In this document: positions 1 to 64,000 of the stretch, piece after piece
Layout: each line of letters opens with the position of its first letter
Position numbering within the stretch: position 1 is the stretch's first letter
Source: Limimaricola sp. G21655-S1
GTDB taxonomy: Bacteria > Pseudomonadota > Alphaproteobacteria > Rhodobacterales > Rhodobacteraceae
Direction of reading: 5' to 3'
Assembly: GCF_027213785.1 (NCBI RefSeq)
Contig: NZ_JAPWGO010000006.1
Location: 1 to 64,000 of the forward strand
DNA: 64,000 nt
Position numbers and translations under genes: made by a program
The notes under the pieces: model-generated
Seen by the model: only the letters and a program-made list of their open reading frames with translations
Databases searched by the model: none
Told to the model about the DNA's origin: nothing

Positions 1-778
1 CCGTTGAAATCAAGCGAGCTGGCAGAAAAATTGTTGGAAACAGCCACGACCATTACCCTTCGAAACACTCGTTAAAAAATGTGGCGAAACGCAAGAACAC
101 GCGCCCCGGCAATCAATCTCGTCCTGAGGAGCGGTCTGGGGCACAAGACGGGCGTCGCTGAAAACGGGCGGTGCCCCGGTCCTTCCCCCCGATCCCCCCC
201 GGCAAACGCGCCCGGAGATCGGCTGCTCCTCATACCTCTGTCCCAACGTTAACAATCCGCGGCCACGGCACAAACATATTTTCGCCACAGAACCGCACTC
301 GGCCCGAAACTTGAGGTTTATTACAAAAGTACTACCAGCATGGTAACTTTATAACTAACCCTTGAGGGGCGGTGGGTCTTCGAAAATTATGCCTCAGGTT
401 GTCGTCGCATGTTCTTCCTGTGGTGGAAAATGCTGATTGGCGAACCACCTGAATGGATGGCCCCGATACATCTCGAACCTCCAATCTTCGGCTCGAGTCG
501 CTTCAGGAAATTTAAATGATCGGGGACGCGAAATGTGATTTGCACGGTGAGATTGTTCCCGGATCGCCCGAATCCGGTCTGCGAACTCTCTCGCGCCTGC
601 GAATTGACCGACGGATGAACGAATCATCCGACGCCTATCCGACTGCCCCCGGGCCGGTCATCGACCCCTACCGGGACCCGGGAACCCACTCTCCGGCAAC
701 CTGCGGCTTGCCAATCGGGGCGCTCGCGTCCACTTTGCCTCGGCCTCTGCACCTTTACGCAACAGATCCGGGCCTGAC
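1..778. other. Gene-poor leader region with lower GC
   Basis: No convincing coding region is seen here. The first 530 bases are visibly less GC-rich than the rest of the window, and the short open frames have unlikely compositions. A small dyad, TACCA-GCA-TGGTA, lies at 333-345 in an AT-rich stretch (about 311-360) that could be a promoter or operator. The region probably contains regulatory DNA upstream of the epimerase gene or the end of a locus lying outside the window. Confidence 0.4.
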
Positions 779-1804
779 ATGACCGAGACCGAGCTTCCCG
801 TCGCACTCGTCACCGGCTCGGCCGGGTTCATCGGCATGCATGTCTGCGAGCGGCTGATCGCGGATGGGTACAGGGTGGTCGGGCTCGACTCCCTGAACGA
901 CTATTACAGCGTCGCGCTCAAGCAGGCGCGCCACGACCGGCTGGCGCGGCACAACGCGTTCAGCGCCGAGATCGGCAAGATCGAGGATCCCGGCCGGCTG
1001 ATGCGGCTGTTCGAGGAAAACCGCCCCAGCCTCGTGGTCCATCTCGCGGCGCAGGCGGGGGTGCGCTACTCGATCGAGCAGCCGCGCGCCTATCTGGAGG
1101 CGAACCTGCAGGGCAGCTTCGAGCTTCTGGAGGCGGCGCGGGCGCACCCGCCCGCGCATATGCTGTTCGCCTCGACCAGCTCGGTCTACGGGGCCAATAC
1201 CGAGATGCCCTATCGCGAGACGGCCAAGGCCGACACGCAGATGTCCTTCTACGCCGCCACCAAGAAGGCGGGCGAGGCGATGGCGCATTCCTACGCGCAT
1301 CTCTACGACCTGCCGATCACCATGTTCCGCTTCTTCACCGTCTACGGGCCCTGGGGCCGGCCGGACATGGCGCTGTTCAAGTTCACCCGGGCGATCCTCG
1401 AGGACACGCCCATCGACATCTACAACCACGGCGACATGAAGCGCGACTTCACCTATATCGACGATCTGGTCGAGGGGATCCGCCGTCTCGCCGATGCGAT
1501 CCCGGCCCGGCCCGGACCCGAGGGCCCACGGGAGGGCGACAGCCTCTCCGCGGTCGCCCCATTCCGGGTGGTGAATATCGGCAACGGCGCGCCGGTGCCG
1601 CTGATGGAGTTCGTCGAGGCGATCGAGGCGGCGCTGGGACGGACGGCGATCAAGCGCTTTCTCGACATGCAGCCGGGGGACGTGCCCGCCACATGGGCCG
1701 ATACGCGGCTTATCGGCGAGCTGACCGGCTATGCCCCCTCGACCCCCGTCGCGCTCGGCGTGGCGCGCTTCGTAGAGTGGTACCGCGACTATCACGGTGT
1801 CTGA
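779..1804 (+). CDS. UDP-glucuronate 4-epimerase (NAD-dependent epimerase/dehydratase)
   Basis: A 341-residue extended short-chain dehydrogenase that should interconvert UDP-glucuronate and UDP-galacturonate for capsule, exopolysaccharide or LPS synthesis in the cytoplasm. The Rossmann motif GSAGFIG sits near residue 14, SSVY marks the catalytic serine/threonine region, and FYAATKKAGE supplies the usual YxxxK-like site. RFFTVYGPWGRPDM and the DFTYIDDL segment are typical of the LpsL/CapI branch rather than GalE. The ATG used gives the full family length, although no strong Shine-Dalgarno sequence precedes it. Other polysaccharide genes (Wza-like, phosphomannomutase) are about 56 kb away, so its polymer is unknown. 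Confidence 0.88.
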   Translation: MTETELPVALVTGSAGFIGMHVCERLIADGYRVVGLDSLNDYYSVALKQARHDRLARHNAFSAEIGKIEDPGRLMRLFEENRPSLVVHLAAQAGVRYSIEQPRAYLEANLQGSFELLEAARAHPPAHMLFASTSSVYGANTEMPYRETAKADTQMSFYAATKKAGEAMAHSYAHLYDLPITMFRFFTVYGPWGRPDMALFKFTRAILEDTPIDIYNHGDMKRDFTYIDDLVEGIRRLADAIPARPGPEGPREGDSLSAVAPFRVVNIGNGAPVPLMEFVEAIEAALGRTAIKRFLDMQPGDVPATWADTRLIGELTGYAPSTPVALGVARFVEWYRDYHGV

Positions 1805-1896
1805 ATCGTGGGCATGGCGACCGGCGCGGCCGTCTTGCACGCAGGACGGTGCCCAGGGGGCTTGCCTCTCGGTGCGGTGCCTGCGAGCCTCGCCGC

Positions 1897-2337
1897 ATGG
1901 ATGATTGGACCATACGCCGGGCCGTGCCCGAGGACGCGGCCGCGCTGACCGCCTGCTTCGCGCGGGCCTATGCGCCGCATGCGCATCTGCCCGACCTGCC
2001 GCCGGTCACGCGCGGCATCGGCGACGACATCGCCAACCACTATGTCTGGCTGGCCGAGCGCGGTGACGATGTGCTCGGCGGCGCGGTGCTGGTCATCGGC
2101 CCGGGCAGCGCCAAGCTGTCGAATATCTGCGTCGATCCGGCTGCCGCCCGCAACGGCATCGGACGGGCGCTCCTGCGGCTCATCGAGGCCGAGGCCCGCG
2201 CCTGGGGGGCGCAGGCGGTGACGCTGACCACCCATGCGGCGATGGCGGAGACGCGGCGCTTCTACGATCACCTCGGGTGGCGCGAGACCGGGCGCTCCGG
2301 CAACCGGGTCTACATGGAAAAGCCCCTGCCCGGCTGA
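1897..2337 (+). CDS. GNAT family N-acetyltransferase
   Basis: A 146-residue single-domain acetyltransferase beginning MDDWTIRRAVPED. It has the standard GNAT order: an N-terminal beta strand and helix, then the acetyl-CoA motif around AARNGIGRALLRLIE, and a C-terminal RRFYDHLGW segment where the conserved Tyr sits. The open frame continues 68 codons upstream, but that part overlaps the end of the epimerase frame and looks non-coding, so the ATG at 1897 is preferred. The substrate cannot be told from sequence. It lies alone between the epimerase and the DUF2252 gene, on the same strand. Confidence 0.8.
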   Translation: MDDWTIRRAVPEDAAALTACFARAYAPHAHLPDLPPVTRGIGDDIANHYVWLAERGDDVLGGAVLVIGPGSAKLSNICVDPAAARNGIGRALLRLIEAEARAWGAQAVTLTTHAAMAETRRFYDHLGWRETGRSGNRVYMEKPLPG

Positions 2338-2415
2338 GGCCGCGCCGCAACCAAGTCCCCGATGCCGCGTTGTCGAGAGGCATCCCCGGCGGATGCGCCG
2401 GGCACGGGGAGCGTC

Positions 2416-3819
2416 ATGGCCAAGGGCAGGACATCGAACAAGAAGGCCACGCCGGTCGAAGCGCCGCTGGAGCCGCGCGTCGAGGCGTTCCGGGCCTTGG
2501 CGCAACGCTATGCCGCGGATGGCTGCGCGATGCGGCCCGGCCAGCTCACCGGCCACGACCGGCGCATGCATGTGCGCGACACGATCATCGAGGACCACGC
2601 GACGCGGATCGACCAGAAGGCGGTCGGCGCGCAGCGCAAGTTCGACAAGCTCTCAAGCTCGCTCTTCGCCTTCTTCCGGGGTACCTCGCTGCTGTTTCAC
2701 CGCGACATGGCGGGCGAGGATTCGCGGATGCCGACGGTGCTGCTGCTGGGGGACGTGCATCCGGGCAATTTCGGGGTGATGCCCAATGCCGACAACGTGC
2801 CGATCTTCGGAGTCAACGATTTCGACGATGTCTGCTACGGCCCCTTCACCTGGGACCTGAAGCGCGGCGCGACAGGCTTCATGCTCGGCGCCGGGGAAAA
2901 GTGCGGCTACGGCGCCAAGGCGCAGCGCAAGATCGCCCGGGCCTTCATCGACGGCTATCTCGACGGCATGGAGTTCTATGCCAGGAGCGGCACCGAGTCC
3001 GGCGAGGAACTGCGCCCCGACAACAGCCCCAAGGTGATCCGGCGGCTGTTCGAGGAGGCGCGGACCTCGCGGGCCGACTGGTTGCGCGACCGCTATCTCG
3101 ACGAGACCGGACGCGGCTTTCGCGCCAACGATGAGTTCACCCCGGTATCGCGCCGGGTCGAGGAGTTCCAGAAGCAGATCGACAGGCTCGCCGCGGGCGA
3201 CAAGGTCGGGCGTTCGCGCCGGATCGAGGGTCTCATGGTCAAGGACGTGGCGATCCGGCATGGGCAGGGTACCGCCTCGCTCGGCCTGCCGCGCTACTAC
3301 GTGCTGCTCGAAGGCCCATCGGGCGACGCCACCGACGACCTGATCATCGAGTTCAAGCGCGCCCGCCGCTCGGCGCTGAGCGGGCTTGTGCCCGAGACCG
3401 GCTTCGACTCGGGCGAGTTGGGCGCCCGGATCGCGCATGGGCAGTCGGTGCATCTCGCCCATGGCGACGTGTTCTACGGCGAGGTCGAGATCGAGGGCGA
3501 GAGCTTCATGTCACGCGAACGCGCGCCGTTCCGAGAGGACATCGATCTCGACGAGCTGTCGAAGAAGACCTGGAAGGCCTATGCGCGGGTCTGCGGTCGG
3601 GCACTGGCGCAGGCGCATGCCCGCTCCGACGAGGTCGGGCAGATCGATTACGACGTGGAGCCGCGCATCCTCGAGGCGATCGGGCCGCGCAAGCTCTTCG
3701 TGGCCGACATCCTCGATTTCGCCGAGGAGGCGCTGGCCCGGCTGCGCCGCGACCACGAGAGCTTTCGCCGCGACCACGCGCATGGCGCCTTCGAGGATCT
3801 GCGGCGCAGCTACCGCTGA
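2416..3819 (+). CDS. DUF2252 family protein
   Basis: A 467-residue cytoplasmic protein of the DUF2252 family, which has a kinase/phosphotransferase-like fold and no settled biochemical role. Recognisable family segments are LLLGDVHPGNFG and the FGVNDFDDVCYGPFTWDLKR stretch in the first third. GDVHPGNFG and NDFDD resemble the catalytic and metal-binding loops of aminoglycoside-phosphotransferase-like kinases. The start at 2416 is chosen because GGGGAG lies just upstream and the preceding 18 codons look unlike the family. It ends four bases before the convergent urtE stop. Function remains unknown. Confidence 0.8.
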   Translation: MAKGRTSNKKATPVEAPLEPRVEAFRALAQRYAADGCAMRPGQLTGHDRRMHVRDTIIEDHATRIDQKAVGAQRKFDKLSSSLFAFFRGTSLLFHRDMAGEDSRMPTVLLLGDVHPGNFGVMPNADNVPIFGVNDFDDVCYGPFTWDLKRGATGFMLGAGEKCGYGAKAQRKIARAFIDGYLDGMEFYARSGTESGEELRPDNSPKVIRRLFEEARTSRADWLRDRYLDETGRGFRANDEFTPVSRRVEEFQKQIDRLAAGDKVGRSRRIEGLMVKDVAIRHGQGTASLGLPRYYVLLEGPSGDATDDLIIEFKRARRSALSGLVPETGFDSGELGARIAHGQSVHLAHGDVFYGEVEIEGESFMSRERAPFREDIDLDELSKKTWKAYARVCGRALAQAHARSDEVGQIDYDVEPRILEAIGPRKLFVADILDFAEEALARLRRDHESFRRDHAHGAFEDLRRSYR

Positions 3820-3823
3820 GCGG

Positions 3824-4519
3824 TCAGACCGAGACCTCCGAGAGCAGCCGCTCGCGCGGCACGTCGTCGCGCGCGCCCGAAAGCGTCACCGCGCCGCGCC
3901 GCATCACCACGAAGCGATCGGCGAGATCATAGGCAAAGTCGAAATACTGCTCGACCAGCACGATCGCCATGTCACCCCGGTCGCGCAGCTTGGCGATCAC
4001 CCGGCCGATCTGGGCGATGATGTTGGGCTGAATCCCTTCCGTCGGCTCGTCGAGCAGCAGCACGCGCGGCCTGAGCACCAGCGCGCGGGCGATGGAGAGC
4101 TGCTGCTGCTGGCCGCCCGACAGATCGCCGCCGCGCCGGTGCCGCATCTCGTGCAGCACCGGGAACAGCTCGTAGATCTCGTCCGGCACCTTGCGCTCGG
4201 CGCGCGGCAGCCCGGCAAAGGCGGTTTCGAGGTTCTCGCGCACGGTCAGGAGCGGGAACACCTCGCGCCCCTGCGGCACGTAGCCGATGCCGCGCCGCGC
4301 CTTGGCATGGGCCGAGAGCCCGGTGACCGCGTCGCCATCGAGCCGGATTTCGCCCCGGCTGGTCGGGTGCCGCCCGGCAAGCGCCTTCAGCAGGCTGGTC
4401 TTGCCGACGCCGTTGGTGCCCATCACGCAGGTCACCTCGCCGGGGCAGGCCTCGAGCGAGACGCCGTCGAGGATCTGGCTGTGGCCGTAATGCAGGTCGA
4501 GCCTGTCCACTTGGAGCAT
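3824..4519 (-). CDS. urtE: Urea ABC transporter ATP-binding subunit UrtE
   Basis: A 231-residue ATPase of the high-affinity urea importer, belonging to the branched-chain amino acid (HAAT) transporter class. Walker A is GTNGVGKTS, the signature is LSGGQQQQLSIARAL and Walker B is LLLDEPTEGIQP; the last is characteristic of the LivF/UrtE side. It is the last gene of urtABCDE, starting two bases after the urtD stop, so translation is probably coupled. Expression of such operons is usually under nitrogen control in relatives, but no clear NtrC site was seen. Confidence 0.93.
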   Translation of the reverse strand: MLQVDRLDLHYGHSQILDGVSLEACPGEVTCVMGTNGVGKTSLLKALAGRHPTSRGEIRLDGDAVTGLSAHAKARRGIGYVPQGREVFPLLTVRENLETAFAGLPRAERKVPDEIYELFPVLHEMRHRRGGDLSGGQQQQLSIARALVLRPRVLLLDEPTEGIQPNIIAQIGRVIAKLRDRGDMAIVLVEQYFDFAYDLADRFVVMRRGAVTLSGARDDVPRERLLSEVSV

Positions 4520-4521
4520 GG

Positions 4522-5262
4522 TTATCGTCCCAGATAGACGTCGATGACGTCGGGGTTGGAGGTCACGTGGTCGAGGCTGCCTTCGGCCAGCACCGACCCC
4601 TCGTGCAGCACGGTCACCCGGCAGTTCAGCCGCCGCACGAACTCCATGTCGTGCTCGACCACCACCACGGCGCGGGTCTTCGCCGCCTCGACGAGGATCT
4701 CGGTGGTCTTCTCGCGCTCGGCCACGGTCATCCCGGCGGCGGGCTCGTCCACGAGCAGCAGCCGCGGCTCCTGCGCCAGCAGCATGCCGATTTCCAGCCA
4801 CTGCTTCTGGCCATGGCTGAGTTCGCCCGACTTGCGGTCGAGATGCGCGGCGAGGCCGATGGTTTCGGACAGCGCGTCGACCCGCTCCAGATCGGCGGGG
4901 CCGGGCCGCCAGAACAGCGCCGCGAAAGGGCCGCGCTTGTTTTTCAGCGCCACCAGCAGGTTGGCGCGCACGGTCTGGTCCTCGAACACGGTGGGCTTCT
5001 GGAACTTGCGCCCTACCCCTTCGCGGGCGATCCGCGCCTCGGACAGGCCCAGCAGCGAGATCCCCTTTTCGCCCCAGCGGATCGTGCCCTTGTCGGGCCG
5101 GGTCTTGCCGGTGACGATGTCCATGAAGGTGGTCTTGCCCGCGCCGTTGGGCCCGATCACCGCGCGCAGCTCAGAAGCGCCCATGTGGAAGGACAGGTTG
5201 TTGATGGCGCGGAAGCCGTCGAAGCTGACCGAGACGCCCGAGACTTCGAGAAGCGTGCTCAT
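4522..5262 (-). CDS. urtD: Urea ABC transporter ATP-binding subunit UrtD
   Basis: A 246-residue ATPase, partner of UrtE in the urea importer. Walker A reads GPNGAGKTT, the Q-loop lies in GRKFQKPTVFEDQ, the signature is LSHGQKQWLEIGM and Walker B is LLLVDEPAAGM. The LSHGQKQWLEI variant of the signature is typical of UrtD and separates it from LivG. The start ATG overlaps the urtC stop by four bases (ATGA arrangement). The frame remains open upstream, but that segment is the shadow of urtC. Confidence 0.93.
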   Translation of the reverse strand: MSTLLEVSGVSVSFDGFRAINNLSFHMGASELRAVIGPNGAGKTTFMDIVTGKTRPDKGTIRWGEKGISLLGLSEARIAREGVGRKFQKPTVFEDQTVRANLLVALKNKRGPFAALFWRPGPADLERVDALSETIGLAAHLDRKSGELSHGQKQWLEIGMLLAQEPRLLLVDEPAAGMTVAEREKTTEILVEAAKTRAVVVVEHDMEFVRRLNCRVTVLHEGSVLAEGSLDHVTSNPDVIDVYLGR

Positions 5263-6482
5263 GCCTTGGCCTCCTCTTCGCGGAAGCTGCCCTGATCGGG
5301 GCCGAGATCGGCGCCGTGCCGCGCCGGGCGGCGGCGCTGGGTCCACAGATCCACCAGCCCGCCCAGCCCCTTGGGAGCCAGCAGCGTGACCAGCACGAAG
5401 CTGAAGCCCAGCATCACCAGCCACCAGTCGACCCAGACGAGCCGCAGCGGCCCGAGATCGAGGTCGGGCAGCTTGCCCGAGGTGAAGAAGGAGGAGATCA
5501 GGCTGACCGCGATGGCGCCGATCACCGCGCCATAGAGCCGTCCGCGCCCGCCGATCGCCACCCAGACCGCGAGGTAGATCGAGGCGATCGGCATCATCTC
5601 GGCCGGGTTCACGATCCCCGCCTGCGGGTAGTAGAGCGCACCCGCGATGCCGGTGATCGCCGCCGACAGGGTGAAGACGGCGAGCTTGTAGCCCTCGACC
5701 GGGTAGCCGAGGAACCGCACCCGCGCCTCGTTGTCGCGGATGCCGCGCAGGATCGCCCCGAACTTGCCCGATACCACGAAGGCGCAGAGCAAGTAGCCCA
5801 GTCCCAGTGCCAGCGCCGATCCCCACAGGAACCACAGCGAGACGGTGGATTGCGGCACGCCCGAGAGCCCCGGCAGGTTCTGCAGCCCCGAGAGGCCGTT
5901 ATTGCCGCGCAAACCGGCGTCGTTCTGGAACAGGTAGAGCGCCAGCGCCAGCGTCATCGCCTGGGTCAGGATCGACAGGTAGACACCGGTGACGCGGCTG
6001 CGAAAGGCGAGCCAGCCGAAGACCAGCGCCAGCGCCGAGGGCACGAGCACGACGAGCGCGAGCTGCGCCGGCAGCGAGCCCGAGAAGGCCCAGATCGCCG
6101 GGAAGTCCGAGGAGCCGACCACGCCGAAGATCTGCCCCCCCACCGCGTCGCGGATCTCCTGCGGCGTCGGCGGGATCGCCTGACCGGCGAGGCTCTCGGC
6201 GACGATCCCTTCGGTCCGCGCGGTCATCAGCCACATGCCGATCATGTAGCCGCCAAGCGCGAAGAAGGCGATGTTGCCCAGAGACAGAATGCCGGCATAG
6301 CCCCAGACCAGGTCCATGGCGAGCGCGGCCAGCGCGAGGCAGAGCGTCATCCCCAGCGTCTTGACGAAGCTGGTCGAGAGCCCGCCCGAGGCCGCCATCG
6401 CGGTGATGGCGAGCGTGCCGATCAGCAGCAGCCCCAGTACCACCGGCACCGACGGGTTGCGCTTGAGAAACGAGCCGGTCAT
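5259..6482 (-). CDS. urtC: Urea ABC transporter permease UrtC
   Basis: A 407-residue inner-membrane permease of the LivM type. It shows about ten hydrophobic segments, starting with VVLGLLLIGTLAITAMA. The conserved DLVWGYAGILSLG motif is near residue 57 and the coupling region around GAILRGIRDNEARVRFLGY contacts the ATPases. The C-terminus is a charged cytoplasmic tail. It forms the translocation channel with UrtB. It overlaps urtD by four bases and follows urtB by 37 bases, consistent with one transcript. Confidence 0.93.
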   Translation of the reverse strand: MTGSFLKRNPSVPVVLGLLLIGTLAITAMAASGGLSTSFVKTLGMTLCLALAALAMDLVWGYAGILSLGNIAFFALGGYMIGMWLMTARTEGIVAESLAGQAIPPTPQEIRDAVGGQIFGVVGSSDFPAIWAFSGSLPAQLALVVLVPSALALVFGWLAFRSRVTGVYLSILTQAMTLALALYLFQNDAGLRGNNGLSGLQNLPGLSGVPQSTVSLWFLWGSALALGLGYLLCAFVVSGKFGAILRGIRDNEARVRFLGYPVEGYKLAVFTLSAAITGIAGALYYPQAGIVNPAEMMPIASIYLAVWVAIGGRGRLYGAVIGAIAVSLISSFFTSGKLPDLDLGPLRLVWVDWWLVMLGFSFVLVTLLAPKGLGGLVDLWTQRRRPARHGADLGPDQGSFREEEAKA

Positions 6483-6519
6483 GCGGCCTCCGATCTTTGA
6501 ATGGCGATGCGGATCACGG

Positions 6520-8475
6520 TCAGTCCCCCGCGGCGCGGCCCCGGAGCGCGGTGATGCCGCGCGGCCGGAACTGGATGAAGATGATGACGGCGACGATCAT
6601 CCATGTCTGCGCCGCCAGCGTGTTCGAGGGGTTCAGAACCTCGATGCCCTTCTGCAGACCGCCGATCATCGCGGCGCCCGCCAGAGTGCCCCAGATGTTG
6701 CCGACGCCGCCGACCACAACGGTCATGAAGCTCTGCACGATGTAGTCGGCACCCATCTCGGAAGTGACCTTGGCGTAGAGGCCGATGGCGACACCGGCGA
6801 TGCCCGCGATGCCCGAGCCAAGCCCGAAGGTCAGCATGTTGACCCGACCAGGATCGATGCCGACCGAGGCCGCCATGCCGGGGTTCTGGGTCACCGAGCG
6901 GGTCTCGAGTCCGAGCCGGGTGCGCTTCATCAGGAATAGGAAGAAGCCGAGGAACATCAGCGCCAGCACGAAGATTGCGATGCGGATATGGCTGATGCCG
7001 ACCACGTCGTTGACGATCCAGGCGCCGCCGAGCCAGTCCGGCGCGGTGAGCGGCCGGGCCTGCGTGCCGAAGATGATCTTGGCGAGCTGCTGCAGCGCGA
7101 TCGAGATGCCGAAGGTGGCGAGCAGCGTCTCCAGCGGGCGCTTGTAGAGATGCCGGATCACCAGCCGCTCCATCGCGACGCCGGCCGCGAAGGTGACCAC
7201 GAAGGCCGCCGGCAGCGCCGCGATCAGCGACAGCGTCCGGTCGGGCACGATCTGCTGCACCAGATAAGCGGTATAGGCGCCCATCATGATGAATTCGCCA
7301 TGCGCCATGTTGATCACCCCCATCACCCCGAAGGTGACGGCGAGGCCGATCGCGGCGAGGAAGTAGATCGAGGCGAGCGAGAGCGCGTCGAGGCCGATAT
7401 CGACCCCCTTCATCGCGCCGACCCTGATGCCGATCGAGGTAAGCGCCGCGCGGGCGGCATCGGTCACGGCCTCCGAGGGTTCGGTATAGATGTCGAAGAA
7501 GGCGTGGGCGGCCAGCGCCGCGTCGACATCGGCCTCCTCGACGCGGGGGGCCACGAGGCCCTCGGCGGCGAGCGCGTCATAGGCGCGGGCGCGGGCCTCC
7601 GGGTCGCCCAGCGTCTCGACCGGCACGCCGCCGACCATGCCGTCGGCGCGGTTGACCTCGAGCGCGGCGCGGATCTCGTCGGCGCTGGGGCGCGACGGCG
7701 CCAGCCCGGCATCGACCAGCGCGCCATAGGCGGCGGCGCGCGACAGGCTTTCGCCGCCGGGCGACAGCTCTCGCGCGACGTTGCCCTCGGGCGTCTCGCC
7801 CTCGGGCAGCGCCACCATGCGGCTGGCCAGCAGCGGGTTGATGGCGGCGCGGGTCTCGACGGCGGTGTCGGTGGACAGCGCCTCGATGGCGGCGACGCGC
7901 TCGGCCTCGTCGGTGCCGAAGCGCGCGGTCAGCAGCCGCTCCAGCCGGATCTTGCGGGCCAGGAGATCCGCGTCCTCCTCGGTCTCGATCGAGGCGCGCA
8001 GCGGCGCCAGCAATTCGGGCTCGGGATCGCGGGTGATGGATTCCAGCGCGGCCCGCCTGCGGCGCGGCTCGGGATCGGTGAGCTGGAACTGCACCAGCGC
8101 GGTGCCGATCAGCGCGCGGATGCCGCTGTTGGGCTTGATCTGCTCCATCGCATCCGTCTCGGCCGGGCCCGCCTCGTCGCCGGTATCGACATCGACGAGG
8201 ATCTCTTCCCCGTCCTTTTCGATGACCCGCCAGAAACGGCCCTCCGCGTCGATCCAGAGCGCCTTGTCCTGCCAGGCCTGCAGCACCGGCTGCACCCGTG
8301 GCAGTCCGCTTGCGACGATCGCCTCGATCGCCGGGCCGATGGTGCGCCGCGAGCTTTCCTCGATCAGCGCGCCCTGCGCCTGCAGCAGGTCCTGCACCGG
8401 CCCGGCCTGCGCCATGCCCGCGCCAAGGCCCAGCCAGAGCGCCGCCAGCGCCGTCTTGATTGTCCGTCTCATCAT
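6520..8475 (-). CDS. urtB: Urea ABC transporter permease UrtB with long N-terminal periplasmic region
   Basis: A 651-residue protein. A signal peptide (MMRRTIKTALAALWLGLGAG then MAQA) is followed by about 330 residues of soluble alpha-helical, HEAT-like sequence, and then by a LivH-type permease that begins around LDALSLASIYFLAAIGLAV. The motif GVMGVINMAHGEF is diagnostic of LivH/UrtB channels. The extra N-terminal region occurs in many proteobacterial UrtB proteins, and its role is not established. Two tandem ATG codons (8475 and 8472) follow a GGGGGCGGG purine-rich stretch. A strong hairpin separates it from urtA. Confidence 0.92.
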   Translation of the reverse strand: MMRRTIKTALAALWLGLGAGMAQAGPVQDLLQAQGALIEESSRRTIGPAIEAIVASGLPRVQPVLQAWQDKALWIDAEGRFWRVIEKDGEEILVDVDTGDEAGPAETDAMEQIKPNSGIRALIGTALVQFQLTDPEPRRRRAALESITRDPEPELLAPLRASIETEEDADLLARKIRLERLLTARFGTDEAERVAAIEALSTDTAVETRAAINPLLASRMVALPEGETPEGNVARELSPGGESLSRAAAYGALVDAGLAPSRPSADEIRAALEVNRADGMVGGVPVETLGDPEARARAYDALAAEGLVAPRVEEADVDAALAAHAFFDIYTEPSEAVTDAARAALTSIGIRVGAMKGVDIGLDALSLASIYFLAAIGLAVTFGVMGVINMAHGEFIMMGAYTAYLVQQIVPDRTLSLIAALPAAFVVTFAAGVAMERLVIRHLYKRPLETLLATFGISIALQQLAKIIFGTQARPLTAPDWLGGAWIVNDVVGISHIRIAIFVLALMFLGFFLFLMKRTRLGLETRSVTQNPGMAASVGIDPGRVNMLTFGLGSGIAGIAGVAIGLYAKVTSEMGADYIVQSFMTVVVGGVGNIWGTLAGAAMIGGLQKGIEVLNPSNTLAAQTWMIVAVIIFIQFRPRGITALRGRAAGD

Positions 8476-8489
8476 CCCGCCCCCGAGGG

Positions 8490-8514
8490 GGACCGGGGGC
8501 ACGGCCCCCGGTCC
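8490..8514 (-). repeat. Intercistronic hairpin between urtA and urtB
   Basis: A perfect inverted repeat with 11-base arms (GGACCGGGGGC and its complement) and a three-base loop lies between the urtA stop and the urtB start. It has no T-run, so it is more likely an mRNA-stabilising or partial-termination element than a full terminator. Such elements commonly let a binding-protein gene be expressed more than its permease genes. Confidence 0.65.
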
Positions 8515-8522
8515 GACCATGC

Positions 8523-9809
8523 TCAGTAGTTCGATTTGGTTTGCACGCAGGTCTCGGTCTGCGTGTTGTACATGCCGCAATCGAGTTCCTGCCAATCCGA
8601 GGTCAGCACCGCGCTCTCGGGCAGGTAGTCGGTCCAGGCGTCGCCCGGCACGGGATCGGTCTCGCTCAGGATGTCGAACTGCCCGTCCTCGGTGATCTCG
8701 CCGATCAGCACCGGCTTGGTCAGGTGATGGTTGGGCAGCATCTCGGCGGTGGAGCCGGTCAGGTTGTCGAAGGTCTGGCCATACATCGCCGCGCGCACCG
8801 CATCGACATCGGTGGTGCCGGCATCCTCGACCGCCTGCGCCCACATGTTGAAGCCGATGTAATGCGCCTCCATCGGGTCGTTGGTGACCCGCTCCTCGCC
8901 CATCTTCTCCTTCCACTTGGCAACGAAGGCCTCGTTGGCCTCGCCCTCGGCCGACTGGAAGTAGTTCCACGCCGCGAGGTGGCCGACGAGGTTCGAGGTG
9001 TCGAGACCCGACAGCTCCTCCTCGCCCACCGAGAAGGCGATGACCGGGATGTCCTCGGCCGAGACGCCCTGCGCCGCCAGCTCCTTGTAGAAGCCGATAT
9101 TGGCATCGCCGTTGATGGTCGAGATCACGCCGACCTTCTTGCCGTCGGCGCCGAGCGCCACGACGTCCGAGACGATCTTGGACCAGTCGGAATGGCCGAA
9201 GGGGGTGTAGTTGACGAAGATGTCGGCATCGGCGACGCCCTGATCCTTAAGATAGGCCTCGAGGATGTTGTTGGTGGTGCGCGGATAAACGTAGTCGGTG
9301 CCCAGCAGCGCGAATTTCTCGACGCCCATCTCCTCGATCATGTAGTCGGTGGCGGGGATCGCCTGCTGGTTCGGCGCGGCGCCGGTGTAGAACACGTTTT
9401 TCGAGGATTCCTCTCCCTCGTACTGCACCGGATAGAACAGCAGCCCGTTCAGCTCCTCGATCACCGGCAGCACCGACTTGCGCGACACGCTGGTCCAGTT
9501 GCCGAAGATCACGTCGACCTCGTGCACGGTCAGCAGCTCGCGCGCCTTCTCGGCGAAGAGCGGCCAGTCGGAGGCCGGGTCGACCACCACCGCCTCGAGA
9601 TCGCAGCCTAAGAGGCCGCCCTTCTCGTTCTGGTCCTCGACCAGCATCAGCACCGTGTCCTTCAGCGTCGTCTCGGAGATCGCCATGGTGCCCGAGAGCG
9701 AATGGAGCACGCCGACCTTGATCGGGCAGGCGGTGTCCTGCGCCATGGCGGGGGCGGCCGAGAGGCCGAGCGCCGCGGTCAGGGCGAGGGTGGAAATACG
9801 CGTTTTCAT
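8523..9809 (-). CDS. urtA: Urea ABC transporter substrate-binding protein UrtA
   Basis: A 428-residue periplasmic urea-binding protein of the Leu/Ile/Val-binding class. The signal peptide ends at APAMAQ near residue 24. The mature part begins with the family segment IKVGVLHSLSGTMAISE and contains NGLLFYPVQYEGEESS and VFYTGAAPNQQ, both typical of UrtA rather than LivK. The start at 9809 has CGGGAGACAG upstream. It is the first gene of urtABCDE and faces the urease operon across about 390 bases of shared regulatory DNA. Confidence 0.95.
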   Translation of the reverse strand: MKTRISTLALTAALGLSAAPAMAQDTACPIKVGVLHSLSGTMAISETTLKDTVLMLVEDQNEKGGLLGCDLEAVVVDPASDWPLFAEKARELLTVHEVDVIFGNWTSVSRKSVLPVIEELNGLLFYPVQYEGEESSKNVFYTGAAPNQQAIPATDYMIEEMGVEKFALLGTDYVYPRTTNNILEAYLKDQGVADADIFVNYTPFGHSDWSKIVSDVVALGADGKKVGVISTINGDANIGFYKELAAQGVSAEDIPVIAFSVGEEELSGLDTSNLVGHLAAWNYFQSAEGEANEAFVAKWKEKMGEERVTNDPMEAHYIGFNMWAQAVEDAGTTDVDAVRAAMYGQTFDNLTGSTAEMLPNHHLTKPVLIGEITEDGQFDILSETDPVPGDAWTDYLPESAVLTSDWQELDCGMYNTQTETCVQTKSNY

Positions 9810-10200
9810 GTCACTGTCTCCCGCGGGACGCGGCGTCGACGTTGCCCGCTGGGCCCGCCGGTTCTAGATCTCGTCCCGCAACATCGTTGCACCCGGGGGC
9901 GGCCGTCGAGAGCTGCAATTCCTGCGGCCGTCCCCATCTCCCGCCCCTGCCCGGTGCCGATCGGCCCGGTGGCGGATGCGCTCATCGTTTGAGCAGCGCG
10001 GCCGAAGTGGCAAACTTCCGGGCGCCGCGGCGCAGCGGGATTGCGGCCATTGCCGACATTTTGTGCAAATGCCCGGGACCATGCCGTAATCCTGATCGCT
10101 ATGGCGCGGCGGGCCCGGCGATCCCGGCGCCCGGTCTGGCATCTTCGTATCCGGACGGCGCAGGAAAGCGGCAGGAGATGCCTCGGGGAGAACCGCCATC
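9810..10200. promoter_or_regulatory. Divergent regulatory region between urtA and ureD
   Basis: No believable gene is present. This stretch must contain the promoters of both the urea-transport operon and the urease operon. It includes an AT-richer segment near 10050-10100. I did not find a clear sigma-54 element or a symmetric NtrC site by eye, so nitrogen control is only an expectation from relatives. Confidence 0.45.
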
Positions 10201-11001
10201 CTGCACCAGCTGCCATATGCCGCCCCGCCTCGCGCGAAGGGCGCCCTGCGGATCGAGGCCGGGGCGGGCGGGCTGTCGCTGCTGCGCCAGGAAGGGGCGC
10301 TGCGGGCGCTGTTCCCGCGCAAGCCGCATGTCGAGGCGGTGATCCTCAACACCTCCGGCGGCGCCACCGGGGGCGACCGGCTCGAGATCGAGGCGCGGGC
10401 GACCCCGGGCGGGCATCTGCGGCTCACCACGCAGGCCGCCGAGCGGGCCTATCGCAGTTCCGGCGGCCCGGCGGCGCGCATCCGCAACCGGCTCGCGGCC
10501 GAGACCGGCGCGCGGCTCGACTGGCTGCCGCAGGAGACGATCCTCTATCGCGGCTGCGATCTCGACCGGGCGCTCACGCTCGATCTCGCTCCCGGCGCCC
10601 GGGCGCTTCTGGTCGAGCCGGTGATCTTCGGCCGGGCGCTGATGGGCGAGGTGCTGGGCGAGGCGCGGTTCCGCGACCGCATCGAGATCCGCCGCGACGG
10701 CGCGCCGCTCTATCTCGACGCGATGCGGCTCGAAGGAGACGTCGCCGCGCATCTCGCGCGCCCCGCCGTGGCGAACGGCGCCGGCGCGATGGCCAGCGTG
10801 ATCCTCGCCGCCGCCGAGGCCGAGGCGCATCTCGCGCCGATCCGCGCGCTGCTGCCCGCAACGGGGGGCGCGACGCTCGTCGCCCCCGACCTTCTGGTGC
10901 TGCGGCTTCTGGCCGAGGACGGCTTCGCGCTGCGCCAGACGCTTCTGCCGATGCTCGACCTGCTGACCGGCGGCACCCTGCCCGCCTCATGGAGACTATA
11001 G
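10201..11001 (+). CDS. ureD: Urease accessory protein UreD
   Basis: UreD, a scaffold that docks on apo-urease with UreF and UreG during nickel loading. The frame reads [15 protein letters not shown], then [20 protein letters not shown], the hallmark UreD motif, and ends near LPASWRL. No ATG, GTG or TTG exists in frame between the stop at 10093 and an internal GTG at 10339, which is too late because family sequence is already present before it. The CTG at 10201, about ten bases after GGGGAG, is used here provisionally. The gene ends one base before ureA. The start is uncertain, and an N-terminal frameshift is possible. Confidence 0.82.
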
Positions 11002-11002
11002 G

Positions 11003-11305
11003 ATGAACCTCACCCCCCGCGAAAAGGACAAGCTCTTGGTCGCCATGGCCGCCGAGGTGGCGCGCCGCCGCCTCGCCCGGGGCGTCAAGCTCAACCACCC
11101 CGAGGCGATCGCGCTGATCACCGACGCGGTGGTCGAGGGCGCGCGCGACGGCCGCAGCGTGGCCGAGATGATGCAGAGGGGCGCCGAGGTGATCACCCGA
11201 GCGCAATGCATGGCGGGCGTGCCCGAGATGATCCCCGAGGTGCAGGTCGAGGCGACGTTCCCCGACGGCACCAAGCTCGTCACCGTGCACGACCCGATCC
11301 GTTGA
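11003..11305 (+). CDS. ureA: Urease subunit gamma UreA
   Basis: A 100-residue gamma subunit of cytoplasmic nickel urease. It starts [20 protein letters not shown] and contains [20 protein letters not shown] and [18 protein letters not shown], all nearly invariant in UreA. Length matches the family. AGGA-like purines at the end of ureD serve as its ribosome-binding site, and the ureD stop lies one base upstream, so the two genes are probably translationally coupled. Confidence 0.97.
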
Positions 11306-11327
11306 GCCCCAGTCGTCGAAAGGACCG

Positions 11328-11480
11328 ATGATGACCCGCATCCTGCTTGCCACCCCGCTCGTCCTTCCCGCCCCGGCGCTCGCCCATGCGGGCGCGGCGC
11401 ATCTCCATGCCGGTTGGGCCGGGCCCCTCCTCGGCCTCGCGCTCGTTGCCGTGGCGCTGATCCGGGGGCTGCGCGCATGA
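11328..11480 (+). CDS. Small membrane protein encoded between ureA and ureB
   Basis: A 50-residue open frame, [22 protein letters not shown] at its start and [11 protein letters not shown] at its end. It has a hydrophobic N-terminus resembling a short signal sequence, a histidine-rich middle ([12 protein letters not shown]), and a second hydrophobic helix. AAAGGACCG upstream can serve as a ribosome-binding site. Its stop overlaps the ureB start by four bases (ATGA), which strongly suggests it is translated. Histidine richness hints at metal binding, but this is inference; no function is known to me. Confidence 0.65.
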
Positions 11481-11782
11481 TCCCCGGCGAGGTGATGCCA
11501 AAGAGCGGCGAGATCGAACTGAACGCGGGGTCGGAGGCGATCACGCTGATGGTCGCCAATACCGGCGACCGTCCGGTGCAGGTCGGCAGCCATTTCCACT
11601 TTGCCGAGGCCAATCCCGGCCTCGACTTCGACCGTTCGGCGGCGCGCGGACGGCGGCTCGACATCGCCTCGGGCACGGCGGTGCGCTTCGAGCCGGGCCA
11701 GCGCCGCGAGGTGCGGCTGATCGAGATCGGCGGCGACCGGCGCGTCTTCGGCTTCCAGGGCGACGTGATGGGAGAGCTGTGA
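11477..11782 (+). CDS. ureB: Urease subunit beta UreB
   Basis: A 101-residue beta subunit of urease. It begins [18 protein letters not shown] and contains [18 protein letters not shown], which is the conserved UreB core. The usual [15 protein letters not shown] and [10 protein letters not shown] segments complete the family length. It overlaps the small upstream gene by four bases. It assembles with UreA and UreC into the trimer-based holoenzyme. Confidence 0.97.
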
Positions 11783-11848
11783 TGGTCGCGCATGGGGGGA
11801 ATCGGCTTCGTATGCTAGGCTGGCGGCGGACCGGACCGGAGGTTTGCC

Positions 11849-12205
11849 ATGCGTTTCGTTTTCCTGTTCCCGCTCCTTCTCCTGCATTCCCTGCCCGCCT
11901 TGGCGCGGAACGACTATCACCGCTGCGACCCGTCCACGCAGATGGGCCTCAACTTCTGCGCCCACGAGGAGTGGATGGCCGCCGATGCCGAGCTGAACCG
12001 CCTGTGGGGCGTGGTGAAACCGCGCGCCGATGCCCGGGGGACCGGTCAGGCGCTTCTGAACGAGCAGCGCGCCTGGCTCGCGCGGCGCGACGCGACCTGC
12101 GAGCCGGAGCAGCAGGGCGGCGGCAGCGCCGCGCCGATGTTCTACTGGAGATGCATGGAGGAGCTGACGCTGCGCCGCAACGCGGAGCTGCGCGCGCTGC
12201 GCTGA
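11849..12205 (+). CDS. Secreted LprI/DUF1311-like protein inside the urease operon
   Basis: A 118-residue protein with a signal peptide ([19 protein letters not shown]). The mature part has the DUF1311/LprI pattern: a Cys pair around [12 protein letters not shown], the helix [13 protein letters not shown], then [16 protein letters not shown] and a fourth Cys in YWRCMEE. Family members include the mycobacterial lysozyme inhibitor LprI, but most have no assigned function. GGAGG precedes the ATG by a few bases. It sits between ureB and ureC on the same strand, an unusual place for an envelope protein. Confidence 0.75.
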
Positions 12206-12210
12206 GCCGC

Positions 12211-12245
12211 GCCTCCATGAGCCCTGCGACCCAACTCATGGAGGC
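12211..12245 (+). promoter_or_regulatory. Hairpin covering the ureC ribosome-binding site
   Basis: A perfect inverted repeat with 11-base arms, GCCTCCATGAG and CTCATGGAGGC, separated by 13 bases. The 3' arm contains GGAGG, the Shine-Dalgarno sequence located seven bases before the ureC ATG. In the folded mRNA the site would be masked, so it could modulate ureC translation or act as a processing or stability element. Confidence 0.6.
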
Positions 12246-12251
12246 CATCCG

Positions 12252-13961
12252 ATGCCCGTGACCATTCCGCGCGGCGACTACGCCGCCATGTACGGCCCCA
12301 CCACCGGCGACCGGGTCCGGCTCGCCGATACCGACCTCGTGATCGAGGTCGAGCGCGATCTCACCACCTATGGCGAGGAGGTGAAGTTCGGCGGCGGCAA
12401 GACGATCCGCGACGGCATGGGCCAGAGCCAGCGCTCGCGCGCCGAGGGCGCGGTCGACACGGCTGTAACCAACGCGCTGATCCTCGACCATACCGGCATC
12501 TTCAAGGCGAATGTCGGGCTGCGCAACGGGCGCATCGCCGCCATCGGCAAGGCGGGCAACCCCGATACCCAGCCGAACGTCGACATCGTCGTGGGCCCCG
12601 GAACCGAGGTGATCGCCGGCGAGGGGCGCATCCTCACCGCCGGCGGCATGGACAGCCACATCCACTACATCTGTCCGCAGCAGATCGAGGAGGCGCTGGC
12701 CTCGGGCGTCACCACCATGCTCGGCGGCGGCACCGGTCCGGCGCATGGCACGCTCGCCACCACCTGCACGCCGGGGCCGTGGCATCTCGCCCGGATGCTG
12801 CAATCGGCCGATGCCTTCCCGATGAACCTCGCCTTCGCGGGCAAGGGCAACGCCTCGCTGCCCGGCGCGCTGCACGAGCAGGTGCTCGCCGGCGCCAGCG
12901 CGCTGAAACTGCACGAGGATTGGGGCACGACGCCTGCCGCCATCGACTGCTGCCTGCGGGTCGCCGACGAGACCGGCGTGCAGGTGATGATCCACACCGA
13001 CACTCTCAACGAGGCGGGCTTCGTCGAGAACACCGTCAAGGCCATCGCGGGCCGCACCATCCATGCCTTCCATACCGAGGGCGCGGGCGGCGGCCATGCC
13101 CCCGACATCATCAAGATCTGCGGCGAAATGTCGGTGCTGCCCGCCTCGACCAACCCGACGCGGCCCTTCACCGTCAACACGGTCGAGGAGCACCTCGACA
13201 TGCTGATGGTCTGCCACCACCTCGACAAGCGCGTGCCCGAGGACATCGCCTTCGCCGAGAGCCGGATCCGGCGCGAGACCATCGCCGCCGAGGACATCCT
13301 GCACGACATGGGCGCCTTCTCGATCATCGCCTCGGACAGCCAGGCGATGGGCCGCGTCGGCGAGGTGCTGATCCGCACCTGGCAGACCGCCGACAAGATG
13401 AAGCGCCAGCGCGGGCGTCTGGCCGAGGAGGCCGGTGAGAACGATAATTTCCGTGCCCGCCGCTATGTCGCGAAATACACGATCAATCCGGCGCTGGCGC
13501 ATGGCCTCGCGCATGAGATCGGCTCGATCGAGCCGGGCAAGCGCGCCGATCTGGTGCTCTGGCATCCGGCCTTCTTCGGGGTGAAGCCCGAGATGGTGCT
13601 CTTGGGCGGGCAGATCGTGATGGCGCAGATGGGCGATCCCAACGCCTCGATCCCCACCCCGCAGCCGGTGCATCTGCGGCCGATGTTCGGCGCCTATGGC
13701 CGTGCGGTCGAACATGCGGGCGTGACCTTCGTGTCCGAGGCCGCGCAGCAGGACGGTATCCGCGAGAGGCTCGGCCTCGCCAAGCAGACGGTGGCCATCG
13801 GCGACACGCGGCACGTCACCAAGCGCGATCTGAAGCTCAACGACGCCCTCCCGCATGTCGAGGTCGACCCCGAGACCTACGAGGTGCGTGCCGACGGCGT
13901 GCTGCTGACCTGCGAGCCCGCCGAGGTGCTGCCGATGGCGCAGCGCTATTTCCTGTTCTGA
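12252..13961 (+). CDS. ureC: Urease subunit alpha UreC (catalytic)
   Basis: A 569-residue catalytic subunit that hydrolyses urea to ammonia and carbamate. The nickel-binding histidines are visible in [14 protein letters not shown], the bridging carbamylated lysine is K219 in LKLHEDWG, further histidine ligands lie in [11 protein letters not shown] and [15 protein letters not shown], and the active-site flap Cys-His pair is in MVCHHLD. All expected residues are present and the length is normal. The start has GGAGG seven bases upstream, which a hairpin may mask. ureE follows after nine bases. Confidence 0.98.
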
Positions 13962-13970
13962 GGTAATGCG

Positions 13971-14441
13971 ATGAGTGATCTTCCCACCGCCCGGCAACTG
14001 CACCGCAAGGGCCACTGGTCAGGCCCGCACGAGGCTTGCGCGCTCGACTACGAGGGCCGCTTCCTGCGCCGCAAGCGGCTCGTGACCGCCTCGGGTCGCC
14101 CGTTCCTCGTCGATCTGCCGCAGACGACTTCGCTGGAAGCGGGCGACGCGCTGGAGCTGTCGGATGGTTCTCTCGTGGCGATCGAGGCCGCGCCCGAGCC
14201 GCTGACCGAGGCGCGCGGCGACCTCGTCCGCCTCGCTTGGCATGTCGGCAACCGGCACACGCCCTGCGAGATCAGACCCGACCGGCTGGTGATCCGCCGC
14301 GACCACGTGATCGCGCATATGCTGGCGCATCTGGGCGCCGAGCTGCGCGACGTGACCGGGCCATTCACCCCCGAAGGCGGCGCCTATGGTCACGGCCGCA
14401 CCCATGCGCATGAACATGTCGCGACGGCACATGCTCACTGA
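13971..14441 (+). CDS. ureE: Urease nickel chaperone UreE
   Basis: A 156-residue metallochaperone that delivers nickel to the UreDFG-urease complex. The N-terminal part matches UreE (LTASGRPFLVDLPQTTSLEAGDAL region), the central LVRLAWHVGNRHTPCEI contains the conserved metal-binding histidine segment, and the tail is histidine-rich ([18 protein letters not shown]), typical of nickel-storing UreE. A GAGGTAA stretch precedes the ATG. Its end overlaps the ureF start. Confidence 0.94.
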   Translation: MSDLPTARQLHRKGHWSGPHEACALDYEGRFLRRKRLVTASGRPFLVDLPQTTSLEAGDALELSDGSLVAIEAAPEPLTEARGDLVRLAWHVGNRHTPCEIRPDRLVIRRDHVIAHMLAHLGAELRDVTGPFTPEGGAYGHGRTHAHEHVATAHAH

Positions 14442-15075
14442 GTTGCAGGCCCTGACGCTGGCGCGATGGCTCTCGCCCGGCTACCCGGTCGGGGCCTTCG
14501 CCTATTCGCACGGGCTGGAACGGGCGATCGCGGATGGCCGGGTTTTCGACCGCGCGACGCTCGATGACTGGCTGCGCGATACGCTGGAGTTCGGCGCGGG
14601 TCGCAACGACGCGCTGCTGCTCGTCGCCGCATGGCACGCGGATGGGGACGACCTGGCCGGCATCGACGCCACCGCCCGCGCCCTGGCCGCCAGCCGCGAG
14701 CGGCTGATCGAGACGGAGCGGCAGGGCACGGCCTTCGCGCGGACCGAGGCCCGGGTCTCGGGCGTCACGGCGGCCCCCCTCGCCTATCCCGTCGCCATCG
14801 GCGCGGCGGCGGCGCGGCACGGTCTGCCGCCCCGATCCACTTGCGCGCTCTACCTGCAGGCCTTCGCGGCCAATCTCGTTTCGGCGGCGCAGCGGCTGAT
14901 GCCGCTGGGCCAGACCGAGGGGCAGCGGCTGCAATCCGCGCTCGCGCCGCTTTGCGCGCGCATCGCCGAGGAGGTCGAGCACGGCACGCTCGACGATCTC
15001 TCCTCCACCACCTTCATAGGCGACATCGCGTCGATGCGCCACGAAACCCAGCAACCGAGGATCTTCGCCACATGA
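14431..15075 (+). CDS. ureF: Urease accessory protein UreF
   Basis: A 214-residue helical accessory protein that acts with UreD and UreG in nickel insertion. It starts [20 protein letters not shown] and continues [10 protein letters not shown], the family N-terminal signature. Upstream in-frame ATGs at 14416, 14410 and 14386 are possible, but 14431 matches the usual family start and overlaps ureE by 11 bases. The C-terminus overlaps the ureG start in an ATGA arrangement. Confidence 0.93.
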
Positions 15076-15707
15076 GCATCAGAACGATGAACGGGCCCCT
15101 CCGCATCGGCATCGGCGGCCCCGTCGGCGCCGGCAAGACGACGCTCACCGCCCAGCTCGCCCGCGCGCTTGCGCCCGGCCATTCGATCGGCGTCATCACC
15201 AACGACATCTACACGCAGGAGGATGCCGAGGCGCTGATGCGGATGCAGATCCTGCCCGGCGACCGGGTGATCGGCGTGGAAACCGGGGGTTGCCCGCATA
15301 CCGCGATCCGCGAGGATGCGAGCCTCAACCTCGCCGCCGTGGCGGAACTGGAGCGGCGGCATCCCGGCATCGAAGTGGTGCTGATCGAGAGCGGCGGCGA
15401 CAATCTCTCGGCCACCTTCTCGCCCGAGCTCGCCGATCTGACCGTCTACGTCATCGACGTGGCGGCCGGCGAGGAAATCCCGCGCAAGGGCGGCCCGGCG
15501 ATCACCCGCTCGGACCTTCTGGTGATCAACAAGACCGATCTGGCGCCGCATGTCGGCGCCTCGCTCGAGGTGATGCAGCGCGACGCGGCGCGGATGCGGG
15601 GATCGCGGCCCTTCGTGTTCTGCGCGCTCCGCCACGGGCGCGGTGTCGACGAGGTGCTGGCGCATCTACGCGAGATGGGCGGCCTCGTACCGCAGGGCGC
15701 CGCCTGA
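15072..15707 (+). CDS. ureG: Urease accessory GTPase UreG
   Basis: A 211-residue SIMIBI-class GTPase that powers nickel transfer. The P-loop is [11 protein letters not shown] near residue 15, the switch region includes [12 protein letters not shown], the metal-binding CPH motif is in [16 protein letters not shown], and the specificity motif is [13 protein letters not shown] second ATG lies five codons in (before NGPLRIG) and may be used instead. It is the last gene of the urease operon and ends 19 bases from the convergent DUF1127 gene. Confidence 0.96.
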
Positions 15708-15726
15708 CGCCCCGTGGCCCGGTGGA

Positions 15727-15927
15727 TCAGCGCGCGACCGCGCGCGCGGCGGCGTCGCGGGCGATCTCGCGGATCTGCGAGCGCGCGAAGCCGAGATCGG
15801 CTAGATCGCGGTCGCTCAGCCGCGACAGCTCGGACACGGTGCGGCGGTAGACGCGCCACCGCGTCGTGGCCGAGGCAAGGTATCCCGCGACATCGGTACG
15901 GGCCTGGGACGGTACTGCGAGTCTCAT
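15727..15927 (-). CDS. DUF1127 small protein (66 residues)
   Basis: A 66-residue basic protein starting MRLAVPSQARTDVAGYLAS and ending with the DUF1127 domain (LSRLSDRDLADLGFARSQI then REIARDAAARAV). The start is set by AGGAGATACCGTC directly upstream. DUF1127 proteins of alphaproteobacteria, such as CcaF1 of Rhodobacter, are RNA-binding or phosphate/stress-linked; that role is not shown here. It is one of three DUF1127 genes in this window (others at 32773 and 36508). Confidence 0.85.
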   Translation of the reverse strand: MRLAVPSQARTDVAGYLASATTRWRVYRRTVSELSRLSDRDLADLGFARSQIREIARDAAARAVAR

Positions 15928-16354
15928 GACGGTATCTCCTGACATGATCTGAACGGGCGCTCCCGCGCCGCTTGATCGAAGACTGGCGTCTCGACGCAGC
16001 ATGTACCAGTGCCGTCGGGCTGTACCCTGCCATGCAATTGCTGCAATGCAGCATCATTGGTTTGACCGGGCTGCGTTTTCCTCCTGCCGGCCGATCGGGC
16101 AGGCAGCGTCAGATCTGTCTGCGGGGCGATCATTCGCCGCGCGAAGTCCCCGGCAGGCGGCGATTTCGACGGAACTGCCCGTTTCGCACGGGCCGCCAGC
16201 CCCGACCGCGCAAGGGCGAATCATTCCCGGCCAACACTCGGGTGGGGGCTTTCGACGCATTGCAGTCGCGGGCCGAGATCGAACTTGGATCGACCCGCGC
16301 CGCTGTCCCATCGGGGATAGGCGGCGCCTATCCCCGACCCCCGCGAAGGCCGTC
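15928..16354. other. Intergenic region between DUF1127 gene and MscS gene
   Basis: About 430 bases without a convincing gene. It should carry the promoter of the leftward DUF1127 gene near its left end. Short open frames present have no recognisable domains. A small regulatory RNA is possible but I see no specific structure. Confidence 0.4.
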
Positions 16355-18718
16355 TCAGCCTTCGGCCGGCGCGTCGCCGACCTGCTTGAGCCGCAGCGCC
16401 TGGGTCCGGCCATCCTTGGCCTCGCCGAAGAAGATCGTCTGGTGCGGGAAGGGAATCTCGATCCCGCGCGCGTCGAAGATCCGCTTGAGGATGCCGTTAT
16501 AGGCCCGGCCCAGCCCCCATTGCGTGCCCGGCACGGTCTTGATCCGCGCCCGCACCACCACGGCGCTGTCGGCGAAGCTGTTGACGCCGAACCACTCCAT
16601 GTCGCCGATGATGTTGACGCGCTGATCTGGGTCCTGCTTGAGCTCTTCGAAGGCGTCGAACATCGCCTGCTTCGCCTCGTCGACATCCTCGCGATAGGCG
16701 ATCCCCATGTCGCAGACAAAATACGAGAAATCGCGCATGAAGTTCGACACCATGTCGACGCTGGAGAACGGAATGATGTGGAAGGTGCCCTGCACGTCGC
16801 GCAGCGACACCGAGCGCACGGTCAGCTTCTCGACCACGCCGGTGGTGCCGCCGACGGTGACGACGTCGCCCACATTCATCGCGTTCTCGAACTGGATGAA
16901 GACGCCGGTGATGATGTCCTGCACCAGCTTCTGCGCACCGAAGCCGATGGCGAGGCCCAGCACACCCGCCGAGGCCAGCAGCGGCCCGATGTCGAGGCCA
17001 ATCTCAGCCAGGGCGAACATCAGCGTGAAGATCAGCAGCGCGATCGCGAAGGCGTTGCGCAGCAGCGTCAGCAGCGTGGTCTCGCGCGAGGTCGGGATCT
17101 TGCCGACCTCGGGGTTGAGCCGATAGTCGATCCAGCTGTTCACGGCGAGCCAGATCATCGCCGCCACCAGCAGGATCAGCGCCAGCGAGACGATGCGGCC
17201 CGTGGCCTCGAGACCGACCGGCGAGGCGAACCAGCCGCCGAGATCGTAAAGCCCGATCACGTCGAGCGTGTAGATCACCACCGCCAGCGTGACGACGAGG
17301 CGCAGCGCGATCAGCACCTTGGGCACGATCGCGTTGAGGCGCGGCTCGAGCAGCGGCAGCTTGGTCCGCATCTCGGCGGGCAGCACCACGCCATGGCGCA
17401 GCGCGCGCCCGATCGCGCCGATGATCAGCGAGCCGATCAGCGCCGCGGCCAGCACCTTGCCCGAGGCGAGAAGATAGCCCGCCACCACATCGGCCGAGCG
17501 CGAGATCACCACCACGAACATGAAGCCCAGATAGGCCAGCGCGAACCAGTGCCAGGTCCGGGTCAGCGTGCCCAGCGTGCCGCCGAGCTGCTTGCGCGCC
17601 GGTGGCGTGGCCGCCGGACCCGCGCCGACCGGCGCCCCGGGGGTGGTTTCGCGGACGACCACGTCCGCATGGTCTTCGGGGAGGTCCTGCTCGTCCTCGA
17701 CCTTCTCGGCCATCAGGCGGCGAGCGATCCAGTTCGCGACGTCGTCGCGATGCCGGATCACCAGCACCACCAGATAGACAAGAACGAAGACCGACAGCAG
17801 CGCCGAGACGCCGAGACCGGCGGCGAAGGAGACGTTGCGGTTGACCAGCGGCAGCACCAGAAGCTGGCCGTAGCCCAGCACGCTCACCACCACGTTCACG
17901 TGACGGTTCAGTCGCAGCGCGGCGCTGTTCGACAGGTTGACCAGCCGCAGCCCGCCAGTGGTGGGCGAAACGATGGCGCGAATGGCCACCTTGACCAGCT
18001 CGACCAGCAGGAAGGCGTTGAGATAAAGCGCCTGCCGGAACCCGACCTCGGCATATTCCCCCAGCGCCATCAGCGAAATCGCGTAACCCAGCGCCCAGGC
18101 CGCGACCACCACCGCGGCGTCGAGCAGGGTCGAGCCGATGAAGATGAAGATCGTGCGCAGGAAATTCGCATGCAGCGCGCGTTCGCCCATGCGGCGATAG
18201 ACCGGTTTCGTCAGCGCGCGCAGGCCCATCCAGACCGCCACGGTGATGACGATGACAAGGATCAGGCTCTGGAAGGTTTCCCACAGCACCGGCAGGTCGA
18301 GGCTCGAAAGACCGCCCAGAAGATTGCCGTTGCCCGAGAAGCTGCGGACGATCTGGTCGGCCTGCACGGCCAGCCCCTCGGCGATGTCCTGCGTGACCTG
18401 AGCGATGCGCGAGCCGATCGAGACGCGCGGCTCGATCTGCTGCACCTCCTCGGCGGTGGCGGCCAGCGCCTCGATCGGCTCGGCCTCTGTGGTCACGCGC
18501 TCCAGCTCGGCGATCAGCGCATCGCGCGCGGTCTCGTCCCGCAGCACCTCGAGAAGACCGGTGAGCGGGCCCGCTTCGGCCTCGGCCTCGGCTTCTTCGG
18601 TAGCCGCGGCCACGGCGGGCAGGATCTGGGCGAGGGCCTGATGCGGCAGGGCGAGGCCGAGGATCAGGCCCAGCATCAGGGTCATCGCGTGTATCAGTTG
18701 GGCAAAGGGTCGCGGCAT
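16355..18718 (-). CDS. Large MscS-family mechanosensitive channel (YbiO-like)
   Basis: A 787-residue inner-membrane protein. A signal-like N-terminus (HAMTLMLGLILGLALPHQALA) precedes a periplasmic helical region of about 100 residues, then about ten membrane helices. The pore-lining MscS helix is LLASAGVLGLAIGFGAQKLV and the beta domain begins NAMNVGDVVTVGGTTGVVE. Overall size and layout fit the YbiO type rather than the minimal MscS. The role is release of solutes on hypo-osmotic shock. The start has AGGAGGAA upstream. It stands alone. Confidence 0.9.
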   Translation of the reverse strand: MPRPFAQLIHAMTLMLGLILGLALPHQALAQILPAVAAATEEAEAEAEAGPLTGLLEVLRDETARDALIAELERVTTEAEPIEALAATAEEVQQIEPRVSIGSRIAQVTQDIAEGLAVQADQIVRSFSGNGNLLGGLSSLDLPVLWETFQSLILVIVITVAVWMGLRALTKPVYRRMGERALHANFLRTIFIFIGSTLLDAAVVVAAWALGYAISLMALGEYAEVGFRQALYLNAFLLVELVKVAIRAIVSPTTGGLRLVNLSNSAALRLNRHVNVVVSVLGYGQLLVLPLVNRNVSFAAGLGVSALLSVFVLVYLVVLVIRHRDDVANWIARRLMAEKVEDEQDLPEDHADVVVRETTPGAPVGAGPAATPPARKQLGGTLGTLTRTWHWFALAYLGFMFVVVISRSADVVAGYLLASGKVLAAALIGSLIIGAIGRALRHGVVLPAEMRTKLPLLEPRLNAIVPKVLIALRLVVTLAVVIYTLDVIGLYDLGGWFASPVGLEATGRIVSLALILLVAAMIWLAVNSWIDYRLNPEVGKIPTSRETTLLTLLRNAFAIALLIFTLMFALAEIGLDIGPLLASAGVLGLAIGFGAQKLVQDIITGVFIQFENAMNVGDVVTVGGTTGVVEKLTVRSVSLRDVQGTFHIIPFSSVDMVSNFMRDFSYFVCDMGIAYREDVDEAKQAMFDAFEELKQDPDQRVNIIGDMEWFGVNSFADSAVVVRARIKTVPGTQWGLGRAYNGILKRIFDARGIEIPFPHQTIFFGEAKDGRTQALRLKQVGDAPAEG

Positions 18719-19051
18719 CGGCGGCCTTCCTCCTGGTCGTTCGGACGGGCCCAAGCACCGTCTGGCGGCCGGGCGGCTGGCATTGCGGTCGAAGCGCCCG
18801 ACGGGGCGCCCGGGATCATGTCTCGGCGCGCACCCGTGGCACGGCGCCGTTTCGGAGGCAGTGCCTATCGCGGCACCGCGGATGAAGAAAGGGGGATACA
18901 GCCGTGAAACCGCTGCCATTCCCCGCCACGGGCCGGTCCGGCGCGGCTGCGGCGGGCGGGGCCCGGGCGGGAATAGACGAGCGTAGCATGGGCCTTGGAC
19001 AGGCGCGCGGGCCCGCAACGGCGCGGCGACGGCATCGGCTTCACGACCGCG
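18719..19051. other. Intergenic region, nothing recognised
   Basis: About 330 bases between two leftward genes. Only the AGGAGGAA ribosome-binding site of the MscS gene at the left edge is identifiable. Open frames here lack domain-like sequence. Confidence 0.4.
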
Positions 19052-20209
19052 TCAGGCCGCCTGCGGCGCCGGGCGCACGCGTCCCAGCACTGGCGACAGC
19101 GCCGCGATCAGGAGCGCGAAGAGACCGACCAGGGCGAACGAGACCCGAAGCGAGCTGATATCGGCGACGAAGCCGATCGCTGGCGGACCCATCAGCATCG
19201 CGCCATAGCCCAGCGTCGCCACCGAGGCGATCGCCTGTCCGGCCGGGATCTCGGGGTCGGCGGCGGCGCGGCTGAAGGCCAGCGGGATCACCGCCGCGTA
19301 GCCCAGCCCCATCAGCACGAAGCCCGCGAGCGCCACCGCGAGACTGCCCGCGAGCGCGCAGGTCAGGTAGCCCGAGGCCGCCAGCAGCCCGCTTGCCAAT
19401 GCCACGCGGCGCGGCCCGTGGCGGGTGATCAGCCGATCGACGCAAAGCCGCATCGCCACCATGGTAACCGAGAACACCGCGTAGCCCAGCGTCGCATGCG
19501 ACTCGGCCGTGCCCAGCACATCGGCGAGAAACACCGCGCTCCAATCCACCGCCGCGCCCTCGCCCAGACCCGCGCCAAGCGCGATGAGGCCCACGAGGAC
19601 CAGAGCGCCGCGCGGAAAGGCGAAGACCGGGTCGCCCGCGCCACCGCTGGCGACGCGCGAGGTCCAGTCGATCCGCAGGAACGGGCCGAACAGCAGTGCC
19701 GTAAGGAGTGCCGCCAGCATGAAATGCAGCGAGACGGGGGCGGCGAGGCTCGCGGCCGCGAAACCGCCGGCGGCGCCCAGCCCGGCGCCGAGGCTCCACA
19801 TCGCATGAAAGGACGACATCACCGAGCGCCCCATGTGCCGCTCGACCTCGGCGGCCCAGGAGTTCATCGCCACGTCCATCGCGCCGTGGCACATGCCGAA
19901 GAGGAACAGCGCCAGCCCGAGCGCCGGTACCACCGGGGCGAGCCCGACCAGAGCGATCGAGACGAGATAGACCGCCGCGATCCAGCGTGTCACCCGCACC
20001 GCGCCGAAGCGATCGGCCAGCTTGCCCGCGATCGGAAAGGAGACCAGCGCCCCCACCCCCATCACCAGCAGAAGCAGCCCGAGCGCGCTCTCGCCCAGAC
20101 CGAAGCCCGAGGCGACCGCCGGAACCCGCGAGGCCCAGCAGCCCAGAAGCACGCCGTTCAGGGCGAATGCCGCGGCGACGCTGCGCCACGGCGTGATGAT
20201 CTCGGCCAT
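19052..20209 (-). CDS. MFS transporter (YbjJ-like)
   Basis: A 385-residue inner-membrane transporter with 12 predicted helices. The N-terminus FALNGVLLGCWASRVPAVA and the segment GKLADRFGAVRVTR between helices 2 and 3 match the YbjJ/FucP-like branch of the major facilitator superfamily. The second half repeats the pattern with VDRLITRHGPRRVALASG. The substrate is unknown. A GGGAGAGACC sequence precedes the start. It is transcribed away from the following GNAT gene. Confidence 0.85.
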   Translation of the reverse strand: MAEIITPWRSVAAAFALNGVLLGCWASRVPAVASGFGLGESALGLLLLVMGVGALVSFPIAGKLADRFGAVRVTRWIAAVYLVSIALVGLAPVVPALGLALFLFGMCHGAMDVAMNSWAAEVERHMGRSVMSSFHAMWSLGAGLGAAGGFAAASLAAPVSLHFMLAALLTALLFGPFLRIDWTSRVASGGAGDPVFAFPRGALVLVGLIALGAGLGEGAAVDWSAVFLADVLGTAESHATLGYAVFSVTMVAMRLCVDRLITRHGPRRVALASGLLAASGYLTCALAGSLAVALAGFVLMGLGYAAVIPLAFSRAAADPEIPAGQAIASVATLGYGAMLMGPPAIGFVADISSLRVSFALVGLFALLIAALSPVLGRVRPAPQAA

Positions 20210-20389
20210 TCGGTCTCTCCCGGCCCGCTCGGGCGTCGTTCAAATCGATTTCTGCAAGGATAGGCCCCGCAAGCGGAAGTACCATAGGCGGGACGATAAC
20301 CGGGCGGCGAGCTGCCGCGGGACCCGGAGCGGATCGGCCTCATCCGCAAATCGATGGCCGCCCCCATCCGTTTGGGTTAGGCCGATGCC

Positions 20390-20926
20390 ATGATGGATGC
20401 TCCGAACCTGCATATCCGTGCCGCCGAACCGGGTGACGCCAAAGCCCTCACGGCCATGGCGAACCTGTCCGGCGTGAGGCATGGCACCCTGCGCCTGCCC
20501 TTCGATCCGCAAAGCAGGATCGAGCGTCGCCTTGCGGCCGACTCCGGCGATCATTTCCTCGTCGGGGTTATCGAAGCGGGGGGCGTCCACGAGATCGTCG
20601 CCCATGCGGGGCTCATGCCGTGCAAGAGACGCCGGGCCCATGTCGGCGAGGTGCTTTTGATCGTGCATGACGACCATGTCGGTAAGGGCTACGGCACGGC
20701 CATGTTCGGGGCGCTGCTCGATCTCGCGGACAATTGGCTGGGGCTGCGCCGATTGGAGCTCGACGTGAACATCGACAACCACGCCGCGATGCGGCTCTAC
20801 CAGCGGCATGGTTTCGAGGTCGAGGGGACGAAAAGGCAGGACGTGTTGCGGGACGGCATGCTGATCGACTCGCATATCATGGGTCGGTTGAAGGCGGCCC
20901 CTGAACCGGAGCGCTCCGGCCGATAA
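20390..20926 (+). CDS. GNAT family N-acetyltransferase (YhhY/SpeG-like)
   Basis: A 178-residue acetyltransferase. Family marks are HIRAAEPGDAKAL at the N-terminus, VHDDHVGKGYGTAMFGAL for acetyl-CoA binding, and ELDVNIDNHAAMRLYQRHGF near the C-terminus, the last typical of the L-amino-acid or polyamine acetyltransferase group. Two ATGs lie at the start (20390 and 20393). The substrate is not determinable. It is a single-gene unit facing the arabinose cluster end. Confidence 0.82.
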   Translation: MMDAPNLHIRAAEPGDAKALTAMANLSGVRHGTLRLPFDPQSRIERRLAADSGDHFLVGVIEAGGVHEIVAHAGLMPCKRRRAHVGEVLLIVHDDHVGKGYGTAMFGALLDLADNWLGLRRLELDVNIDNHAAMRLYQRHGFEVEGTKRQDVLRDGMLIDSHIMGRLKAAPEPERSGR

Positions 20927-21088
20927 CTCAGGACGGCATTGGCCCTGCAAGGCGCCCGGAATGTAGCCTGTCCGGCTGAAACCTCATCCCCCGCCGATCG
21001 CATGAACTCCCGGACGAAACGGCCGGGGCCCGCCAAGATCGTGGCATTCGGCAAGGGCATCGCCGCCTCGCGGCGATGCCCTGCGCGC

Positions 21089-22585
21089 TTACTTCAGGTC
21101 GCTCGGCAGCAGGGCCTCGGGCATGTTCTGGTAGCTCACCGGGCGCAGCCAGCGACGGATCGCCAGCGTGCCGACCGAGGTGGCGCCGAAATTGGTCGAG
21201 GCCGGGTAAGGCCCGCCATGCACCATCGCATCGGCCACCTCGACCCCGGTGGGATAGCCGTTGACGAGAATCCGGCCCGCCTTGCGCTCCAGCACCGGCA
21301 TCAGCGCCCGGGCCAGATCGGTGTCGGCCTCTTCCATCTGAAGCGTCGCGGTGAGCTGGCCGTGCAGACCGGTGGCGGCACGGGTCATGTCGGCGGCGTC
21401 CGGCACCCGCACCACGATGCCCAGTGGCCCGAACACCTCGTCGGCGAGATCCTCGTTCGCCTCCCAGGCGGCGAGGTCGGTCTCGATCAGCCACGGCGTG
21501 GCGTTGCGGCCCTCGCAGGCCTGACCGAAGCTCTTCTTCGCCAGCCGGGCCATGCGCTCGGCCCCCTCGCGGAAGGCTTTCGCGATGCCGTCGGTCAGCA
21601 TCACCTGCGGCGCACCCGCGCCCATCGCCTCGGTGGCCGCTGCGACCATCGCCTCGGCCGCATCGCCCTCGGCCACGAAGACGACGCCGGGATTGGTGCA
21701 GAACTGCCCGGCGCCCATCGTCAGAGATGCGGCCCAGTCGCGGCCGATCGCCTCGGCGCGGGTTTCCATCGCAGCGGGCAGGCAGAAGACCGGGTTGATC
21801 GAGCCCAGCTCGCCGAAGAAGGGGATCGGCTCGGGCCGCGCGGCGCACCGATCGAAAAGCGCGCGCCCGCCCTTTAGCGAGCCGGTGAAGCCCACCGCCT
21901 TGATCAGCGGGTGCTCGACCAGCGCCCGCCCGACCTCGAGCCCGCCATCATGCACCATCGAGAAGACGCCGCCCGGTAGGCCGGAGGCCGCGACGGCCGC
22001 GGCGATGGCCTCGGCCACGATCTGCGAGGTGCCGGGATGGCCGGGATGGCCCTTCACCACGACCGGGCAGCCGGCGGCCAGCGCCGAGGCGGTGTCGCCC
22101 CCCGCCACCGAAAATGCGAGCGGGAAGTTCGAGGCGCCGAACACGGCCACCGGGCCCACGGGGCGCTGGATCATCCGCAGGTCGGGACGCGGCAGCGGCG
22201 CCCGGTCGGGCAGCGCGGTGTCGTGGCGGCGGTCGAGGTAATCGCCCTTGCGGATATGCTCCGCGAACAGCCGCAGCTGGCCGCAGGTGCGGCCGCGCTC
22301 GCCGGTCAGCCGGGCCTCGGGCAGGCCGGTCTCGGCGGTGCCGATGGCGGTGATTTCCGCCCCGCGCGCCTCGATCTCCTCGGCGATCTTCTCCAGAAGC
22401 GCGGCACGCTCCTCGCGCGTGGTGGCGGCGAAGGCGGCAAAGGCATCCTCGGCCGCGCGCACCGCGCGGTCGATCAGCTCGGGCGTCCCCTTGGGGTAAT
22501 CGCGCGACGCGCCCTCGGCCGGGGCGGAGGCGAAGCTGTCGCCGCCCGTGACGGTGTCACCCGCGATGAGATGGGCTCCGGTCAT
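21089..22585 (-). CDS. Alpha-ketoglutarate semialdehyde dehydrogenase
   Basis: A 498-residue aldehyde dehydrogenase that should oxidise 2-oxoglutarate semialdehyde to 2-oxoglutarate, the last step of non-phosphorylative pentose oxidation. The cofactor-binding region is RPVGPVAVFGASNFPLAFS, the general base Glu is in FFGELGSINPVF and the nucleophile Cys in GAGQFCTNPG. These variants (ASNFPLAFS, GELGSINP) are typical of the KGSADH subfamily. Its start overlaps the upstream sugar dehydrogenase gene by four bases, so it belongs to the same operon. Confidence 0.9.
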   Translation of the reverse strand: MTGAHLIAGDTVTGGDSFASAPAEGASRDYPKGTPELIDRAVRAAEDAFAAFAATTREERAALLEKIAEEIEARGAEITAIGTAETGLPEARLTGERGRTCGQLRLFAEHIRKGDYLDRRHDTALPDRAPLPRPDLRMIQRPVGPVAVFGASNFPLAFSVAGGDTASALAAGCPVVVKGHPGHPGTSQIVAEAIAAAVAASGLPGGVFSMVHDGGLEVGRALVEHPLIKAVGFTGSLKGGRALFDRCAARPEPIPFFGELGSINPVFCLPAAMETRAEAIGRDWAASLTMGAGQFCTNPGVVFVAEGDAAEAMVAAATEAMGAGAPQVMLTDGIAKAFREGAERMARLAKKSFGQACEGRNATPWLIETDLAAWEANEDLADEVFGPLGIVVRVPDAADMTRAATGLHGQLTATLQMEEADTDLARALMPVLERKAGRILVNGYPTGVEVADAMVHGGPYPASTNFGATSVGTLAIRRWLRPVSYQNMPEALLPSDLK

Positions 22586-23526
22586 GTCTTCTCCTTGTCG
22601 AATTCGAACGGGGCGGTGGTCACCCGCCTCCCGAGCGTCATGGCATCGGCCACGTGGATCATCGGCGCGAGGTCGACATCGCTTTGGCCGCGCGCGACCA
22701 GATCCGCCATGCGAGCGTAAAGCGACGGGTATTCGCCGGGATGGTCAACCAGGTTTTCCGCCACGCCATCGACCTCGAGCCGTGCGCCGCCGTCGCGCAG
22801 CGCCAGCGATCCCTTGCTGGTCTCGATCTCGATGTCCCATGTCTGCGGGCCTTCCTGCCGCCAGTCGAAGACGGCGCTGACATCCCCGGTGAAATCGAGC
22901 CGGGCCGCGATCGGCGTATGGCGGTTCTCGGGAAACTCCAGCTCGGCGGCGACGAGATGCACCGGTTCGGGCAGGATCTCGGTCAGGATCGACAGCGCGT
23001 TGATGCCCGGATCCATCACCCCCATGCCGCCGGGCTCGAACACCCAGTCCTGTCCCGGATGCCATTTGCGGACATCCTCTTTCCAGGTGATGCGCACGCC
23101 CTGCACCACCCGCTCGACGAGCCGCGACTTCGCCGCCGCGACGCCCGCCGCCATGCGGCTGTGCCAGCTGGCAAAGAGCGTGACGCCCTGTTTCTCGGCG
23201 AGCCGCTGCAGCGCCTGCACCTCGGCCAGCGTCTGACCGGGCGGCTTTTCCAGCATCACGTGCCGCCGCGCCATCAGCGCCTTGCGGGCATAGTCGAAGC
23301 GCGGCTGCGGCGGCAGGCAGAGCGAGACCACCTCGATATCGGGGCGGGCCGCGAGAAAGCCGTCGAAATCATCATGCGCCTCGACCCCCTCGACGCTCCC
23401 CTTTCGGCTCACCGTCGCGGCGAGGTCCCAGTCGGGACTGGACTGCAGGGCCGGCACGTGCTGGTCGCGGGCGATCTTGCCGATGCCGACGAGGGCGATC
23501 TTGCGGGGCGGGTTCGCGTAGCTCAT
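22582..23526 (-). CDS. L-arabinose/D-galactose 1-dehydrogenase (Gfo/Idh/MocA family)
   Basis: A 314-residue NAD(P)-dependent enzyme that oxidises an aldose at C1 to the lactone. The Rossmann motif is VGIGKIARDQHVPAL, the cofactor-site lysine is in HVMLEKPPG, and the segment WKEDVRKWHPGQDWVFEPGG is shared with Azospirillum L-arabinose 1-dehydrogenase. Start and stop overlap both neighbours, by one base with the dehydratase and four with the semialdehyde dehydrogenase. Whether arabinose or galactose is preferred cannot be told from sequence. Confidence 0.88.
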   Translation of the reverse strand: MSYANPPRKIALVGIGKIARDQHVPALQSSPDWDLAATVSRKGSVEGVEAHDDFDGFLAARPDIEVVSLCLPPQPRFDYARKALMARRHVMLEKPPGQTLAEVQALQRLAEKQGVTLFASWHSRMAAGVAAAKSRLVERVVQGVRITWKEDVRKWHPGQDWVFEPGGMGVMDPGINALSILTEILPEPVHLVAAELEFPENRHTPIAARLDFTGDVSAVFDWRQEGPQTWDIEIETSKGSLALRDGGARLEVDGVAENLVDHPGEYPSLYARMADLVARGQSDVDLAPMIHVADAMTLGRRVTTAPFEFDKEKT

Positions 23527-25268
23527 CAATGGCTCTCCCTGCCGACGGCGTTGCCGCGGCATCCGACGAGGAAATCGAAATCCGCCCCGGTCTCGGGCCC
23601 CATCACCCGCTCGTGGTAGAGGCTGGCATAGCCCGAGGCCGGGGCTTTCGTATGCGGTGTCCAATCCGCGAGCCGCGCCGCCAGTTCCTCGTCGGAGATG
23701 TCGAGATGCAGCCGCCGCGCCGCCACGTCGAGCTCGATCATGTCGCCCGAGCGCACCACCGCCAGCGGCCCGCCCCGCGCCGCCTCTGGCGAGGTGTGCA
23801 GCACCACCGTCCCGTAGGCCGTGCCCGACATGCGCGCGTCGGAAATCCGCACCATGTCGGTGATCCCCTTGCGCAGGATCTTCGGCGGCAGGCCCATGTT
23901 GCCAACCTCGGCCATGCCCGGATAGCCGCGCGGGCCGCAATTCTTGAGCACCATCACGCAGCTCTCGTCGATGTCGAGATCCTCGTCGTTGATCCGCGCC
24001 TTGTAGTCGTCGATATCCTCGAACACGACCGCCCTGCCCCGGTGCCGCATCAGCGACGGCGTGGCGGCCGAGGGCTTCAGCACCGCGCCCAACGGCGCGA
24101 GGTTGCCCTTCAGCACCGCGATGCCCCCGGATTTCGCGAGCGCCTTCTCCACCGGCAGGATCACGTCCTCGTTCCAGTTGCGCACCTCGCGCACCTCGTC
24201 CCAGATCGTGCCGCCCGACACGGTCAGCGCCCCGCGGTGCAAGAGCCCGGCCTCGCCGAGCCGCTTGATGACGACCGGCAGGCCGCCGGCGTAGAAGAAC
24301 TCCTCCATCAGGTGCTTGCCCGAGGGCATCAGGTTCACCACCGTCGGCACGTCGCGGCCGCAGCGGTCCCAATCGTCGAGGGTCAGGTCGATGCCGACGC
24401 GCCCGGCCACCGCGAGCAGGTGAATCACCGCGTTGGTAGAGCCGCCGATCGCGGCGTTGGTGCGGATCGCGTTCTCGAAAGCATCCTTGGTCATGATGTC
24501 GGAGGGCTTCAGGTCGTCCTTGACCATGTCGACGATGCGCCGTCCCGTCAGATGCGCCATGACGCGACGGCGCGCATCCACCGCCGGGATCGCGGCGTTG
24601 CCCGACAGCGCCATGCCGAGGGCCTCGGCCATCGACGCCATGGTCGAGGCCGTGCCCATGGTGTTGCACGAGCCGGGCGAGCGCGACATCGAGGCCTCGG
24701 CCTCGACGAACTCCTCCGCCGTCATCTCGCCCGCCTTCACCGCCTCGGAGAACCGCCACAGATGCGTGCCGGAGCCGACCTTCTCGCCCCTGAAATGCCC
24801 GTTGAGCATCGGCCCGCCCGAGACGAGGATCGCCGGAAGGTCGACCGAGGCCGCGCCCATCAGCAGTGCAGGCGTGGTCTTGTCGCAGCCCGCGAGCAAC
24901 ACCACGCCGTCCATGCACTTGCCGCGGATCGCCTCCTCGACATCCATGGCGCACAGGTTGCGATACATCATCGCCGTGGGGCGCAGGGTGGACTCGGAGG
25001 GCGAGAACACCGGGAACTCGACCGGCAGTCCCCCCGCCTCGTAGACCCCGAACTTCACCCGCTCCGCGAGATCGCGCAGATGCGCGTTGCAGGGCGTCAG
25101 CTCCGACCAGGTGTTGCAGATGCCGATCACCGGGCGGCCGTCGAACAAGTCGGCGGGCAGGCCTTGGTTCTTCATCCAGCTGCGGTGATAGATCGCGTCC
25201 TTGGACGAGCCGCCGAACCATTCCTGCGAACGCAGCTTGCGGGGCCAGGGGGCGGGGGTGAAGCTCAT
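23526..25268 (-). CDS. IlvD/Edd-family sugar-acid dehydratase (probable L-arabinonate dehydratase)
   Basis: A 580-residue iron-sulfur dehydratase. Cluster-ligand cysteines appear in GICNTWSELTPCN, LLAGCDKTTPA and SPGSCNTMGTAS. The C-terminal domain contains NCGPRGYPGMAEVGN and RISDARMSGTAYG. Length near 580 and the start MSFTPAPWPRKLRSQEWFGG match pentonate dehydratases rather than IlvD (amino-acid synthesis) or Edd. In context it should convert L-arabinonate to 2-keto-3-deoxy-L-arabinonate. The ATG at 25268 is preferred over the longer open frame because that extension overlaps the neighbouring gene region. Confidence 0.9.
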   Translation of the reverse strand: MSFTPAPWPRKLRSQEWFGGSSKDAIYHRSWMKNQGLPADLFDGRPVIGICNTWSELTPCNAHLRDLAERVKFGVYEAGGLPVEFPVFSPSESTLRPTAMMYRNLCAMDVEEAIRGKCMDGVVLLAGCDKTTPALLMGAASVDLPAILVSGGPMLNGHFRGEKVGSGTHLWRFSEAVKAGEMTAEEFVEAEASMSRSPGSCNTMGTASTMASMAEALGMALSGNAAIPAVDARRRVMAHLTGRRIVDMVKDDLKPSDIMTKDAFENAIRTNAAIGGSTNAVIHLLAVAGRVGIDLTLDDWDRCGRDVPTVVNLMPSGKHLMEEFFYAGGLPVVIKRLGEAGLLHRGALTVSGGTIWDEVREVRNWNEDVILPVEKALAKSGGIAVLKGNLAPLGAVLKPSAATPSLMRHRGRAVVFEDIDDYKARINDEDLDIDESCVMVLKNCGPRGYPGMAEVGNMGLPPKILRKGITDMVRISDARMSGTAYGTVVLHTSPEAARGGPLAVVRSGDMIELDVAARRLHLDISDEELAARLADWTPHTKAPASGYASLYHERVMGPETGADFDFLVGCRGNAVGRESH

Positions 25269-25278
25269 GGGGGGCCTT

Positions 25279-26262
25279 TCAGAGCGGGGTGACACGCGCC
25301 ATGCCCGCATCGGGGGCCTGCGCGAGCGGATTGATGAGCGGCAGGCCGAATGGCGCGGCCTCAATCTCGAACACGTCGCCAACCTGCGTGCGGATGCCGT
25401 CGCCGAAACTCAGCGTCGCGGTGCCGAACATATGGACGTGCAGATCGCCGGGCTGGCGGAAGATGCCGTATTTGAAATGGTGGTGTTCGAGGTTGGCGAA
25501 GCTGTGCGACATGTTCGCCTCGCCCGAGACGAAGGGCTTTTCCCAGATCACCGCGCCGTCGCGGCGGATCCGGCTGCTGCCGGTGATGTCGCGCGGCAGT
25601 TCGCCGACGAGGATCTCGGGGCCGAAGCTCGCCGGGCGCAGCTTCGAATGCGCCAGCCACAGGTAATTGACGCGCTCGGTCACGTGGTCCGAGAACTCGT
25701 TGGCCAGCGCCCAGCCGAGCCGCGCCGGCTGGCCGTCCGGGCCGATCAGGTAGATGCCGGCGATCTCGGGCTCCTCGCCGCCATCCTCGGCGAAGCCGGG
25801 CGAGACCAGCGGCGCGCCCGGTGCCACGGCGGAATGGCCGGTGCCCTTGTAGAACCATTCCGGCTGCGCGCCGATGCCGCCGCCCGCGGGCTTGCCGCCT
25901 TCGAGCCCCATGCGGAACATCTTCATGCTGTCGGTCATGGTCTCGGGGTCGGTCTCGGCATGCATGGCGTCGCGCGTCGCCGCCGAGCCCAGGTGCGTGA
26001 GCCCGGTGCCGGTGAGATGCATATGGCCCGGATCGGGGTGCCGGATCGGCAGCATGAGCCGGCCCTCGGCGGCGAGCCCGGCGAGATCGACCGCCGGACC
26101 CAGCCCCCGCGCGGCGATCACCTCGGCGATGCCGCGCCCGGTTTCGATCGCTTCCCAAGCCAGCGCGTAGGTCGAGGCCGCGCCTTGCACGATCGCCGCC
26201 TCGCTGCCCTCGCGGGCCACCACCGCGACTCCCTCATCCGTCCTTACCTGCGACAGCAGCAT
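25279..26262 (-). CDS. AraD1-type fumarylacetoacetate-hydrolase-family protein
   Basis: A 327-residue protein of the FAH superfamily, AraD1 branch, found in sugar-acid degradation clusters. In this pathway it probably acts on 2-keto-3-deoxy-L-arabinonate, giving 2-oxoglutarate semialdehyde. Recognisable segments are KGTGHSAVAPGAPL, EPEIAGIYLIGPDG (metal-binding acidic residues) and LGWALANEFSDH. The frame extends to a TTG at 26316, but GGGAGGGGG directly before the ATG at 26262 decides the start. It is the first gene of the leftward operon. Confidence 0.85.
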   Translation of the reverse strand: MLLSQVRTDEGVAVVAREGSEAAIVQGAASTYALAWEAIETGRGIAEVIAARGLGPAVDLAGLAAEGRLMLPIRHPDPGHMHLTGTGLTHLGSAATRDAMHAETDPETMTDSMKMFRMGLEGGKPAGGGIGAQPEWFYKGTGHSAVAPGAPLVSPGFAEDGGEEPEIAGIYLIGPDGQPARLGWALANEFSDHVTERVNYLWLAHSKLRPASFGPEILVGELPRDITGSSRIRRDGAVIWEKPFVSGEANMSHSFANLEHHHFKYGIFRQPGDLHVHMFGTATLSFGDGIRTQVGDVFEIEAAPFGLPLINPLAQAPDAGMARVTPL

Positions 26263-26329
26263 GCCAACCCCCTCCCGGTTCGGGGCCAACTTGCCAATGA
26301 GAGTGATATCGAACAAATAATGCTTCCTG

Positions 26330-27292
26330 ATGGGAACATACCAAAACCGTGATGAATCGACGGACCGGCTGCTGCGGCGCGGGCTGAAGCTCGGGCATCT
26401 GCAGCTTCTGGCGCTGCTGGGGCGGGGCTGTCAGCTCGGCACGGCCGCGGAGACGCTCGGCATCGCCCAGCCCGCCGCGTCGCGGCTGCTGTCGGAGGCC
26501 GAGCGCATCGCCGGTTGCCCGCTGCGGCGGCGCGACGGGCGCGGGATCCAGCTGACCGCCGAGGGCGTCGCGCTGGCCCGGCGCGCGGGGCGGGTGATCG
26601 GCGAGCTCAACGACGCCGAGCGCGAGCTGTCGGAGATCGCCGCCGGTCTCTCGGGCGAGGTGCGCATCGGCGCCGTCACCGGCCCTGCGATGGACCGGGT
26701 GCTGCCGGCGCTGCGCAACGCGCGGCTGTCGATGCCGAAGCTGCGGATCCAGGTCGAGGTGGGCAATTCCGGCGAGCTGGCCGAGGCGCTGCTCGATAAC
26801 AGGCTCGACCTCGCCCTCGCCCGGCTGCCCGACGACCGCTCGGCCGCGCTGTTCGACGTCACGCCGCTGAGCGACGAGCCGGTCGCGCTGGTGGTACGGC
26901 CCGGCCACCGGCTGCTGTCGATGCCGGAGCTCGCGCCCGCCGACCTGCTCGACTATGACTGGATCCTGCCGGCGCGCGGCACGATCCTGCACGACACGGT
27001 ACAGGACCGGCTGGAGCGGCTCGGCCTGTCCGCACCGCGGGTCGGCGTCACCACCTCCTCGTTTCTGCTGACGCTGGCTCTGGTGCAGCGCAGCAACGCC
27101 GTGGCGCCGCTGGCGCGGGCGGTGGCGTCGCGTTTCGCGGGCGGGCCCTGCGCGATCCTGCCGATCGATCTCGGCATCTCGGTGCTGCCCTACGGGCTGA
27201 TGACCCGGGCCGGCACAGCGCTGCCCCGCGCGGCGCAACGCATGGCCGAGCTGCTGGTGCAGGCGGTACCGGACACGCCCGGCGTCGACTAG
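26330..27292 (+). CDS. LysR-family regulator of the sugar-oxidation cluster (GbpR-like)
   Basis: A 320-residue transcription regulator. The N-terminal helix-turn-helix covers LLALLGRGCQLGTAAETLGI then AQPAASRLLSEAER; the effector domain follows from about residue 95 and contains VRIGAVTGPAMDRVLPAL. The divergent position 67 bases from the araD1-type gene suggests it controls that operon. GbpR-type LysR proteins regulate galactose/arabinose genes in other alphaproteobacteria, which fits the substrates expected here. No strong ribosome-binding site precedes the ATG. Confidence 0.87.
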   Translation: MGTYQNRDESTDRLLRRGLKLGHLQLLALLGRGCQLGTAAETLGIAQPAASRLLSEAERIAGCPLRRRDGRGIQLTAEGVALARRAGRVIGELNDAERELSEIAAGLSGEVRIGAVTGPAMDRVLPALRNARLSMPKLRIQVEVGNSGELAEALLDNRLDLALARLPDDRSAALFDVTPLSDEPVALVVRPGHRLLSMPELAPADLLDYDWILPARGTILHDTVQDRLERLGLSAPRVGVTTSSFLLTLALVQRSNAVAPLARAVASRFAGGPCAILPIDLGISVLPYGLMTRAGTALPRAAQRMAELLVQAVPDTPGVD

Positions 27293-27538
27293 CGCCACGT
27301 CCTGAGGCGGCCTTCCCCGACCATTATGGCAGCCCGGCGGCAACGGCCGGATTTCGGCCACCCCTGAGGGTTCGGTTTCGCGCACAATCCCGACCTCCGC
27401 ACAGGAACCGGATCACGAGCCGCCCCGGAATGCGGCCCTCTTGCGGCCCAGCCACGGCATCGCCATGCCGTTGTCCGCAACCCGCCACACTGCGTCTCTA
27501 GATCCAGGGTGAAACCAACTCCACAAGGTCTTTGCAGA

Positions 27539-28627
27539 ATGCATCGAAACCCCGGCTTCCGACTGCCCAGCCTGTCCACCGCCCTCTTCGCCTTCGTCAC
27601 CTTCTTTGCCCTCGTCGGATTCGCGGCCATGGCGCTGCTCGCGGAGCGCCGCCTCGAATCCGTGGAAAGCGGGGTGCAGTCCGAATCCGTCTATCTGCGG
27701 GGCGAGGCGCTGCGGATGAACTTCGCCAAGGCGCTCGGCCGGGAATGGAACTCGGTCAAGGCCGTGGCGGGAACGCTGCGGATGCATTCGATCGACGCGG
27801 CGCGACCGCGACTGACCGCGATCTCGCGCATCTCCGACTCGATCGCCTGGGCCGGTATCGCGGATGCGAGCGGAAAGCTCGTCGCCTCGTCGCGGCCGCT
27901 TCTCGAGGGGCAGGACGTGTCCGGATCGCTGTGGTTCCGGCGCGGTCTCGGGGGCAACTTCATCGGCGCGGCGGAAGCCGACGACCGGCTGGCGCGGCTG
28001 GTCCCGGCCGAGACGGATGGACCGGTGCAGTATCTCGACCTCTCCGTCGCCATCCACGACGACGAGGGGCGTGCCGAGGGCGTGCTGATCTACAGGCTCA
28101 ACGTGGCCTGGGTCCAGAACTACCTCGTCGAGAGCGCCGAAGTGCTCGATCTCGACCTGTTCATGGTCGACGGGCGCGGGCGGGTGCTGTTCGAACATAC
28201 CGAGGAATTCGACCAGCCGCTGTCGCCGCGGGCGCGGCAGGTCGTGGCCTCGGGTCAGCAGGGCACCTTCCGGGTCGCGCAGGATGCGGATCACGACGCC
28301 TTCCTCGCGCTGCTGCCTAAGGTGGTGACCGGCGAGATGGCCTCGCTCGACTGGCGGCTGGTGGCGCGGGTGCCGACCCGGATCGCGGGCTTCGGCCTCG
28401 GCAGCTTCGTGCTCTCGGCCGATATCCTGTGGCTGCTTCTGGGCTTCGGCACGGCGCTGCTTCTGGGCACGGCGCTGTTCAGCCGCTATTTCCTGCGGCC
28501 GCTGCGGGTGCTCTCGCGCGAGGCGCAGGCCATCGCCGAGGGCCGCGACACCTATCCGGCCGAGCAGCACAGCAGCCGCGAGGCCGAAACCCTCGCCAGC
28601 GCCATCGTCCGGATTCAGAGGGTCTGA
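27539..28627 (+). CDS. Membrane sensor with extracytoplasmic Cache-like domain and HAMP-like end, no output domain
   Basis: A 362-residue protein. It has an N-terminal membrane helix (FAFVTFFALVGFAAMALLA), a periplasmic region of about 250 residues resembling a double Cache domain (with SDSIAWAGIADASGKLVASS and GSLWFRRGL), a second helix (LWLLLGFGTALLLGTALF) and a HAMP-like tail (RYFLRPLRVLSREAQAIAEG). The protein stops where a GGDEF or kinase domain would normally start. A GTG at 27509 is an alternative start. Located directly before a glucan-synthase-like operon known elsewhere to be c-di-GMP controlled, it may be a remnant or partner of a diguanylate cyclase. Confidence 0.72.
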   Translation: MHRNPGFRLPSLSTALFAFVTFFALVGFAAMALLAERRLESVESGVQSESVYLRGEALRMNFAKALGREWNSVKAVAGTLRMHSIDAARPRLTAISRISDSIAWAGIADASGKLVASSRPLLEGQDVSGSLWFRRGLGGNFIGAAEADDRLARLVPAETDGPVQYLDLSVAIHDDEGRAEGVLIYRLNVAWVQNYLVESAEVLDLDLFMVDGRGRVLFEHTEEFDQPLSPRARQVVASGQQGTFRVAQDADHDAFLALLPKVVTGEMASLDWRLVARVPTRIAGFGLGSFVLSADILWLLLGFGTALLLGTALFSRYFLRPLRVLSREAQAIAEGRDTYPAEQHSSREAETLASAIVRIQRV

Positions 28628-28644
28628 TCGTCGCCAATGGGTGA

Positions 28645-28669
28645 CGCCGCGCCGTGGATCGGCGCGGCG
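28645..28669 (+). terminator. Hairpin after the sensor gene
   Basis: Inverted repeat CGCCGCGCC / GGCGCGGCG with a seven-base loop, starting 18 bases after the sensor stop. There is no T-run. It may end or attenuate the sensor transcript before the bgs-like genes. Confidence 0.4.
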
Positions 28670-28789
28670 ACGCACCGTCGCGATTGTCCTCTGCCACCGG
28701 CTTCGAAAGACCCCTCCGAAATATCGGCAACACGACTGGCCCGGATCACCGCCGATCCGGCCGGACCGCCATCGACAAGGATGCCTCCC

Positions 28790-30028
28790 ATGCGCTTCAC
28801 CCGCCTCGTTCTGGGCCTGATCCTGATCCTCGTCTCGATCTGGGTGATCCTCGGGGAACAGCTCGGCGGCACCAGCGCCAACGCCATGGTCAACGCCCGG
28901 CTGGCGACGCTGCGCAGCCCGATCGCCGGCACCGTCGCGATGCCCGATCTCGCGCTCGGCGCGACGATCCGGCCCGGCGAGGAGCTGGCCTCGGTGAACG
29001 ACCCGCATGTCGACCGGATCCGGCTCAACGACCTGGTGCTGGAATGGCAATACGCGCAGGCCGAGCGCGACCGGCTGCGCGAGGTGATCGACGAGACGGC
29101 GCGGGCGATCGAGACGCTCTCGGTACGCGCCGCCCGCTTCGGCCGCGGCAAGACCCGCGAGGTCGAGATCCGCCTCGCCCATGCGCGCGCCCGCCTTGCC
29201 CTGCTCGAACGCCAGGCGAATGACGGGGCGGCGCGCGTCGCCGCGCTGGAGCCCGAGCTGCCGCAGGAGCCGCAGGGCGCGGGCACGGTTCCAGACACGG
29301 GGACAGGGTCGCAGGCCGCCACCGACGCCGCGCCCGAGATCCTCCTGCCCGATCTGCCCACCGATCTCGCCATCGCGCTCGAACATGCGCGCGAGGAGGT
29401 GGGCGTGCTGCAATCGGCGCTTTCGGCGGCGCGCGACGGCGTGTTCCTCGTCGACGGGGTCAATGACAGCCCCTTCGCGAGCCAGCGGCTGGCCGAGCTT
29501 CGGGCACGGAACGACGGCTTCGAGGCGGACTATCGCGCGCAAGTCCGGCAGGTGCGCGCGCTCGCCTCGCGCATCACCGAGGAGCGGGTCAGCGTCAACC
29601 GGCTCGGCGAGGCCCCCCTCGCCGCGGATTTCGAGGGCCGCCTGTGGGAGGTGCTGGCGCATGACGGCGAGAACCTGCAACGCGGCGAGCCGGTGCTGCG
29701 GCTGCTGGACTGCGAAAGCCTGATCGTCACCGGCTCGGTCAGCGAGAGCGTGTTCAACGCGCTGCGGCCCGGCGATGGCGCGAAGTTCCGGCTCTCGGGC
29801 TCGGGCGAGGTGCTCGAGGGCACGGTCGAACGGCTCGCGGGGGCCGGCGCGGCCTCGCTCTACGACACGCTCGCGGTGGCGGCGGGGCGCGAGCATCTGG
29901 AGCGCTACGACGTGGCCGTCAGCGTGCCGGGGCTGCGCGATCTCGACGGCGGCGCCTGCCCGGTCGGCCGCACCGGCCGGCTGTTCTTCGAAAGCCGGCC
30001 GCTCGACTGGCTGCGCGGCCTGCTGTGA
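28790..30028 (+). CDS. HlyD-like membrane-fusion protein (BgsB-like)
   Basis: A 412-residue protein with one N-terminal membrane helix (FTRLVLGLILILVSIWVIL), a biotinyl-lipoyl-like segment (TLRSPIAGTVAMPDLALGAT), a long coiled-coil hairpin (about residues 80-240) and a second half-motif GRLWEVLAHDGENLQRGEPV. This is the architecture of periplasmic adaptor proteins. AAGG nine bases before the ATG at 28790 supports this start. It overlaps the synthase gene by one base. The pair resembles Sinorhizobium bgsB-bgsA, where BgsB is needed for mixed-linkage beta-glucan production. Confidence 0.8.
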   Translation: MRFTRLVLGLILILVSIWVILGEQLGGTSANAMVNARLATLRSPIAGTVAMPDLALGATIRPGEELASVNDPHVDRIRLNDLVLEWQYAQAERDRLREVIDETARAIETLSVRAARFGRGKTREVEIRLAHARARLALLERQANDGAARVAALEPELPQEPQGAGTVPDTGTGSQAATDAAPEILLPDLPTDLAIALEHAREEVGVLQSALSAARDGVFLVDGVNDSPFASQRLAELRARNDGFEADYRAQVRQVRALASRITEERVSVNRLGEAPLAADFEGRLWEVLAHDGENLQRGEPVLRLLDCESLIVTGSVSESVFNALRPGDGAKFRLSGSGEVLEGTVERLAGAGAASLYDTLAVAAGREHLERYDVAVSVPGLRDLDGGACPVGRTGRLFFESRPLDWLRGLL

Positions 30029-32007
30029 TGGCGCCGCATGCCTGGCTGAGCGAGGCGCAGTCGAGCCTGGCGCTGATGCTGCTGAGCTACGGCATGGTGC
30101 TGCTGCTGCCCTTCTGGGTCGATCCGAAGCGCACATGGCATCGGTCGCTGATGCTCGGGGCCATGATCGCGCTGGCGCTGCGCTATATCTGGTGGCGCGG
30201 CGCGGCGACGCTGGCCCCGGTCGGCCTCGACCTCGATTTTGCGGCCAGCCTGACGCTCTACCTGCTCGAGGTCATCGCCATGCTCGGCTCGGTCAACGCC
30301 GCCGTGATGCTGTCGCGGCGCCTCGACCGGCACCGCGAGGCCACCGCCAACGCCACGTGGTGGGGCCGCCGCGCGCCCAAGGTGGCGCTGATGATCGCCA
30401 CCTACAACGAGGATCGCGAGATCCTCGAACGCTCGATCGTCGGCGCGCTCTCGGTCGACTGGCCCGATGTCGAGGTCCTAGTGCTCGACGATGGAAAGCG
30501 CGACTGGCTCCGGGCGTTCTGCGCCATGCATGGGGTGCGGCACGTCACCCGCCCCGACAATGCCCACGCCAAGGCCGGCAACATCAACCACGCGCTCGAG
30601 CTGCTCGCCCAGGAAGACCGGCCGCCGGGTTTCGTGGCGATCCTCGACGCCGATTTCGTGCCGCATCGCGACTTCCTGCGCCGCGCCGTGGCGCTGTTCC
30701 ACGACCCCACGGTGGGGCTGGTGCAGACGCCGCAGCACTTCTTCAACGCCGACCCGATCCAGCACAATCTCGGCCTCGCGCGCTCCTATCCCGACGAGCA
30801 GCGCTTCTTCTTCGATCACGTGCAATCCTCGCGCGACGCCTGGGGCATCGCGATCTGCTGCGGCACCTCCTCGGTGATGCGCTGGAGCGCGCTGCGCGAC
30901 ATCGGCGGCTTTCCGACCGACAGCGTCACCGAGGACTACCTGCTCAGCCTGACGCTGCAGGAGCGCGGCATCCGCACCGTCTATCTGAACGAGCCGCTGA
31001 CCGAGGGGCTCGCGCCGGAGGGGGTGGGCGAATACATCACCCAGCGCGCCCGCTGGTGCCTCGGGCTGATGCAGATCGCGCGCGGCCGGCTCGGGCCCTT
31101 TTCGCGCAACGGGCTGCGGGTGCGCGACCGCTGGAGCGTGATCGACACCATGCTCTATTGGATCGGCAGCTTTCCGTTCCGCCTCGCCGGGCTCAGCTTT
31201 CCGCTGCTCTACTGGTATTTCGGCGTGATCGTCGTCGACGCGGAGGTCGCCGAGGTCCTGTCCTATTTCGGGGTCTACTACGTCTGGTCGCTCGGGGTGC
31301 TGAACATCCTGTCGCGCGGGACGGTGGTGCCGGTGCTGCACGACGTGAGCCAGATCGTCGGCGCGATCCCGATCACCCGCGCCGCGCTGCACGGGCTGCT
31401 GCGCCCCAAGGGGCACAAGTTCAAGGTCACCGCCAAGGGCGGCGACCGCAGCCGCATCGTGGTGCAATGGCGGCTGATGATGCCGTTCCTCGTGCTGCTG
31501 GTGCTGACGCTGGTCGGGCTGATGCTCGGCAGCGCCTTCGACGGGCTGCACCGCGCCGAGGCCGGCGACGGCATGCGGGTGGTGCTGTTCTGGACCATCT
31601 ACAACATCTTCGTGCTGGCGCTGACGGTGATCGCCTGCATCGAGTTGCCGCGCCACGAGCGCCATGTCGCGGACCGGCCCGAGCGGGTGATCTTCGCGGC
31701 GGGCGAGCGTCCGCAGCGGCTCTGGCTCGCCTCGCTCACCCGCGACACGGCGCGGATCCGCGGGGTCGTCTACAGGCCCGGCACCCGCGGCGTGCTGCGC
31801 ATCCCCGGGGTCGGCGACATGCGCGCCACGGTGATCGCCGCCACGCCCGACGGCGCAAGGCTGCATCTGTGGCCCGAGGACGAGGTGCACGCCGCGCTGC
31901 TGCGCCGGTTCTACACCGAGGGCGCCGCGCCGGGCGTGGTCGATGTCAGGCTCGGCCAGCTCCTCGGCGACATCGCGCGGCGGCTGAGCTTCAGCAGCCG
32001 GGACTAG
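30028..32007 (+). CDS. Family 2 beta-glycan synthase (BgsA-like, cellulose-synthase-related)
   Basis: A 659-residue inner-membrane processive glycosyltransferase. Catalytic elements are in order: DDG at residues 154-156, DAD at 207-209, TED at 301-303 and QRARW at 339-343. Two to three helices precede the catalytic domain and about four follow it. The last 110 residues are soluble and contain LWLASLTRDTARIRGVVY, a PilZ-like or BgsA-type C-terminal region. Size and partner gene match BgsA, which makes a c-di-GMP-activated mixed-linkage (1-3)(1-4)-beta-glucan in S. meliloti. Cellulose is the alternative product, but no bcsB, bcsZ or bcsC gene is nearby. Confidence 0.85.
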   Translation: MAPHAWLSEAQSSLALMLLSYGMVLLLPFWVDPKRTWHRSLMLGAMIALALRYIWWRGAATLAPVGLDLDFAASLTLYLLEVIAMLGSVNAAVMLSRRLDRHREATANATWWGRRAPKVALMIATYNEDREILERSIVGALSVDWPDVEVLVLDDGKRDWLRAFCAMHGVRHVTRPDNAHAKAGNINHALELLAQEDRPPGFVAILDADFVPHRDFLRRAVALFHDPTVGLVQTPQHFFNADPIQHNLGLARSYPDEQRFFFDHVQSSRDAWGIAICCGTSSVMRWSALRDIGGFPTDSVTEDYLLSLTLQERGIRTVYLNEPLTEGLAPEGVGEYITQRARWCLGLMQIARGRLGPFSRNGLRVRDRWSVIDTMLYWIGSFPFRLAGLSFPLLYWYFGVIVVDAEVAEVLSYFGVYYVWSLGVLNILSRGTVVPVLHDVSQIVGAIPITRAALHGLLRPKGHKFKVTAKGGDRSRIVVQWRLMMPFLVLLVLTLVGLMLGSAFDGLHRAEAGDGMRVVLFWTIYNIFVLALTVIACIELPRHERHVADRPERVIFAAGERPQRLWLASLTRDTARIRGVVYRPGTRGVLRIPGVGDMRATVIAATPDGARLHLWPEDEVHAALLRRFYTEGAAPGVVDVRLGQLLGDIARRLSFSSRD

Positions 32008-32050
32008 ACCCTTCCGCAGACCGCCATTCCCCCAGACCCAAGGACACCCC

Positions 32051-32629
32051 ATGCATCGCACCCTCCGCCGTATCGCCCTCGCCCTGCTGCTCGGCTGCGG
32101 CCTCGCCCCCATCGCGGCCCATGCCGACGGCGAATACCTGCAATTCGATCTCGGTCCCGAGGACCGCACAGCGGTGGTGAGCTTCGAGCGGAGCGGCGTC
32201 TCCGCCGGAGCGCTCTGGTCGCGCTATACAGATGGGGGCGCGGTGGCCTTCTCGCTCACCGGATCGCGGCAGGTGGCGCCTTGGGGCCGCCCGGTGACGC
32301 TGCGCCTCGGCCCGACGCTGCGCTTCGACGACGGTGCCTCGATCGGCGCCAAGCTGGTGGCCGAAAGCTACACCTCCACCGGCTGGGGCGGCGTCTTCGC
32401 GATCGGCGAGATCAACAGCATCGACTGGTCCTATTTCTCGATGCTCGAAGCCACCCACCAGACCAGCGGCCTCGGCCTGGCGCTGGTGCTGACCGGCGAC
32501 GACACCGGCTATGCCGAACAGAGCCTGGTGGCGAGCAAGCGGCTCGGTCGGTCGGACTGGCGGCTGCGGATGGGCTATGGTTTCGACGCGCGGGAGATCT
32601 TCGTGGGCGTGGCGCTGAACACGTTCTGA
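32051..32629 (+). CDS. Predicted outer-membrane beta-barrel protein, BcsS-like
   Basis: A 192-residue protein with a signal peptide (ALALLLGCGLAPIAAHA). The mature part alternates hydrophobic and polar residues in strand-length blocks (for example VTLRLGPTLRF, WRLRMGYGF) and ends in aromatic Phe, as outer-membrane barrels do. It follows the synthase by 43 bases and was probably co-transcribed. It resembles the BcsS proteins found beside glucan or cellulose synthase genes in alphaproteobacteria, and may help export or anchor the polymer. Function is inferred. Confidence 0.65.
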   Translation: MHRTLRRIALALLLGCGLAPIAAHADGEYLQFDLGPEDRTAVVSFERSGVSAGALWSRYTDGGAVAFSLTGSRQVAPWGRPVTLRLGPTLRFDDGASIGAKLVAESYTSTGWGGVFAIGEINSIDWSYFSMLEATHQTSGLGLALVLTGDDTGYAEQSLVASKRLGRSDWRLRMGYGFDAREIFVGVALNTF

Positions 32630-32772
32630 GGGGCGTCCGCATCGAGGCCGAGCGGGCATGAGCATGCTGCATGACAGCCCTGTTCAATCGGCAGGGCGAA
32701 TCCCGTGACAGGGCGATCGCGCGGGACTATGTGCCCGGCTCCAGCCACCTGATTTCGCAAAGGATCACGCCC

Positions 32773-33060
32773 GTGTCCGCCACCGTCACCGCCACCCCCG
32801 TTCTCACTGCCGCGCCCGCCGGTTTCGTCGCGCGCCTGCGCACCGCGCTGCGCGGCTGGTTCGCCCGGAGGCAGACGGTCTGCGACCTTGCGCTGCTCTC
32901 GGACGAGGATCTCGCGCATCTCGGGATTTCGAGCCGGGAGATCCGCGACATCCGCCGCATCGCCCGTTTCGAGGCGCCCTTCACGCCGCGCCCGGCCGAA
33001 CCGATCATGCCCCGGACCTCGCCTTTGGGCCTCCTGACCTCGGCCGCGCTGCGCCGCTGA
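32773..33060 (+). CDS. DUF1127 protein with extended tail (95 residues)
   Basis: A 95-residue protein with a central DUF1127 domain (LALLSDEDLAHLGISSREI then RDIRRIARFEA) and a proline-rich tail ending SAALRR. GTG at 32773 is chosen because AAAGGA lies eight bases upstream; the frame also runs back to an ATG at 32671 with no clear ribosome-binding site. Second of three DUF1127 genes in the window. Confidence 0.75.
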   Translation: MSATVTATPVLTAAPAGFVARLRTALRGWFARRQTVCDLALLSDEDLAHLGISSREIRDIRRIARFEAPFTPRPAEPIMPRTSPLGLLTSAALRR

Positions 33061-33138
33061 CATCCCGGCCCGACCCGATACCGGCGCTCGCGATCCGCTC
33101 GCGGGCGCCGCCTGATTCCCGGGCGACATCCGGCCCGT

Positions 33139-33756
33139 TCAGATAAGCCCGCGCATCTGCGCCGCATGCACCGCCTCGGCGGTGGTGCGCGCGCCCAGCG
33201 ACAGCCGGGCCGATTTCAGCCGCGCCTTCAAGGCGCTCTCGCTGATCCCGATGATCGCCGCCGCCCGCGTGTGACGCTCGCCCTCGGCCATGAGCCGCAA
33301 CGCCTCGCGCTGCGCGTCGGTGAGGCTGACCGTACCCGGGGGGCCGGCATGCAGCCGCATGATCACCTCGAGCGCGCGCTGTCCTTCATCCTCCGTGAAG
33401 GGGCGGTCGTGCCGGGCCAGCCCGCAGAACGAGCGCGTCTCGGCGTTTCCGGTCGCCACGGTCATGCCATGCACGAGGCCATGCGCCCGGGCATCCGCGA
33501 TGACGCCGCTGTGGTCGCGGCTCACCAGATCGGCCCAGTGCACCACCCCGTCGTGACCGAGGGCCCAGCCGATCGCCGGATCGCGCAGGAAATAGGATTT
33601 GCGCTCGTAGGTATCGCGCCATTCCGGCCGCAGGCAGTTCTCGACATGGGTGGCCCGGCCGCGGCTGACCCGGAGCACCGCCGAGAACCCCGCCGGGGCC
33701 AGCTGGGCAAGTTCGAAGAAGTCGTGCGGGGCATAACTGTGCAACAGCATCGTCAT
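33139..33756 (-). CDS. LuxR-type regulator with autoinducer-binding domain (LuxR solo)
   Basis: A 205-residue regulator. The N-terminal domain keeps the residues that contact acyl-homoserine lactone in TraR/LuxR: W46, Y50, D59, P60 and W74, at the correct spacing. The C-terminal helix-turn-helix begins LTDAQREALRLMAEGERHTR and includes IIGISESALKARL. No luxI synthase gene is in the window, so it is a solo here. GGAGGG 11 bases upstream supports the ATG at 33756; another ATG lies at 33750. Its promoter lies in the AT-rich region to the right. Confidence 0.85.
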   Translation of the reverse strand: MTMLLHSYAPHDFFELAQLAPAGFSAVLRVSRGRATHVENCLRPEWRDTYERKSYFLRDPAIGWALGHDGVVHWADLVSRDHSGVIADARAHGLVHGMTVATGNAETRSFCGLARHDRPFTEDEGQRALEVIMRLHAGPPGTVSLTDAQREALRLMAEGERHTRAAAIIGISESALKARLKSARLSLGARTTAEAVHAAQMRGLI

Positions 33757-34124
33757 TGGCAAAAAAGCCCTCCGAAGGGGAAAAATCGGTACGCTACCGG
33801 ACATACACTCTCCGGTTGAGTTCTAGCAAAGGCTAGGCCGAACGAAGTAGCAAGTTACGATCCTAACACAACCAAATACACGTTTTACGTGTGTTCCCCA
33901 ATTGCAATCACTCATAGGGAGAACAAAGAAGGCTCAAGAGAGGCGGTCAGCTCTACCGAATGGAGCAACACCTATCACACCGGTTAGGTTTCGCCCGTAG
34001 CAGGAACAGCTAAATATGGCAGGTATTATAAGGCGATCCGTCGGGCGATGCCGCAAGCCGAGGACATTGGTCCCGGAGCAGGTGCCTCCCCTTCCGGCGG
34101 ATCCAAAGAGGACACGAGCAGACC
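33757..34124. promoter_or_regulatory. AT-rich divergent region between the LuxR gene and the next gene
   Basis: About 370 bases, clearly lower in GC than the surroundings between 33825 and 34040, with no plausible gene. It holds a perfect 15-base dyad, ACACGT-TTT-ACGTGT, at 33878-33892. The region probably contains promoters for both flanking genes and binding sites for one or more regulators, possibly the LuxR protein itself. Confidence 0.5.
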
Positions 34125-34493
34125 ATGATCCAGCCGCAAACATCGCTCGTCTATTTTCGCCACCGCGATCTCGCCGAATGGTATGAAATTGTGCAGATGC
34201 AGACCGTGGGCGAAGCCGGGATCGCGCGCCGCCGCGCTCTGATCGGCGCGCTGAGTGATTCGGACATCTCCGAATGCCGCGATGCCGACCTGCTCCGCGC
34301 CGTCGCCGATCTGCTGAGCCATGCCCATCAGCGCGGCGATGCGGTTTCGGCCGATCTGATCCGCTGCCTGCCGCAACCGCGCCGCGCACGCTTCGCTGCC
34401 GCCGCCGAGGCGCAGGTGGCGCAGCTCTATCTGAGCGCTCCCGATCTCGACGACGATCTCGCGATGCTGCTGGACTGGGCCCAGGCGAGCTGA
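34125..34493 (+). CDS. Small soluble protein of unknown function
   Basis: A 122-residue mostly helical, acidic protein starting MIQPQTSLVYFRHRDLAEWY. No domain is recognised. AGAGGA lies upstream of the ATG, though at a slightly long spacing. Composition and length are compatible with a real gene, and it starts just after the AT-rich region. It might be regulated by the divergent LuxR solo; this is only a positional argument. Confidence 0.55.
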   Translation: MIQPQTSLVYFRHRDLAEWYEIVQMQTVGEAGIARRRALIGALSDSDISECRDADLLRAVADLLSHAHQRGDAVSADLIRCLPQPRRARFAAAAEAQVAQLYLSAPDLDDDLAMLLDWAQAS

Positions 34494-34727
34494 TCGAGGC
34501 ACGTCGCAGCACTGACGCACATTGAGGCCCTAAAGCCCCGAGGGCGCGGATGGACAATGCGGGGCGCTGGTCCCGGTCCGCTCGAAGCCGGGAAGCTCCG
34601 CATGGCGGCTGCTACGACCCGAGCCGCCGTGCGGCCTCCGGCAGAGCGCTCCCCCCGCGCAGAAAGGCGCTTGCCTCGCGCCGCTCCGGCCACACCCTTT
34701 GCTGCCTACGCAACAGGGGAGAACCAC

Positions 34728-35402
34728 ATGGCCGATCGCATCCTATTCATCACCGGTGCCTCCTCCGGCATCGGGGCCGCCACCGCCCGCGCCGCCGTCG
34801 CGGCGGGCTGGCATGTCGGGCTGATGGCGCGCAGGGAGGACAAGCTCGCGGCCCTCGCCGAGGAGCTGGGCGACCGCGCGCTCGCGCTTCCGGGCGACGC
34901 CACCGATCTGGGCGCGCAGGAGGCGGCGGTGGCCAAGCTGGTCGCCGCGAAGGGCGGGCTCGACGCCGCCTTCGCCAATGCCGGCACCGGCCTCGACACG
35001 CCCGGCACCGAGGCGGGCGATCCCGAGGAATGGCGCCGGATGATCGATCTCAACATCATGGCGCTGCTCTATACCGCGCGGGTGGCGCTGCCCGAGCTGA
35101 AGCGGCGCAAGGGACATCTGGTGCTGACCGGCTCGGCGGCGGGCAAACGTCATATCGCGGGCTCGATCTACGGCGCGACCAAGTGGTTCGTGCATGGATA
35201 TGCGGGCAACATGAGCGAGGAGATGCGCGAATGGGGCGGCCGTTGCACGGTGATCGCGCCCGGCATGGTCGACACGCCGTTCTTCTCCGAGCCCAAGCCC
35301 GGCAAGATCCGCCCCGAGGACATCGCCCGGGCGGTGGTCTTCGCGCTCGAGCAGTCCGAGACCGCCGATCTGCGCGAGATGTTCATCATGCCGACCGGCT
35401 GA
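34728..35402 (+). CDS. Short-chain dehydrogenase/reductase
   Basis: A 224-residue classical SDR enzyme. The cofactor site is TGASSGIG near residue 10, NAG is at FANAGTG, the catalytic Ser is in LTGSAAGKRH, and the YGATK pair (IYGATKWFVHGY) supplies Tyr and Lys. ARR after the second strand suggests NADP preference. It is close to the YdfG-type branch acting on 3-hydroxy acids. The ATG at 34728 follows AGGGGAG at ideal spacing; the longer frame upstream lacks support. Confidence 0.87.
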   Translation: MADRILFITGASSGIGAATARAAVAAGWHVGLMARREDKLAALAEELGDRALALPGDATDLGAQEAAVAKLVAAKGGLDAAFANAGTGLDTPGTEAGDPEEWRRMIDLNIMALLYTARVALPELKRRKGHLVLTGSAAGKRHIAGSIYGATKWFVHGYAGNMSEEMREWGGRCTVIAPGMVDTPFFSEPKPGKIRPEDIARAVVFALEQSETADLREMFIMPTG

Positions 35403-35421
35403 TCCCGCGAGGGACCGGCGC

Positions 35422-35733
35422 TCAGCCCAGCTCGCCCTTGGGCGGCGCCGCGATGGTGTGGAACTCGGAGCCGTAGCCGACGATGCAGCTGACCCCCGTC
35501 GGGTCGGTCAGAAGCACGGTGTAGCTGCCGTTTTCGGGGTTCGACCAGATCTCGAGCATCCGCTGCCGCGTCTCGCTCGTGGTTTCGAGACCGGCGGCGG
35601 TGAGCGTCTCGGAATAGCGATCCTTGAGCCGTTCCACGATGTGATCGCGCGGGGCACAGCCCATCGCCGCCGCGGGCGGCGCGGTGGCTGCCATGCCGAA
35701 CAGGAGCGCGGTGGTCACGAGCCGTTTGAACAT
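35422..35733 (-). CDS. Small secreted protein of unknown function
   Basis: A 103-residue protein with a signal peptide (FKRLVTTALLFGMAATAPPAAA) and a mature part of about 80 residues containing two cysteines (GCAPRDHIVERL and VSCIVGYGSEFHT). The tail reads like small periplasmic proteins common in Rhodobacterales genomes, with no known role. TTGGAGGTCTGG directly precedes the ATG at 35733, deciding the start against the longer frame. Confidence 0.72.
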   Translation of the reverse strand: MFKRLVTTALLFGMAATAPPAAAMGCAPRDHIVERLKDRYSETLTAAGLETTSETRQRMLEIWSNPENGSYTVLLTDPTGVSCIVGYGSEFHTIAAPPKGELG

Positions 35734-35872
35734 CCAGACCTCCAATTCCGCAGTGCGGAGGAAGAGGGGGAGATGCTGCGGAGACCAACGCCCCCTCATA
35801 CCAGATATGGGGCGTCCCGCCGCGATGTCCAAAACACGTGACATCAACTGATGCGGAACGCCCCGCGCCGGG

Positions 35873-36346
35873 TCAGGGCATCTCGACTTCGCCCGTGACC
35901 ATGTTGGTGTAGTCCGCGCCTTCGCCGCCCGCGTCGAAGGTGCCGCCGCCGCTGGCCTCGGCCCATTTGCCGGTGCCGCCCACGACGCTCCAGTCGCCCG
36001 AGACGCGCCCCTCCTCGCTCATCCCCGTGGCGGTCCACGCCATGACGGCGTGATCACCATCCGCATCGGTGTAGTGGCAATTGCCGCTGCCGCTCACCGC
36101 GCCGGCTTCGACCAGTGTGGCGCCGAAACAGGAGCCGGACAGGCTGGCGAAGGGGCTCTCGGGATCCTCCGTCTCGAAGCCGTCATAGCTGGTCCGGTTG
36201 TGCACCACCACGAGGCCGTCGCTGACCGGCATCTGCATGGTGTCCGAACTGCCCATGCCGGTGCCCTTGACCATCACCGTCTCGGCCATCGCGCCGGATG
36301 CGGTGACGAGGGCCGCGAGACCCATGATCGATAAAAGCCGTTTCAT
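35873..36346 (-). CDS. Secreted beta-barrel-like protein (allene-oxide-cyclase/dirigent-like pattern)
   Basis: A 157-residue protein with a signal peptide (MKRLLSIMGLAALVTASGAMA). The mature part is rich in Gly, Asp and Ser and contains VVGGTGKWAEASGGGTF, a pattern typical of the allene oxide cyclase/dirigent barrel family, and two cysteines. GGAGGATTCACG precedes the ATG at 36346. A terminator hairpin isolates it from the upstream DUF1127 gene. Function unknown. Confidence 0.7.
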   Translation of the reverse strand: MKRLLSIMGLAALVTASGAMAETVMVKGTGMGSSDTMQMPVSDGLVVVHNRTSYDGFETEDPESPFASLSGSCFGATLVEAGAVSGSGNCHYTDADGDHAVMAWTATGMSEEGRVSGDWSVVGGTGKWAEASGGGTFDAGGEGADYTNMVTGEVEMP

Positions 36347-36432
36347 CGTGAATCCTCCAACAAGGCGGTCCCGCGGCGGGCGCGGAACATGGCCCAGCCT
36401 ATCACGAACAGGACCCATCGGGGGCGTTAACG

Positions 36433-36468
36433 CGAAACGGCGGCCCCCGCGTGGGGACCGCCGTTTCG
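36433..36468 (-). terminator. Terminator-like hairpin after the third DUF1127 gene
   Basis: Perfect 11-base arms, CGAAACGGCGG and CCGCCGTTTCG, with an inner CCCC/GGGG extension. It lies 40 bases past the stop of the leftward DUF1127 gene and before the ribosome-binding site of the secreted-protein gene. Confidence 0.65.
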
Positions 36469-36507
36469 ATCTGCCCGCTGTCAGGGGGGCGGATGGGTGG
36501 GTCGCGA

Positions 36508-36726
36508 TCAGGCGGCGCGGGCGGCGTCGCGGGCGATCTGGTTGATCATGCCGCGGGCGATGCCGAGATCGGCGAGGTCGCGGTCGGTCAGCAGGCTCAG
36601 CTCGCGCTGGGTCTGGCGGTAGACGCGGTTGCGCTCGATGGCGGCCTTGACGCGGGCGGTGATCGCGGTGAGGCCGTTGGTCTCGGTGTTGAAGGTGGTG
36701 CGCTGGTCGACGGTGGCGTAGCTCAT
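36508..36726 (-). CDS. DUF1127 small protein (72 residues)
   Basis: A 72-residue protein. After a variable N-terminus (MSYATVDQRTTFNTETNG) comes the DUF1127 domain, LSLLTDRDLADLGIARGMI then NQIARDAARAA. AAGGATACTGAG precedes the ATG. It is close in sequence to the 66-residue copy at 15727 and is transcribed alone, ending at a strong hairpin. DUF1127 proteins in Rhodobacter relatives act in RNA-based stress responses; no direct evidence here. Confidence 0.87.
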   Translation of the reverse strand: MSYATVDQRTTFNTETNGLTAITARVKAAIERNRVYRQTQRELSLLTDRDLADLGIARGMINQIARDAARAA

Positions 36727-36883
36727 CTCAGTATCCTTGATCTTCGGGTCCGTGTGGCCCTTGTCTCGGGCCTGATCGATGCGGCGCCCATCGCCGCCTC
36801 GTTGACCCCTAATTGGTAGCGATAACGGCCGAGCACCACCCCGCTTCGCCGTAACCCCGCCATGCAGCCACTGCATGCGCCGA

Positions 36884-37936
36884 TCAGCGCCCGCCGGTCC
36901 AGTCCAGCACCACCTTGCCCGAGGAACCCGAGCGCATCGCGTCGAAGCCCGCGACGTAGTCATCGACCCCCATCCGGTGGGTGATGACGCCGCGCACGTC
37001 GAGCCCGTTCTCCAGCATCGCGATCATCTTGTACCAGGTCTCGAAGATCTCGCGGCCATAGACGCCCTTGATGGTGATCGCCTTGAACACGATGCGCGAC
37101 CAGTCGACCGGGCTCTTGCCCGGCGGGATACCGAGCATGGCGATGCGCCCGCCCATCACCAGCCGTTCGACCATCTGGTCGAGCGCGCGCTGGTTGCCCG
37201 ACATCTCGAGCCCGATGTCGAAGCCCTGCTTCATCCCGAGGCGCGGGACGATTTCGGCCAGATCCTCCTCGGCCACGTTGACCGGCACCACATCGGCCAC
37301 CTGTGCGGCCAGCGCGAGGCGCTCGGGGTTGATGTCAGTGATCACCACGTGGCGCGCGCCGACATGGCGCGCCACCGCCGCCGCCATGATGCCGATCGGC
37401 CCGGCGCCGGTGATCAGCACGTCCTCGCCCACGAGGTCGAAGGAGAGCGCGGTGTGCACGGCGTTGCCCAAGGGATCGAGGATGGCGCCGATCTCGTCGT
37501 CGATGGCATCGGGAAGCGGCACCACGTTGAAGGCCGGCAGCCGCAGGTATTCGGCGAAGGCGCCCTGTTCGTTGACGCCGATGCCGCGGGTTTCGGGGTC
37601 GAGGTGGAACTTGCCGGACCGGCTCTGGCGCGAATGCTTGCCGATCAGGTGCCCCTCGCCCGAGCAGCGCTGGCCGATCTCCAGATCGGTCACGTTGCGG
37701 CCCAGCTCGACGATCTCGCCCGCGAATTCGTGCCCGGTCACCAGCGGCACCGGCACGGTGTGCTGCGCCCACTCGTCCCAGTTCCAGATATGCACGTCGG
37801 TGCCGCAGATGCCGGTCTTGTTGACCCGGATCAGCACGTCGTCGGGACCGATCTCGGGCACCGGCACAGTCTGGCGCCACAGCCCCGGCTCGGCCTTCGC
37901 CTTGACCAGCGCGGTCATGCCGTTGGGGCGGCTCAT
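36884..37936 (-). CDS. tdh: L-threonine 3-dehydrogenase, structural-zinc cysteines absent
   Basis: A 350-residue zinc-type alcohol dehydrogenase relative that oxidises L-threonine to 2-amino-3-ketobutyrate. Catalytic zinc ligands C44 and H69-E70 are present ([20 protein letters not shown]), and the NAD site is [15 protein letters not shown]. Aligned by eye with E. coli Tdh, the four structural-zinc cysteines correspond to G99, S102, S105 and D113 ([16 protein letters not shown]), so this site is missing while the rest is well conserved. Its start overlaps the kbl stop by four bases, forming a kbl-tdh operon. Confidence 0.92.
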
Positions 37937-39117
37937 CCGATCACGCCCAGCTCGCGGCCCGCCTGCGCGAAGGCCGCGAGCGCCGCGTCGAGATCCTCGC
38001 GGGTGAGCGCGGCGTTCATCTGGGTGCGGATCCGGGCCTTGCCCTTGGGCACGACCGGGAAGAAGAAGGCCGAGACATAGACGCCCAGCTCGTCGAGGCG
38101 CGCGGCCATCTTCTGCGCCAGCTTGGCGTCGTGCAGCATCACCGGGATGATCGGGTGCTCGCCGGGCAGGATCTCGAAACCGAGATCGGTCAGCCCCCTG
38201 CGCCAGTATTCCGCGTTCTCGAACAGCTTGGCGCGCAGGTCGTCGCTCTGCTCGATCAGGTGCAGCGCCTCCAGCCCCGCCGCGCAGACCATCGGCGGCA
38301 GCGCGTTCGAGAAGAGGTAGGGCCGCGCCCGCTGGCGCAAGAGATCGATCACCGGCTGCGGCCCGGCGATATAGCCGCCGATCGCGCCACCAAGCGCCTT
38401 GCCCAGCGTGCCGGTCAGCAGGTCGGCCTTGACCCCGAAATGCGCGGGCGTGCCGGCCCCCTTCGGCCCCATGAAGCCGGTGGCGTGGCAGTCGTCGACC
38501 ATCATCAGCGCGTCGTAGCGGTCCGCGAGCGCCCGGATCTCGTCGAGCCGCGCGAGGTAGCCATCCATCGAGAACACGCCGTCGGTGGCGATCATCACGT
38601 GGCGCGCCCCGGCGTCGCGGGCCTCCCGAAGCTTGGCCTCGAGGTCCTCCATGTCGGAATTGGCGAAGCGGTAGCGCTTGGCCTTGCAGAGCCGGATGCC
38701 GTCGATGATCGAGGCGTGGTTCAGCGCGTCCGAGATCACCGCGTCCTCGGGGCCCAAGAGCGGCTCGAACAGCGCGCCATTGGCGTCGAAGCAGGCGGCG
38801 AAGAGGATCGTGTCGTCATGGCCGAGATAGGAGGCCAGCCGTTTCTCCAGCTTGCGGTGCAGATCCTGCGTGCCGCAGATGAAGCGCACGGAAGCCATGC
38901 CATAGCCGTGCCGGTCGAGCGACTCCTTGGCGGCATGGATCAGGTCGGGGTGATCGGCGAGACCGAGATAGTTGTTGGCGCACAGGTTGATGACCTCGCG
39001 GCCGTTCAGGTCCACGCGCCCGCCCTGCGGCGAGGTGATCTCGCGCTCGGTCTTCCACAGCCCCTCCTCGCGGATCTCCGAAAGGCGGGTCTCGATGTCT
39101 TGCAGAAAGCGGCTCAT
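37933..39117 (-). CDS. kbl: Glycine C-acetyltransferase (2-amino-3-ketobutyrate CoA ligase)
   Basis: A 394-residue PLP enzyme that cleaves 2-amino-3-ketobutyrate with CoA into glycine and acetyl-CoA, the partner of Tdh. Family segments include [48 protein letters not shown] and the PLP-lysine motif [22 protein letters not shown] before the ATG at 39117 decides the start over the seven-codon longer frame. Confidence 0.95.
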
Positions 39118-39199
39118 GGAGGCTCCTTTCAAGGGCACGGGCAGGCCACGACTCTATGCCCGCCCGCGCGGCTTGCAAGCTCTGCCGCCACGGCAGTGC

Positions 39200-40162
39200 T
39201 CAGCCGAGCGCCACCAGCCGGATCTCGCCATCCCATGCCGCGCCGAGCCGCTCGGCCGCCTGCCACGCCCGAAGCCCGGTCCGGCAGCACAGCACGGCGC
39301 GCGCGCCGACGGGCGGGCGCGGGCCATCGGGACCGAACGCGGCCACCGCATGGCGGCGCGCGTGGCGGCAGGGCGGCGGACCCTCCTCGGGGGCGCGCAG
39401 ATCCACGACGAAATCATCGGCGGCGATGTCCCCCGGCGCGATGAAGCGCGGCGCCCGCGCGGGCTCGGCAGCGGCCGAAAAGCCGAAGCCGCCAAAGCGC
39501 CATGTCGCGGCGTCGAAGCTCGCGAGCCGTCCCAGCGGCGACGGCGCCATGCCCGAGAGCTGCGCCAGAGCCATCTGCGCCTGCAGCGCGCCGACGACCC
39601 CCACCACCGGCCCGAGCACCCCCTCCTCGGCGCAGGAGCCCATCCGCGCCGGCAGGTCGGGGAATACCGCCCGCAGGCTCGGCGCACCGCCGCAGAACCC
39701 GCCCGCATAGCCCGACAGGCCGGTGACCGAGGCGCTGATCAGCGGCAGCCCCGCCGCGAGGCAGTGATCCGAGGCGACGTAGCTCGCGGCAAAGCTGTCG
39801 GCGCAGTCGATCACCAGATCGATGCCCTCGCACAGCGCCGCGACATTGCCGGGGTCGAAGCGCTCGACCAGCGGCTCCACCACCGTCTCGGGGTTGAGCG
39901 CGGCCATGCGCCGGGCCGCGACCACCACCTTGGGCCGGTCGATATCGACCATGCGAAACAGGGTCTGCCGGTGCAGGTTGCTCGCCTCGACCCGGTCCGG
40001 ATCGACCAGCCGGACATGGCCGAGACCCGCCCCGACCAGATATTGCAGCACCGGCGCCGCCAGCCCGCCCGCGCCGATCACCAGCGCATGCGCCTCGCGC
40101 AGCCGGGCCTGCGCCGCGTCGCCGAAGCCGGGCACCGCGACCTGTCGCGCGTAGCGGTTCAT
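39200..40162 (-). CDS. thiF: ThiF-type adenylyltransferase fused to a rhodanese-like domain
   Basis: A 320-residue protein. Residues 1-230 are a ThiF/MoeB adenylyltransferase: [15 protein letters not shown] binds [19 protein letters not shown] carries the catalytic Arg and Asp, and [15 protein letters not shown] follows. The C-terminal 80 residues look like a small rhodanese domain with a persulfide-type loop [10 protein letters not shown] (C292-C293). It should adenylate the ThiS C-terminus, and the fused domain could pass sulfur. It is the last gene of the thi operon and overlaps thiE by four bases. Confidence 0.85.
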
Positions 40163-40755
40163 CGCACCGCCCCGATCCAGTCACGCACCCGGCCCTCCGG
40201 GTCGGCGTTCAGCGTGATGTCGGTCACCGCCGAGACGATGTCGGCCCCGGCGGCGAAGGCCTCGGGTGCCCGCGCGACCGAGAGCCCGCCAATCGCGACG
40301 AGGGGGATGTCGCCCACGAGCCGCTTCCATTCGGTGAGCCGCTCCACCCCCTGCCGCTCCCATTTCATCTTCTTGAGGATCGTCGGCCAGACCGGCCCCA
40401 AAGCCACGTAGTCGGGGTCGAGCGCCAGCGCCCGCTCCAGCTCGGCCCGGTCGTGGGTGCTGATCCCGAGCCGCAGCCCGGCGCGGCGGATCGCGGGCAG
40501 ATCGGCGGTGTCGAGATCCTCCTGCCCGAGATGCAGCCAGTCGCAGCCCAGATCGATCGCCGCGCGCCAGTGATCATTGACCACCAGCCTCGCGCCATGC
40601 GCCGCGCAGAGGTCGCGGCCGCGCGCCAGCTGCGCGCGGATCTCGGTGTCGGCGCGATCCTTCAGCCGCAGCTGCACCAGCTTCACGCCCAAGGGCAGCA
40701 TCCGCTCCAGCCACGAGACGTCGTCGAAGATCGGGTAGAACCGGTCGAGGCTCAT
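40159..40755 (-). CDS. thiE: Thiamine-phosphate synthase
   Basis: A 198-residue TIM-barrel enzyme that joins HMP-PP and thiazole phosphate. Family features are [39 protein letters not shown] with the substrate-binding LGQEDLD, and [15 protein letters not shown] near the end. The start overlaps thiG by four bases, indicating translational coupling. Confidence 0.92.
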
Positions 40756-41522
40756 GCGAGAAAGGCCTTGCCGATCAGCGGCGTCGAGGGCGCGGCCATG
40801 TCGCGCGGCTCCATCGCGCCTGCCTCGAATCCCAGCCGCCCGGCCTCGACCGCGCGCGCGAAGCCCTCGGCCATCGCGGCCGGGTCGTCGGCCTTGGCGA
40901 CGGCGGTGTTCAGAAGCACCGCGTCATAGCCCATCTCCATCGCCTCGGCGGCCTGGCTCGGACGACCGAGGCCCGCATCGATCACCAGCGGCACGTCGGG
41001 GAACTGCGCCCGCAGGGCGCGCAGCCCGTAGCGGTTCGCGAGCCCCAGCCCGGTGCCGATCGGCGCGCCCCAGGGCATCAGCACCTCGCAGCCCGCGTCG
41101 AGCAGCCTCTCCGCCAGCACCAGGTCCTCGGTGGTGTAGGGGAACACCTTGAATCCCTCGGCGCTCAGGATCGCCGCCGCCTCGACGAGGCCCCAGGGAT
41201 CGGGCTGCAACGTGTCGGCATGGCCGATCACCTCGAGCTTGATCCAGTCGGTGCCGAACAGCTCGCGCGCCATGCGCGCGGTGGTCACCGCCTCGCGCGC
41301 CGAATGGCAACCGGCGGTGTTGGGCAGGAGCCGCACCCCCAGCTCGCGCACCAGCGCCCAGAAATCCGCGCCCTCGCCCGCCGCCGCCTCGCGCCGCACC
41401 GACACGGTGGCGATGCCCGCACCGGAGCGACGGAACGCCTCCGACAGCACCTTCGGGGAAGGGTATTGCGCCGTGCCGAGCATCAGCCGCGAGGCGACCG
41501 GCGTGCCGTAGAAGCCGAGCAT
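40752..41522 (-). CDS. thiG: Thiazole synthase ThiG
   Basis: A 256-residue barrel protein forming the thiazole ring from ThiS-thiocarboxylate, the glycine imine and deoxyxylulose phosphate. Diagnostic segments are [35 protein letters not shown] and [20 protein letters not shown], ending with [15 protein letters not shown]. Its start is one base after the thiS stop. Confidence 0.95.
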
Positions 41523-41523
41523 T

Positions 41524-41721
41524 TCAGCCTCCCTGCCGTGGCGCGACGATCTCGATCCGGTCGCCGGGCGCGATCGGCGTGGCGGCGCGGGTGCCGGCCG
41601 GGACGAACTCCTCGTTCAGCGCCGTCGCCACCGTTTCGCCGTCGCGCCCGAGCGCGGCCAGCGCCTCGGCCAGAGTCGTGGCCGTCACTTCCTGCGGCGT
41701 GCCGTTAACCATGATCTTCAT
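41524..41721 (-). CDS. thiS: Sulfur-carrier protein ThiS
   Basis: A 65-residue ubiquitin-like protein starting [20 protein letters not shown] and ending APRQGG. The terminal Gly-Gly is the site of adenylation and thiocarboxylate formation. The ATG at 41721 overlaps the thiO end by 17 bases. The longer open frame is the shadow of thiO. Confidence 0.93.
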
Positions 41722-42679
41722 CGCAAACCTCCGGTTTGATGCCGTCGCAGATCCAGTCCGCCGCCATCCGCGCCATGCTGGGCGCGAGTAGGAAGCCGTG
41801 GCGGAACAGACCGTTGACATGGATGATCCCGCCGCGTCGCCGGATGCGCGGCAGGTTGTCGGGAAAGGCGGGACGCGCATCGGCGCCGATCTCGAGTATC
41901 TCGGCTTCGGCGAAGGCGGGGTGCAGCGCGTAGACGGCGCTGAGCAGTTCCAGCGCGGCGCGCACCGTGGCCGGGCCGCGCCCCGCGCTTTCGATCTGCG
42001 TAGCACCGAGCATGTAGATGCCGCCGCCACGCGGCACCACGTAAAGCGGGTAGCGCGGATGCAGCAACCGGACGGGCCGCGTCAGCGCCAGTTCCGGCGC
42101 GCGCAGCACCAGCATCTCGCCGCGCACGCCGCGCAGATCCGCCAGCACGTCGCGCGCGGCCAACCCGCGACAATCGATCGCCGGCCCCGTCGCGCGGATC
42201 TCCCCGGTTTCGAAGGCGACGCCACGCTCGGCCAGCCTCTGCCGCAGCCCGGACAGGGTCGCGCGCGGGTCGAGATGCGCCTCCGTTTCGACATGCAGGC
42301 CGCGCCCGAAACGCCCGGCGAGATCCGGCTCCAGCGCCGCGACCGCCTCGGCATCGAGCAACCGGCCCGGCACCCGGCGCGCGAAACGATCCAGCTCGGC
42401 CCGGTCGCGCCCCAGCGCCACCACCAGCGTGCCGCGCCGGGTCACCTGCGCCCCTTGCGCCTGCCACCATTCGGCGGCCTCGCGGCCGAGCCGCACCACC
42501 GGCTCCTCCGCCGTCTCGCCCTCGCAATCGGGCGCGAGCATGCCGCCCGCCCACCAAGAGCAATGATGCGGGCCGGCCCCCTCCTGCCGGTCGATGACCC
42601 TGACCTGCCGGCCGCGTGCCGTGAGTTCGGCCGCCACGGCAAGGCCCATCACCCCGCCGCCGATGATCTCGCGGGTCAT
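41705..42679 (-). CDS. thiO: Glycine oxidase ThiO
   Basis: A 324-residue FAD-dependent oxidase that makes dehydroglycine for the thiazole ring. The dinucleotide-binding motif is IIGGGVMGLAVAAEL at the N-terminus; CSWWAGGMLAPDCEGE is a ThiO hallmark, and MLGATQIES and GLFRHGFLLAPSMARM fit the C-terminal FAD and substrate region. The start at 42679 overlaps thiD by four bases. ThiO, not anaerobic ThiH, implies aerobic thiazole synthesis. Confidence 0.9.
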   Translation of the reverse strand: MTREIIGGGVMGLAVAAELTARGRQVRVIDRQEGAGPHHCSWWAGGMLAPDCEGETAEEPVVRLGREAAEWWQAQGAQVTRRGTLVVALGRDRAELDRFARRVPGRLLDAEAVAALEPDLAGRFGRGLHVETEAHLDPRATLSGLRQRLAERGVAFETGEIRATGPAIDCRGLAARDVLADLRGVRGEMLVLRAPELALTRPVRLLHPRYPLYVVPRGGGIYMLGATQIESAGRGPATVRAALELLSAVYALHPAFAEAEILEIGADARPAFPDNLPRIRRRGGIIHVNGLFRHGFLLAPSMARMAADWICDGIKPEVCDEDHG

Positions 42680-43476
42680 CGCCGACCCTCGTGGAAATGA
42701 TCCACCGGGCCGTGGCCCGACCCGATGCCGAGCCGGTCGGCGGCGCGGATCGCGCCCGAGAGCCAGCCCTGCGCCCGTTCCAGCGCCGCCTCGGGCGCGC
42801 GGCCGAGCGCCAGCAGCGCCGCCAGCGCGGCGGAGAGCGAGCATCCGGTGCCATGGGTGTTGCGGGTGTCGATGCGTGGGCCCGAGACCTCGTGCAGGCC
42901 GGTCCGGGTCACCAGCCGATCGATGCAGCAGGGACCCGTGGCATGGCCACCCTTCATCAGCACCGCCTCGGGCCCGAGATCGAGCAGCGCGCGCCCCTGC
43001 GCCACGATCTCCTCCGGCCGGGCCGCCACGGGGGCGCCGAGCAGCCGGGCCGCCTCGGGAAGGTTCGGCGTCAGGATCGTGGCGCGGGGCAGCAGTCGCG
43101 CGATCAGCGCCGCGACCGCCGCGTCGTCGAGCAGCGTATCGCCCGATTTCGCGATCATCACCGGGTCGAGCACCATCGGACCGGCATATCCCACGAGCGC
43201 CTCGGCCACCGCCGCGATGATCCCGGCATGGCCGAGCATGCCGATCTTGATCGCGTCGGGCGGGATGTCGTCGCGCACGGCGGCGATCTGCGCCGCGACC
43301 ATCTCGGGCGGGACCGGCATCACCCCGGACACGCCGCGGGTGTTCTGCGCGGTGAGCGCGGTGATCGCCGACGCGCCATAGACGCCGAAGGCGGCAAAGC
43401 TCTTGAGATCGGCCTGGATGCCCGCGCCGCCACCGCTATCCGAGCCCGCGATGGTCAGGGCCGTCTTGATGCGCAT
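42676..43476 (-). CDS. thiD: Hydroxymethylpyrimidine/phosphomethylpyrimidine kinase
   Basis: A 266-residue ribokinase-like enzyme that phosphorylates HMP twice. The N-terminus [20 protein letters not shown] is the family signature, with [24 protein letters not shown] and the catalytic [14 protein letters not shown] at the end. It is the first gene of thiDOSGEF, directly behind the TPP riboswitch. The ATG at 43476 fits the family start. thiC is not in the window. Confidence 0.94.
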
Positions 43477-43535
43477 CGTCTCGCTCCCCCGGACGGGGGA
43501 CGCGGGACGGACCACGGGCGTGACAAGCCTCGGGT

Positions 43536-43622
43536 CGCGTCTCCGTTCCCTCCGCCGGTGCTAACCGGATCAGGTTCGATGGGTCGGCTCGCGCCTCTCA
43601 GCCCCCAGCGGGGCACCCCAAC
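43536..43622 (-). ncRNA. TPP riboswitch (thi box) in the thiD leader
   Basis: The reverse strand shows the conserved thi-box order: GGGGTGCCCC helix, GGGGGCTGAGAGG, GACCCATCGAACCTGAT, CCGGTTAGCACCGG and GGAGGGAACGG. This matches the TPP aptamer closely. It lies about 60 bases upstream of the thiD start on the same strand, so the operon is repressed by thiamine pyrophosphate, either by masking the ribosome-binding site or by early termination. Confidence 0.95.
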
Positions 43623-43726
43623 GGATTCGAGCGGACGTTAGCGGCGCGGTCAGGTTGACGCAAGGGAGGGGGCTCCGCCACCGGCCCGCGCGGGCCTCCG
43701 GCGCATTTGGAGAAAGGCGAAGGGGA

Positions 43727-45163
43727 TCAGCGCTCGCCCTCGAAACGGTAGATCGCGAGGCCGCGCTCGCTCTCGTCGATCTCGAGGCGGCGATTGACCG
43801 GCGCATGGGCCCGGCTGGCGCAGTTCGGCCGCTCGCAGAGATAGCAGTTGATGCCGATGCCGGTGGGCGTGATCCGGTCGAGATCGAGCCCCTGCGCATG
43901 GGCGAGGCGCGGCGCATAGGCGACGTCGCAGCCCAGACCGATGGCCAGCCGGGTCGCGGGCTGGCCCAGCGTGCCGCCATGCCGGGTGATGCTGCGCGCG
44001 ATCGAGAAGTAGCGCGCGCCGTCGGGCATCGAGATGACCTGCGTCTGCACCCGGTCTGGCGCCTCGAAGGCGGCGTGGATGTTCCACAAGGGGCAGGTGC
44101 CGCCGAAGGAGGAGAAGGGAAAGCGCCCGGCGCTGAAGCGCTTGGAGATGTTGCCCGCCTGATCGACCCGCACGAAGAAGAACGGGATGCCGCGGGCGCC
44201 CTCGCGCTGCAGCGTCGTCAGCCGATGCGCCACCTGTTCGTAGCTGGTGCCGAAGCGGTGCGACAGCAGTTCCACGTCGTAGCCCGCGCTCTCGCAGGCC
44301 GAGAGAAAGCGGCCATAGGGCATCAGGAGCGCGGCGGCGAAGTAGTTGGCGAGGCTGACCCGCGCCAGCGCCAGCGCCGAGGGGTCGGTCAGCCCCGAAT
44401 CCGCGATCTCGTCGGCGATCTCCTGGCCGCGCTCCAGCCGCGCCAGCAGCACCGCCATCTGGAACCGTCGGCTCGGCTGGCCCAGAAGCTCCGACAGGCG
44501 CAGCTCGCCGCGATGCGCCACGTGCTGGCGCAGCCGTCCCGCCATGACGTCCGATGGCAGGATGCGGACCCGCACGTCATGCGCGCGCAGCCGCTCGGTC
44601 AGGGCGGTGTGCGGCTCGCTGCGGTGCAGCTTCATCTCCTCGGCCATGGCCTCGGCGGCGCGGTCGAGGCTGTCGACATGGTTGCGCCGCTCGAACAGCC
44701 AGGCCCGCACCGCCTGCACCGCGCGGCTGCCCTCCTCCAGCACCTCGACCTTGTCGCGATCCGCCAGCGGGTTGGTGTCGGTCTGGCGCGACAGCACCAG
44801 CTGCCGGTAGCGGTCATGCAGCCGCACCAGCGCCGCCGCGACGTTCGGCGCGGCCGAGAGCGCCTGCTCGATCTCGACCCGGCCCACCTCGGCTTCGAGC
44901 ACCGGGTCCTTCAGCGCCGCGCCGAGATCGGCGGCGAGCTGCGCGTCGGTCTCGGGCGCCAGTTCGCTCACATTGATGTCGAAGGCTTCGGCCAGCCGCA
45001 TCAGGAGCTTGGCCGAGGCGGGGCGCTGGTTGCCCTCCATCAGGGTGACGTAGCTCGACGACACGCCGAGCCGCCCCGCCATCTGCGACTGCGTCAGCCC
45101 CAACGAGACGCGCAGCGCCTTGAGCCGGGGGCCGATCAGGAGTTTCTGGCTGCGATCGCTCAT
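43727..45163 (-). CDS. ScfR-type (short-chain fatty acyl-CoA) transcription regulator
   Basis: A 478-residue regulator. An N-terminal XRE helix-turn-helix (LKALRVSLGLTQSQMAGRLG then VSSSYVTLMEGNQRP) is followed by a helical region, an IrrE/DUF955-like central part and a C-terminal ScfR domain with cysteines in GGTCPLWNIHAAF and CYLCERPNCASRAH. Proteins of this type include RamB and PccR, which sense acyl-CoA and control glyoxylate-shunt or propionate genes. The gene is divergent from the malate-synthase-like and isocitrate lyase genes, so it probably controls them and itself. Confidence 0.87.
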   Translation of the reverse strand: MSDRSQKLLIGPRLKALRVSLGLTQSQMAGRLGVSSSYVTLMEGNQRPASAKLLMRLAEAFDINVSELAPETDAQLAADLGAALKDPVLEAEVGRVEIEQALSAAPNVAAALVRLHDRYRQLVLSRQTDTNPLADRDKVEVLEEGSRAVQAVRAWLFERRNHVDSLDRAAEAMAEEMKLHRSEPHTALTERLRAHDVRVRILPSDVMAGRLRQHVAHRGELRLSELLGQPSRRFQMAVLLARLERGQEIADEIADSGLTDPSALALARVSLANYFAAALLMPYGRFLSACESAGYDVELLSHRFGTSYEQVAHRLTTLQREGARGIPFFFVRVDQAGNISKRFSAGRFPFSSFGGTCPLWNIHAAFEAPDRVQTQVISMPDGARYFSIARSITRHGGTLGQPATRLAIGLGCDVAYAPRLAHAQGLDLDRITPTGIGINCYLCERPNCASRAHAPVNRRLEIDESERGLAIYRFEGER

Positions 45164-45315
45164 TTCATGACTAACAATGTTTCAATCTTACGGCTTACAT
45201 AAATTACATCATTACCCGTTAGCAACAAAATTATGCTGCACCTGCGCGATGACCACACTAACCTTACAGACAGAAAGGCGTCGATCCTCCCTTCGGCGCC
45301 GGCAACAGGAAGGTC
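45164..45315. promoter_or_regulatory. AT-rich divergent promoter region of the glyoxylate-shunt locus
   Basis: A short, AT-rich region between the regulator and the malate-synthase-like gene. It contains three CTAAC half-sites (45171-45175, 45218-45222 inverted, 45258-45262) that could be regulator sites. No canonical RamB TTTGCAAA palindrome was seen. Confidence 0.45.
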
Positions 45316-46845
45316 ATGCAGATGCCACTCGATCTCGTCCCCGCCCCCGCAGCGCCCAAGCCGGTCCTGCTGCGCGACGTGCCGGGTGCCGGCCGCGTCC
45401 TGACCGATGACGCGCTGGCGCTTGCCGCCGAATTGCAGACCCGTTTCAATCCCAAGATGCAGGCGCTCTCGGTCGCCCGCGACCGTCGGCAGGAGCGCGC
45501 CGATGAAGGCCGCCTGCCCGATTACCTCGAGGAGACCACCGGCATCCGCAAGGGTGTCTGGGCCTGCGACCCGGCCCCCGAGGCGCTGCGGGACCGCAGG
45601 CTCTGCCTCGCCACCGCCGCCGAGGCAGGCGGGCTCGCCGTCGCCCGCGCCGCCGGGGCCACGACGCTCCTTGTCGATCTCGACGAGGCCACCGCGCCCG
45701 GCTTCGCCAACCTGATCGCGGGCTTCGCGGCGCTGGCCGAGACCCCGGACGACCCCACGCCGATGCTGTTCCGCCCGCGGCCGCTCGATCGCGACGAGGC
45801 GGCGCTGCTCATCGGCGGGCATCCGGTCTCGGCCGGTCTGTTCGATCTGGCGCTGATCCTCACCCATTTCGGGGCCAGCCTCTCGGCCCGCGAGATGGGG
45901 CCCTATCTGCAGATCGGCGCGATCGACAGCCACCGCGAGGCGCGGCTCTGGTCCGAGATCATCGCCATCGCCGAGGAGCGCACCGGGCTGGCGCCGGGCA
46001 CGATCCGCGTCGAGGTGTCGCTCGAGACCGTCAATGCCGGTTTCGAGATGGACGAGATCCTGTGGGAACTGAGAAGCCGCGCGCTCGGCCTGACGATGCG
46101 CCGCGCGCCGCTCACCGCCTCCTATCTGCGGCTGATGCGCGCCCATGGCGACGCGCTGCTGCCAGTCAAGCTCGACCCCGAAGCCGCTTTCCTTGGCACC
46201 TGCGCCGCGCGCATGGTCAAGGTCGCGCATCGCCGCGGCACCCATGCCATCGCCGAGGCGCCGGATGGGAGCAATCCGGCACAGCTGCGTCGCCCGCTCG
46301 ACGAGGGCTGCGACGGGCTCAGGCTCGACGCGCCGGACCGGATCGACGCGGCGCGCGAGGCGATCGCCCGGGCGCTGCCGGGGCCGCATCAGATCGGCCG
46401 CCCGCGCCAGTATTTCCGGATCAGCCCCGAGATGCTGCTGAAGCCCCATGCCGGTCCCGTCACCGAGGCCGGGCTGCGCGGCACGATCCATGTCGCCATC
46501 GCGGCGCTCGCCGCCTGGATCGCCGGGCGCGGCCCGGTGCGGATCGAGGAAAGCCTGCATGGCCTCGCCTCGGCCGATCTCGCCCGGGCTAGGCTGGGCC
46601 AGTGGCTGGCCCATGGCGCCAGCGTCGAAATGGAGGCGGGCGAGACGCGCCGCATGACCGCCGACTGGCTGGCCGAGCTGATCCACGAGGAGATCGTGGC
46701 GCTGGTCGAGTGGCTCGGACCGCACAGCTTCCATCGCGGCCGCTACGCCTCGGCCGCCCGGATCGTGCAGGAGGCCGCCTGCGCCAGCCCGCAACCCGAT
46801 CACGTCGCCCGCCTCGCGGCGCCGCTGCTCGACACGCTCGACTGA
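45316..46845 (+). CDS. Malate synthase A-like protein with degenerate active site
   Basis: A 509-residue homologue of malate synthase A. Shared segments are LPDYLEETTGIRKGVW, ALRDRRLCL, GLFDLALILTHF, GPYLQIGAI and FEMDEILWELR. Comparison from memory with E. coli AceB shows many active-site changes: FEDS becomes LDEA; RVRGLHLPE becomes RPRPLDRDE; GRWDY becomes RRAPL (A264); AHPGL is gone; and the catalytic Asp of MEDAATAE falls on G416 (LHGLASAD). It is probably not an active malate synthase, perhaps a pseudoenzyme. A second ATG at 45322 has better spacing to AGGAAGG. It is followed by isocitrate lyase. Confidence 0.75.
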   Translation: MQMPLDLVPAPAAPKPVLLRDVPGAGRVLTDDALALAAELQTRFNPKMQALSVARDRRQERADEGRLPDYLEETTGIRKGVWACDPAPEALRDRRLCLATAAEAGGLAVARAAGATTLLVDLDEATAPGFANLIAGFAALAETPDDPTPMLFRPRPLDRDEAALLIGGHPVSAGLFDLALILTHFGASLSAREMGPYLQIGAIDSHREARLWSEIIAIAEERTGLAPGTIRVEVSLETVNAGFEMDEILWELRSRALGLTMRRAPLTASYLRLMRAHGDALLPVKLDPEAAFLGTCAARMVKVAHRRGTHAIAEAPDGSNPAQLRRPLDEGCDGLRLDAPDRIDAAREAIARALPGPHQIGRPRQYFRISPEMLLKPHAGPVTEAGLRGTIHVAIAALAAWIAGRGPVRIEESLHGLASADLARARLGQWLAHGASVEMEAGETRRMTADWLAELIHEEIVALVEWLGPHSFHRGRYASAARIVQEAACASPQPDHVARLAAPLLDTLD

Positions 46846-46851
46846 GATCAC

Positions 46852-46883
46852 GCGGGGGCCTCGCACTGGCTTCGGGCCCCCGC
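46852..46883 (+). repeat. Hairpin between malate-synthase-like gene and isocitrate lyase gene
   Basis: Nine-base arms GCGGGGGCC and GGCCCCCGC with a 14-base loop lie just after the first stop codon. No T-run follows. It could separate expression levels of the two genes or be an mRNA processing or stability element. Confidence 0.45.
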
Positions 46884-46915
46884 CCCACCCCATCAACACC
46901 CAAGGACCCACCCAA

Positions 46916-48544
46916 ATGACCGATATGACCCCCCCGAGCCGAAAGACCTATGCCGAGCGCCGTGCCGCGCTGCAGGCGCGCTTTCCCGAAGGCGCCGCCC
47001 CCGGCGGCATCGGCATCGACGACATCCTGCAGCTGCAGATGCAGAACACCTACAACACCCATCTCGACATCGCCCGCGACATGGCGAAGGTGATGCGCGC
47101 CGACATGGCCGCCTATGACGCCGACCCCGAGCATTTCACGCAAAGCCTCGGCTGCTGGTCCGGTTTCCACGCCCAGCAGATGATCCGTTCGGTCAAGCGG
47201 CTGCGCGGCACCACCAAGGGCGCCTATGTCTATCTCTCGGGCTGGATGGTCGCGGGGCTGCGCAACCGCTGGGGCCACCTGCCCGACCAGTCGATGCACG
47301 AGAAGACCGCCGTGGCCGACCTGATCGAGGAGATCTACGTCTCGCTGCGCCAGGCCGACGAGGTCGAGCTCAACGACCTGTTCCGCGCCCTCGACAAGGC
47401 GCGCGAGAGCGGCGATGCCCAGGCCGAGCGCGACGCCGTCACCGCGATCGACGGCTTCGAGAGCCATGTCGTGCCGATCGTCGCCGATATCGATGCGGGC
47501 TTCGGCAACGAGCACGCGACCTACCTTCTGGCCAAGGAGCTGATCAAGGCCGGCGCCTGCTGCCTGCAGATCGAGAACCAGGTCTCCGACGCCAAGCAAT
47601 GCGGCCACCAGGACGGCAAGGTCACGGTCCCGCGCGAGGATTTCATCGAGAAGCTGCGCGCCTGCCGCATGGCCTTCGAGGAGCTGGGCGTCACCGAGGG
47701 CGTGATCGTCGCGCGTACCGACAGCCTCGGCGCGGGGCTGACCCAGAAGCTCCCCGTGAGCCAGGCCCCCGGCGATCACGCGGCCGAATACCTCAAATGG
47801 GTCGAGACCGAGAGCATCGACGGCGAGCCGACCGAGGGCGAGATCGCGATGTGGCGCGATGGCGGCTGGGCCAAGCCTGCGCGGCTGCCCAACGGCCTCG
47901 TGCGCTTCAAGGAGGGCACCGGGCGCGCGCGGGTCATCGAGGATTGCGTGGCCTCGCTCAACGACGGCGGCGCCGACCTGATCTGGATCGAGACCGACAC
48001 ACCCAACGTGGCCGAGATCGCCTCGATGGTCGCCGAAATCCGCGAGAAGGCGCCGAAGGCCAAGCTGGTCTACAACAACTCGCCCTCCTTCAACTGGACC
48101 CTGAACCTGCGCAAGCAGGTCCGCGCCGACTGGATCGCCGAGGGCAAGATCGCCGAGGCCGATTACCCGGACGGCACCGCGCTGATGAAGGCCGAGTTCG
48201 ACGATACCGAGCTGGGCCGCGAGGCCGACGCGAGGCTCAAGCGGTTCCAGTACGACATCTCGACCAAGGCGGGCGTGTTCCACAACCTGATCACCCTGCC
48301 CACCTTCCACCTGACCGCGAAATCGGTGGACGAGCTGTCGCGCGGCTATTTCGGCGAGGACCGGATGCTGGCCTATGTCGCCACCGTGCAGCGCGAGGAG
48401 ATCCGGCGCGGCATCTCGGCGGTCAAGCACCAGCACGAGGTCGGGTCGGATCTGGGCGACAGCTTCAAGGTCATGGTCGGCGGCGACCGGGCGCTCAAGG
48501 CCGGGGGCCATGCGAACACGATGAACCAGTTCGCGGCCGAATGA
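46916..48544 (+). CDS. aceA: Isocitrate lyase
   Basis: A 542-residue long-form isocitrate lyase that splits isocitrate into glyoxylate and succinate. The active-site loop is AKQCGHQDGK (K227-H231, with catalytic C229); family segments are HVVPIVADIDAGFGN, LIKAGACCLQIENQ, GVIVARTDSLGAG and LVYNNSPSFNW. The KQCGH variant replaces the more usual KKCGH and occurs in the long Pseudomonas-type subfamily. CAAGGA upstream provides the ribosome-binding site. It ends at two strong hairpins. Confidence 0.96.
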   Translation: MTDMTPPSRKTYAERRAALQARFPEGAAPGGIGIDDILQLQMQNTYNTHLDIARDMAKVMRADMAAYDADPEHFTQSLGCWSGFHAQQMIRSVKRLRGTTKGAYVYLSGWMVAGLRNRWGHLPDQSMHEKTAVADLIEEIYVSLRQADEVELNDLFRALDKARESGDAQAERDAVTAIDGFESHVVPIVADIDAGFGNEHATYLLAKELIKAGACCLQIENQVSDAKQCGHQDGKVTVPREDFIEKLRACRMAFEELGVTEGVIVARTDSLGAGLTQKLPVSQAPGDHAAEYLKWVETESIDGEPTEGEIAMWRDGGWAKPARLPNGLVRFKEGTGRARVIEDCVASLNDGGADLIWIETDTPNVAEIASMVAEIREKAPKAKLVYNNSPSFNWTLNLRKQVRADWIAEGKIAEADYPDGTALMKAEFDDTELGREADARLKRFQYDISTKAGVFHNLITLPTFHLTAKSVDELSRGYFGEDRMLAYVATVQREEIRRGISAVKHQHEVGSDLGDSFKVMVGGDRALKAGGHANTMNQFAAE

Positions 48545-48549
48545 GAAAA

Positions 48550-48575
48550 CCCGCCGGTCGGGCCTGACCGGCGGG
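48550..48575 (+). terminator. Hairpin after isocitrate lyase
   Basis: Ten-base arms, CCCGCCGGTC and GACCGGCGGG, with a six-base loop, five bases after the aceA stop. No T-run. Probably acts together with the second hairpin just downstream. Confidence 0.55.
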
Positions 48576-48583
48576 TCATCGGG

Positions 48584-48616
48584 AACCGGGTCGGGGCGGC
48601 ACGCCCCGGCCCGGTT
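48584..48616. terminator. Strong bidirectional terminator
   Basis: Inverted repeat with arms AACCGGG-t-CGGGGCG and CGCCCCG-g-CCCGGTT, three-base loop, continued by T residues. It sits between the convergent aceA and alanine-rich-protein genes and can stop transcription from both sides. Confidence 0.8.
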
Positions 48617-48620
48617 TTCG

Positions 48621-49316
48621 TCATGCGGCGATGTCGGTGCGCTCGCCGGCCGAAGCCGCCGATGCGGCGCTGGCGCCATAGGCCGCGCCGGCGCGCGCGG
48701 CACTCTGCGGGTTGATCGGCGTGATGACCGCGTCGCTCTCGGGCGCCGCACCGATCGAGGAGACGAGGTTTTGCATGCGGTCCAGCTCCTGCAGCCGGAT
48801 CGCCGCCGCGCGGGCGGCCGCGATGTCCGAAACCTCGGGCTCCGCGGGCTCGGTCGCGGCGGCGAGACCGATATTCTCGGCGGCCGTCGCACCGTTGAGG
48901 CCCGCGAGGCTTGCGACCTTGGACACGACCTGCTCGGTCACGGCGACGGCTTCGCTTGCGGTCTCTTCCCCGGCATCCGCGACAGGCGCGACTACCTGAG
49001 TTGCAGCCTCGGCGGCCTTCTCGACGACCGGCGACACGGCGGCGGGGGCTGTCGGTGCGGCGGGTTCTGCGACGGCTGCAACGGCTGTGACAGCCGTCTC
49101 AGTGGCAGTGGGTGCGCTGGCCGTTTTCGCCGCTTCGGAAATGTCGATGCGGATGGCCGGCTCGGTGGTGGTGGTTTGAAGCTTGGGCTCTTCGGCGGGG
49201 ACGGGAGCTTTCTGCTCGACCGTGGTCTCGGACTTGGCGGCGCGCGCTTCCAGCAGGGCGGCAAGGGCGGCTTTCCAGTCGAAGCCGGTGGAACCGGCAT
49301 TGAATGTGAGTGGCAT
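48621..49316 (-). CDS. Alanine-rich low-complexity protein of unknown function
   Basis: A 231-residue protein dominated by Ala, Glu, Val, Thr and Pro. The N-terminus (MPLTFNAGSTGFDWKAALAA) looks structured and conserved; residues about 40-140 are disordered (many AAP, EPA and VV blocks); the C-terminal third contains AARAAAIRLQELDRMQNLVS, a probable helix. AAGAGG before the ATG decides the start. No signal peptide or membrane helix. I do not recognise a family. Confidence 0.6.
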   Translation of the reverse strand: MPLTFNAGSTGFDWKAALAALLEARAAKSETTVEQKAPVPAEEPKLQTTTTEPAIRIDISEAAKTASAPTATETAVTAVAAVAEPAAPTAPAAVSPVVEKAAEAATQVVAPVADAGEETASEAVAVTEQVVSKVASLAGLNGATAAENIGLAAATEPAEPEVSDIAAARAAAIRLQELDRMQNLVSSIGAAPESDAVITPINPQSAARAGAAYGASAASAASAGERTDIAA

Positions 49317-49546
49317 GTCGAACCTCTTAAGGGTGCGTATGACCCGACTTGAGGCGTCGATTGCGGCAAGAATGGCGCGGGATTTGGCCAATACAAAAGC
49401 ACATGTCCCATGACCTAAGGGTGCGCTGCCTTCGCCTTTAGGATAGCACTACCCCCTACTTCCGAAAACACTCATAGGTTACGGGAGCTTGGGTGCCGCG
49501 CGCGCTGTCGGCGAGGCGCGCGCGACCTGATCGCGTACGGAATCGA

Positions 49547-50164
49547 TCAGTTGGCGGCGAAGCAGTAGAACAGCCCGTCACCGCCGGTACCTTGGAGCGC
49601 TTCGAGGCTGCAGCCGCGCGACGGGTGGGACGAATTCCACGATTTCGCGGCATCCGAATCATCGAGTCCCATCCGGTCGTGATGCCCGACCATAGCCGAG
49701 CCCTCGCCGCTGCTGGTCCAGTTCTCGCAGGTCTCGGCCGCCGCCGTCCCGTCCGGCATCGAGCCGGTGAGGATGTCGTGGCGGTTCGGGTCGTCGCCGC
49801 GACCGTTCACGACATTGCCCATCTCGTCGAGCGCGGTCTCCTTCGAGATCGCGTTGCCATCGCCGTGCAGCGCCTCGACATCGGCGGCGATCTCGACGCC
49901 GTCGGCATTGTACCAGGGGCCCGAGCCGATCCGGTCGCGCGCATTCTCCTGATCTGTCGAGAGATAGGCCTTCCAGTCACCCTCGGCCCCGGCCGCGGCG
50001 GCAAGCTCGGCGCAATGCGCATCGGCGCCCTCGAGGCCGCCCAGCCCGGCCCCCTGCCCCGGATTGGCGCTGGTCACGAAGAAGCTCATCGCCTGATCCT
50101 GCGCCATGGCCGCCGTTCCCATGCAGGCAAGGGCCGCGACCGTGAAAAGACGTTTCATAACCAT
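49547..50164 (-). CDS. Secreted lectin-like (endostatin/C-type-lectin-fold) protein
   Basis: A 205-residue protein with a signal peptide (KRLFTVAALACMGTAAMA). The mature domain has four cysteines and segments typical of bacterial endostatin/C-type-lectin-like proteins: HCAELAAAAGAEGDWKAYLS, GSGPWYNADGVEI, CENWTSSGEGSAMVGHHDR and DGLFYCF. These folds usually bind carbohydrates or mediate adhesion; no ligand is evident. AGGAGGTGCGAA before the ATG at 50164 is an ideal ribosome-binding site. Confidence 0.72.
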   Translation of the reverse strand: MVMKRLFTVAALACMGTAAMAQDQAMSFFVTSANPGQGAGLGGLEGADAHCAELAAAAGAEGDWKAYLSTDQENARDRIGSGPWYNADGVEIAADVEALHGDGNAISKETALDEMGNVVNGRGDDPNRHDILTGSMPDGTAAAETCENWTSSGEGSAMVGHHDRMGLDDSDAAKSWNSSHPSRGCSLEALQGTGGDGLFYCFAAN

Positions 50165-50524
50165 TTCGCACCTCCTGGAGAAACATCTGCAAATCCTAAC
50201 ACGGTTGGGTCGATACCGGGCGAGGATTCGCCGAAGCTCTGCAACCGGTGAGCTTTTTCTACGCGCGATCAGGGGCCTCGGGTTTGGCACCCCATGCTGC
50301 CCCCAATCCATCTTGGTCCCGGCGATTCGAGACGACGGCGCCAAGGCTCGTCGCGGCGCATCTGTTCCTCGACCGGAATGCCGCGAATTCGGGCAATCGC
50401 CCTGATGCGGGCGGATCGCATCGGCCATTCCCCGCCATGTGGGCGCCCCGGCACCAATGCTGTGGATAAACTTCGAGCGCCCTGCCAAAGTCGGCACGTG
50501 TCAATCTCGCACGGGAGGCTGGAG
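50165..50524. other. Divergent intergenic region
   Basis: About 360 bases between divergent genes, with no convincing coding sequence. A single TTATCCACA (reverse strand, 50461-50469) matches the E. coli DnaA-box consensus, but no cluster or AT-rich unwinding element accompanies it. GGGAGGCTGGAG at the right end serves the next gene. Confidence 0.4.
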
Positions 50525-50968
50525 ATGACCCGAACACCCCACCTGAAAACGGCGACCGCGGAGGCGCGCGGCACAAACCCATCGACGACGCGAAAGGCGC
50601 TCGAACCCTATGGGACACCGCAGATGCAACATGTCCGCGTGGCGCAGACGCGCATGCTGGAGGAAACCCGAACCTTCTTCGACGCATGGTTCGACCGGCG
50701 CCACAAGATGACCCAGGCCATGGGCGAGTTGGCCACCGAGATCATGGATGCCGGCGCGGACGGTGCACGGATCTCGGACGCGATGTCGCGCTGGCACGAG
50801 GGCGCCGGCGAAAGGCTGCGCGCCGATGTGCAGGACTGGATGACGCTCTGCACCAACTGCGCCAGCCATCTGGCGCGGGAAGCGACCGAGGCCGAGACCG
50901 AGATGATCGACAACACGGTCGAGATGGCGCGCCGGGCCGGAACCGTCCGTCACGCCACGCCCGTCTGA
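50525..50968 (+). CDS. Phasin-like helical protein
   Basis: A 147-residue protein, helical from about residue 35 onward (TRMLEETRTFFDAWFDRRHK, then GELATEIMDAGADGARISDA). It resembles phasin-family proteins that coat polyhydroxyalkanoate granules, but the match is by general pattern only. GGGAGGCTGGAG precedes the ATG. No PHA synthase gene is in the window, although a thiolase gene lies convergently next to it across a terminator. Confidence 0.55.
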   Translation: MTRTPHLKTATAEARGTNPSTTRKALEPYGTPQMQHVRVAQTRMLEETRTFFDAWFDRRHKMTQAMGELATEIMDAGADGARISDAMSRWHEGAGERLRADVQDWMTLCTNCASHLAREATEAETEMIDNTVEMARRAGTVRHATPV

Positions 50969-50986
50969 GACCGGGCATCGGATAAA

Positions 50987-51014
50987 GGCGCGGCCCGGGG
51001 GCCCGGGCCGCGCC
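50987..51014. terminator. Bidirectional terminator hairpin
   Basis: A perfect inverted repeat with 13-base arms (GGCGCGGCCCGGG and complement) and a two-base spacer. It is located between convergent genes, serving the phasin-like and thiolase transcripts. Confidence 0.7.
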
Positions 51015-51016
51015 GC

Positions 51017-52186
51017 TCAACCGACCCGCTCGAGCAGCGAGACGTAGCTGGTCACCGCCGCGCCGCCCATGTTGAACACCCCCGCGAGCTCGGCATCGGG
51101 CACCTGCATGCCCCCCGCCTCGCCCATCAGCTGCATCGCGGCCATCACATGCATCGACACGCCGGTCGCGCCGATCGGATGGCCCTTGGATTTGAGCCCG
51201 CCCGAGGGGTTCACCGGCAACCGGCCGTCCTTCAACGTCACGCCCTCCTCGATCACCCGGTGCCCCTGTCCGGGTGCTGCGAGACCCATCGCCTCGTATT
51301 CCAGAAGCTCGGCGATGGTGAAGCAGTCATGCGTCTCGACGAGCGACAGGTCGTCCAGCGTCACGCCGCCCTGCTCCAGCGCGCGGGCCCAGGCCCGCTT
51401 CGGCCCCTCGAAGGCCAGCACGTCGCGGCGGCTCATCGCGAGGATGTCGTTCACATGGGCCCGCGCCCGCACGGCGATGGCGCGGCGCATCGTCTTCGCG
51501 GTCTCGGCATCCGCCAGCACCAGCGCCGCCGCGCCGTCGGAGACCAGCGAGCAGTCGGTACGCCGCAGCGGCGCCGCGACATAGGGGTTGCGGTCGGTGA
51601 CGGCGTTGCAGGCCTCGAAACCCAGATCCTTGCGCAGATGCGCATAGGGGTTCTCGACGCCGTTGGCGTGGTTCTTGGCGGCGATCCGGGCCAGCGCCTC
51701 GGAGCGGTCGCCATAGGTCTGGAAATAGCTCTGGGCGATGCGCCCGAAGATCCCCGCGAAGCCGCCCGGCGTGTCGCCCTCTTCCGCGCGGTAGGAACAG
51801 CCGAGCAGGATGTCGCCCACCTGCGCCCCCGGCGTCGCGGTCATCTTCTCGGCCCCGACGACGAGGGCGACCCGGCCCCGGCCCGAGGCGATGAAATCCA
51901 TCGCGCCGTTGATCGCCGCCGATCCGGTGGCGCAGGCGTTCTCGTAGCGCGTCGCCGGCGTGTATCGCAGCCCGTCATGACCCATCGCCACCAGCGAGGC
52001 CTGGAAATCCTGGTCCGAGAAGCCGTTGTTGAAGACGCCGACGAAGACGCCGTCGACATCCTCGGCGCCGATCCCGGCATGCTCCAGCGCCGGTGCCGTC
52101 ACCTCGGCCATCAGCGCCGCGGTGTCCGGCGCCTCGCTCTTTCCGAACACGCTATGCGCCCAGCCCACGATCTGCGCCTCGGCCAT
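51017..52186 (-). CDS. Thiolase-family acetyl-CoA acetyltransferase (SCPx type)
   Basis: A 389-residue thiolase. The acylated Cys is in ENACATGSAA near residue 90, and the C-terminal histidine is in GLKSKGHPIGATG; the final Cys/Gly region reads FNMGGAAVTSYVS, lacking the usual CxG of biosynthetic thiolases. This is the pattern of SCPx/SCP2-type thiolases, often accompanied by an OB-fold protein, which is not seen here. Substrate unknown; fatty-acid or side-chain degradation is likely. AGGGAGGAGG before the ATG sets the start. Confidence 0.82.
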   Translation of the reverse strand: MAEAQIVGWAHSVFGKSEAPDTAALMAEVTAPALEHAGIGAEDVDGVFVGVFNNGFSDQDFQASLVAMGHDGLRYTPATRYENACATGSAAINGAMDFIASGRGRVALVVGAEKMTATPGAQVGDILLGCSYRAEEGDTPGGFAGIFGRIAQSYFQTYGDRSEALARIAAKNHANGVENPYAHLRKDLGFEACNAVTDRNPYVAAPLRRTDCSLVSDGAAALVLADAETAKTMRRAIAVRARAHVNDILAMSRRDVLAFEGPKRAWARALEQGGVTLDDLSLVETHDCFTIAELLEYEAMGLAAPGQGHRVIEEGVTLKDGRLPVNPSGGLKSKGHPIGATGVSMHVMAAMQLMGEAGGMQVPDAELAGVFNMGGAAVTSYVSLLERVG

Positions 52187-52319
52187 CACGCCTCCTCCCT
52201 TGAATCTGCGCCGCCCTCCCGCGGCAGCCGCCATGCTCGGACAGGGCGGCGGCATTGGCAAGGGGCGCGACACGATCGCGAGAGCGGCGCCGGCGGGGAG
52301 GCTCGCGGCGCCCTCTGGT

Positions 52320-52757
52320 TCAGCCGCCGGCCCGGCTCAGCAGCAGGCAGGTTTCGGAATTGAGCACGCCGGGGATCTCGCGGATGTCGCCGAGAACCCG
52401 GTCGAACTCGGCCAGAGAGGCGGCCTCGATCCGCGCGACGAGATCCCAGGCGCCGTTGGTCGAATGCAGCTCGGCCACCTGCCGCATCCGCCGCAGCCGT
52501 GCCGCGACGCCACGCGCCTGCGGGCCCTGAAGCTCGATCAGCATCACCGCGCGCACGAGGTCGTCGGCATCGGGGGCGCCCAACTCGACCGTGAAGCGGC
52601 GGATCGCGCCGTCACGGCACAGGCGTTCGATCCGCGCGCTCACCGTGGCGCGCGACAGGCCCAGCTCGGTGGCCATCGCCACCACGGGCATGCGGGCGTC
52701 CTGCTGCAGCAGCGCCAGCAGGCGGCGATCGGTCGGGTCGAGTTGGGTCATGCGCAT
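52320..52757 (-). CDS. Lrp/AsnC-family regulator
   Basis: A 145-residue regulator. The helix-turn-helix covers LDPTDRRLLALLQQDARMPV then VAMATELGLSRATVSARIER; the ligand-binding RAM domain occupies the second half, including VAELHSTNGAWDLVARIEA. Starts at 52757 and 52751 are both possible. It is divergent from ornithine cyclodeaminase 117 bases away and probably controls it in response to an amino acid such as arginine or ornithine. Confidence 0.87.
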   Translation of the reverse strand: MRMTQLDPTDRRLLALLQQDARMPVVAMATELGLSRATVSARIERLCRDGAIRRFTVELGAPDADDLVRAVMLIELQGPQARGVAARLRRMRQVAELHSTNGAWDLVARIEAASLAEFDRVLGDIREIPGVLNSETCLLLSRAGG

Positions 52758-52874
52758 TTCGTCGGTTGATTTGACAGATTGTAGGAAGAACCGCGCGTCA
52801 TGCGCAATCCGCCCCCTCCCCAGCACCCGAGGAATGTTACAGGATCGGGCATAACCGCTGCATTGGAGTGACAG

Positions 52875-53930
52875 ATGACCGACGCCCCCGCCCCGTCCAA
52901 GCTCGCCATGGTGCCCTTCGTCTCGGTGGCCCAAATGATGGAGATGGTGAACAGCATCGGGCCGCGCCGGATGATGGCCGAGCTGGCCGATTACATCGAA
53001 GAGGATTTCCGCCGCTGGGAGCTGTTCGACAAGACGCCGCGCGTGGCCAGCCATTCGCCCGAAGGGGTGATCGAGTTGATGCCGACCTCGGATGGCGAGA
53101 CCTACGGCTTCAAATACGTCAACGGCCACCCCTCGAACCTCAAGCGCGGGTTCCAGACCGTCACCGCCTTCGGCGTGCTGGCGCGGGTGGACAATGGCTA
53201 CCCGATCCTTTTGTCCGAGATGACGGTGCTGACCGCGCTCAGGACCGCCGCCACCTCGGCCGTGGCCGCGCGGCACCTCGCGCCCAAGGGGGCGAAGACC
53301 CTCGCCATGATCGGCGCCGGCGCGCAGTGCGAGTTCCAGGCATTGGCGTTCCAGGAGATGCTCGGCATCGAGAAGGTCAGGATCTACGACATCGACCCGG
53401 CGGCGACGAAGAAGGCGGTTGCCAACCTCGCCGATAGCGGGCTCGACATCACCGCCTGCGACAGCGGCGAAGAGGCGGTGGCGGGCGCCGAGATCATCAC
53501 CACCTGCACCGCCGACAAGCAGTATGCCACGATCCTGACCGACAACATGGTCGGGCGCGGCGTGCACATCAACGCCATCGGCGGCGACTGCCCCGGCAAG
53601 ACCGAGCTGCACCGCGAAATCCTGCTGCGCTCGGACATCTTCGTGGAGTATCCCGAGCAGACGAGGATCGAGGGCGAGATCCAGCAGCTCGACCCCGATC
53701 ACCCGGTGACCGAGCTGTGGCAGGTCATCACCGGCAAGGCCGAGGGCCGACGCGCGCCCGACCAAATCACGCTGTTCGACAGCGTCGGCTTCGCCACCGA
53801 GGATTTCTCGGCGCTGCGCTACGTGCGCGATCAGCTCGACCGGACCGGGCATTACACGATGCTCGACCTGCTCGCCGATCCCGACGACACGCGCGACCTC
53901 TACGGCATGGTGCGCCGCGCCAAGGGTTGA
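52875..53930 (+). CDS. Ornithine cyclodeaminase
   Basis: A 351-residue enzyme of the ornithine cyclodeaminase/mu-crystallin family that converts ornithine to proline and ammonia. Features are MPTSDGETYGFKYVNGHP, the conserved LSEMTVLTALRTAATSAVAA, the NAD site MIGAGAQCEFQALAF and HINAIGGDCPGKTEL with the catalytic Asp. Length fits true ornithine cyclodeaminases rather than the shorter paralogues. It is a single gene, probably regulated by the divergent Lrp protein. Confidence 0.92.
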   Translation: MTDAPAPSKLAMVPFVSVAQMMEMVNSIGPRRMMAELADYIEEDFRRWELFDKTPRVASHSPEGVIELMPTSDGETYGFKYVNGHPSNLKRGFQTVTAFGVLARVDNGYPILLSEMTVLTALRTAATSAVAARHLAPKGAKTLAMIGAGAQCEFQALAFQEMLGIEKVRIYDIDPAATKKAVANLADSGLDITACDSGEEAVAGAEIITTCTADKQYATILTDNMVGRGVHINAIGGDCPGKTELHREILLRSDIFVEYPEQTRIEGEIQQLDPDHPVTELWQVITGKAEGRRAPDQITLFDSVGFATEDFSALRYVRDQLDRTGHYTMLDLLADPDDTRDLYGMVRRAKG

Positions 53931-53934
53931 GGCG

Positions 53935-54339
53935 TCAGAACGGGTCGAGGATCGCCACGCCGGTCGGCTCGAAATCCGAGACGTTGCCGGTGACCACCGT
54001 CGCCCCGTGCGCCAGCGCGGTGGCGGCGATCATCAGGTCGGCGCCGCCATGGCCGATCCCGGCCGAGAGCCGACCCCAGATCCGCGCCTCTTCGGGCCCG
54101 AAGGGCAGGATGCGATCGGAGAACAGCCGCGTCGTGCGGTCGAGCCAGCCGCGCAGATCGGCGGCGAAGCCCGGGTCGCGGTCCTCCTGCCGGGCGATGC
54201 CGCGCTCGATCTCGCCCAAGGTCACGGCGCTGAGAAACAGCGCCTCTTCCGGCTGCGCCCGAAGCCACGCCGCGACGGCGGGGGCGCGGCCCGAGCGCCG
54301 CACCGCCGAGATCACGTTGGTGTCGAGAAGATAGATCAA
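53935..54339 (-). CDS. PIN-domain toxin (VapC-type ribonuclease)
   Basis: A 134-residue PIN-domain protein. Acidic catalytic residues appear at LLDTNVISAV, TLGEIERG, GGADLMIAATA and VTGNVSDFEP, the standard VapC pattern. The coding frame begins with TTG at 54339, whose TTGA overlaps the antitoxin stop, so toxin translation is probably coupled and kept low. VapC toxins cleave tRNA or rRNA when released from antitoxin. It ends four bases after the convergent ornithine cyclodeaminase stop. Confidence 0.85.
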   Translation of the reverse strand: MIYLLDTNVISAVRRSGRAPAVAAWLRAQPEEALFLSAVTLGEIERGIARQEDRDPGFAADLRGWLDRTTRLFSDRILPFGPEEARIWGRLSAGIGHGGADLMIAATALAHGATVVTGNVSDFEPTGVAILDPF

Positions 54340-54584
54340 AACGCCACGTCGCGTGGCCGCGCCTGCGGCCGCTCCGTACCGTTCTCCATGCCGGGGAAAT
54401 CGAGAAGGTGCTCGGCGAAGCTGCCACGCTCGGCGCCCGCCGCCGCGACGAGACGCGCATATTCGGCGGCCGACAGCACCACCACGGCGGGCTTGCCACG
54501 CCGCGTCACCTCCTGCGGGGCGCCGGCGAGGGCCGCATCCACCACCGCGCTGAACCGGTTCTTCGCGTCCTGGAGGCTCCACAT
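54336..54584 (-). CDS. Phd/YefM-type antitoxin
   Basis: An 82-residue antitoxin. The N-terminal DNA-binding half reads MWSLQDAKNRFSAVVDAALA then GAPQEVTRRGKPAVVVLSAA, which is the Phd/YefM pattern; the acidic and proline-rich tail should wrap the toxin. AGGAG lies just upstream of the ATG. A Phd-type antitoxin with a PIN toxin is a common hybrid pair. Confidence 0.85.
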   Translation of the reverse strand: MWSLQDAKNRFSAVVDAALAGAPQEVTRRGKPAVVVLSAAEYARLVAAAGAERGSFAEHLLDFPGMENGTERPQARPRDVAF

Positions 54585-54595
54585 AACCGCAACTC

Positions 54596-54618
54596 CTGTC
54601 TAGATACCTGTCTAGATA
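54596..54618. promoter_or_regulatory. Tandem 11-base repeats, likely antitoxin operator
   Basis: CTGTCTAGATA occurs twice in tandem with a 12-base period, each copy containing the palindrome TCTAGA. The repeats lie 12 bases upstream of the antitoxin start, where autoregulatory operators of such pairs are found. Confidence 0.7.
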
Positions 54619-54637
54619 GGAGTATGTGCGGCGTGGT

Positions 54638-55870
54638 TCAAGCCCCCTGCCCCGCCTTGAACCAGCGTATCAGCGCGCGGCGATCCTCCTCGGAGATGTC
54701 GGTGACGTTGGCGGGCGGCATCGCGTGGCTGACCCCGGCCTGCAGGTAGATGGCGCGGGCGTTCTGGGCGATGTCTTGCGGCGTCTCCAGAACCACCCCC
54801 TTGGGGGCCCAGCGGATACCGTCCCAGACCGGCTCGCGCGCGTGGCACATCGAGCAGCGCCCGACCACGATCTGCTCCGCCTCGTGGAAGCCCTCTGCCT
54901 CCGCGAAGCGCTGCTCGTAGGCGGTCATGGGCCGGGCCTCGGCCTCCTCGTAGCTGCCCCACATCGGCGCGGTCGAGAGCCAGGCGAGGATCAGGAACAG
55001 GATGACGGTGACGCCCCAAGTCCAGTGCGGCCCCTTGCCGGTGGCGTGCATGGTGTTGAAGTAGTGCCGGATCGTGACGCCCATCAGGAACACCAGCGAC
55101 GCGATGATCCAAGAATACTCGGTGGCGAAGGCCAGCGGGTAGTGGTTCGACAGCATCAGGAACACGACCGGCAGGGTCAGGTAGTTGTTGTGCGTACTGC
55201 GCAGCTTGGCGATCTTGCCGTATTTCGGATCCGGCTTGCGCCCGGCCTTCAGGTCGGCCACCACGATGCGCTGGTTCGGCATGATGATCAGGAACACGTT
55301 CGCGGTCATGATCGTCGCGGTGAAGGCGCCGAGATGCAAAAGCGCCGCGCGGCCGGTGAAGACCTGGTTGTAGCCCCAGCTCATCGCGACGAGCAGCGCG
55401 AACAGCAGCACCATCAGCAGCGTCGGCCGCTCGCCCAGCCCCGACTTGCACAGCCGGTCATAGACCAGCCAGCCGATCGTCAGCGAGCCCGCCGAGAGCG
55501 CGATCGCCTGCCACACCGCGAGATCGGCGCGGGACGGGTCGATCAGGTACAGCTCCGCGCCGACCCAGTAGACGATCATCAACAGCGCCGCGCCCGAGAG
55601 CCAGGTCGCGTAGCTCTCCCATTTGAACCATGTCAGATGCTCGGGCATCGCGTCGGGCGCCACGAGATATTTGCGGATGTGGTAGAAACCGCCGCCATGC
55701 ACCTGCCATTCCTCGCCATGCGCGCCGGGCGGCAGGTCGGGGGCCTTTCTCAGGCCGAGGTCGAGCGCCACGAAATAGAAGGACGAGCCGATCCAGGCGA
55801 TGGCAGTGATGACGTGAAGCCAGCGCACGGCGAAGCCGGCCCAGTCCCACAGGATTGCGAAATCGTGCAT
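54638..55870 (-). CDS. puuD: Membrane-bound urate hydroxylase PuuD
   Basis: A 410-residue protein of the PuuD family, which oxidises urate to 5-hydroxyisourate while passing electrons to the respiratory chain. About eight membrane helices are followed by a C-terminal cytochrome c domain with heme motif CSMCH at residues 339-343 and an axial Met in SHAMPPANVT. RWLHVITAIAWIGSSFYFV and GGGFYHIRKYLVAP are characteristic. The product enters the ureide path that ends in urea, which this window can import and hydrolyse. Confidence 0.92.
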   Translation of the reverse strand: MHDFAILWDWAGFAVRWLHVITAIAWIGSSFYFVALDLGLRKAPDLPPGAHGEEWQVHGGGFYHIRKYLVAPDAMPEHLTWFKWESYATWLSGAALLMIVYWVGAELYLIDPSRADLAVWQAIALSAGSLTIGWLVYDRLCKSGLGERPTLLMVLLFALLVAMSWGYNQVFTGRAALLHLGAFTATIMTANVFLIIMPNQRIVVADLKAGRKPDPKYGKIAKLRSTHNNYLTLPVVFLMLSNHYPLAFATEYSWIIASLVFLMGVTIRHYFNTMHATGKGPHWTWGVTVILFLILAWLSTAPMWGSYEEAEARPMTAYEQRFAEAEGFHEAEQIVVGRCSMCHAREPVWDGIRWAPKGVVLETPQDIAQNARAIYLQAGVSHAMPPANVTDISEEDRRALIRWFKAGQGA

Positions 55871-56109
55871 CTCGTCCTCTCGTTATGGCGAGGGCCACTC
55901 TAGCGAGAGGCGCCGCGCGACGCCAAGCCATGGCGCGGCAGAGCAGTTTCAAACGAAACCGGACAATCCCGCGCCGCCCGGCCCGTTCCCGCTAATCGGG
56001 CGTTCCGCCTTGGCGGCGCGCGACCGCGCAACGCACGCCCCGGTCACGGGGCGTTGCGACCCCGCCCCTATGCTCGCGCCGATGCCACGCCCCGCGCAAA
56101 GAGGACGCC

Positions 56110-57456
56110 ATGCCCCAGATCTCGGCCATATTGTCGCTGCCCTACATCCAGCCCGGGCAGGCGCAGAAGCACGTCACCCATAACGAGGCGATCCAGCGCC
56201 TCGACGCGCTGGTGCAGCCGGTCGTGGCGGATCGCGACCGCGGCGCGCCGCCATCCGCCCCCGAGACGAGCGCGCGCCACATCGTGGCCGATGGCGCCAC
56301 CGGCGACTGGGCCGGGCAATCGGGCCGCATCGCGATCTGGGATGGCCGCGCTTGGCTGTTCGAGACCCCCCTGCCCGGCTGGCGCGTCCATTGCCTCGCC
56401 GAGGCGACCGAGTTGATCTTCGGCGCGGATGGCTGGGAGAGCCAGGCCGAGCGACCGTTCGAAGCGGCGCGCCTCGGCCTCAACGCCGGGGCGGATGCGA
56501 ATGATCGGCTCAGCGTCTCGGCGCCCTCGACGCTTCTCAACCACGATGGCGCGGGGCACCGGCTGAAGCTCAATCGCGCCGGCGCGTCGGACACCGCGTC
56601 GCTGCTGTTCCAGACCGGTTTTGCGGGCGGGGCCGAGATGGGGCTCGCCGGCGAGGCCGATTTCTCGATCAAGACCAGCGGCGACGGGTCGGGCTGGACC
56701 ACCGCGCTGCGGCTCTCCTCGGCCGACGGGCGCGCCTCCGGCGCGGCGGTGCAGTCTGACCCGCTCGACGCGGCGCCGGGGCGGCTCGTGGCGGTGGGCG
56801 GTTTCGGCCTCGGCGCGACGGCGGCACCACGCGTGGGCGACGCCGATGCGGCCCTCGCCTCGGGGCTTTATGCGATGGACCTGCCGGCGCCCGCCGCACC
56901 GGCGGGCAGCAGCGGCCCGGCCATCCTCACGGTCTCGGCGCATGGGCCGCAGGAGGTGGCGCAGCGCCTGTGCGAAACCGCCACCGGGCGGGCCTGGCGC
57001 CGCGCCCGGGCGGGCGGGGTCTGGCAGGGCTGGCGCCGGGAGATCGGTCAGGCCGACCTGCTGGGCCCGGTGGGCCTGAGCGACGGGTTGCCGAGCGGCG
57101 CGGTGTTCGAGACCGGGACCACGCCGGGCGGCAGCTATCTGCGCCTCGCCGACGGGACCCAGATCGCCTGGTGCGACGAGGCGCTCTTCGCCCGGGTTTC
57201 GACCGAGCGGCTGGAGCATGTCTGGAGCTTTCCCGCTCCGTTCGCCGCGATGCCGCAGGTCAGCGCGACGCTGCCCGGGGCCGAGTCGGCCTATGCCGGG
57301 CTCGCCCCCGGCGATATCGGCGGGCTGATGCAGGAGACCGGCAGCGCCTCGGCGGCGCTGCGACTGCCCCGCGTCGCGGGCGCCTCCGGCTTCGCGGCCG
57401 GGGCGCAGGTGGCGGGGCTGCGGCTTCTGGCGATCGGTCGTTGGACCGGCGGTTAG
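56110..57456 (+). CDS. DUF2793 domain protein with pyocin-knob-like repeats
   Basis: A 448-residue protein. The N-terminal domain, LSLPYIQPGQAQKHVTHNEAI, is the DUF2793 signature found in phage-tail-associated and gene-transfer-agent-like proteins of alphaproteobacteria. The middle contains GLYAMDLPAP and WQGWRRE segments that look like pyocin-knob repeats, and the C-terminal part is beta-rich. No other tail or capsid genes flank it, so it could be a stand-alone receptor-binding or glycan-binding protein. It overlaps the convergent export-lipoprotein gene by four bases. Confidence 0.75.
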   Translation: MPQISAILSLPYIQPGQAQKHVTHNEAIQRLDALVQPVVADRDRGAPPSAPETSARHIVADGATGDWAGQSGRIAIWDGRAWLFETPLPGWRVHCLAEATELIFGADGWESQAERPFEAARLGLNAGADANDRLSVSAPSTLLNHDGAGHRLKLNRAGASDTASLLFQTGFAGGAEMGLAGEADFSIKTSGDGSGWTTALRLSSADGRASGAAVQSDPLDAAPGRLVAVGGFGLGATAAPRVGDADAALASGLYAMDLPAPAAPAGSSGPAILTVSAHGPQEVAQRLCETATGRAWRRARAGGVWQGWRREIGQADLLGPVGLSDGLPSGAVFETGTTPGGSYLRLADGTQIAWCDEALFARVSTERLEHVWSFPAPFAAMPQVSATLPGAESAYAGLAPGDIGGLMQETGSASAALRLPRVAGASGFAAGAQVAGLRLLAIGRWTGG

Positions 57457-58574
57457 AAGCTGACGCCGACCCGGCTCGCCAGCCCGAGGCTGGTGCCGAG
57501 CAGGCCGAAGATCGTCGTCGCCGAGGTCACCGGGCTCTCGGTCGCATAGACGAGGTCGCCGGGCAGAATCTCGAATTCGCCCGCGCTGAACAGCCCGTCG
57601 GCAGAGGTCAGATCGATGGTGAAGACGACCCGGCTCTGATCCGGTCCCCCGGCGCCGGGCGTCACCGCCTGCGCCGGATAGCGGCGCAGCACCAGGATGC
57701 CGCCCGGATCGGCGCGGCTGTCGGAGACGCCGCCGATGATCGCCATCGCCTCGAGCGCGTCGAGCCGGTCCTCGGTGAAGTAATGCACGGACTCGGTGCC
57801 CGCCGCGCCGAGCGACAGGAACTTGCGGTCGTCCGCCTCGACATGGATCTTGTCGCCGCCCTTGAGCGTGGTGTCGAGGCGCGGGTTGTCGAGCAGCCGC
57901 TCGACCGAGGTGCCGTAGATGCGGCCGTCGCGGGTCAGCCGGATCTGCGGGTTGCGCAGGCTCTTGTCGACGCCGCCGCCCTCGGCGATCAGCCCCATCA
58001 CCGTGAAGTCGTTGTCGGGCAACGGGTAGCTGCCGGGCTGCGCCACGCCGGCGACGAGGCTGACCGTGTTCTGTCGGCCTTCTGCGAAGCCGAGCTGCAC
58101 CTGCGCCGATGGCGTGACATCGGCATATTCCGCCTCGACCCGGTCGCGCGCGGTCTCGGGGCTCATGCCGGACACCTTGATCGTGCCGACATAGGGCAGG
58201 AACACCGTGCCGTTGGCGCCGACGCGTTGCTCGGGCAGGGACACGAAGCGCTGCCCCGGGGCGGTCAGCAGGCCGTTCTCCTCGGTGCTCCAGATGGTGA
58301 TGCTGAGGCTGTCGCCGGGCGCGATGATCCGGGTCTGCGGCTGGTCGACCCGCTCGATCCAGGAATGCCCGGTGCCGCCATTGCCGGGCCAGGCCGCGTA
58401 GACCGGCAGCAAGGCCCGGGTCACCGGCGCGACCTCGAAGTCCCGCACCTGTTCCGCGCCGAGGGTCTGGGTCTGCAGGATCTCGCTGCGCAGCGCCGCG
58501 CCGCGCGGCAGGGAGCCGCAGGCCGCCAATAGAAGGACGAGCCCGAACAGGACGGGGAGACGCGCTGATGCCAT
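57453..58574 (-). CDS. Wza/KpsD-type outer-membrane polysaccharide export lipoprotein
   Basis: A 373-residue lipoprotein; the lipobox is LLLAACG with lipidated C19. The poly-export domain begins RIIAPGDSLSITIWS and includes FLPYVGTIKVSGMSPETAR; two SLBB-like repeats follow, the first at VSLVAGVAQPGSYPLPDNDF. It should form the outer-membrane channel for a Wzy-dependent capsule or exopolysaccharide. No Wzc, Wzx or Wzy gene is adjacent; the UDP-GlcA epimerase and phosphomannomutase in this window could supply sugars. Confidence 0.88.
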   Translation of the reverse strand: MASARLPVLFGLVLLLAACGSLPRGAALRSEILQTQTLGAEQVRDFEVAPVTRALLPVYAAWPGNGGTGHSWIERVDQPQTRIIAPGDSLSITIWSTEENGLLTAPGQRFVSLPEQRVGANGTVFLPYVGTIKVSGMSPETARDRVEAEYADVTPSAQVQLGFAEGRQNTVSLVAGVAQPGSYPLPDNDFTVMGLIAEGGGVDKSLRNPQIRLTRDGRIYGTSVERLLDNPRLDTTLKGGDKIHVEADDRKFLSLGAAGTESVHYFTEDRLDALEAMAIIGGVSDSRADPGGILVLRRYPAQAVTPGAGGPDQSRVVFTIDLTSADGLFSAGEFEILPGDLVYATESPVTSATTIFGLLGTSLGLASRVGVSF

Positions 58575-58651
58575 GCCGATGATCCGTTGCCTGCCTTGTT
58601 TTGCGCCAACCTACCGCAGCAGGGTGCCCAAGGAAACACCGCACGCGCGCA

Positions 58652-59146
58652 TCAGACGAGACCCCAGCCCAGTTGCACGGCATAGAGGGTTACCCAGGGC
58701 AGGATCACGAGGTTCTCCAAGGGTCCGTTGACCTTGATCAATCGCAGACCGGCCTTGCGCTCGCTGAGCGGCCAGAGCAGCGGCACGCCGGCGCCGCGCA
58801 CGGTGAAGCGGGTGCCATGTCCGAAGCTGACCGCATCGGCCGCGAGATGGGTCGCGATTCCCGCGCCGAATGCCAGCCCCACCGGCGGCGAGACGATCCA
58901 CATCGCGGCCGTCGCGAGGATCAGGAACACCGCCGAATGGGTGCCGCCCCGATGCCCGAAGGTCATCAGGATGATCCGCGACAGCGGCCAGAGCCTGCGA
59001 CCGAGCTTACTGTAGGGCGTATCGACATCCGGCAGGATCGCACCGATCAGCGCCGCCGCCATGATCGGCAGGCCGAGGCGCGGCGTCGCGGCGGCCAGAT
59101 GCACCCCCGCGACCGCGCCGAGCGCCAGATGCGTGCGTCCCATCAT
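58652..59146 (-). CDS. DUF457/YdjM-like membrane-bound metal-dependent hydrolase
   Basis: A 164-residue inner-membrane protein with four to five helices. Conserved histidine/aspartate motifs are GRTHLALGAVAGVHL at the N-terminus, GAILPDVDTPYSKLGRR, FGHRGGTHSAVFL and GIATHLAADAVS. This is the YdjM family, induced by DNA damage in E. coli and of unknown catalytic function. Two tandem ATGs lie at the start. No LexA box was looked for systematically. Confidence 0.82.
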   Translation of the reverse strand: MMGRTHLALGAVAGVHLAAATPRLGLPIMAAALIGAILPDVDTPYSKLGRRLWPLSRIILMTFGHRGGTHSAVFLILATAAMWIVSPPVGLAFGAGIATHLAADAVSFGHGTRFTVRGAGVPLLWPLSERKAGLRLIKVNGPLENLVILPWVTLYAVQLGWGLV

Positions 59147-59223
59147 CGCCGCCGATTCCCTTTTCGTTCCGCCGGATGGCCCCATGTAGCGGCTGTGGCG
59201 AAGAAGGCCAGCGGACCGCCGCG

Positions 59224-59946
59224 TCAGCGCGCGTCGGCGGGAATGTACTCGTAATAGAACGGGTCGCTGTCGATGAAGCGGTAGAGCGCGTCGGCGCCCT
59301 CCGGTCGCTGGACCGGGAAATTGCGCCCGCTCTCGCGCGCCGTCGAAAGCAGCGCCTCGACGGCGGCCGCGCTGCCGGGTCCCCAGACCCCGTCGACGGG
59401 CCCCGAGAGCAGCCCCGCGTCGCGCAGCCGGCCCTGCACGTTGCGGCGGCGGTATTCGGGCAGCCGGGCGAAACCCTCGGCGATGCCACGCGCCCGCTCC
59501 TCGGCGCGGCTGGTCTCGTCCTCGTCCTGCCCGTTCTCCGGCGGCGCCGCGGCTGGCGCGGCGTCCTCGCGACCCAGCGCGGCGCGCAAATCGTTCAGCA
59601 CCTCGTCGTTTCCGCCTTCGGCGGCGATGGCGGCCTGGCCCTCGGCCCTGAAGATGCCGATCGAGGTCAGGAGCTGGCGTTCGATGCAGGCGGCGTCGCC
59701 CTCGCAGGCCTGCCGCCGTTCGAGCTGGATGTCGGCGATGCGCCGTGCCTCGGTCTCGCCGATCCGGTCGACGAGCTGGCCATAGACGCCGACCATGCGC
59801 TGTTCGAGCTCGGCCAGCCCGGGTGAGGCGCAGATGGTCCGCTCGGTGGCGGTGCGCGCGTCGTCGCAGTCGAAGGATGGTTGGGCGGCCATGACGGTCG
59901 GCATCGCCGTCATGAGACCGAGGGCGAGGAAGGTCGCTTTGTGCAT
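59224..59946 (-). CDS. Secreted LprI-like protein with peptidoglycan-binding-like C-terminus
   Basis: A 240-residue protein with a signal peptide (LALGLMTAMPTVMA). The N-terminal mature part is LprI/DUF1311-like (FDCDDARTATERTICASPGL, then CEGDAACIERQLL), with four cysteines. An acidic linker leads to GRLRDAGLLSGPVDGVWGPG, which is the peptidoglycan-binding_1 repeat pattern. AAGGAGC lies seven bases before the ATG at 59946, better than the ATG at 59952. It suggests an envelope role near the cell wall. Confidence 0.78.
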   Translation of the reverse strand: MHKATFLALGLMTAMPTVMAAQPSFDCDDARTATERTICASPGLAELEQRMVGVYGQLVDRIGETEARRIADIQLERRQACEGDAACIERQLLTSIGIFRAEGQAAIAAEGGNDEVLNDLRAALGREDAAPAAAPPENGQDEDETSRAEERARGIAEGFARLPEYRRRNVQGRLRDAGLLSGPVDGVWGPGSAAAVEALLSTARESGRNFPVQRPEGADALYRFIDSDPFYYEYIPADAR

Positions 59947-60095
59947 CGTCATGCTCCTTCGAAAGGCTCTTCGCGGACCAATCGCCAGACCCGGCCTCTC
60001 GTTCCCCGGCGACTGGCGCGCACAGCCAGAGGTTGTCCGCCCCCCGCCCTGCTGACATAGTCGCCGCGATTTCTCGCAGCATGAGCAGGATGGAC

Positions 60096-61502
60096 ATGCC
60101 TCCCAAATTCGGAACCAGCGGCCTGCGTGGCCTCGTCACCGATCTCACCGATGACCTCGTCCATGCGCATGTCCGGGCCTTCCTCGCGGCCTGCCCGCAT
60201 GGCGGCGCGGTGCATGTCGGCCGCGACCTGCGCGACAGCTCGCCGCGGAGCGCCGCCACGGTGAGCGCGGCGATCCGCGGCGCGGGGCTCTTGGCGGTCG
60301 ATTGCGGTGCGGTGCCGACCCCGGCGCTGGCGATGTCGGCGATGGCGCGCGGCCATGCGGCGGTGATGGTCACCGGGAGCCACATTCCGGCCGACCGCAA
60401 CGGGTTGAAGTTCTACCTCCCCTCCGGCGAGATCGCCAAGACCGACGAGGCCGCGATCCTCGCCGCGCTGAACGAGGGCGGCGCGCCCGACGCCGCCACC
60501 GAGGGCGCGCTCGAGCGGGACGCCGATTGCGCCGCGCGCTACGTCGCGCGCTACCGCGACGGTTTCGGCCCGCAGGCGCTGTCCGGGCTGCGGATCGGCG
60601 TCTACGAGCACAGCAGCGTCGCGCGGGATACCCTGGCCGAGATCGTCGCCGCGCTCGGCGGCGAGGTGGTGCGGATCGCCCGATCCGACAGCTTCATCCC
60701 AGTCGATACCGAGGCCGTGGACCCCGAGACCCGCCAGAGGCTCGCGGACTGGACCGCCGAGCATCGGCTCGACGCGATCGTCTCGACCGATGGCGATGCC
60801 GACCGGCCGATGGTCACCGACGCGCGCGGTGCGCTGGTGCCCGGTGACGTGCTGGGGCCGCTCACCGCGCAGCTTCTGGGCGCGCGGATCGTCGTGTCGC
60901 CGGTTTCGTCGAACACGCTGGTCGAGGCGATGGAGGGCTTCGAGGTGCGACGCAGCCGGATCGGCTCGCCCTTCGTGATCGCCGGGATGGAGGAGGCCCT
61001 TGCGGAGGATTCCGCCGCGCAGGTGGTGGGCTACGAAGCCAATGGCGGGTTCCTGCTCGGCTTCGAGGCGCGGGGCCCCGAGGGCGCGATCGCGCCGCTG
61101 ATGACCCGCGACGCGGTGCTGCCGATCGTGGCGCCTCTGGCCGCGACGCGGGCCAAGCGGTGCGGCCTCGAGGAGCTGGCGGCGCAGCTGCCGCCGCGCT
61201 TTACCGCCGCCGACCGGGTGCAGGAGATCCCGTCGGATCGGTCCATGGCGCTGATCGAGGCACTTCGGGCCAGCGCCGATGAGCGGGCCGCGTTCTTCGA
61301 TACCGGCAGCGACGAGGCCGGGATCGACGAGACCGACGGTCTGCGGATCGGTTTCGCCAATGGCGAGGTGGTGCATCTGCGCCCCTCGGGCAACGCGCCC
61401 GAATGCCGGCTCTATACCGAGGCCGACAGCGCCGAGCGGGCGCGGGCGCTTCTGGAGGCCCACATGAACCGCCTCGCCGAGAGGCTCGGCGCGCGCGCCT
61501 GA
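60096..61502 (+). CDS. Phosphomannomutase/phosphoglucomutase-family enzyme
   Basis: A 468-residue alpha-phosphohexomutase. The catalytic phosphoserine is S95 in TGSHIPADRNG, the magnesium loop is DGDADRP at residues 232-238, the sugar-binding loop is GYEANGGFLLG, and the phosphate-binding loop is RPSGNAPECRLY. The active serine is followed by HIPADRNG rather than HNPPEYNG, as in the CpsG/PMM-related group of alphaproteobacteria. AGGA before the ATG at 60096 supports this start; ATGs at 60081 and 60090 are alternatives. It supplies sugar phosphates for surface glycans. Confidence 0.88.
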   Translation: MPPKFGTSGLRGLVTDLTDDLVHAHVRAFLAACPHGGAVHVGRDLRDSSPRSAATVSAAIRGAGLLAVDCGAVPTPALAMSAMARGHAAVMVTGSHIPADRNGLKFYLPSGEIAKTDEAAILAALNEGGAPDAATEGALERDADCAARYVARYRDGFGPQALSGLRIGVYEHSSVARDTLAEIVAALGGEVVRIARSDSFIPVDTEAVDPETRQRLADWTAEHRLDAIVSTDGDADRPMVTDARGALVPGDVLGPLTAQLLGARIVVSPVSSNTLVEAMEGFEVRRSRIGSPFVIAGMEEALAEDSAAQVVGYEANGGFLLGFEARGPEGAIAPLMTRDAVLPIVAPLAATRAKRCGLEELAAQLPPRFTAADRVQEIPSDRSMALIEALRASADERAAFFDTGSDEAGIDETDGLRIGFANGEVVHLRPSGNAPECRLYTEADSAERARALLEAHMNRLAERLGARA

Positions 61503-61602
61503 GTTCGGCTCCGGGGGACTTGCCGGGCCGCGCATGGCCCGGCATTAGGCGGAGCGCCCCCCTGCCCCCATATCGTGCGGGCAAGACAGCAGGAGTTCCC
61601 CC

Positions 61603-62070
61603 ATGTCCGACAAGTCCATCTATGACGGCCTGACCATGCTCGGCGGCCAGACCGCGCAGCCGCAATCCCCCGAGGAGGCGGTGCTCGAACGCGTGCCGAA
61701 CCCGCAATCCGACGTCGATTACGCGGTGCGCTTCACCGCGCCCGAGTTCACCTCGCTCTGCCCGCTGACCGGCCAGCCCGATTTCGCGCATCTGGTGATC
61801 GATTACGTGCCCGGCGACTGGCTCGTTGAGAGCAAGTCGCTGAAGCTGTTCCTCACCAGCTTCCGCAACCACGGCGCCTTTCACGAGGACTGCACCGTCT
61901 CGATCGGCCGGCGGCTGGTCGACACGCTTTCGCCGAAATGGCTGCGTCTGGGCGGCTACTGGTACCCGCGCGGCGGCATTCCGATCGACGTCTTCTACCA
62001 GACCGGGGAGCCGCCGAAGGGCGTCTGGATCCCCGATGCGGGCGTACCGGGCTATCGCGGTCGCGGCTGA
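61603..62070 (+). CDS. queF: NADPH-dependent preQ0 reductase QueF
   Basis: A 155-residue unimodular QueF that reduces 7-cyano-7-deazaguanine to preQ1 for queuosine in tRNA. The catalytic Cys is in [15 protein letters not shown], the substrate-binding [20 protein letters not shown] follows, and the length fits the short (YkvM) class. A CAGGAG sequence precedes the ATG. No preQ1 riboswitch was recognised in the 100-base leader. Confidence 0.95.
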
Positions 62071-62306
62071 TCACCTTCGTACGCTAGCGCACATTACTGA
62101 CCTAACGTAAGGCGCCTCTGGCATTCTTCGGAACATCGCGCGACGGTTATTCTGCGACTGCGGCATGACATGGGCGTCATGGCACCGAAGCGCGCCGGGG
62201 TGGCCCATGCCCCCCGCGAGAGAGATAAGGCCCGAACATATGGCCCCCCCGTGGCGGGTCGCATGGCCGGGTGGGAACAGGCGGCTCTGTGAAAGGGAGT
62301 AACGAC

Positions 62307-62663
62307 ATGGCTGACGATCGCGAAGAGCGGATCCGCAAGCGCGCCTACGAGATGTGGGAGCGCGACGGCTTTCCCGAGGGACAGCACGACGCGCATTGGC
62401 AAGAGGCCGAGGCCGAGATCGACGCGGAGATGCGCAGCGAAGGGTCGGCGAGCGGCGCGACCGGCGGCACCGGCCCATCCGACGCGACGGGCGGGGACGA
62501 CGCGGCCCCCGCCAAACCGAAGAAGACCCGGGCCCCGCGCAAACCGGCAACGAGCAAGGCGGCTGATGCCAGCCCGTCCAAGGCGACCAAGACCGCGCCC
62601 AAGGCGACGACCCCGCGAAAGCCACGGGCCCGGAAGAGCGCGAAACCGGAGGGCGAGGGTTAA
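62307..62663 (+). CDS. DUF2934 protein with basic histone-like tail
   Basis: A 118-residue protein. The first 40 residues are the DUF2934 domain (EERIRKRAYEMWERDGFPEG then QHDAHWQEAEAEI). The rest is a disordered Gly/Ala/Pro stretch ending in a Lys-Ala-Pro-rich tail (KKTRAPRKPATSKAAD, KATTPRKPRARKSAKP) reminiscent of histone H1-like DNA-binding tails. AAGGGAG precedes the ATG. It is convergent with parB and ends 33 bases before a parS-like palindrome that may also be its terminator. Confidence 0.78.
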   Translation: MADDREERIRKRAYEMWERDGFPEGQHDAHWQEAEAEIDAEMRSEGSASGATGGTGPSDATGGDDAAPAKPKKTRAPRKPATSKAADASPSKATKTAPKATTPRKPRARKSAKPEGEG

Positions 62664-62696
62664 GCTCCTATATCCCAAGGGATATTTGCGATTACA

Positions 62697-62722
62697 GGCC
62701 GGTTCCCCGCGGGGAACCGGCC
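62697..62722. other. parS-like palindrome 1, also a terminator-like hairpin
   Basis: A 26-base perfect palindrome centred on GGTTCCCCGCGGGGAACC (62701-62718), with GGCC and its complement on each side, followed on the plus strand by TTTTT. The core fits the repABC partition-site consensus GTTNNCNGCNGNNAAC. Its position between the DUF2934 and parB stop codons, plus the T-run, suggest a combined centromere and transcription terminator. Confidence 0.82.
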
Positions 62723-62726
62723 TTTT

Positions 62727-63821
62727 TCATTTGGCGTCCAGCGCGTCGAAGAAGGCCTCGAAGGCGCGTTGCAGCCGGGCCCGGTCGAGCGCCGAGAAAT
62801 CGCGCGCCAGTCGCAGCTCGACCCGTCCGTCGGAGGCCGCGATCTTCGCCTCGCCCTCGGGGCGCGGCAGCCGTAGCATAGTCTTCGACACCGATTTCGG
62901 GCGCGGCTTCACGATCTTCGGGGCGCGGTGCACGAAATCCTTGAGCACCGCGATCTCGGCCTCGGCGTCGCGTTCCGGCGCACGCGCCAGCATCTCGATC
63001 ATCTCGTCACCGAGCATCGGGTCGGCATCGACGATCTTGAACAGCTCCAGACCGAGCGCACGCGGGATCGCCTCGGGATGGCGGATGTTGCCCTTGGCAC
63101 CTTCGAGCACCCGGGTGAAGCTGCGGATATAGCTGCGCTTCTGCTTCAGGGCCGAGGCATAGAGTTCCGACACCGCATCATGCGGCGTGATCCCGGTCTG
63201 CTCGGCATAGCTCAGCGCCAGCTGCGCCATCTCGCCGAAGGAGATGTCCTTCCGCACCAGATTCTCATCGACCATCTTGCGGTAGAGATCGCGCACCGGT
63301 TCCCCGCGGGGAACCATCGCGGCCGGGATCTTCGCATAACGCCGGTCGCCGGTCTGCTCCAGCAATTCCCGAAACGCCGAGAGCCGGCGATAGCCCTGGA
63401 TCAACTCGTAACCGCCCTGCCCGTCCTGTTCGACCCGGATCGGGTTCGACAGCCCGATATCCTGAATCGAGAGCTTCAGCTCCTCGATCTCGAGATCCTT
63501 GGTCTTCGCGCGATCGCGCACCAGTTTCGAGGTCCTGACCGCGTCAATCGCGACCAGGTCGGTGATCAAGCCGAGCTTCTTGAGCCGCACATGCTCATGC
63601 GCCAGCTGGTCGTTCTCGGCCCGGATCGCGGCCTCGGCTTCGGCTCGGCCACGCGCCGCTTCGGCGGTCTCGGTGATCGCCGAGGCCATCGGCCCGCGCC
63701 GCGGCGCCGCCTGTTGCGGCTCGGGTTCCGGCTGCGGCGTGGGGTTCCCCGCGGGGAACCGGTCCGGCTCCGGCGCGTCGGGCGTGAAGTCGATGTCGAA
63801 GACGCTGCGTTTCTTGGCCAT
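62727..63821 (-). CDS. parB: Plasmid partition protein ParB (RepB type)
   Basis: A 364-residue partition protein. A disordered Pro-rich N-terminus (about residues 10-45) leads into a helical stretch, then the ParB N-terminal domain with LSIQDIGLSNPIRVEQDG and the CTPase/arginine box region GYELIQGYRRLSAFREL. The DNA-binding helix-turn-helix follows around DISFGEMAQLALSYAEQTGI, and the C-terminal dimerisation domain ends FDALDAK. The gene begins within two bases of the parA stop. Two parS-like palindromes lie inside the coding sequence. It should bind parS and load onto flanking DNA. Confidence 0.9.
   Translation of the reverse strand: MAKKRSVFDIDFTPDAPEPDRFPAGNPTPQPEPEPQQAAPRRGPMASAITETAEAARGRAEAEAAIRAENDQLAHEHVRLKKLGLITDLVAIDAVRTSKLVRDRAKTKDLEIEELKLSIQDIGLSNPIRVEQDGQGGYELIQGYRRLSAFRELLEQTGDRRYAKIPAAMVPRGEPVRDLYRKMVDENLVRKDISFGEMAQLALSYAEQTGITPHDAVSELYASALKQKRSYIRSFTRVLEGAKGNIRHPEAIPRALGLELFKIVDADPMLGDEMIEMLARAPERDAEAEIAVLKDFVHRAPKIVKPRPKSVSKTMLRLPRPEGEAKIAASDGRVELRLARDFSALDRARLQRAFEAFFDALDAK
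63298..63315. other. parS-like palindrome 2 (inside parB)
   Basis: Perfect copy of GGTTCCCCGCGGGGAACC. On the coding (minus) strand it specifies VPRGEP in the parB reading frame. Confidence 0.82.
63743..63760. other. parS-like palindrome 3 (inside parB)
   Basis: Perfect copy of GGTTCCCCGCGGGGAACC near the parB start. Here the palindrome is read in another frame and specifies FPAGN. Identity with the other copies despite different codon phase points to selection on the DNA sequence. Confidence 0.82.
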
Positions 63822-63822
63822 C

Positions 63823-64000
63823 TCAGTCCTCCAGCTTGTCCCATGCCGCCACCAGCGTGGCGCGGAACTCGTCATAGGCGCGGTCAAAGGAGGCGCGGGC
63901 ACGCCGCCAAGTCTCGCGGGTCATGTTGCGATAGTCGATCTCGTAGACCGAGCTCAGGAACCGGCCCGACTGTTCGACCGCGCGGGTCATCTCGATCGGA
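63823..64000 (-). CDS. parA: Plasmid partition ATPase ParA (RepA type), C-terminal part only
   Basis: The last 58 codons of a leftward gene cut by the window edge. The readable tail contains EQSGRFLSSVYEIDYRNM and TRETWRRARASFDRAYDEFR, which is the characteristic C-terminus of RepA/ParA ATPases of Rhodobacterales and Rhizobiales plasmids. The stop is one base before the parB start region, so the two form an operon. The Walker motifs lie outside the window. Confidence 0.85.
   Translation of the reverse strand, partial: PIEMTRAVEQSGRFLSSVYEIDYRNMTRETWRRARASFDRAYDEFRATLVAAWDKLED

Follow-up and report, generated by a model that had tools for sequence, protein, structure and literature searches.

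The window, a stretch of 64,000 nucleotides from the genome of Limimaricola sp. G21655-S1, contains a homolog of the malate synthase A (MSA) gene (hereafter ms) flanked by genes for a ramB/ScfR-type regulator and isocitrate lyase (icl) (Table 1). As originally predicted, ms is an intact open reading frame (ORF) lying between these two genes, whose identities we confirmed by domain searches. The isocitrate lyase gene is the sole PF00463 locus found in the window genome, and the closest solved structure to its product is 6g1o. A minus-strand run of ORFs adjoining ramB (positions 39200–43515) presumably serves thiamine biosynthesis, as its members appear by eye to be thiF-, thiE-, thiG-, thiS/thiO-, and thiD-like.

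The gene order is that of a RamB-type glyoxylate operon, with ms and icl after a divergent ramB. It recurs in Paracoccus denitrificans (Pden_1365/1364/1363), where ramB is reversed upstream of the ms gene Pden_1364 and icl lies downstream of it; RamB of this species activates the operon from upstream of ms, according to the accessible text of PMC10370305; the same icl and ms genes of P. denitrificans are named in PMC6747724. Conserved blocks in the ramB–ms intergenic region form an alignment footprint across Limimaricola and, in part, in relatives. A crude search for paired 9-base boxes, a rough stand-in for the published class 2 RamB box, gave no match in Limimaricola.

The probable true start of ms is the second ATG (position 45322), because it is common to all five other full-length Limimaricola sequences, among which the first ATG occurs only in L. 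soesokkakensis. An antisense ORF that spans the entire gene (45160–46911, minus strand, 583 amino acids) was rejected as coding. It is interrupted by a stop in L. soesokkakensis, whose ms product is 98 per cent identical to that of the window. The same frame is free of stops in five of the seven intact relatives checked; all five have high third-position GC, which accounts for the open frame in these genes.

Table 1. Features of the ramB–ms–icl locus and of the ms product (window coordinates; residue numbers refer to the 509-amino-acid protein)
Feature	Position	Strand	Remarks
ramB/ScfR-type regulator	43727..45163	-	HTH, Peptidase_M78, and ScfRs domains; divergent, upstream of ms
ramB–ms intergenic region, putative RamB-controlled promoter	45164..45315	.	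Conserved blocks
ms, MSA homolog, putative MSA-derived pseudoenzyme	45316..46845	+	509 amino acids, intact ORF
Leu122-Asp123-Glu124 for Phe-Glu-Asp	45679..45687	+	Conserved acidic pair, order swapped; presumed role
Arg153-Pro-Arg155	45772..45780	+	Arginines retained
Glu237	46024..46026	+	Mg-ligand position retained
Pro265 for second Mg-ligand Asp	46108..46110	+	Asp kept only in L. pyoseonensis
Residues 413–430, ex-catalytic loop and following helix	46552..46605	+	dN/dS 0.09 (0.00–0.28) within genus
His415-Gly416 for Glu-Asp	46558..46563	+	Catalytic base lost
Residues 456–509, C-terminal helical part	46681..46842	+	Most constrained region
Isocitrate lyase	46916..48544	+	542 amino acids, KQCGH intact

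Fold and active site of the MSA homolog

The alignment with MSA over nearly the full length, which the original prediction had noted, is borne out. The Pfam domains MS_N, MS_TIM-barrel, and MS_C all score above their cut-offs, and residues 27–490 align with Escherichia coli MSA (3cuz; E-value 2.1e-52). An AlphaFold model of the protein has a pLDDT of 91.0 and a pTM of 0.91 and matches E. coli MSA chain 3cv2_B in Foldseek with a TM-score of 0.92 (2.0 Å, 27 per cent identity). The MSA fold, known from the E. coli structures 3cuz, 3cv1, and 3cv2, is therefore predicted to be intact. The score against the MSA equivalog model TIGR01344 is 253.3 bits, below the cut-off of 594.5, whereas the six family genomes above that cut-off score 669–724. 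The protein thus has the domain architecture and predicted fold of a functional MSA, and lacks the equivalog-level score, the catalytic Asp, and the complete pair of Mg ligands.

We compared motifs in six full-length Limimaricola sequences and 27 other MSAs (33 aligned rows). The 27 comprise 23 of the 72 non-Limimaricola contig loci, which were drawn from the best 80 of 335, and four family relatives. We take the residue roles to fall on the RPR, ED, IET, GRWDY, and MEDAATAE motifs, an assignment inferred from residue descriptions rather than from a superposition. According to the accessible text of PMC3832036, the key residues are an Arg, the catalytic Asp, an Mg-binding Glu and Asp, and, holding the waters of the Mg ion, a Glu-Asp pair; the Mg ligands and the water-holding pair are absolutely conserved in the CitE-like superfamily, and replacement of the catalytic base Asp631 by Asn abolishes the activity of E. 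coli malate synthase G (MSG).

The substitutions that the original prediction had read by eye recur throughout the genus. The catalytic Asp of MEDAATAE is Gly416: ED[A/V]ATAE is found in all 27 other MSAs and HGLASAD in all six full-length Limimaricola sequences. HGLASAD was also read in a split copy (genome G196) and a cut copy (genome G199), so that the catalytic Asp is Gly in all eight Limimaricola genomes. GRWDY, invariant in the other 27, is replaced by RRAPL (four Limimaricola sequences), RAAPL (one), or RRADL (one, L. pyoseonensis), and the Mg-ligand Asp is accordingly Pro in five of the six. The change from FEDS to LDEA is equally general, with FED in 25 of the 27 other MSAs (plus one LED and one CED) and LDE in 6/6 Limimaricola. 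The AHPGL motif is likewise altered, AHP being DAP in most Limimaricola rows, and both the GGMAA region and a hairpin ahead of RPR are shorter.

Three further points add to the earlier reading. Arg153 and Arg155 of RPR are invariant across all 33 sequences, as is Glu237, and the Glu-Asp pair, kept in all 27 other MSAs, is swapped to Asp-Glu rather than removed in all six Limimaricola sequences. Within the genus, all six sequences share His415, Asp421, and the HGLASADLARARLGQW segment. Compared with E. coli MSA, the Limimaricola protein thus has Gly for the catalytic Asp, Pro for an Mg-ligand Asp, a swapped Glu-Asp pair, and some shortened loops. The retained Arg and Glu are also conserved in the related TIM-barrel proteins of the CitE-like superfamily (malyl-CoA lyase and malyl-CoA thioesterase), where a change of the base from Asp to Glu in the thioesterase group is the only variation noted in the accessible text (PMC3832036); the Limimaricola base position is Gly. 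From these residues, we infer that the Limimaricola MSA homolog is without malate synthase activity. The copy of L. pyoseonensis, the most divergent in the genus, retains the Mg-ligand Asp (in RRADL) and possibly represents an intermediate state of the loss.

Distribution of the altered gene and its metabolic setting

The altered gene occurs in all eight Limimaricola genomes (the window genome and seven others), as six single full-length matches, one match at a contig edge (G199), and one in three pieces (G196). The G196 copy is split across frames; glcB is split in the same genome as well, and the split ms therefore suggests an assembly error. Outside the genus, an order-level search (5 of 196 genomes match the protein, with the window genome counted) and a family-level search (6 of 394 genomes exceed the TIGR01344 cut-off) together yielded nine relatives. 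Matches to ramB and icl adjoin ms in all nine, and the nine syntenic orthologs are 37–45 per cent identical to the Limimaricola protein. All six motifs checked are intact in every one of these RamB-linked relatives (four of which are also among the 27 MSAs), whereas Limimaricola has lost the catalytic Asp and one Mg ligand. No parallel loss of the active site was found among the 27 non-Limimaricola rows or the nine family relatives.

A separate glcB, whose presence the original prediction had proposed to check, is found in the window genome and throughout the genus. Matches to the GlcB model TIGR01345 occur in all eight Limimaricola genomes (seven above the cut-off, the eighth being the split G196 gene) and in all nine relatives (eight above the cut-off). 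Six GlcB motifs lie in one frame in seven of the eight Limimaricola genomes, and G196 has five of the six over two frames. GlcB of the window genome aligns end to end with MSG structures, best with 5oas (E-value 1.8e-288). In genome G491, that of one relative, we observed two MSG-like matches (C2:876669-878777 and C1:1154704-1156875; 975 and 488 bits) in addition to an intact MSA. For crotonyl-CoA carboxylase/reductase (Ccr), a key enzyme of the ethylmalonyl-CoA pathway, matches at an E-value of 1e-60 occur in none of the eight Limimaricola genomes and in four of the nine relatives; with 75.8 bits, the best match in the window genome falls short of the cut-off (378.55). With GlcB present and Ccr not found, isocitrate lyase and GlcB probably carry acetate assimilation.

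In a genome from another genus of the family (G218), ramB and icl are about 150 bases apart (locus L172, about 6323–6476), with no ms between them or within the 13 kb examined. Promoter-like blocks directly before icl are similar, by eye, to the Limimaricola intergenic blocks. The only TIGR01344 match in this genome is weak (1.4e-10) and within the range of GlcB matches, and ms has apparently been cleanly lost or was absent originally. An operon of this type is thus possible without ms, and the selective retention of the altered copy in Limimaricola is notable for that reason. Two further genera have a more distant icl (56–57 per cent identity) in the vicinity of ramB-like genes, and the 14 kb examined contain no ms.

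Rate of change and selection after the loss

In a phylogeny of MSA proteins, the six full-length Limimaricola sequences form one clade (support 100/100), and a larger group of 15 rows (support 100/100) unites them with the nine relatives that have a RamB-linked ms. The G196 and G199 copies were left out of all trees and rate tests. The Limimaricola stem has a length of 1.31 changes per site, and the amino-acid composition of all six Limimaricola rows was flagged as unusual. The ratio of MS to isocitrate lyase (ICL) distances is 1.85 among relatives, 5.1 for the stem leading to Limimaricola, and 3.2 inside the genus, and therefore points to a burst of change on the stem followed by partial slowing. 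In five of the relatives, the end of the locus truncates ICL and RamB. The RamB/ICL ratio has no such rise (2.19, 1.41, and 1.21, respectively).

We estimated dN/dS by the NG86 method, pooling counts across pairs and bootstrapping codons, without modeling the tree, for six Limimaricola species and, as the intact comparison, four of the nine relatives. Over the whole gene, dN/dS of Limimaricola ms is 0.31 (0.26–0.36), about twice the 0.15 of both icl and ramB (a first version with a slightly different site count gave 0.30 versus 0.15 for both neighbors). Limimaricola ms is under purifying selection after the loss and is not simply decaying.

By region, there are two clear and opposite shifts, whereas the remaining intervals overlap. 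In the barrel (residues 91–357), dN/dS is raised to 0.38 (0.30–0.46) versus 0.16 (0.11–0.21) in intact relatives; residues 271–312 within it are also tight in Limimaricola (0.20). In the last 54 residues (456–509), it is lowered to 0.08 (0.03–0.17) versus 0.30 (0.18–0.47), with intervals that almost touch (upper bound 0.17 in the six Limimaricola species, lower bound 0.18 in intact relatives). The tightest thirds of ICL and RamB (0.09 each) are under similar constraint. Without L. pyoseonensis, the estimates are 0.28 (0.21–0.35) for the barrel and 0.12 (0.07–0.19) for residues 358–509. Elsewhere, Limimaricola and the matching stretches of intact relatives have values of 0.29 and 0.20 (residues 1–90, N-terminal part), 0.23 and 0.25 (358–412), and 0.56 (0.23–1.07) and 0.59 (431–455, the loosest stretch). 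The catalytic loop (413–430) is tight both in Limimaricola (0.09), where it has lost its base, and in intact relatives (0.06).

Mean identity over residues 456–509 is 95 per cent in Limimaricola, 64 per cent in the RamB-linked intact enzymes, and 35 per cent in other MSAs (19 of 23 outgroup rows, those over 490 amino acids). DNA-level constraint at the 3′ end of ms, such as an icl promoter, was rejected as the cause of this conservation: the synonymous difference (pS) at 456–509 is 0.32, not below the gene mean of 0.31, and is lower at 358–412 (0.25) and 431–455 (0.22). Among 456 of the 509 residues (columns gap-free in Limimaricola with at least 20 other rows), universal columns that Limimaricola has kept are invariant within the genus in 64 of 75 cases, whereas those it has changed are invariant in 36 of 67, like never-conserved columns (68 of 121; P-value = 0.76). 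As changed columns are no more invariant than these, the old pocket overall is without new strong constraint, except in the 413–430 loop.

Possible roles of the retained protein

The presence of ms in every genome of the genus examined and the selection on it despite the lost residues suggest that it probably has a second, non-catalytic role in the glyoxylate shunt operon. Two features expected of a pseudoenzyme are found here: a homologous fold, predicted to be intact, in which catalytic residues present in active-looking relatives are lost, and purifying selection after the loss. The explanation that we favor, with modest confidence, is that a redundant former shunt enzyme has been kept as a pseudoenzyme that acts as a binding partner via its C-terminal face. 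Its ancestor would have been the glyoxylate-cycle MSA of a RamB-type ms–icl operon. The presence of GlcB would have made this enzyme redundant, its catalytic machinery would have been lost on the Limimaricola stem, and the protein would then have been retained. The RamB promoter may drive its expression together with that of isocitrate lyase, and the protein may bind a partner through its C-terminal face with the barrel as a scaffold, while GlcB would condense the glyoxylate released by isocitrate lyase. The most likely partner would be another shunt protein, namely isocitrate lyase, GlcB, or RamB. Judged from sequence comparisons, the non-catalytic role probably resides at the C-terminal end and involves contact with a shunt protein.

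The original prediction had offered either a pseudoenzyme with a regulatory or scaffolding role in the shunt or an enzyme with a new activity. The pseudoenzyme is favored by the selection after the loss, the relaxed barrel, and the tightened C-terminus; regulation and scaffolding stay a proposal. That the altered malate synthase is a dedicated regulatory or scaffolding subunit, which by C-terminal binding tunes or channels flux through the shunt, is a tentative suggestion that we hold to be possible rather than probable. A role confined to binding at the C-terminus would not account for the tightness of the 413–430 loop in both altered and intact sequences, constraint varies across the C-terminal half (residues 431–455 are the loosest stretch), and partial relaxation of a gene evolving at about twice the rate of its neighbors would also give a dN/dS of 0.31. 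If the protein is such a subunit, similar conversions could be found by the same signature, constraint that has moved from the barrel to the C-terminus; in Limimaricola, net acetyl-CoA assimilation appears to run through isocitrate lyase and GlcB.

The main rival to the pseudoenzyme account, which we consider rather unlikely, is that a remodeled pocket binds or converts another acyl-CoA or oxo-acid, as a neofunctionalized enzyme or a metabolite sensor, through Arg153/155, Glu237, the swapped Asp123-Glu124, and perhaps His415. Such a ligand-binding or enzymatic role is conceivable, given what remains of the pocket: Arg153, Arg155, and Glu237 are unchanged in all 33 sequences, the His415-Gly416 loop is invariant, with His415, Asp421, and HGLASADLARARLGQW fixed within the genus, and residues 413–430 have a dN/dS of 0.09. 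Against this, Pro takes the place of the second Mg ligand in five of six sequences and Gly that of the catalytic base in all six, the barrel as a whole is less constrained than in intact relatives, formerly universal columns that changed show no extra conservation, and the protein has a shorter GGMAA region and a shorter hairpin ahead of RPR. It is far less credible still that the protein remains a malate synthase with a slow or altered mechanism and another residue as base. The predicted fold, the arginines, and one Mg ligand are kept as this would require, but replacement of the corresponding Asp631 by Asn abolishes activity in E. coli MSG (PMC3832036, accessible text), and the second Mg ligand is lost as well in five of the six sequences.

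Alternatively, GlcB may suffice and ms may be decaying, as an undeleted remnant or as a frame kept open to avoid polarity on icl. The presence of GlcB in all eight genomes, the raised rate on the genus stem, the doubled whole-gene dN/dS, and the split copy in G196 are in line with decay. We nevertheless regard it as improbable: the species compared have all lost the active-site residues and still show a dN/dS far below 1, the ORF is full-length in six genomes, and G218, with ramB and icl but no ms, has no need of a spacer there. Neutral decay in particular is disfavored because of the low C-terminal dN/dS, which at 0.08 is close to that of the tightest thirds of the neighboring proteins.

Pseudoenzymes are well known in signaling; descriptions from central carbon metabolism are rarer. 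In the open-access literature, we found no published malate synthase pseudoenzyme and no paper on Limimaricola together with malate synthase; matches for inactive or paralogous malate synthases included none evidently on a bacterial MSA pseudoenzyme, and the term "malate synthase-like" was not used among the matches listed. Glyoxylate-cycle genes and pseudogenes in Metazoa are treated in PMC1630690, and the main text of PMC10370305 names neither Loktanella nor Limimaricola. One bacterial family here offers a comparison of three operon states (ms active-looking, apparently dead but kept, and absent), together with the partial intermediate of L. pyoseonensis. Automatic annotation may label the product of the altered gene a malate synthase and would then mislead metabolic models of these marine bacteria.

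According to its sequence record, the ramB–ms–icl operon of L. hongkongensis lies on a 103-kb plasmid, pLokhon02, and the operon may be extrachromosomal elsewhere in Limimaricola too.
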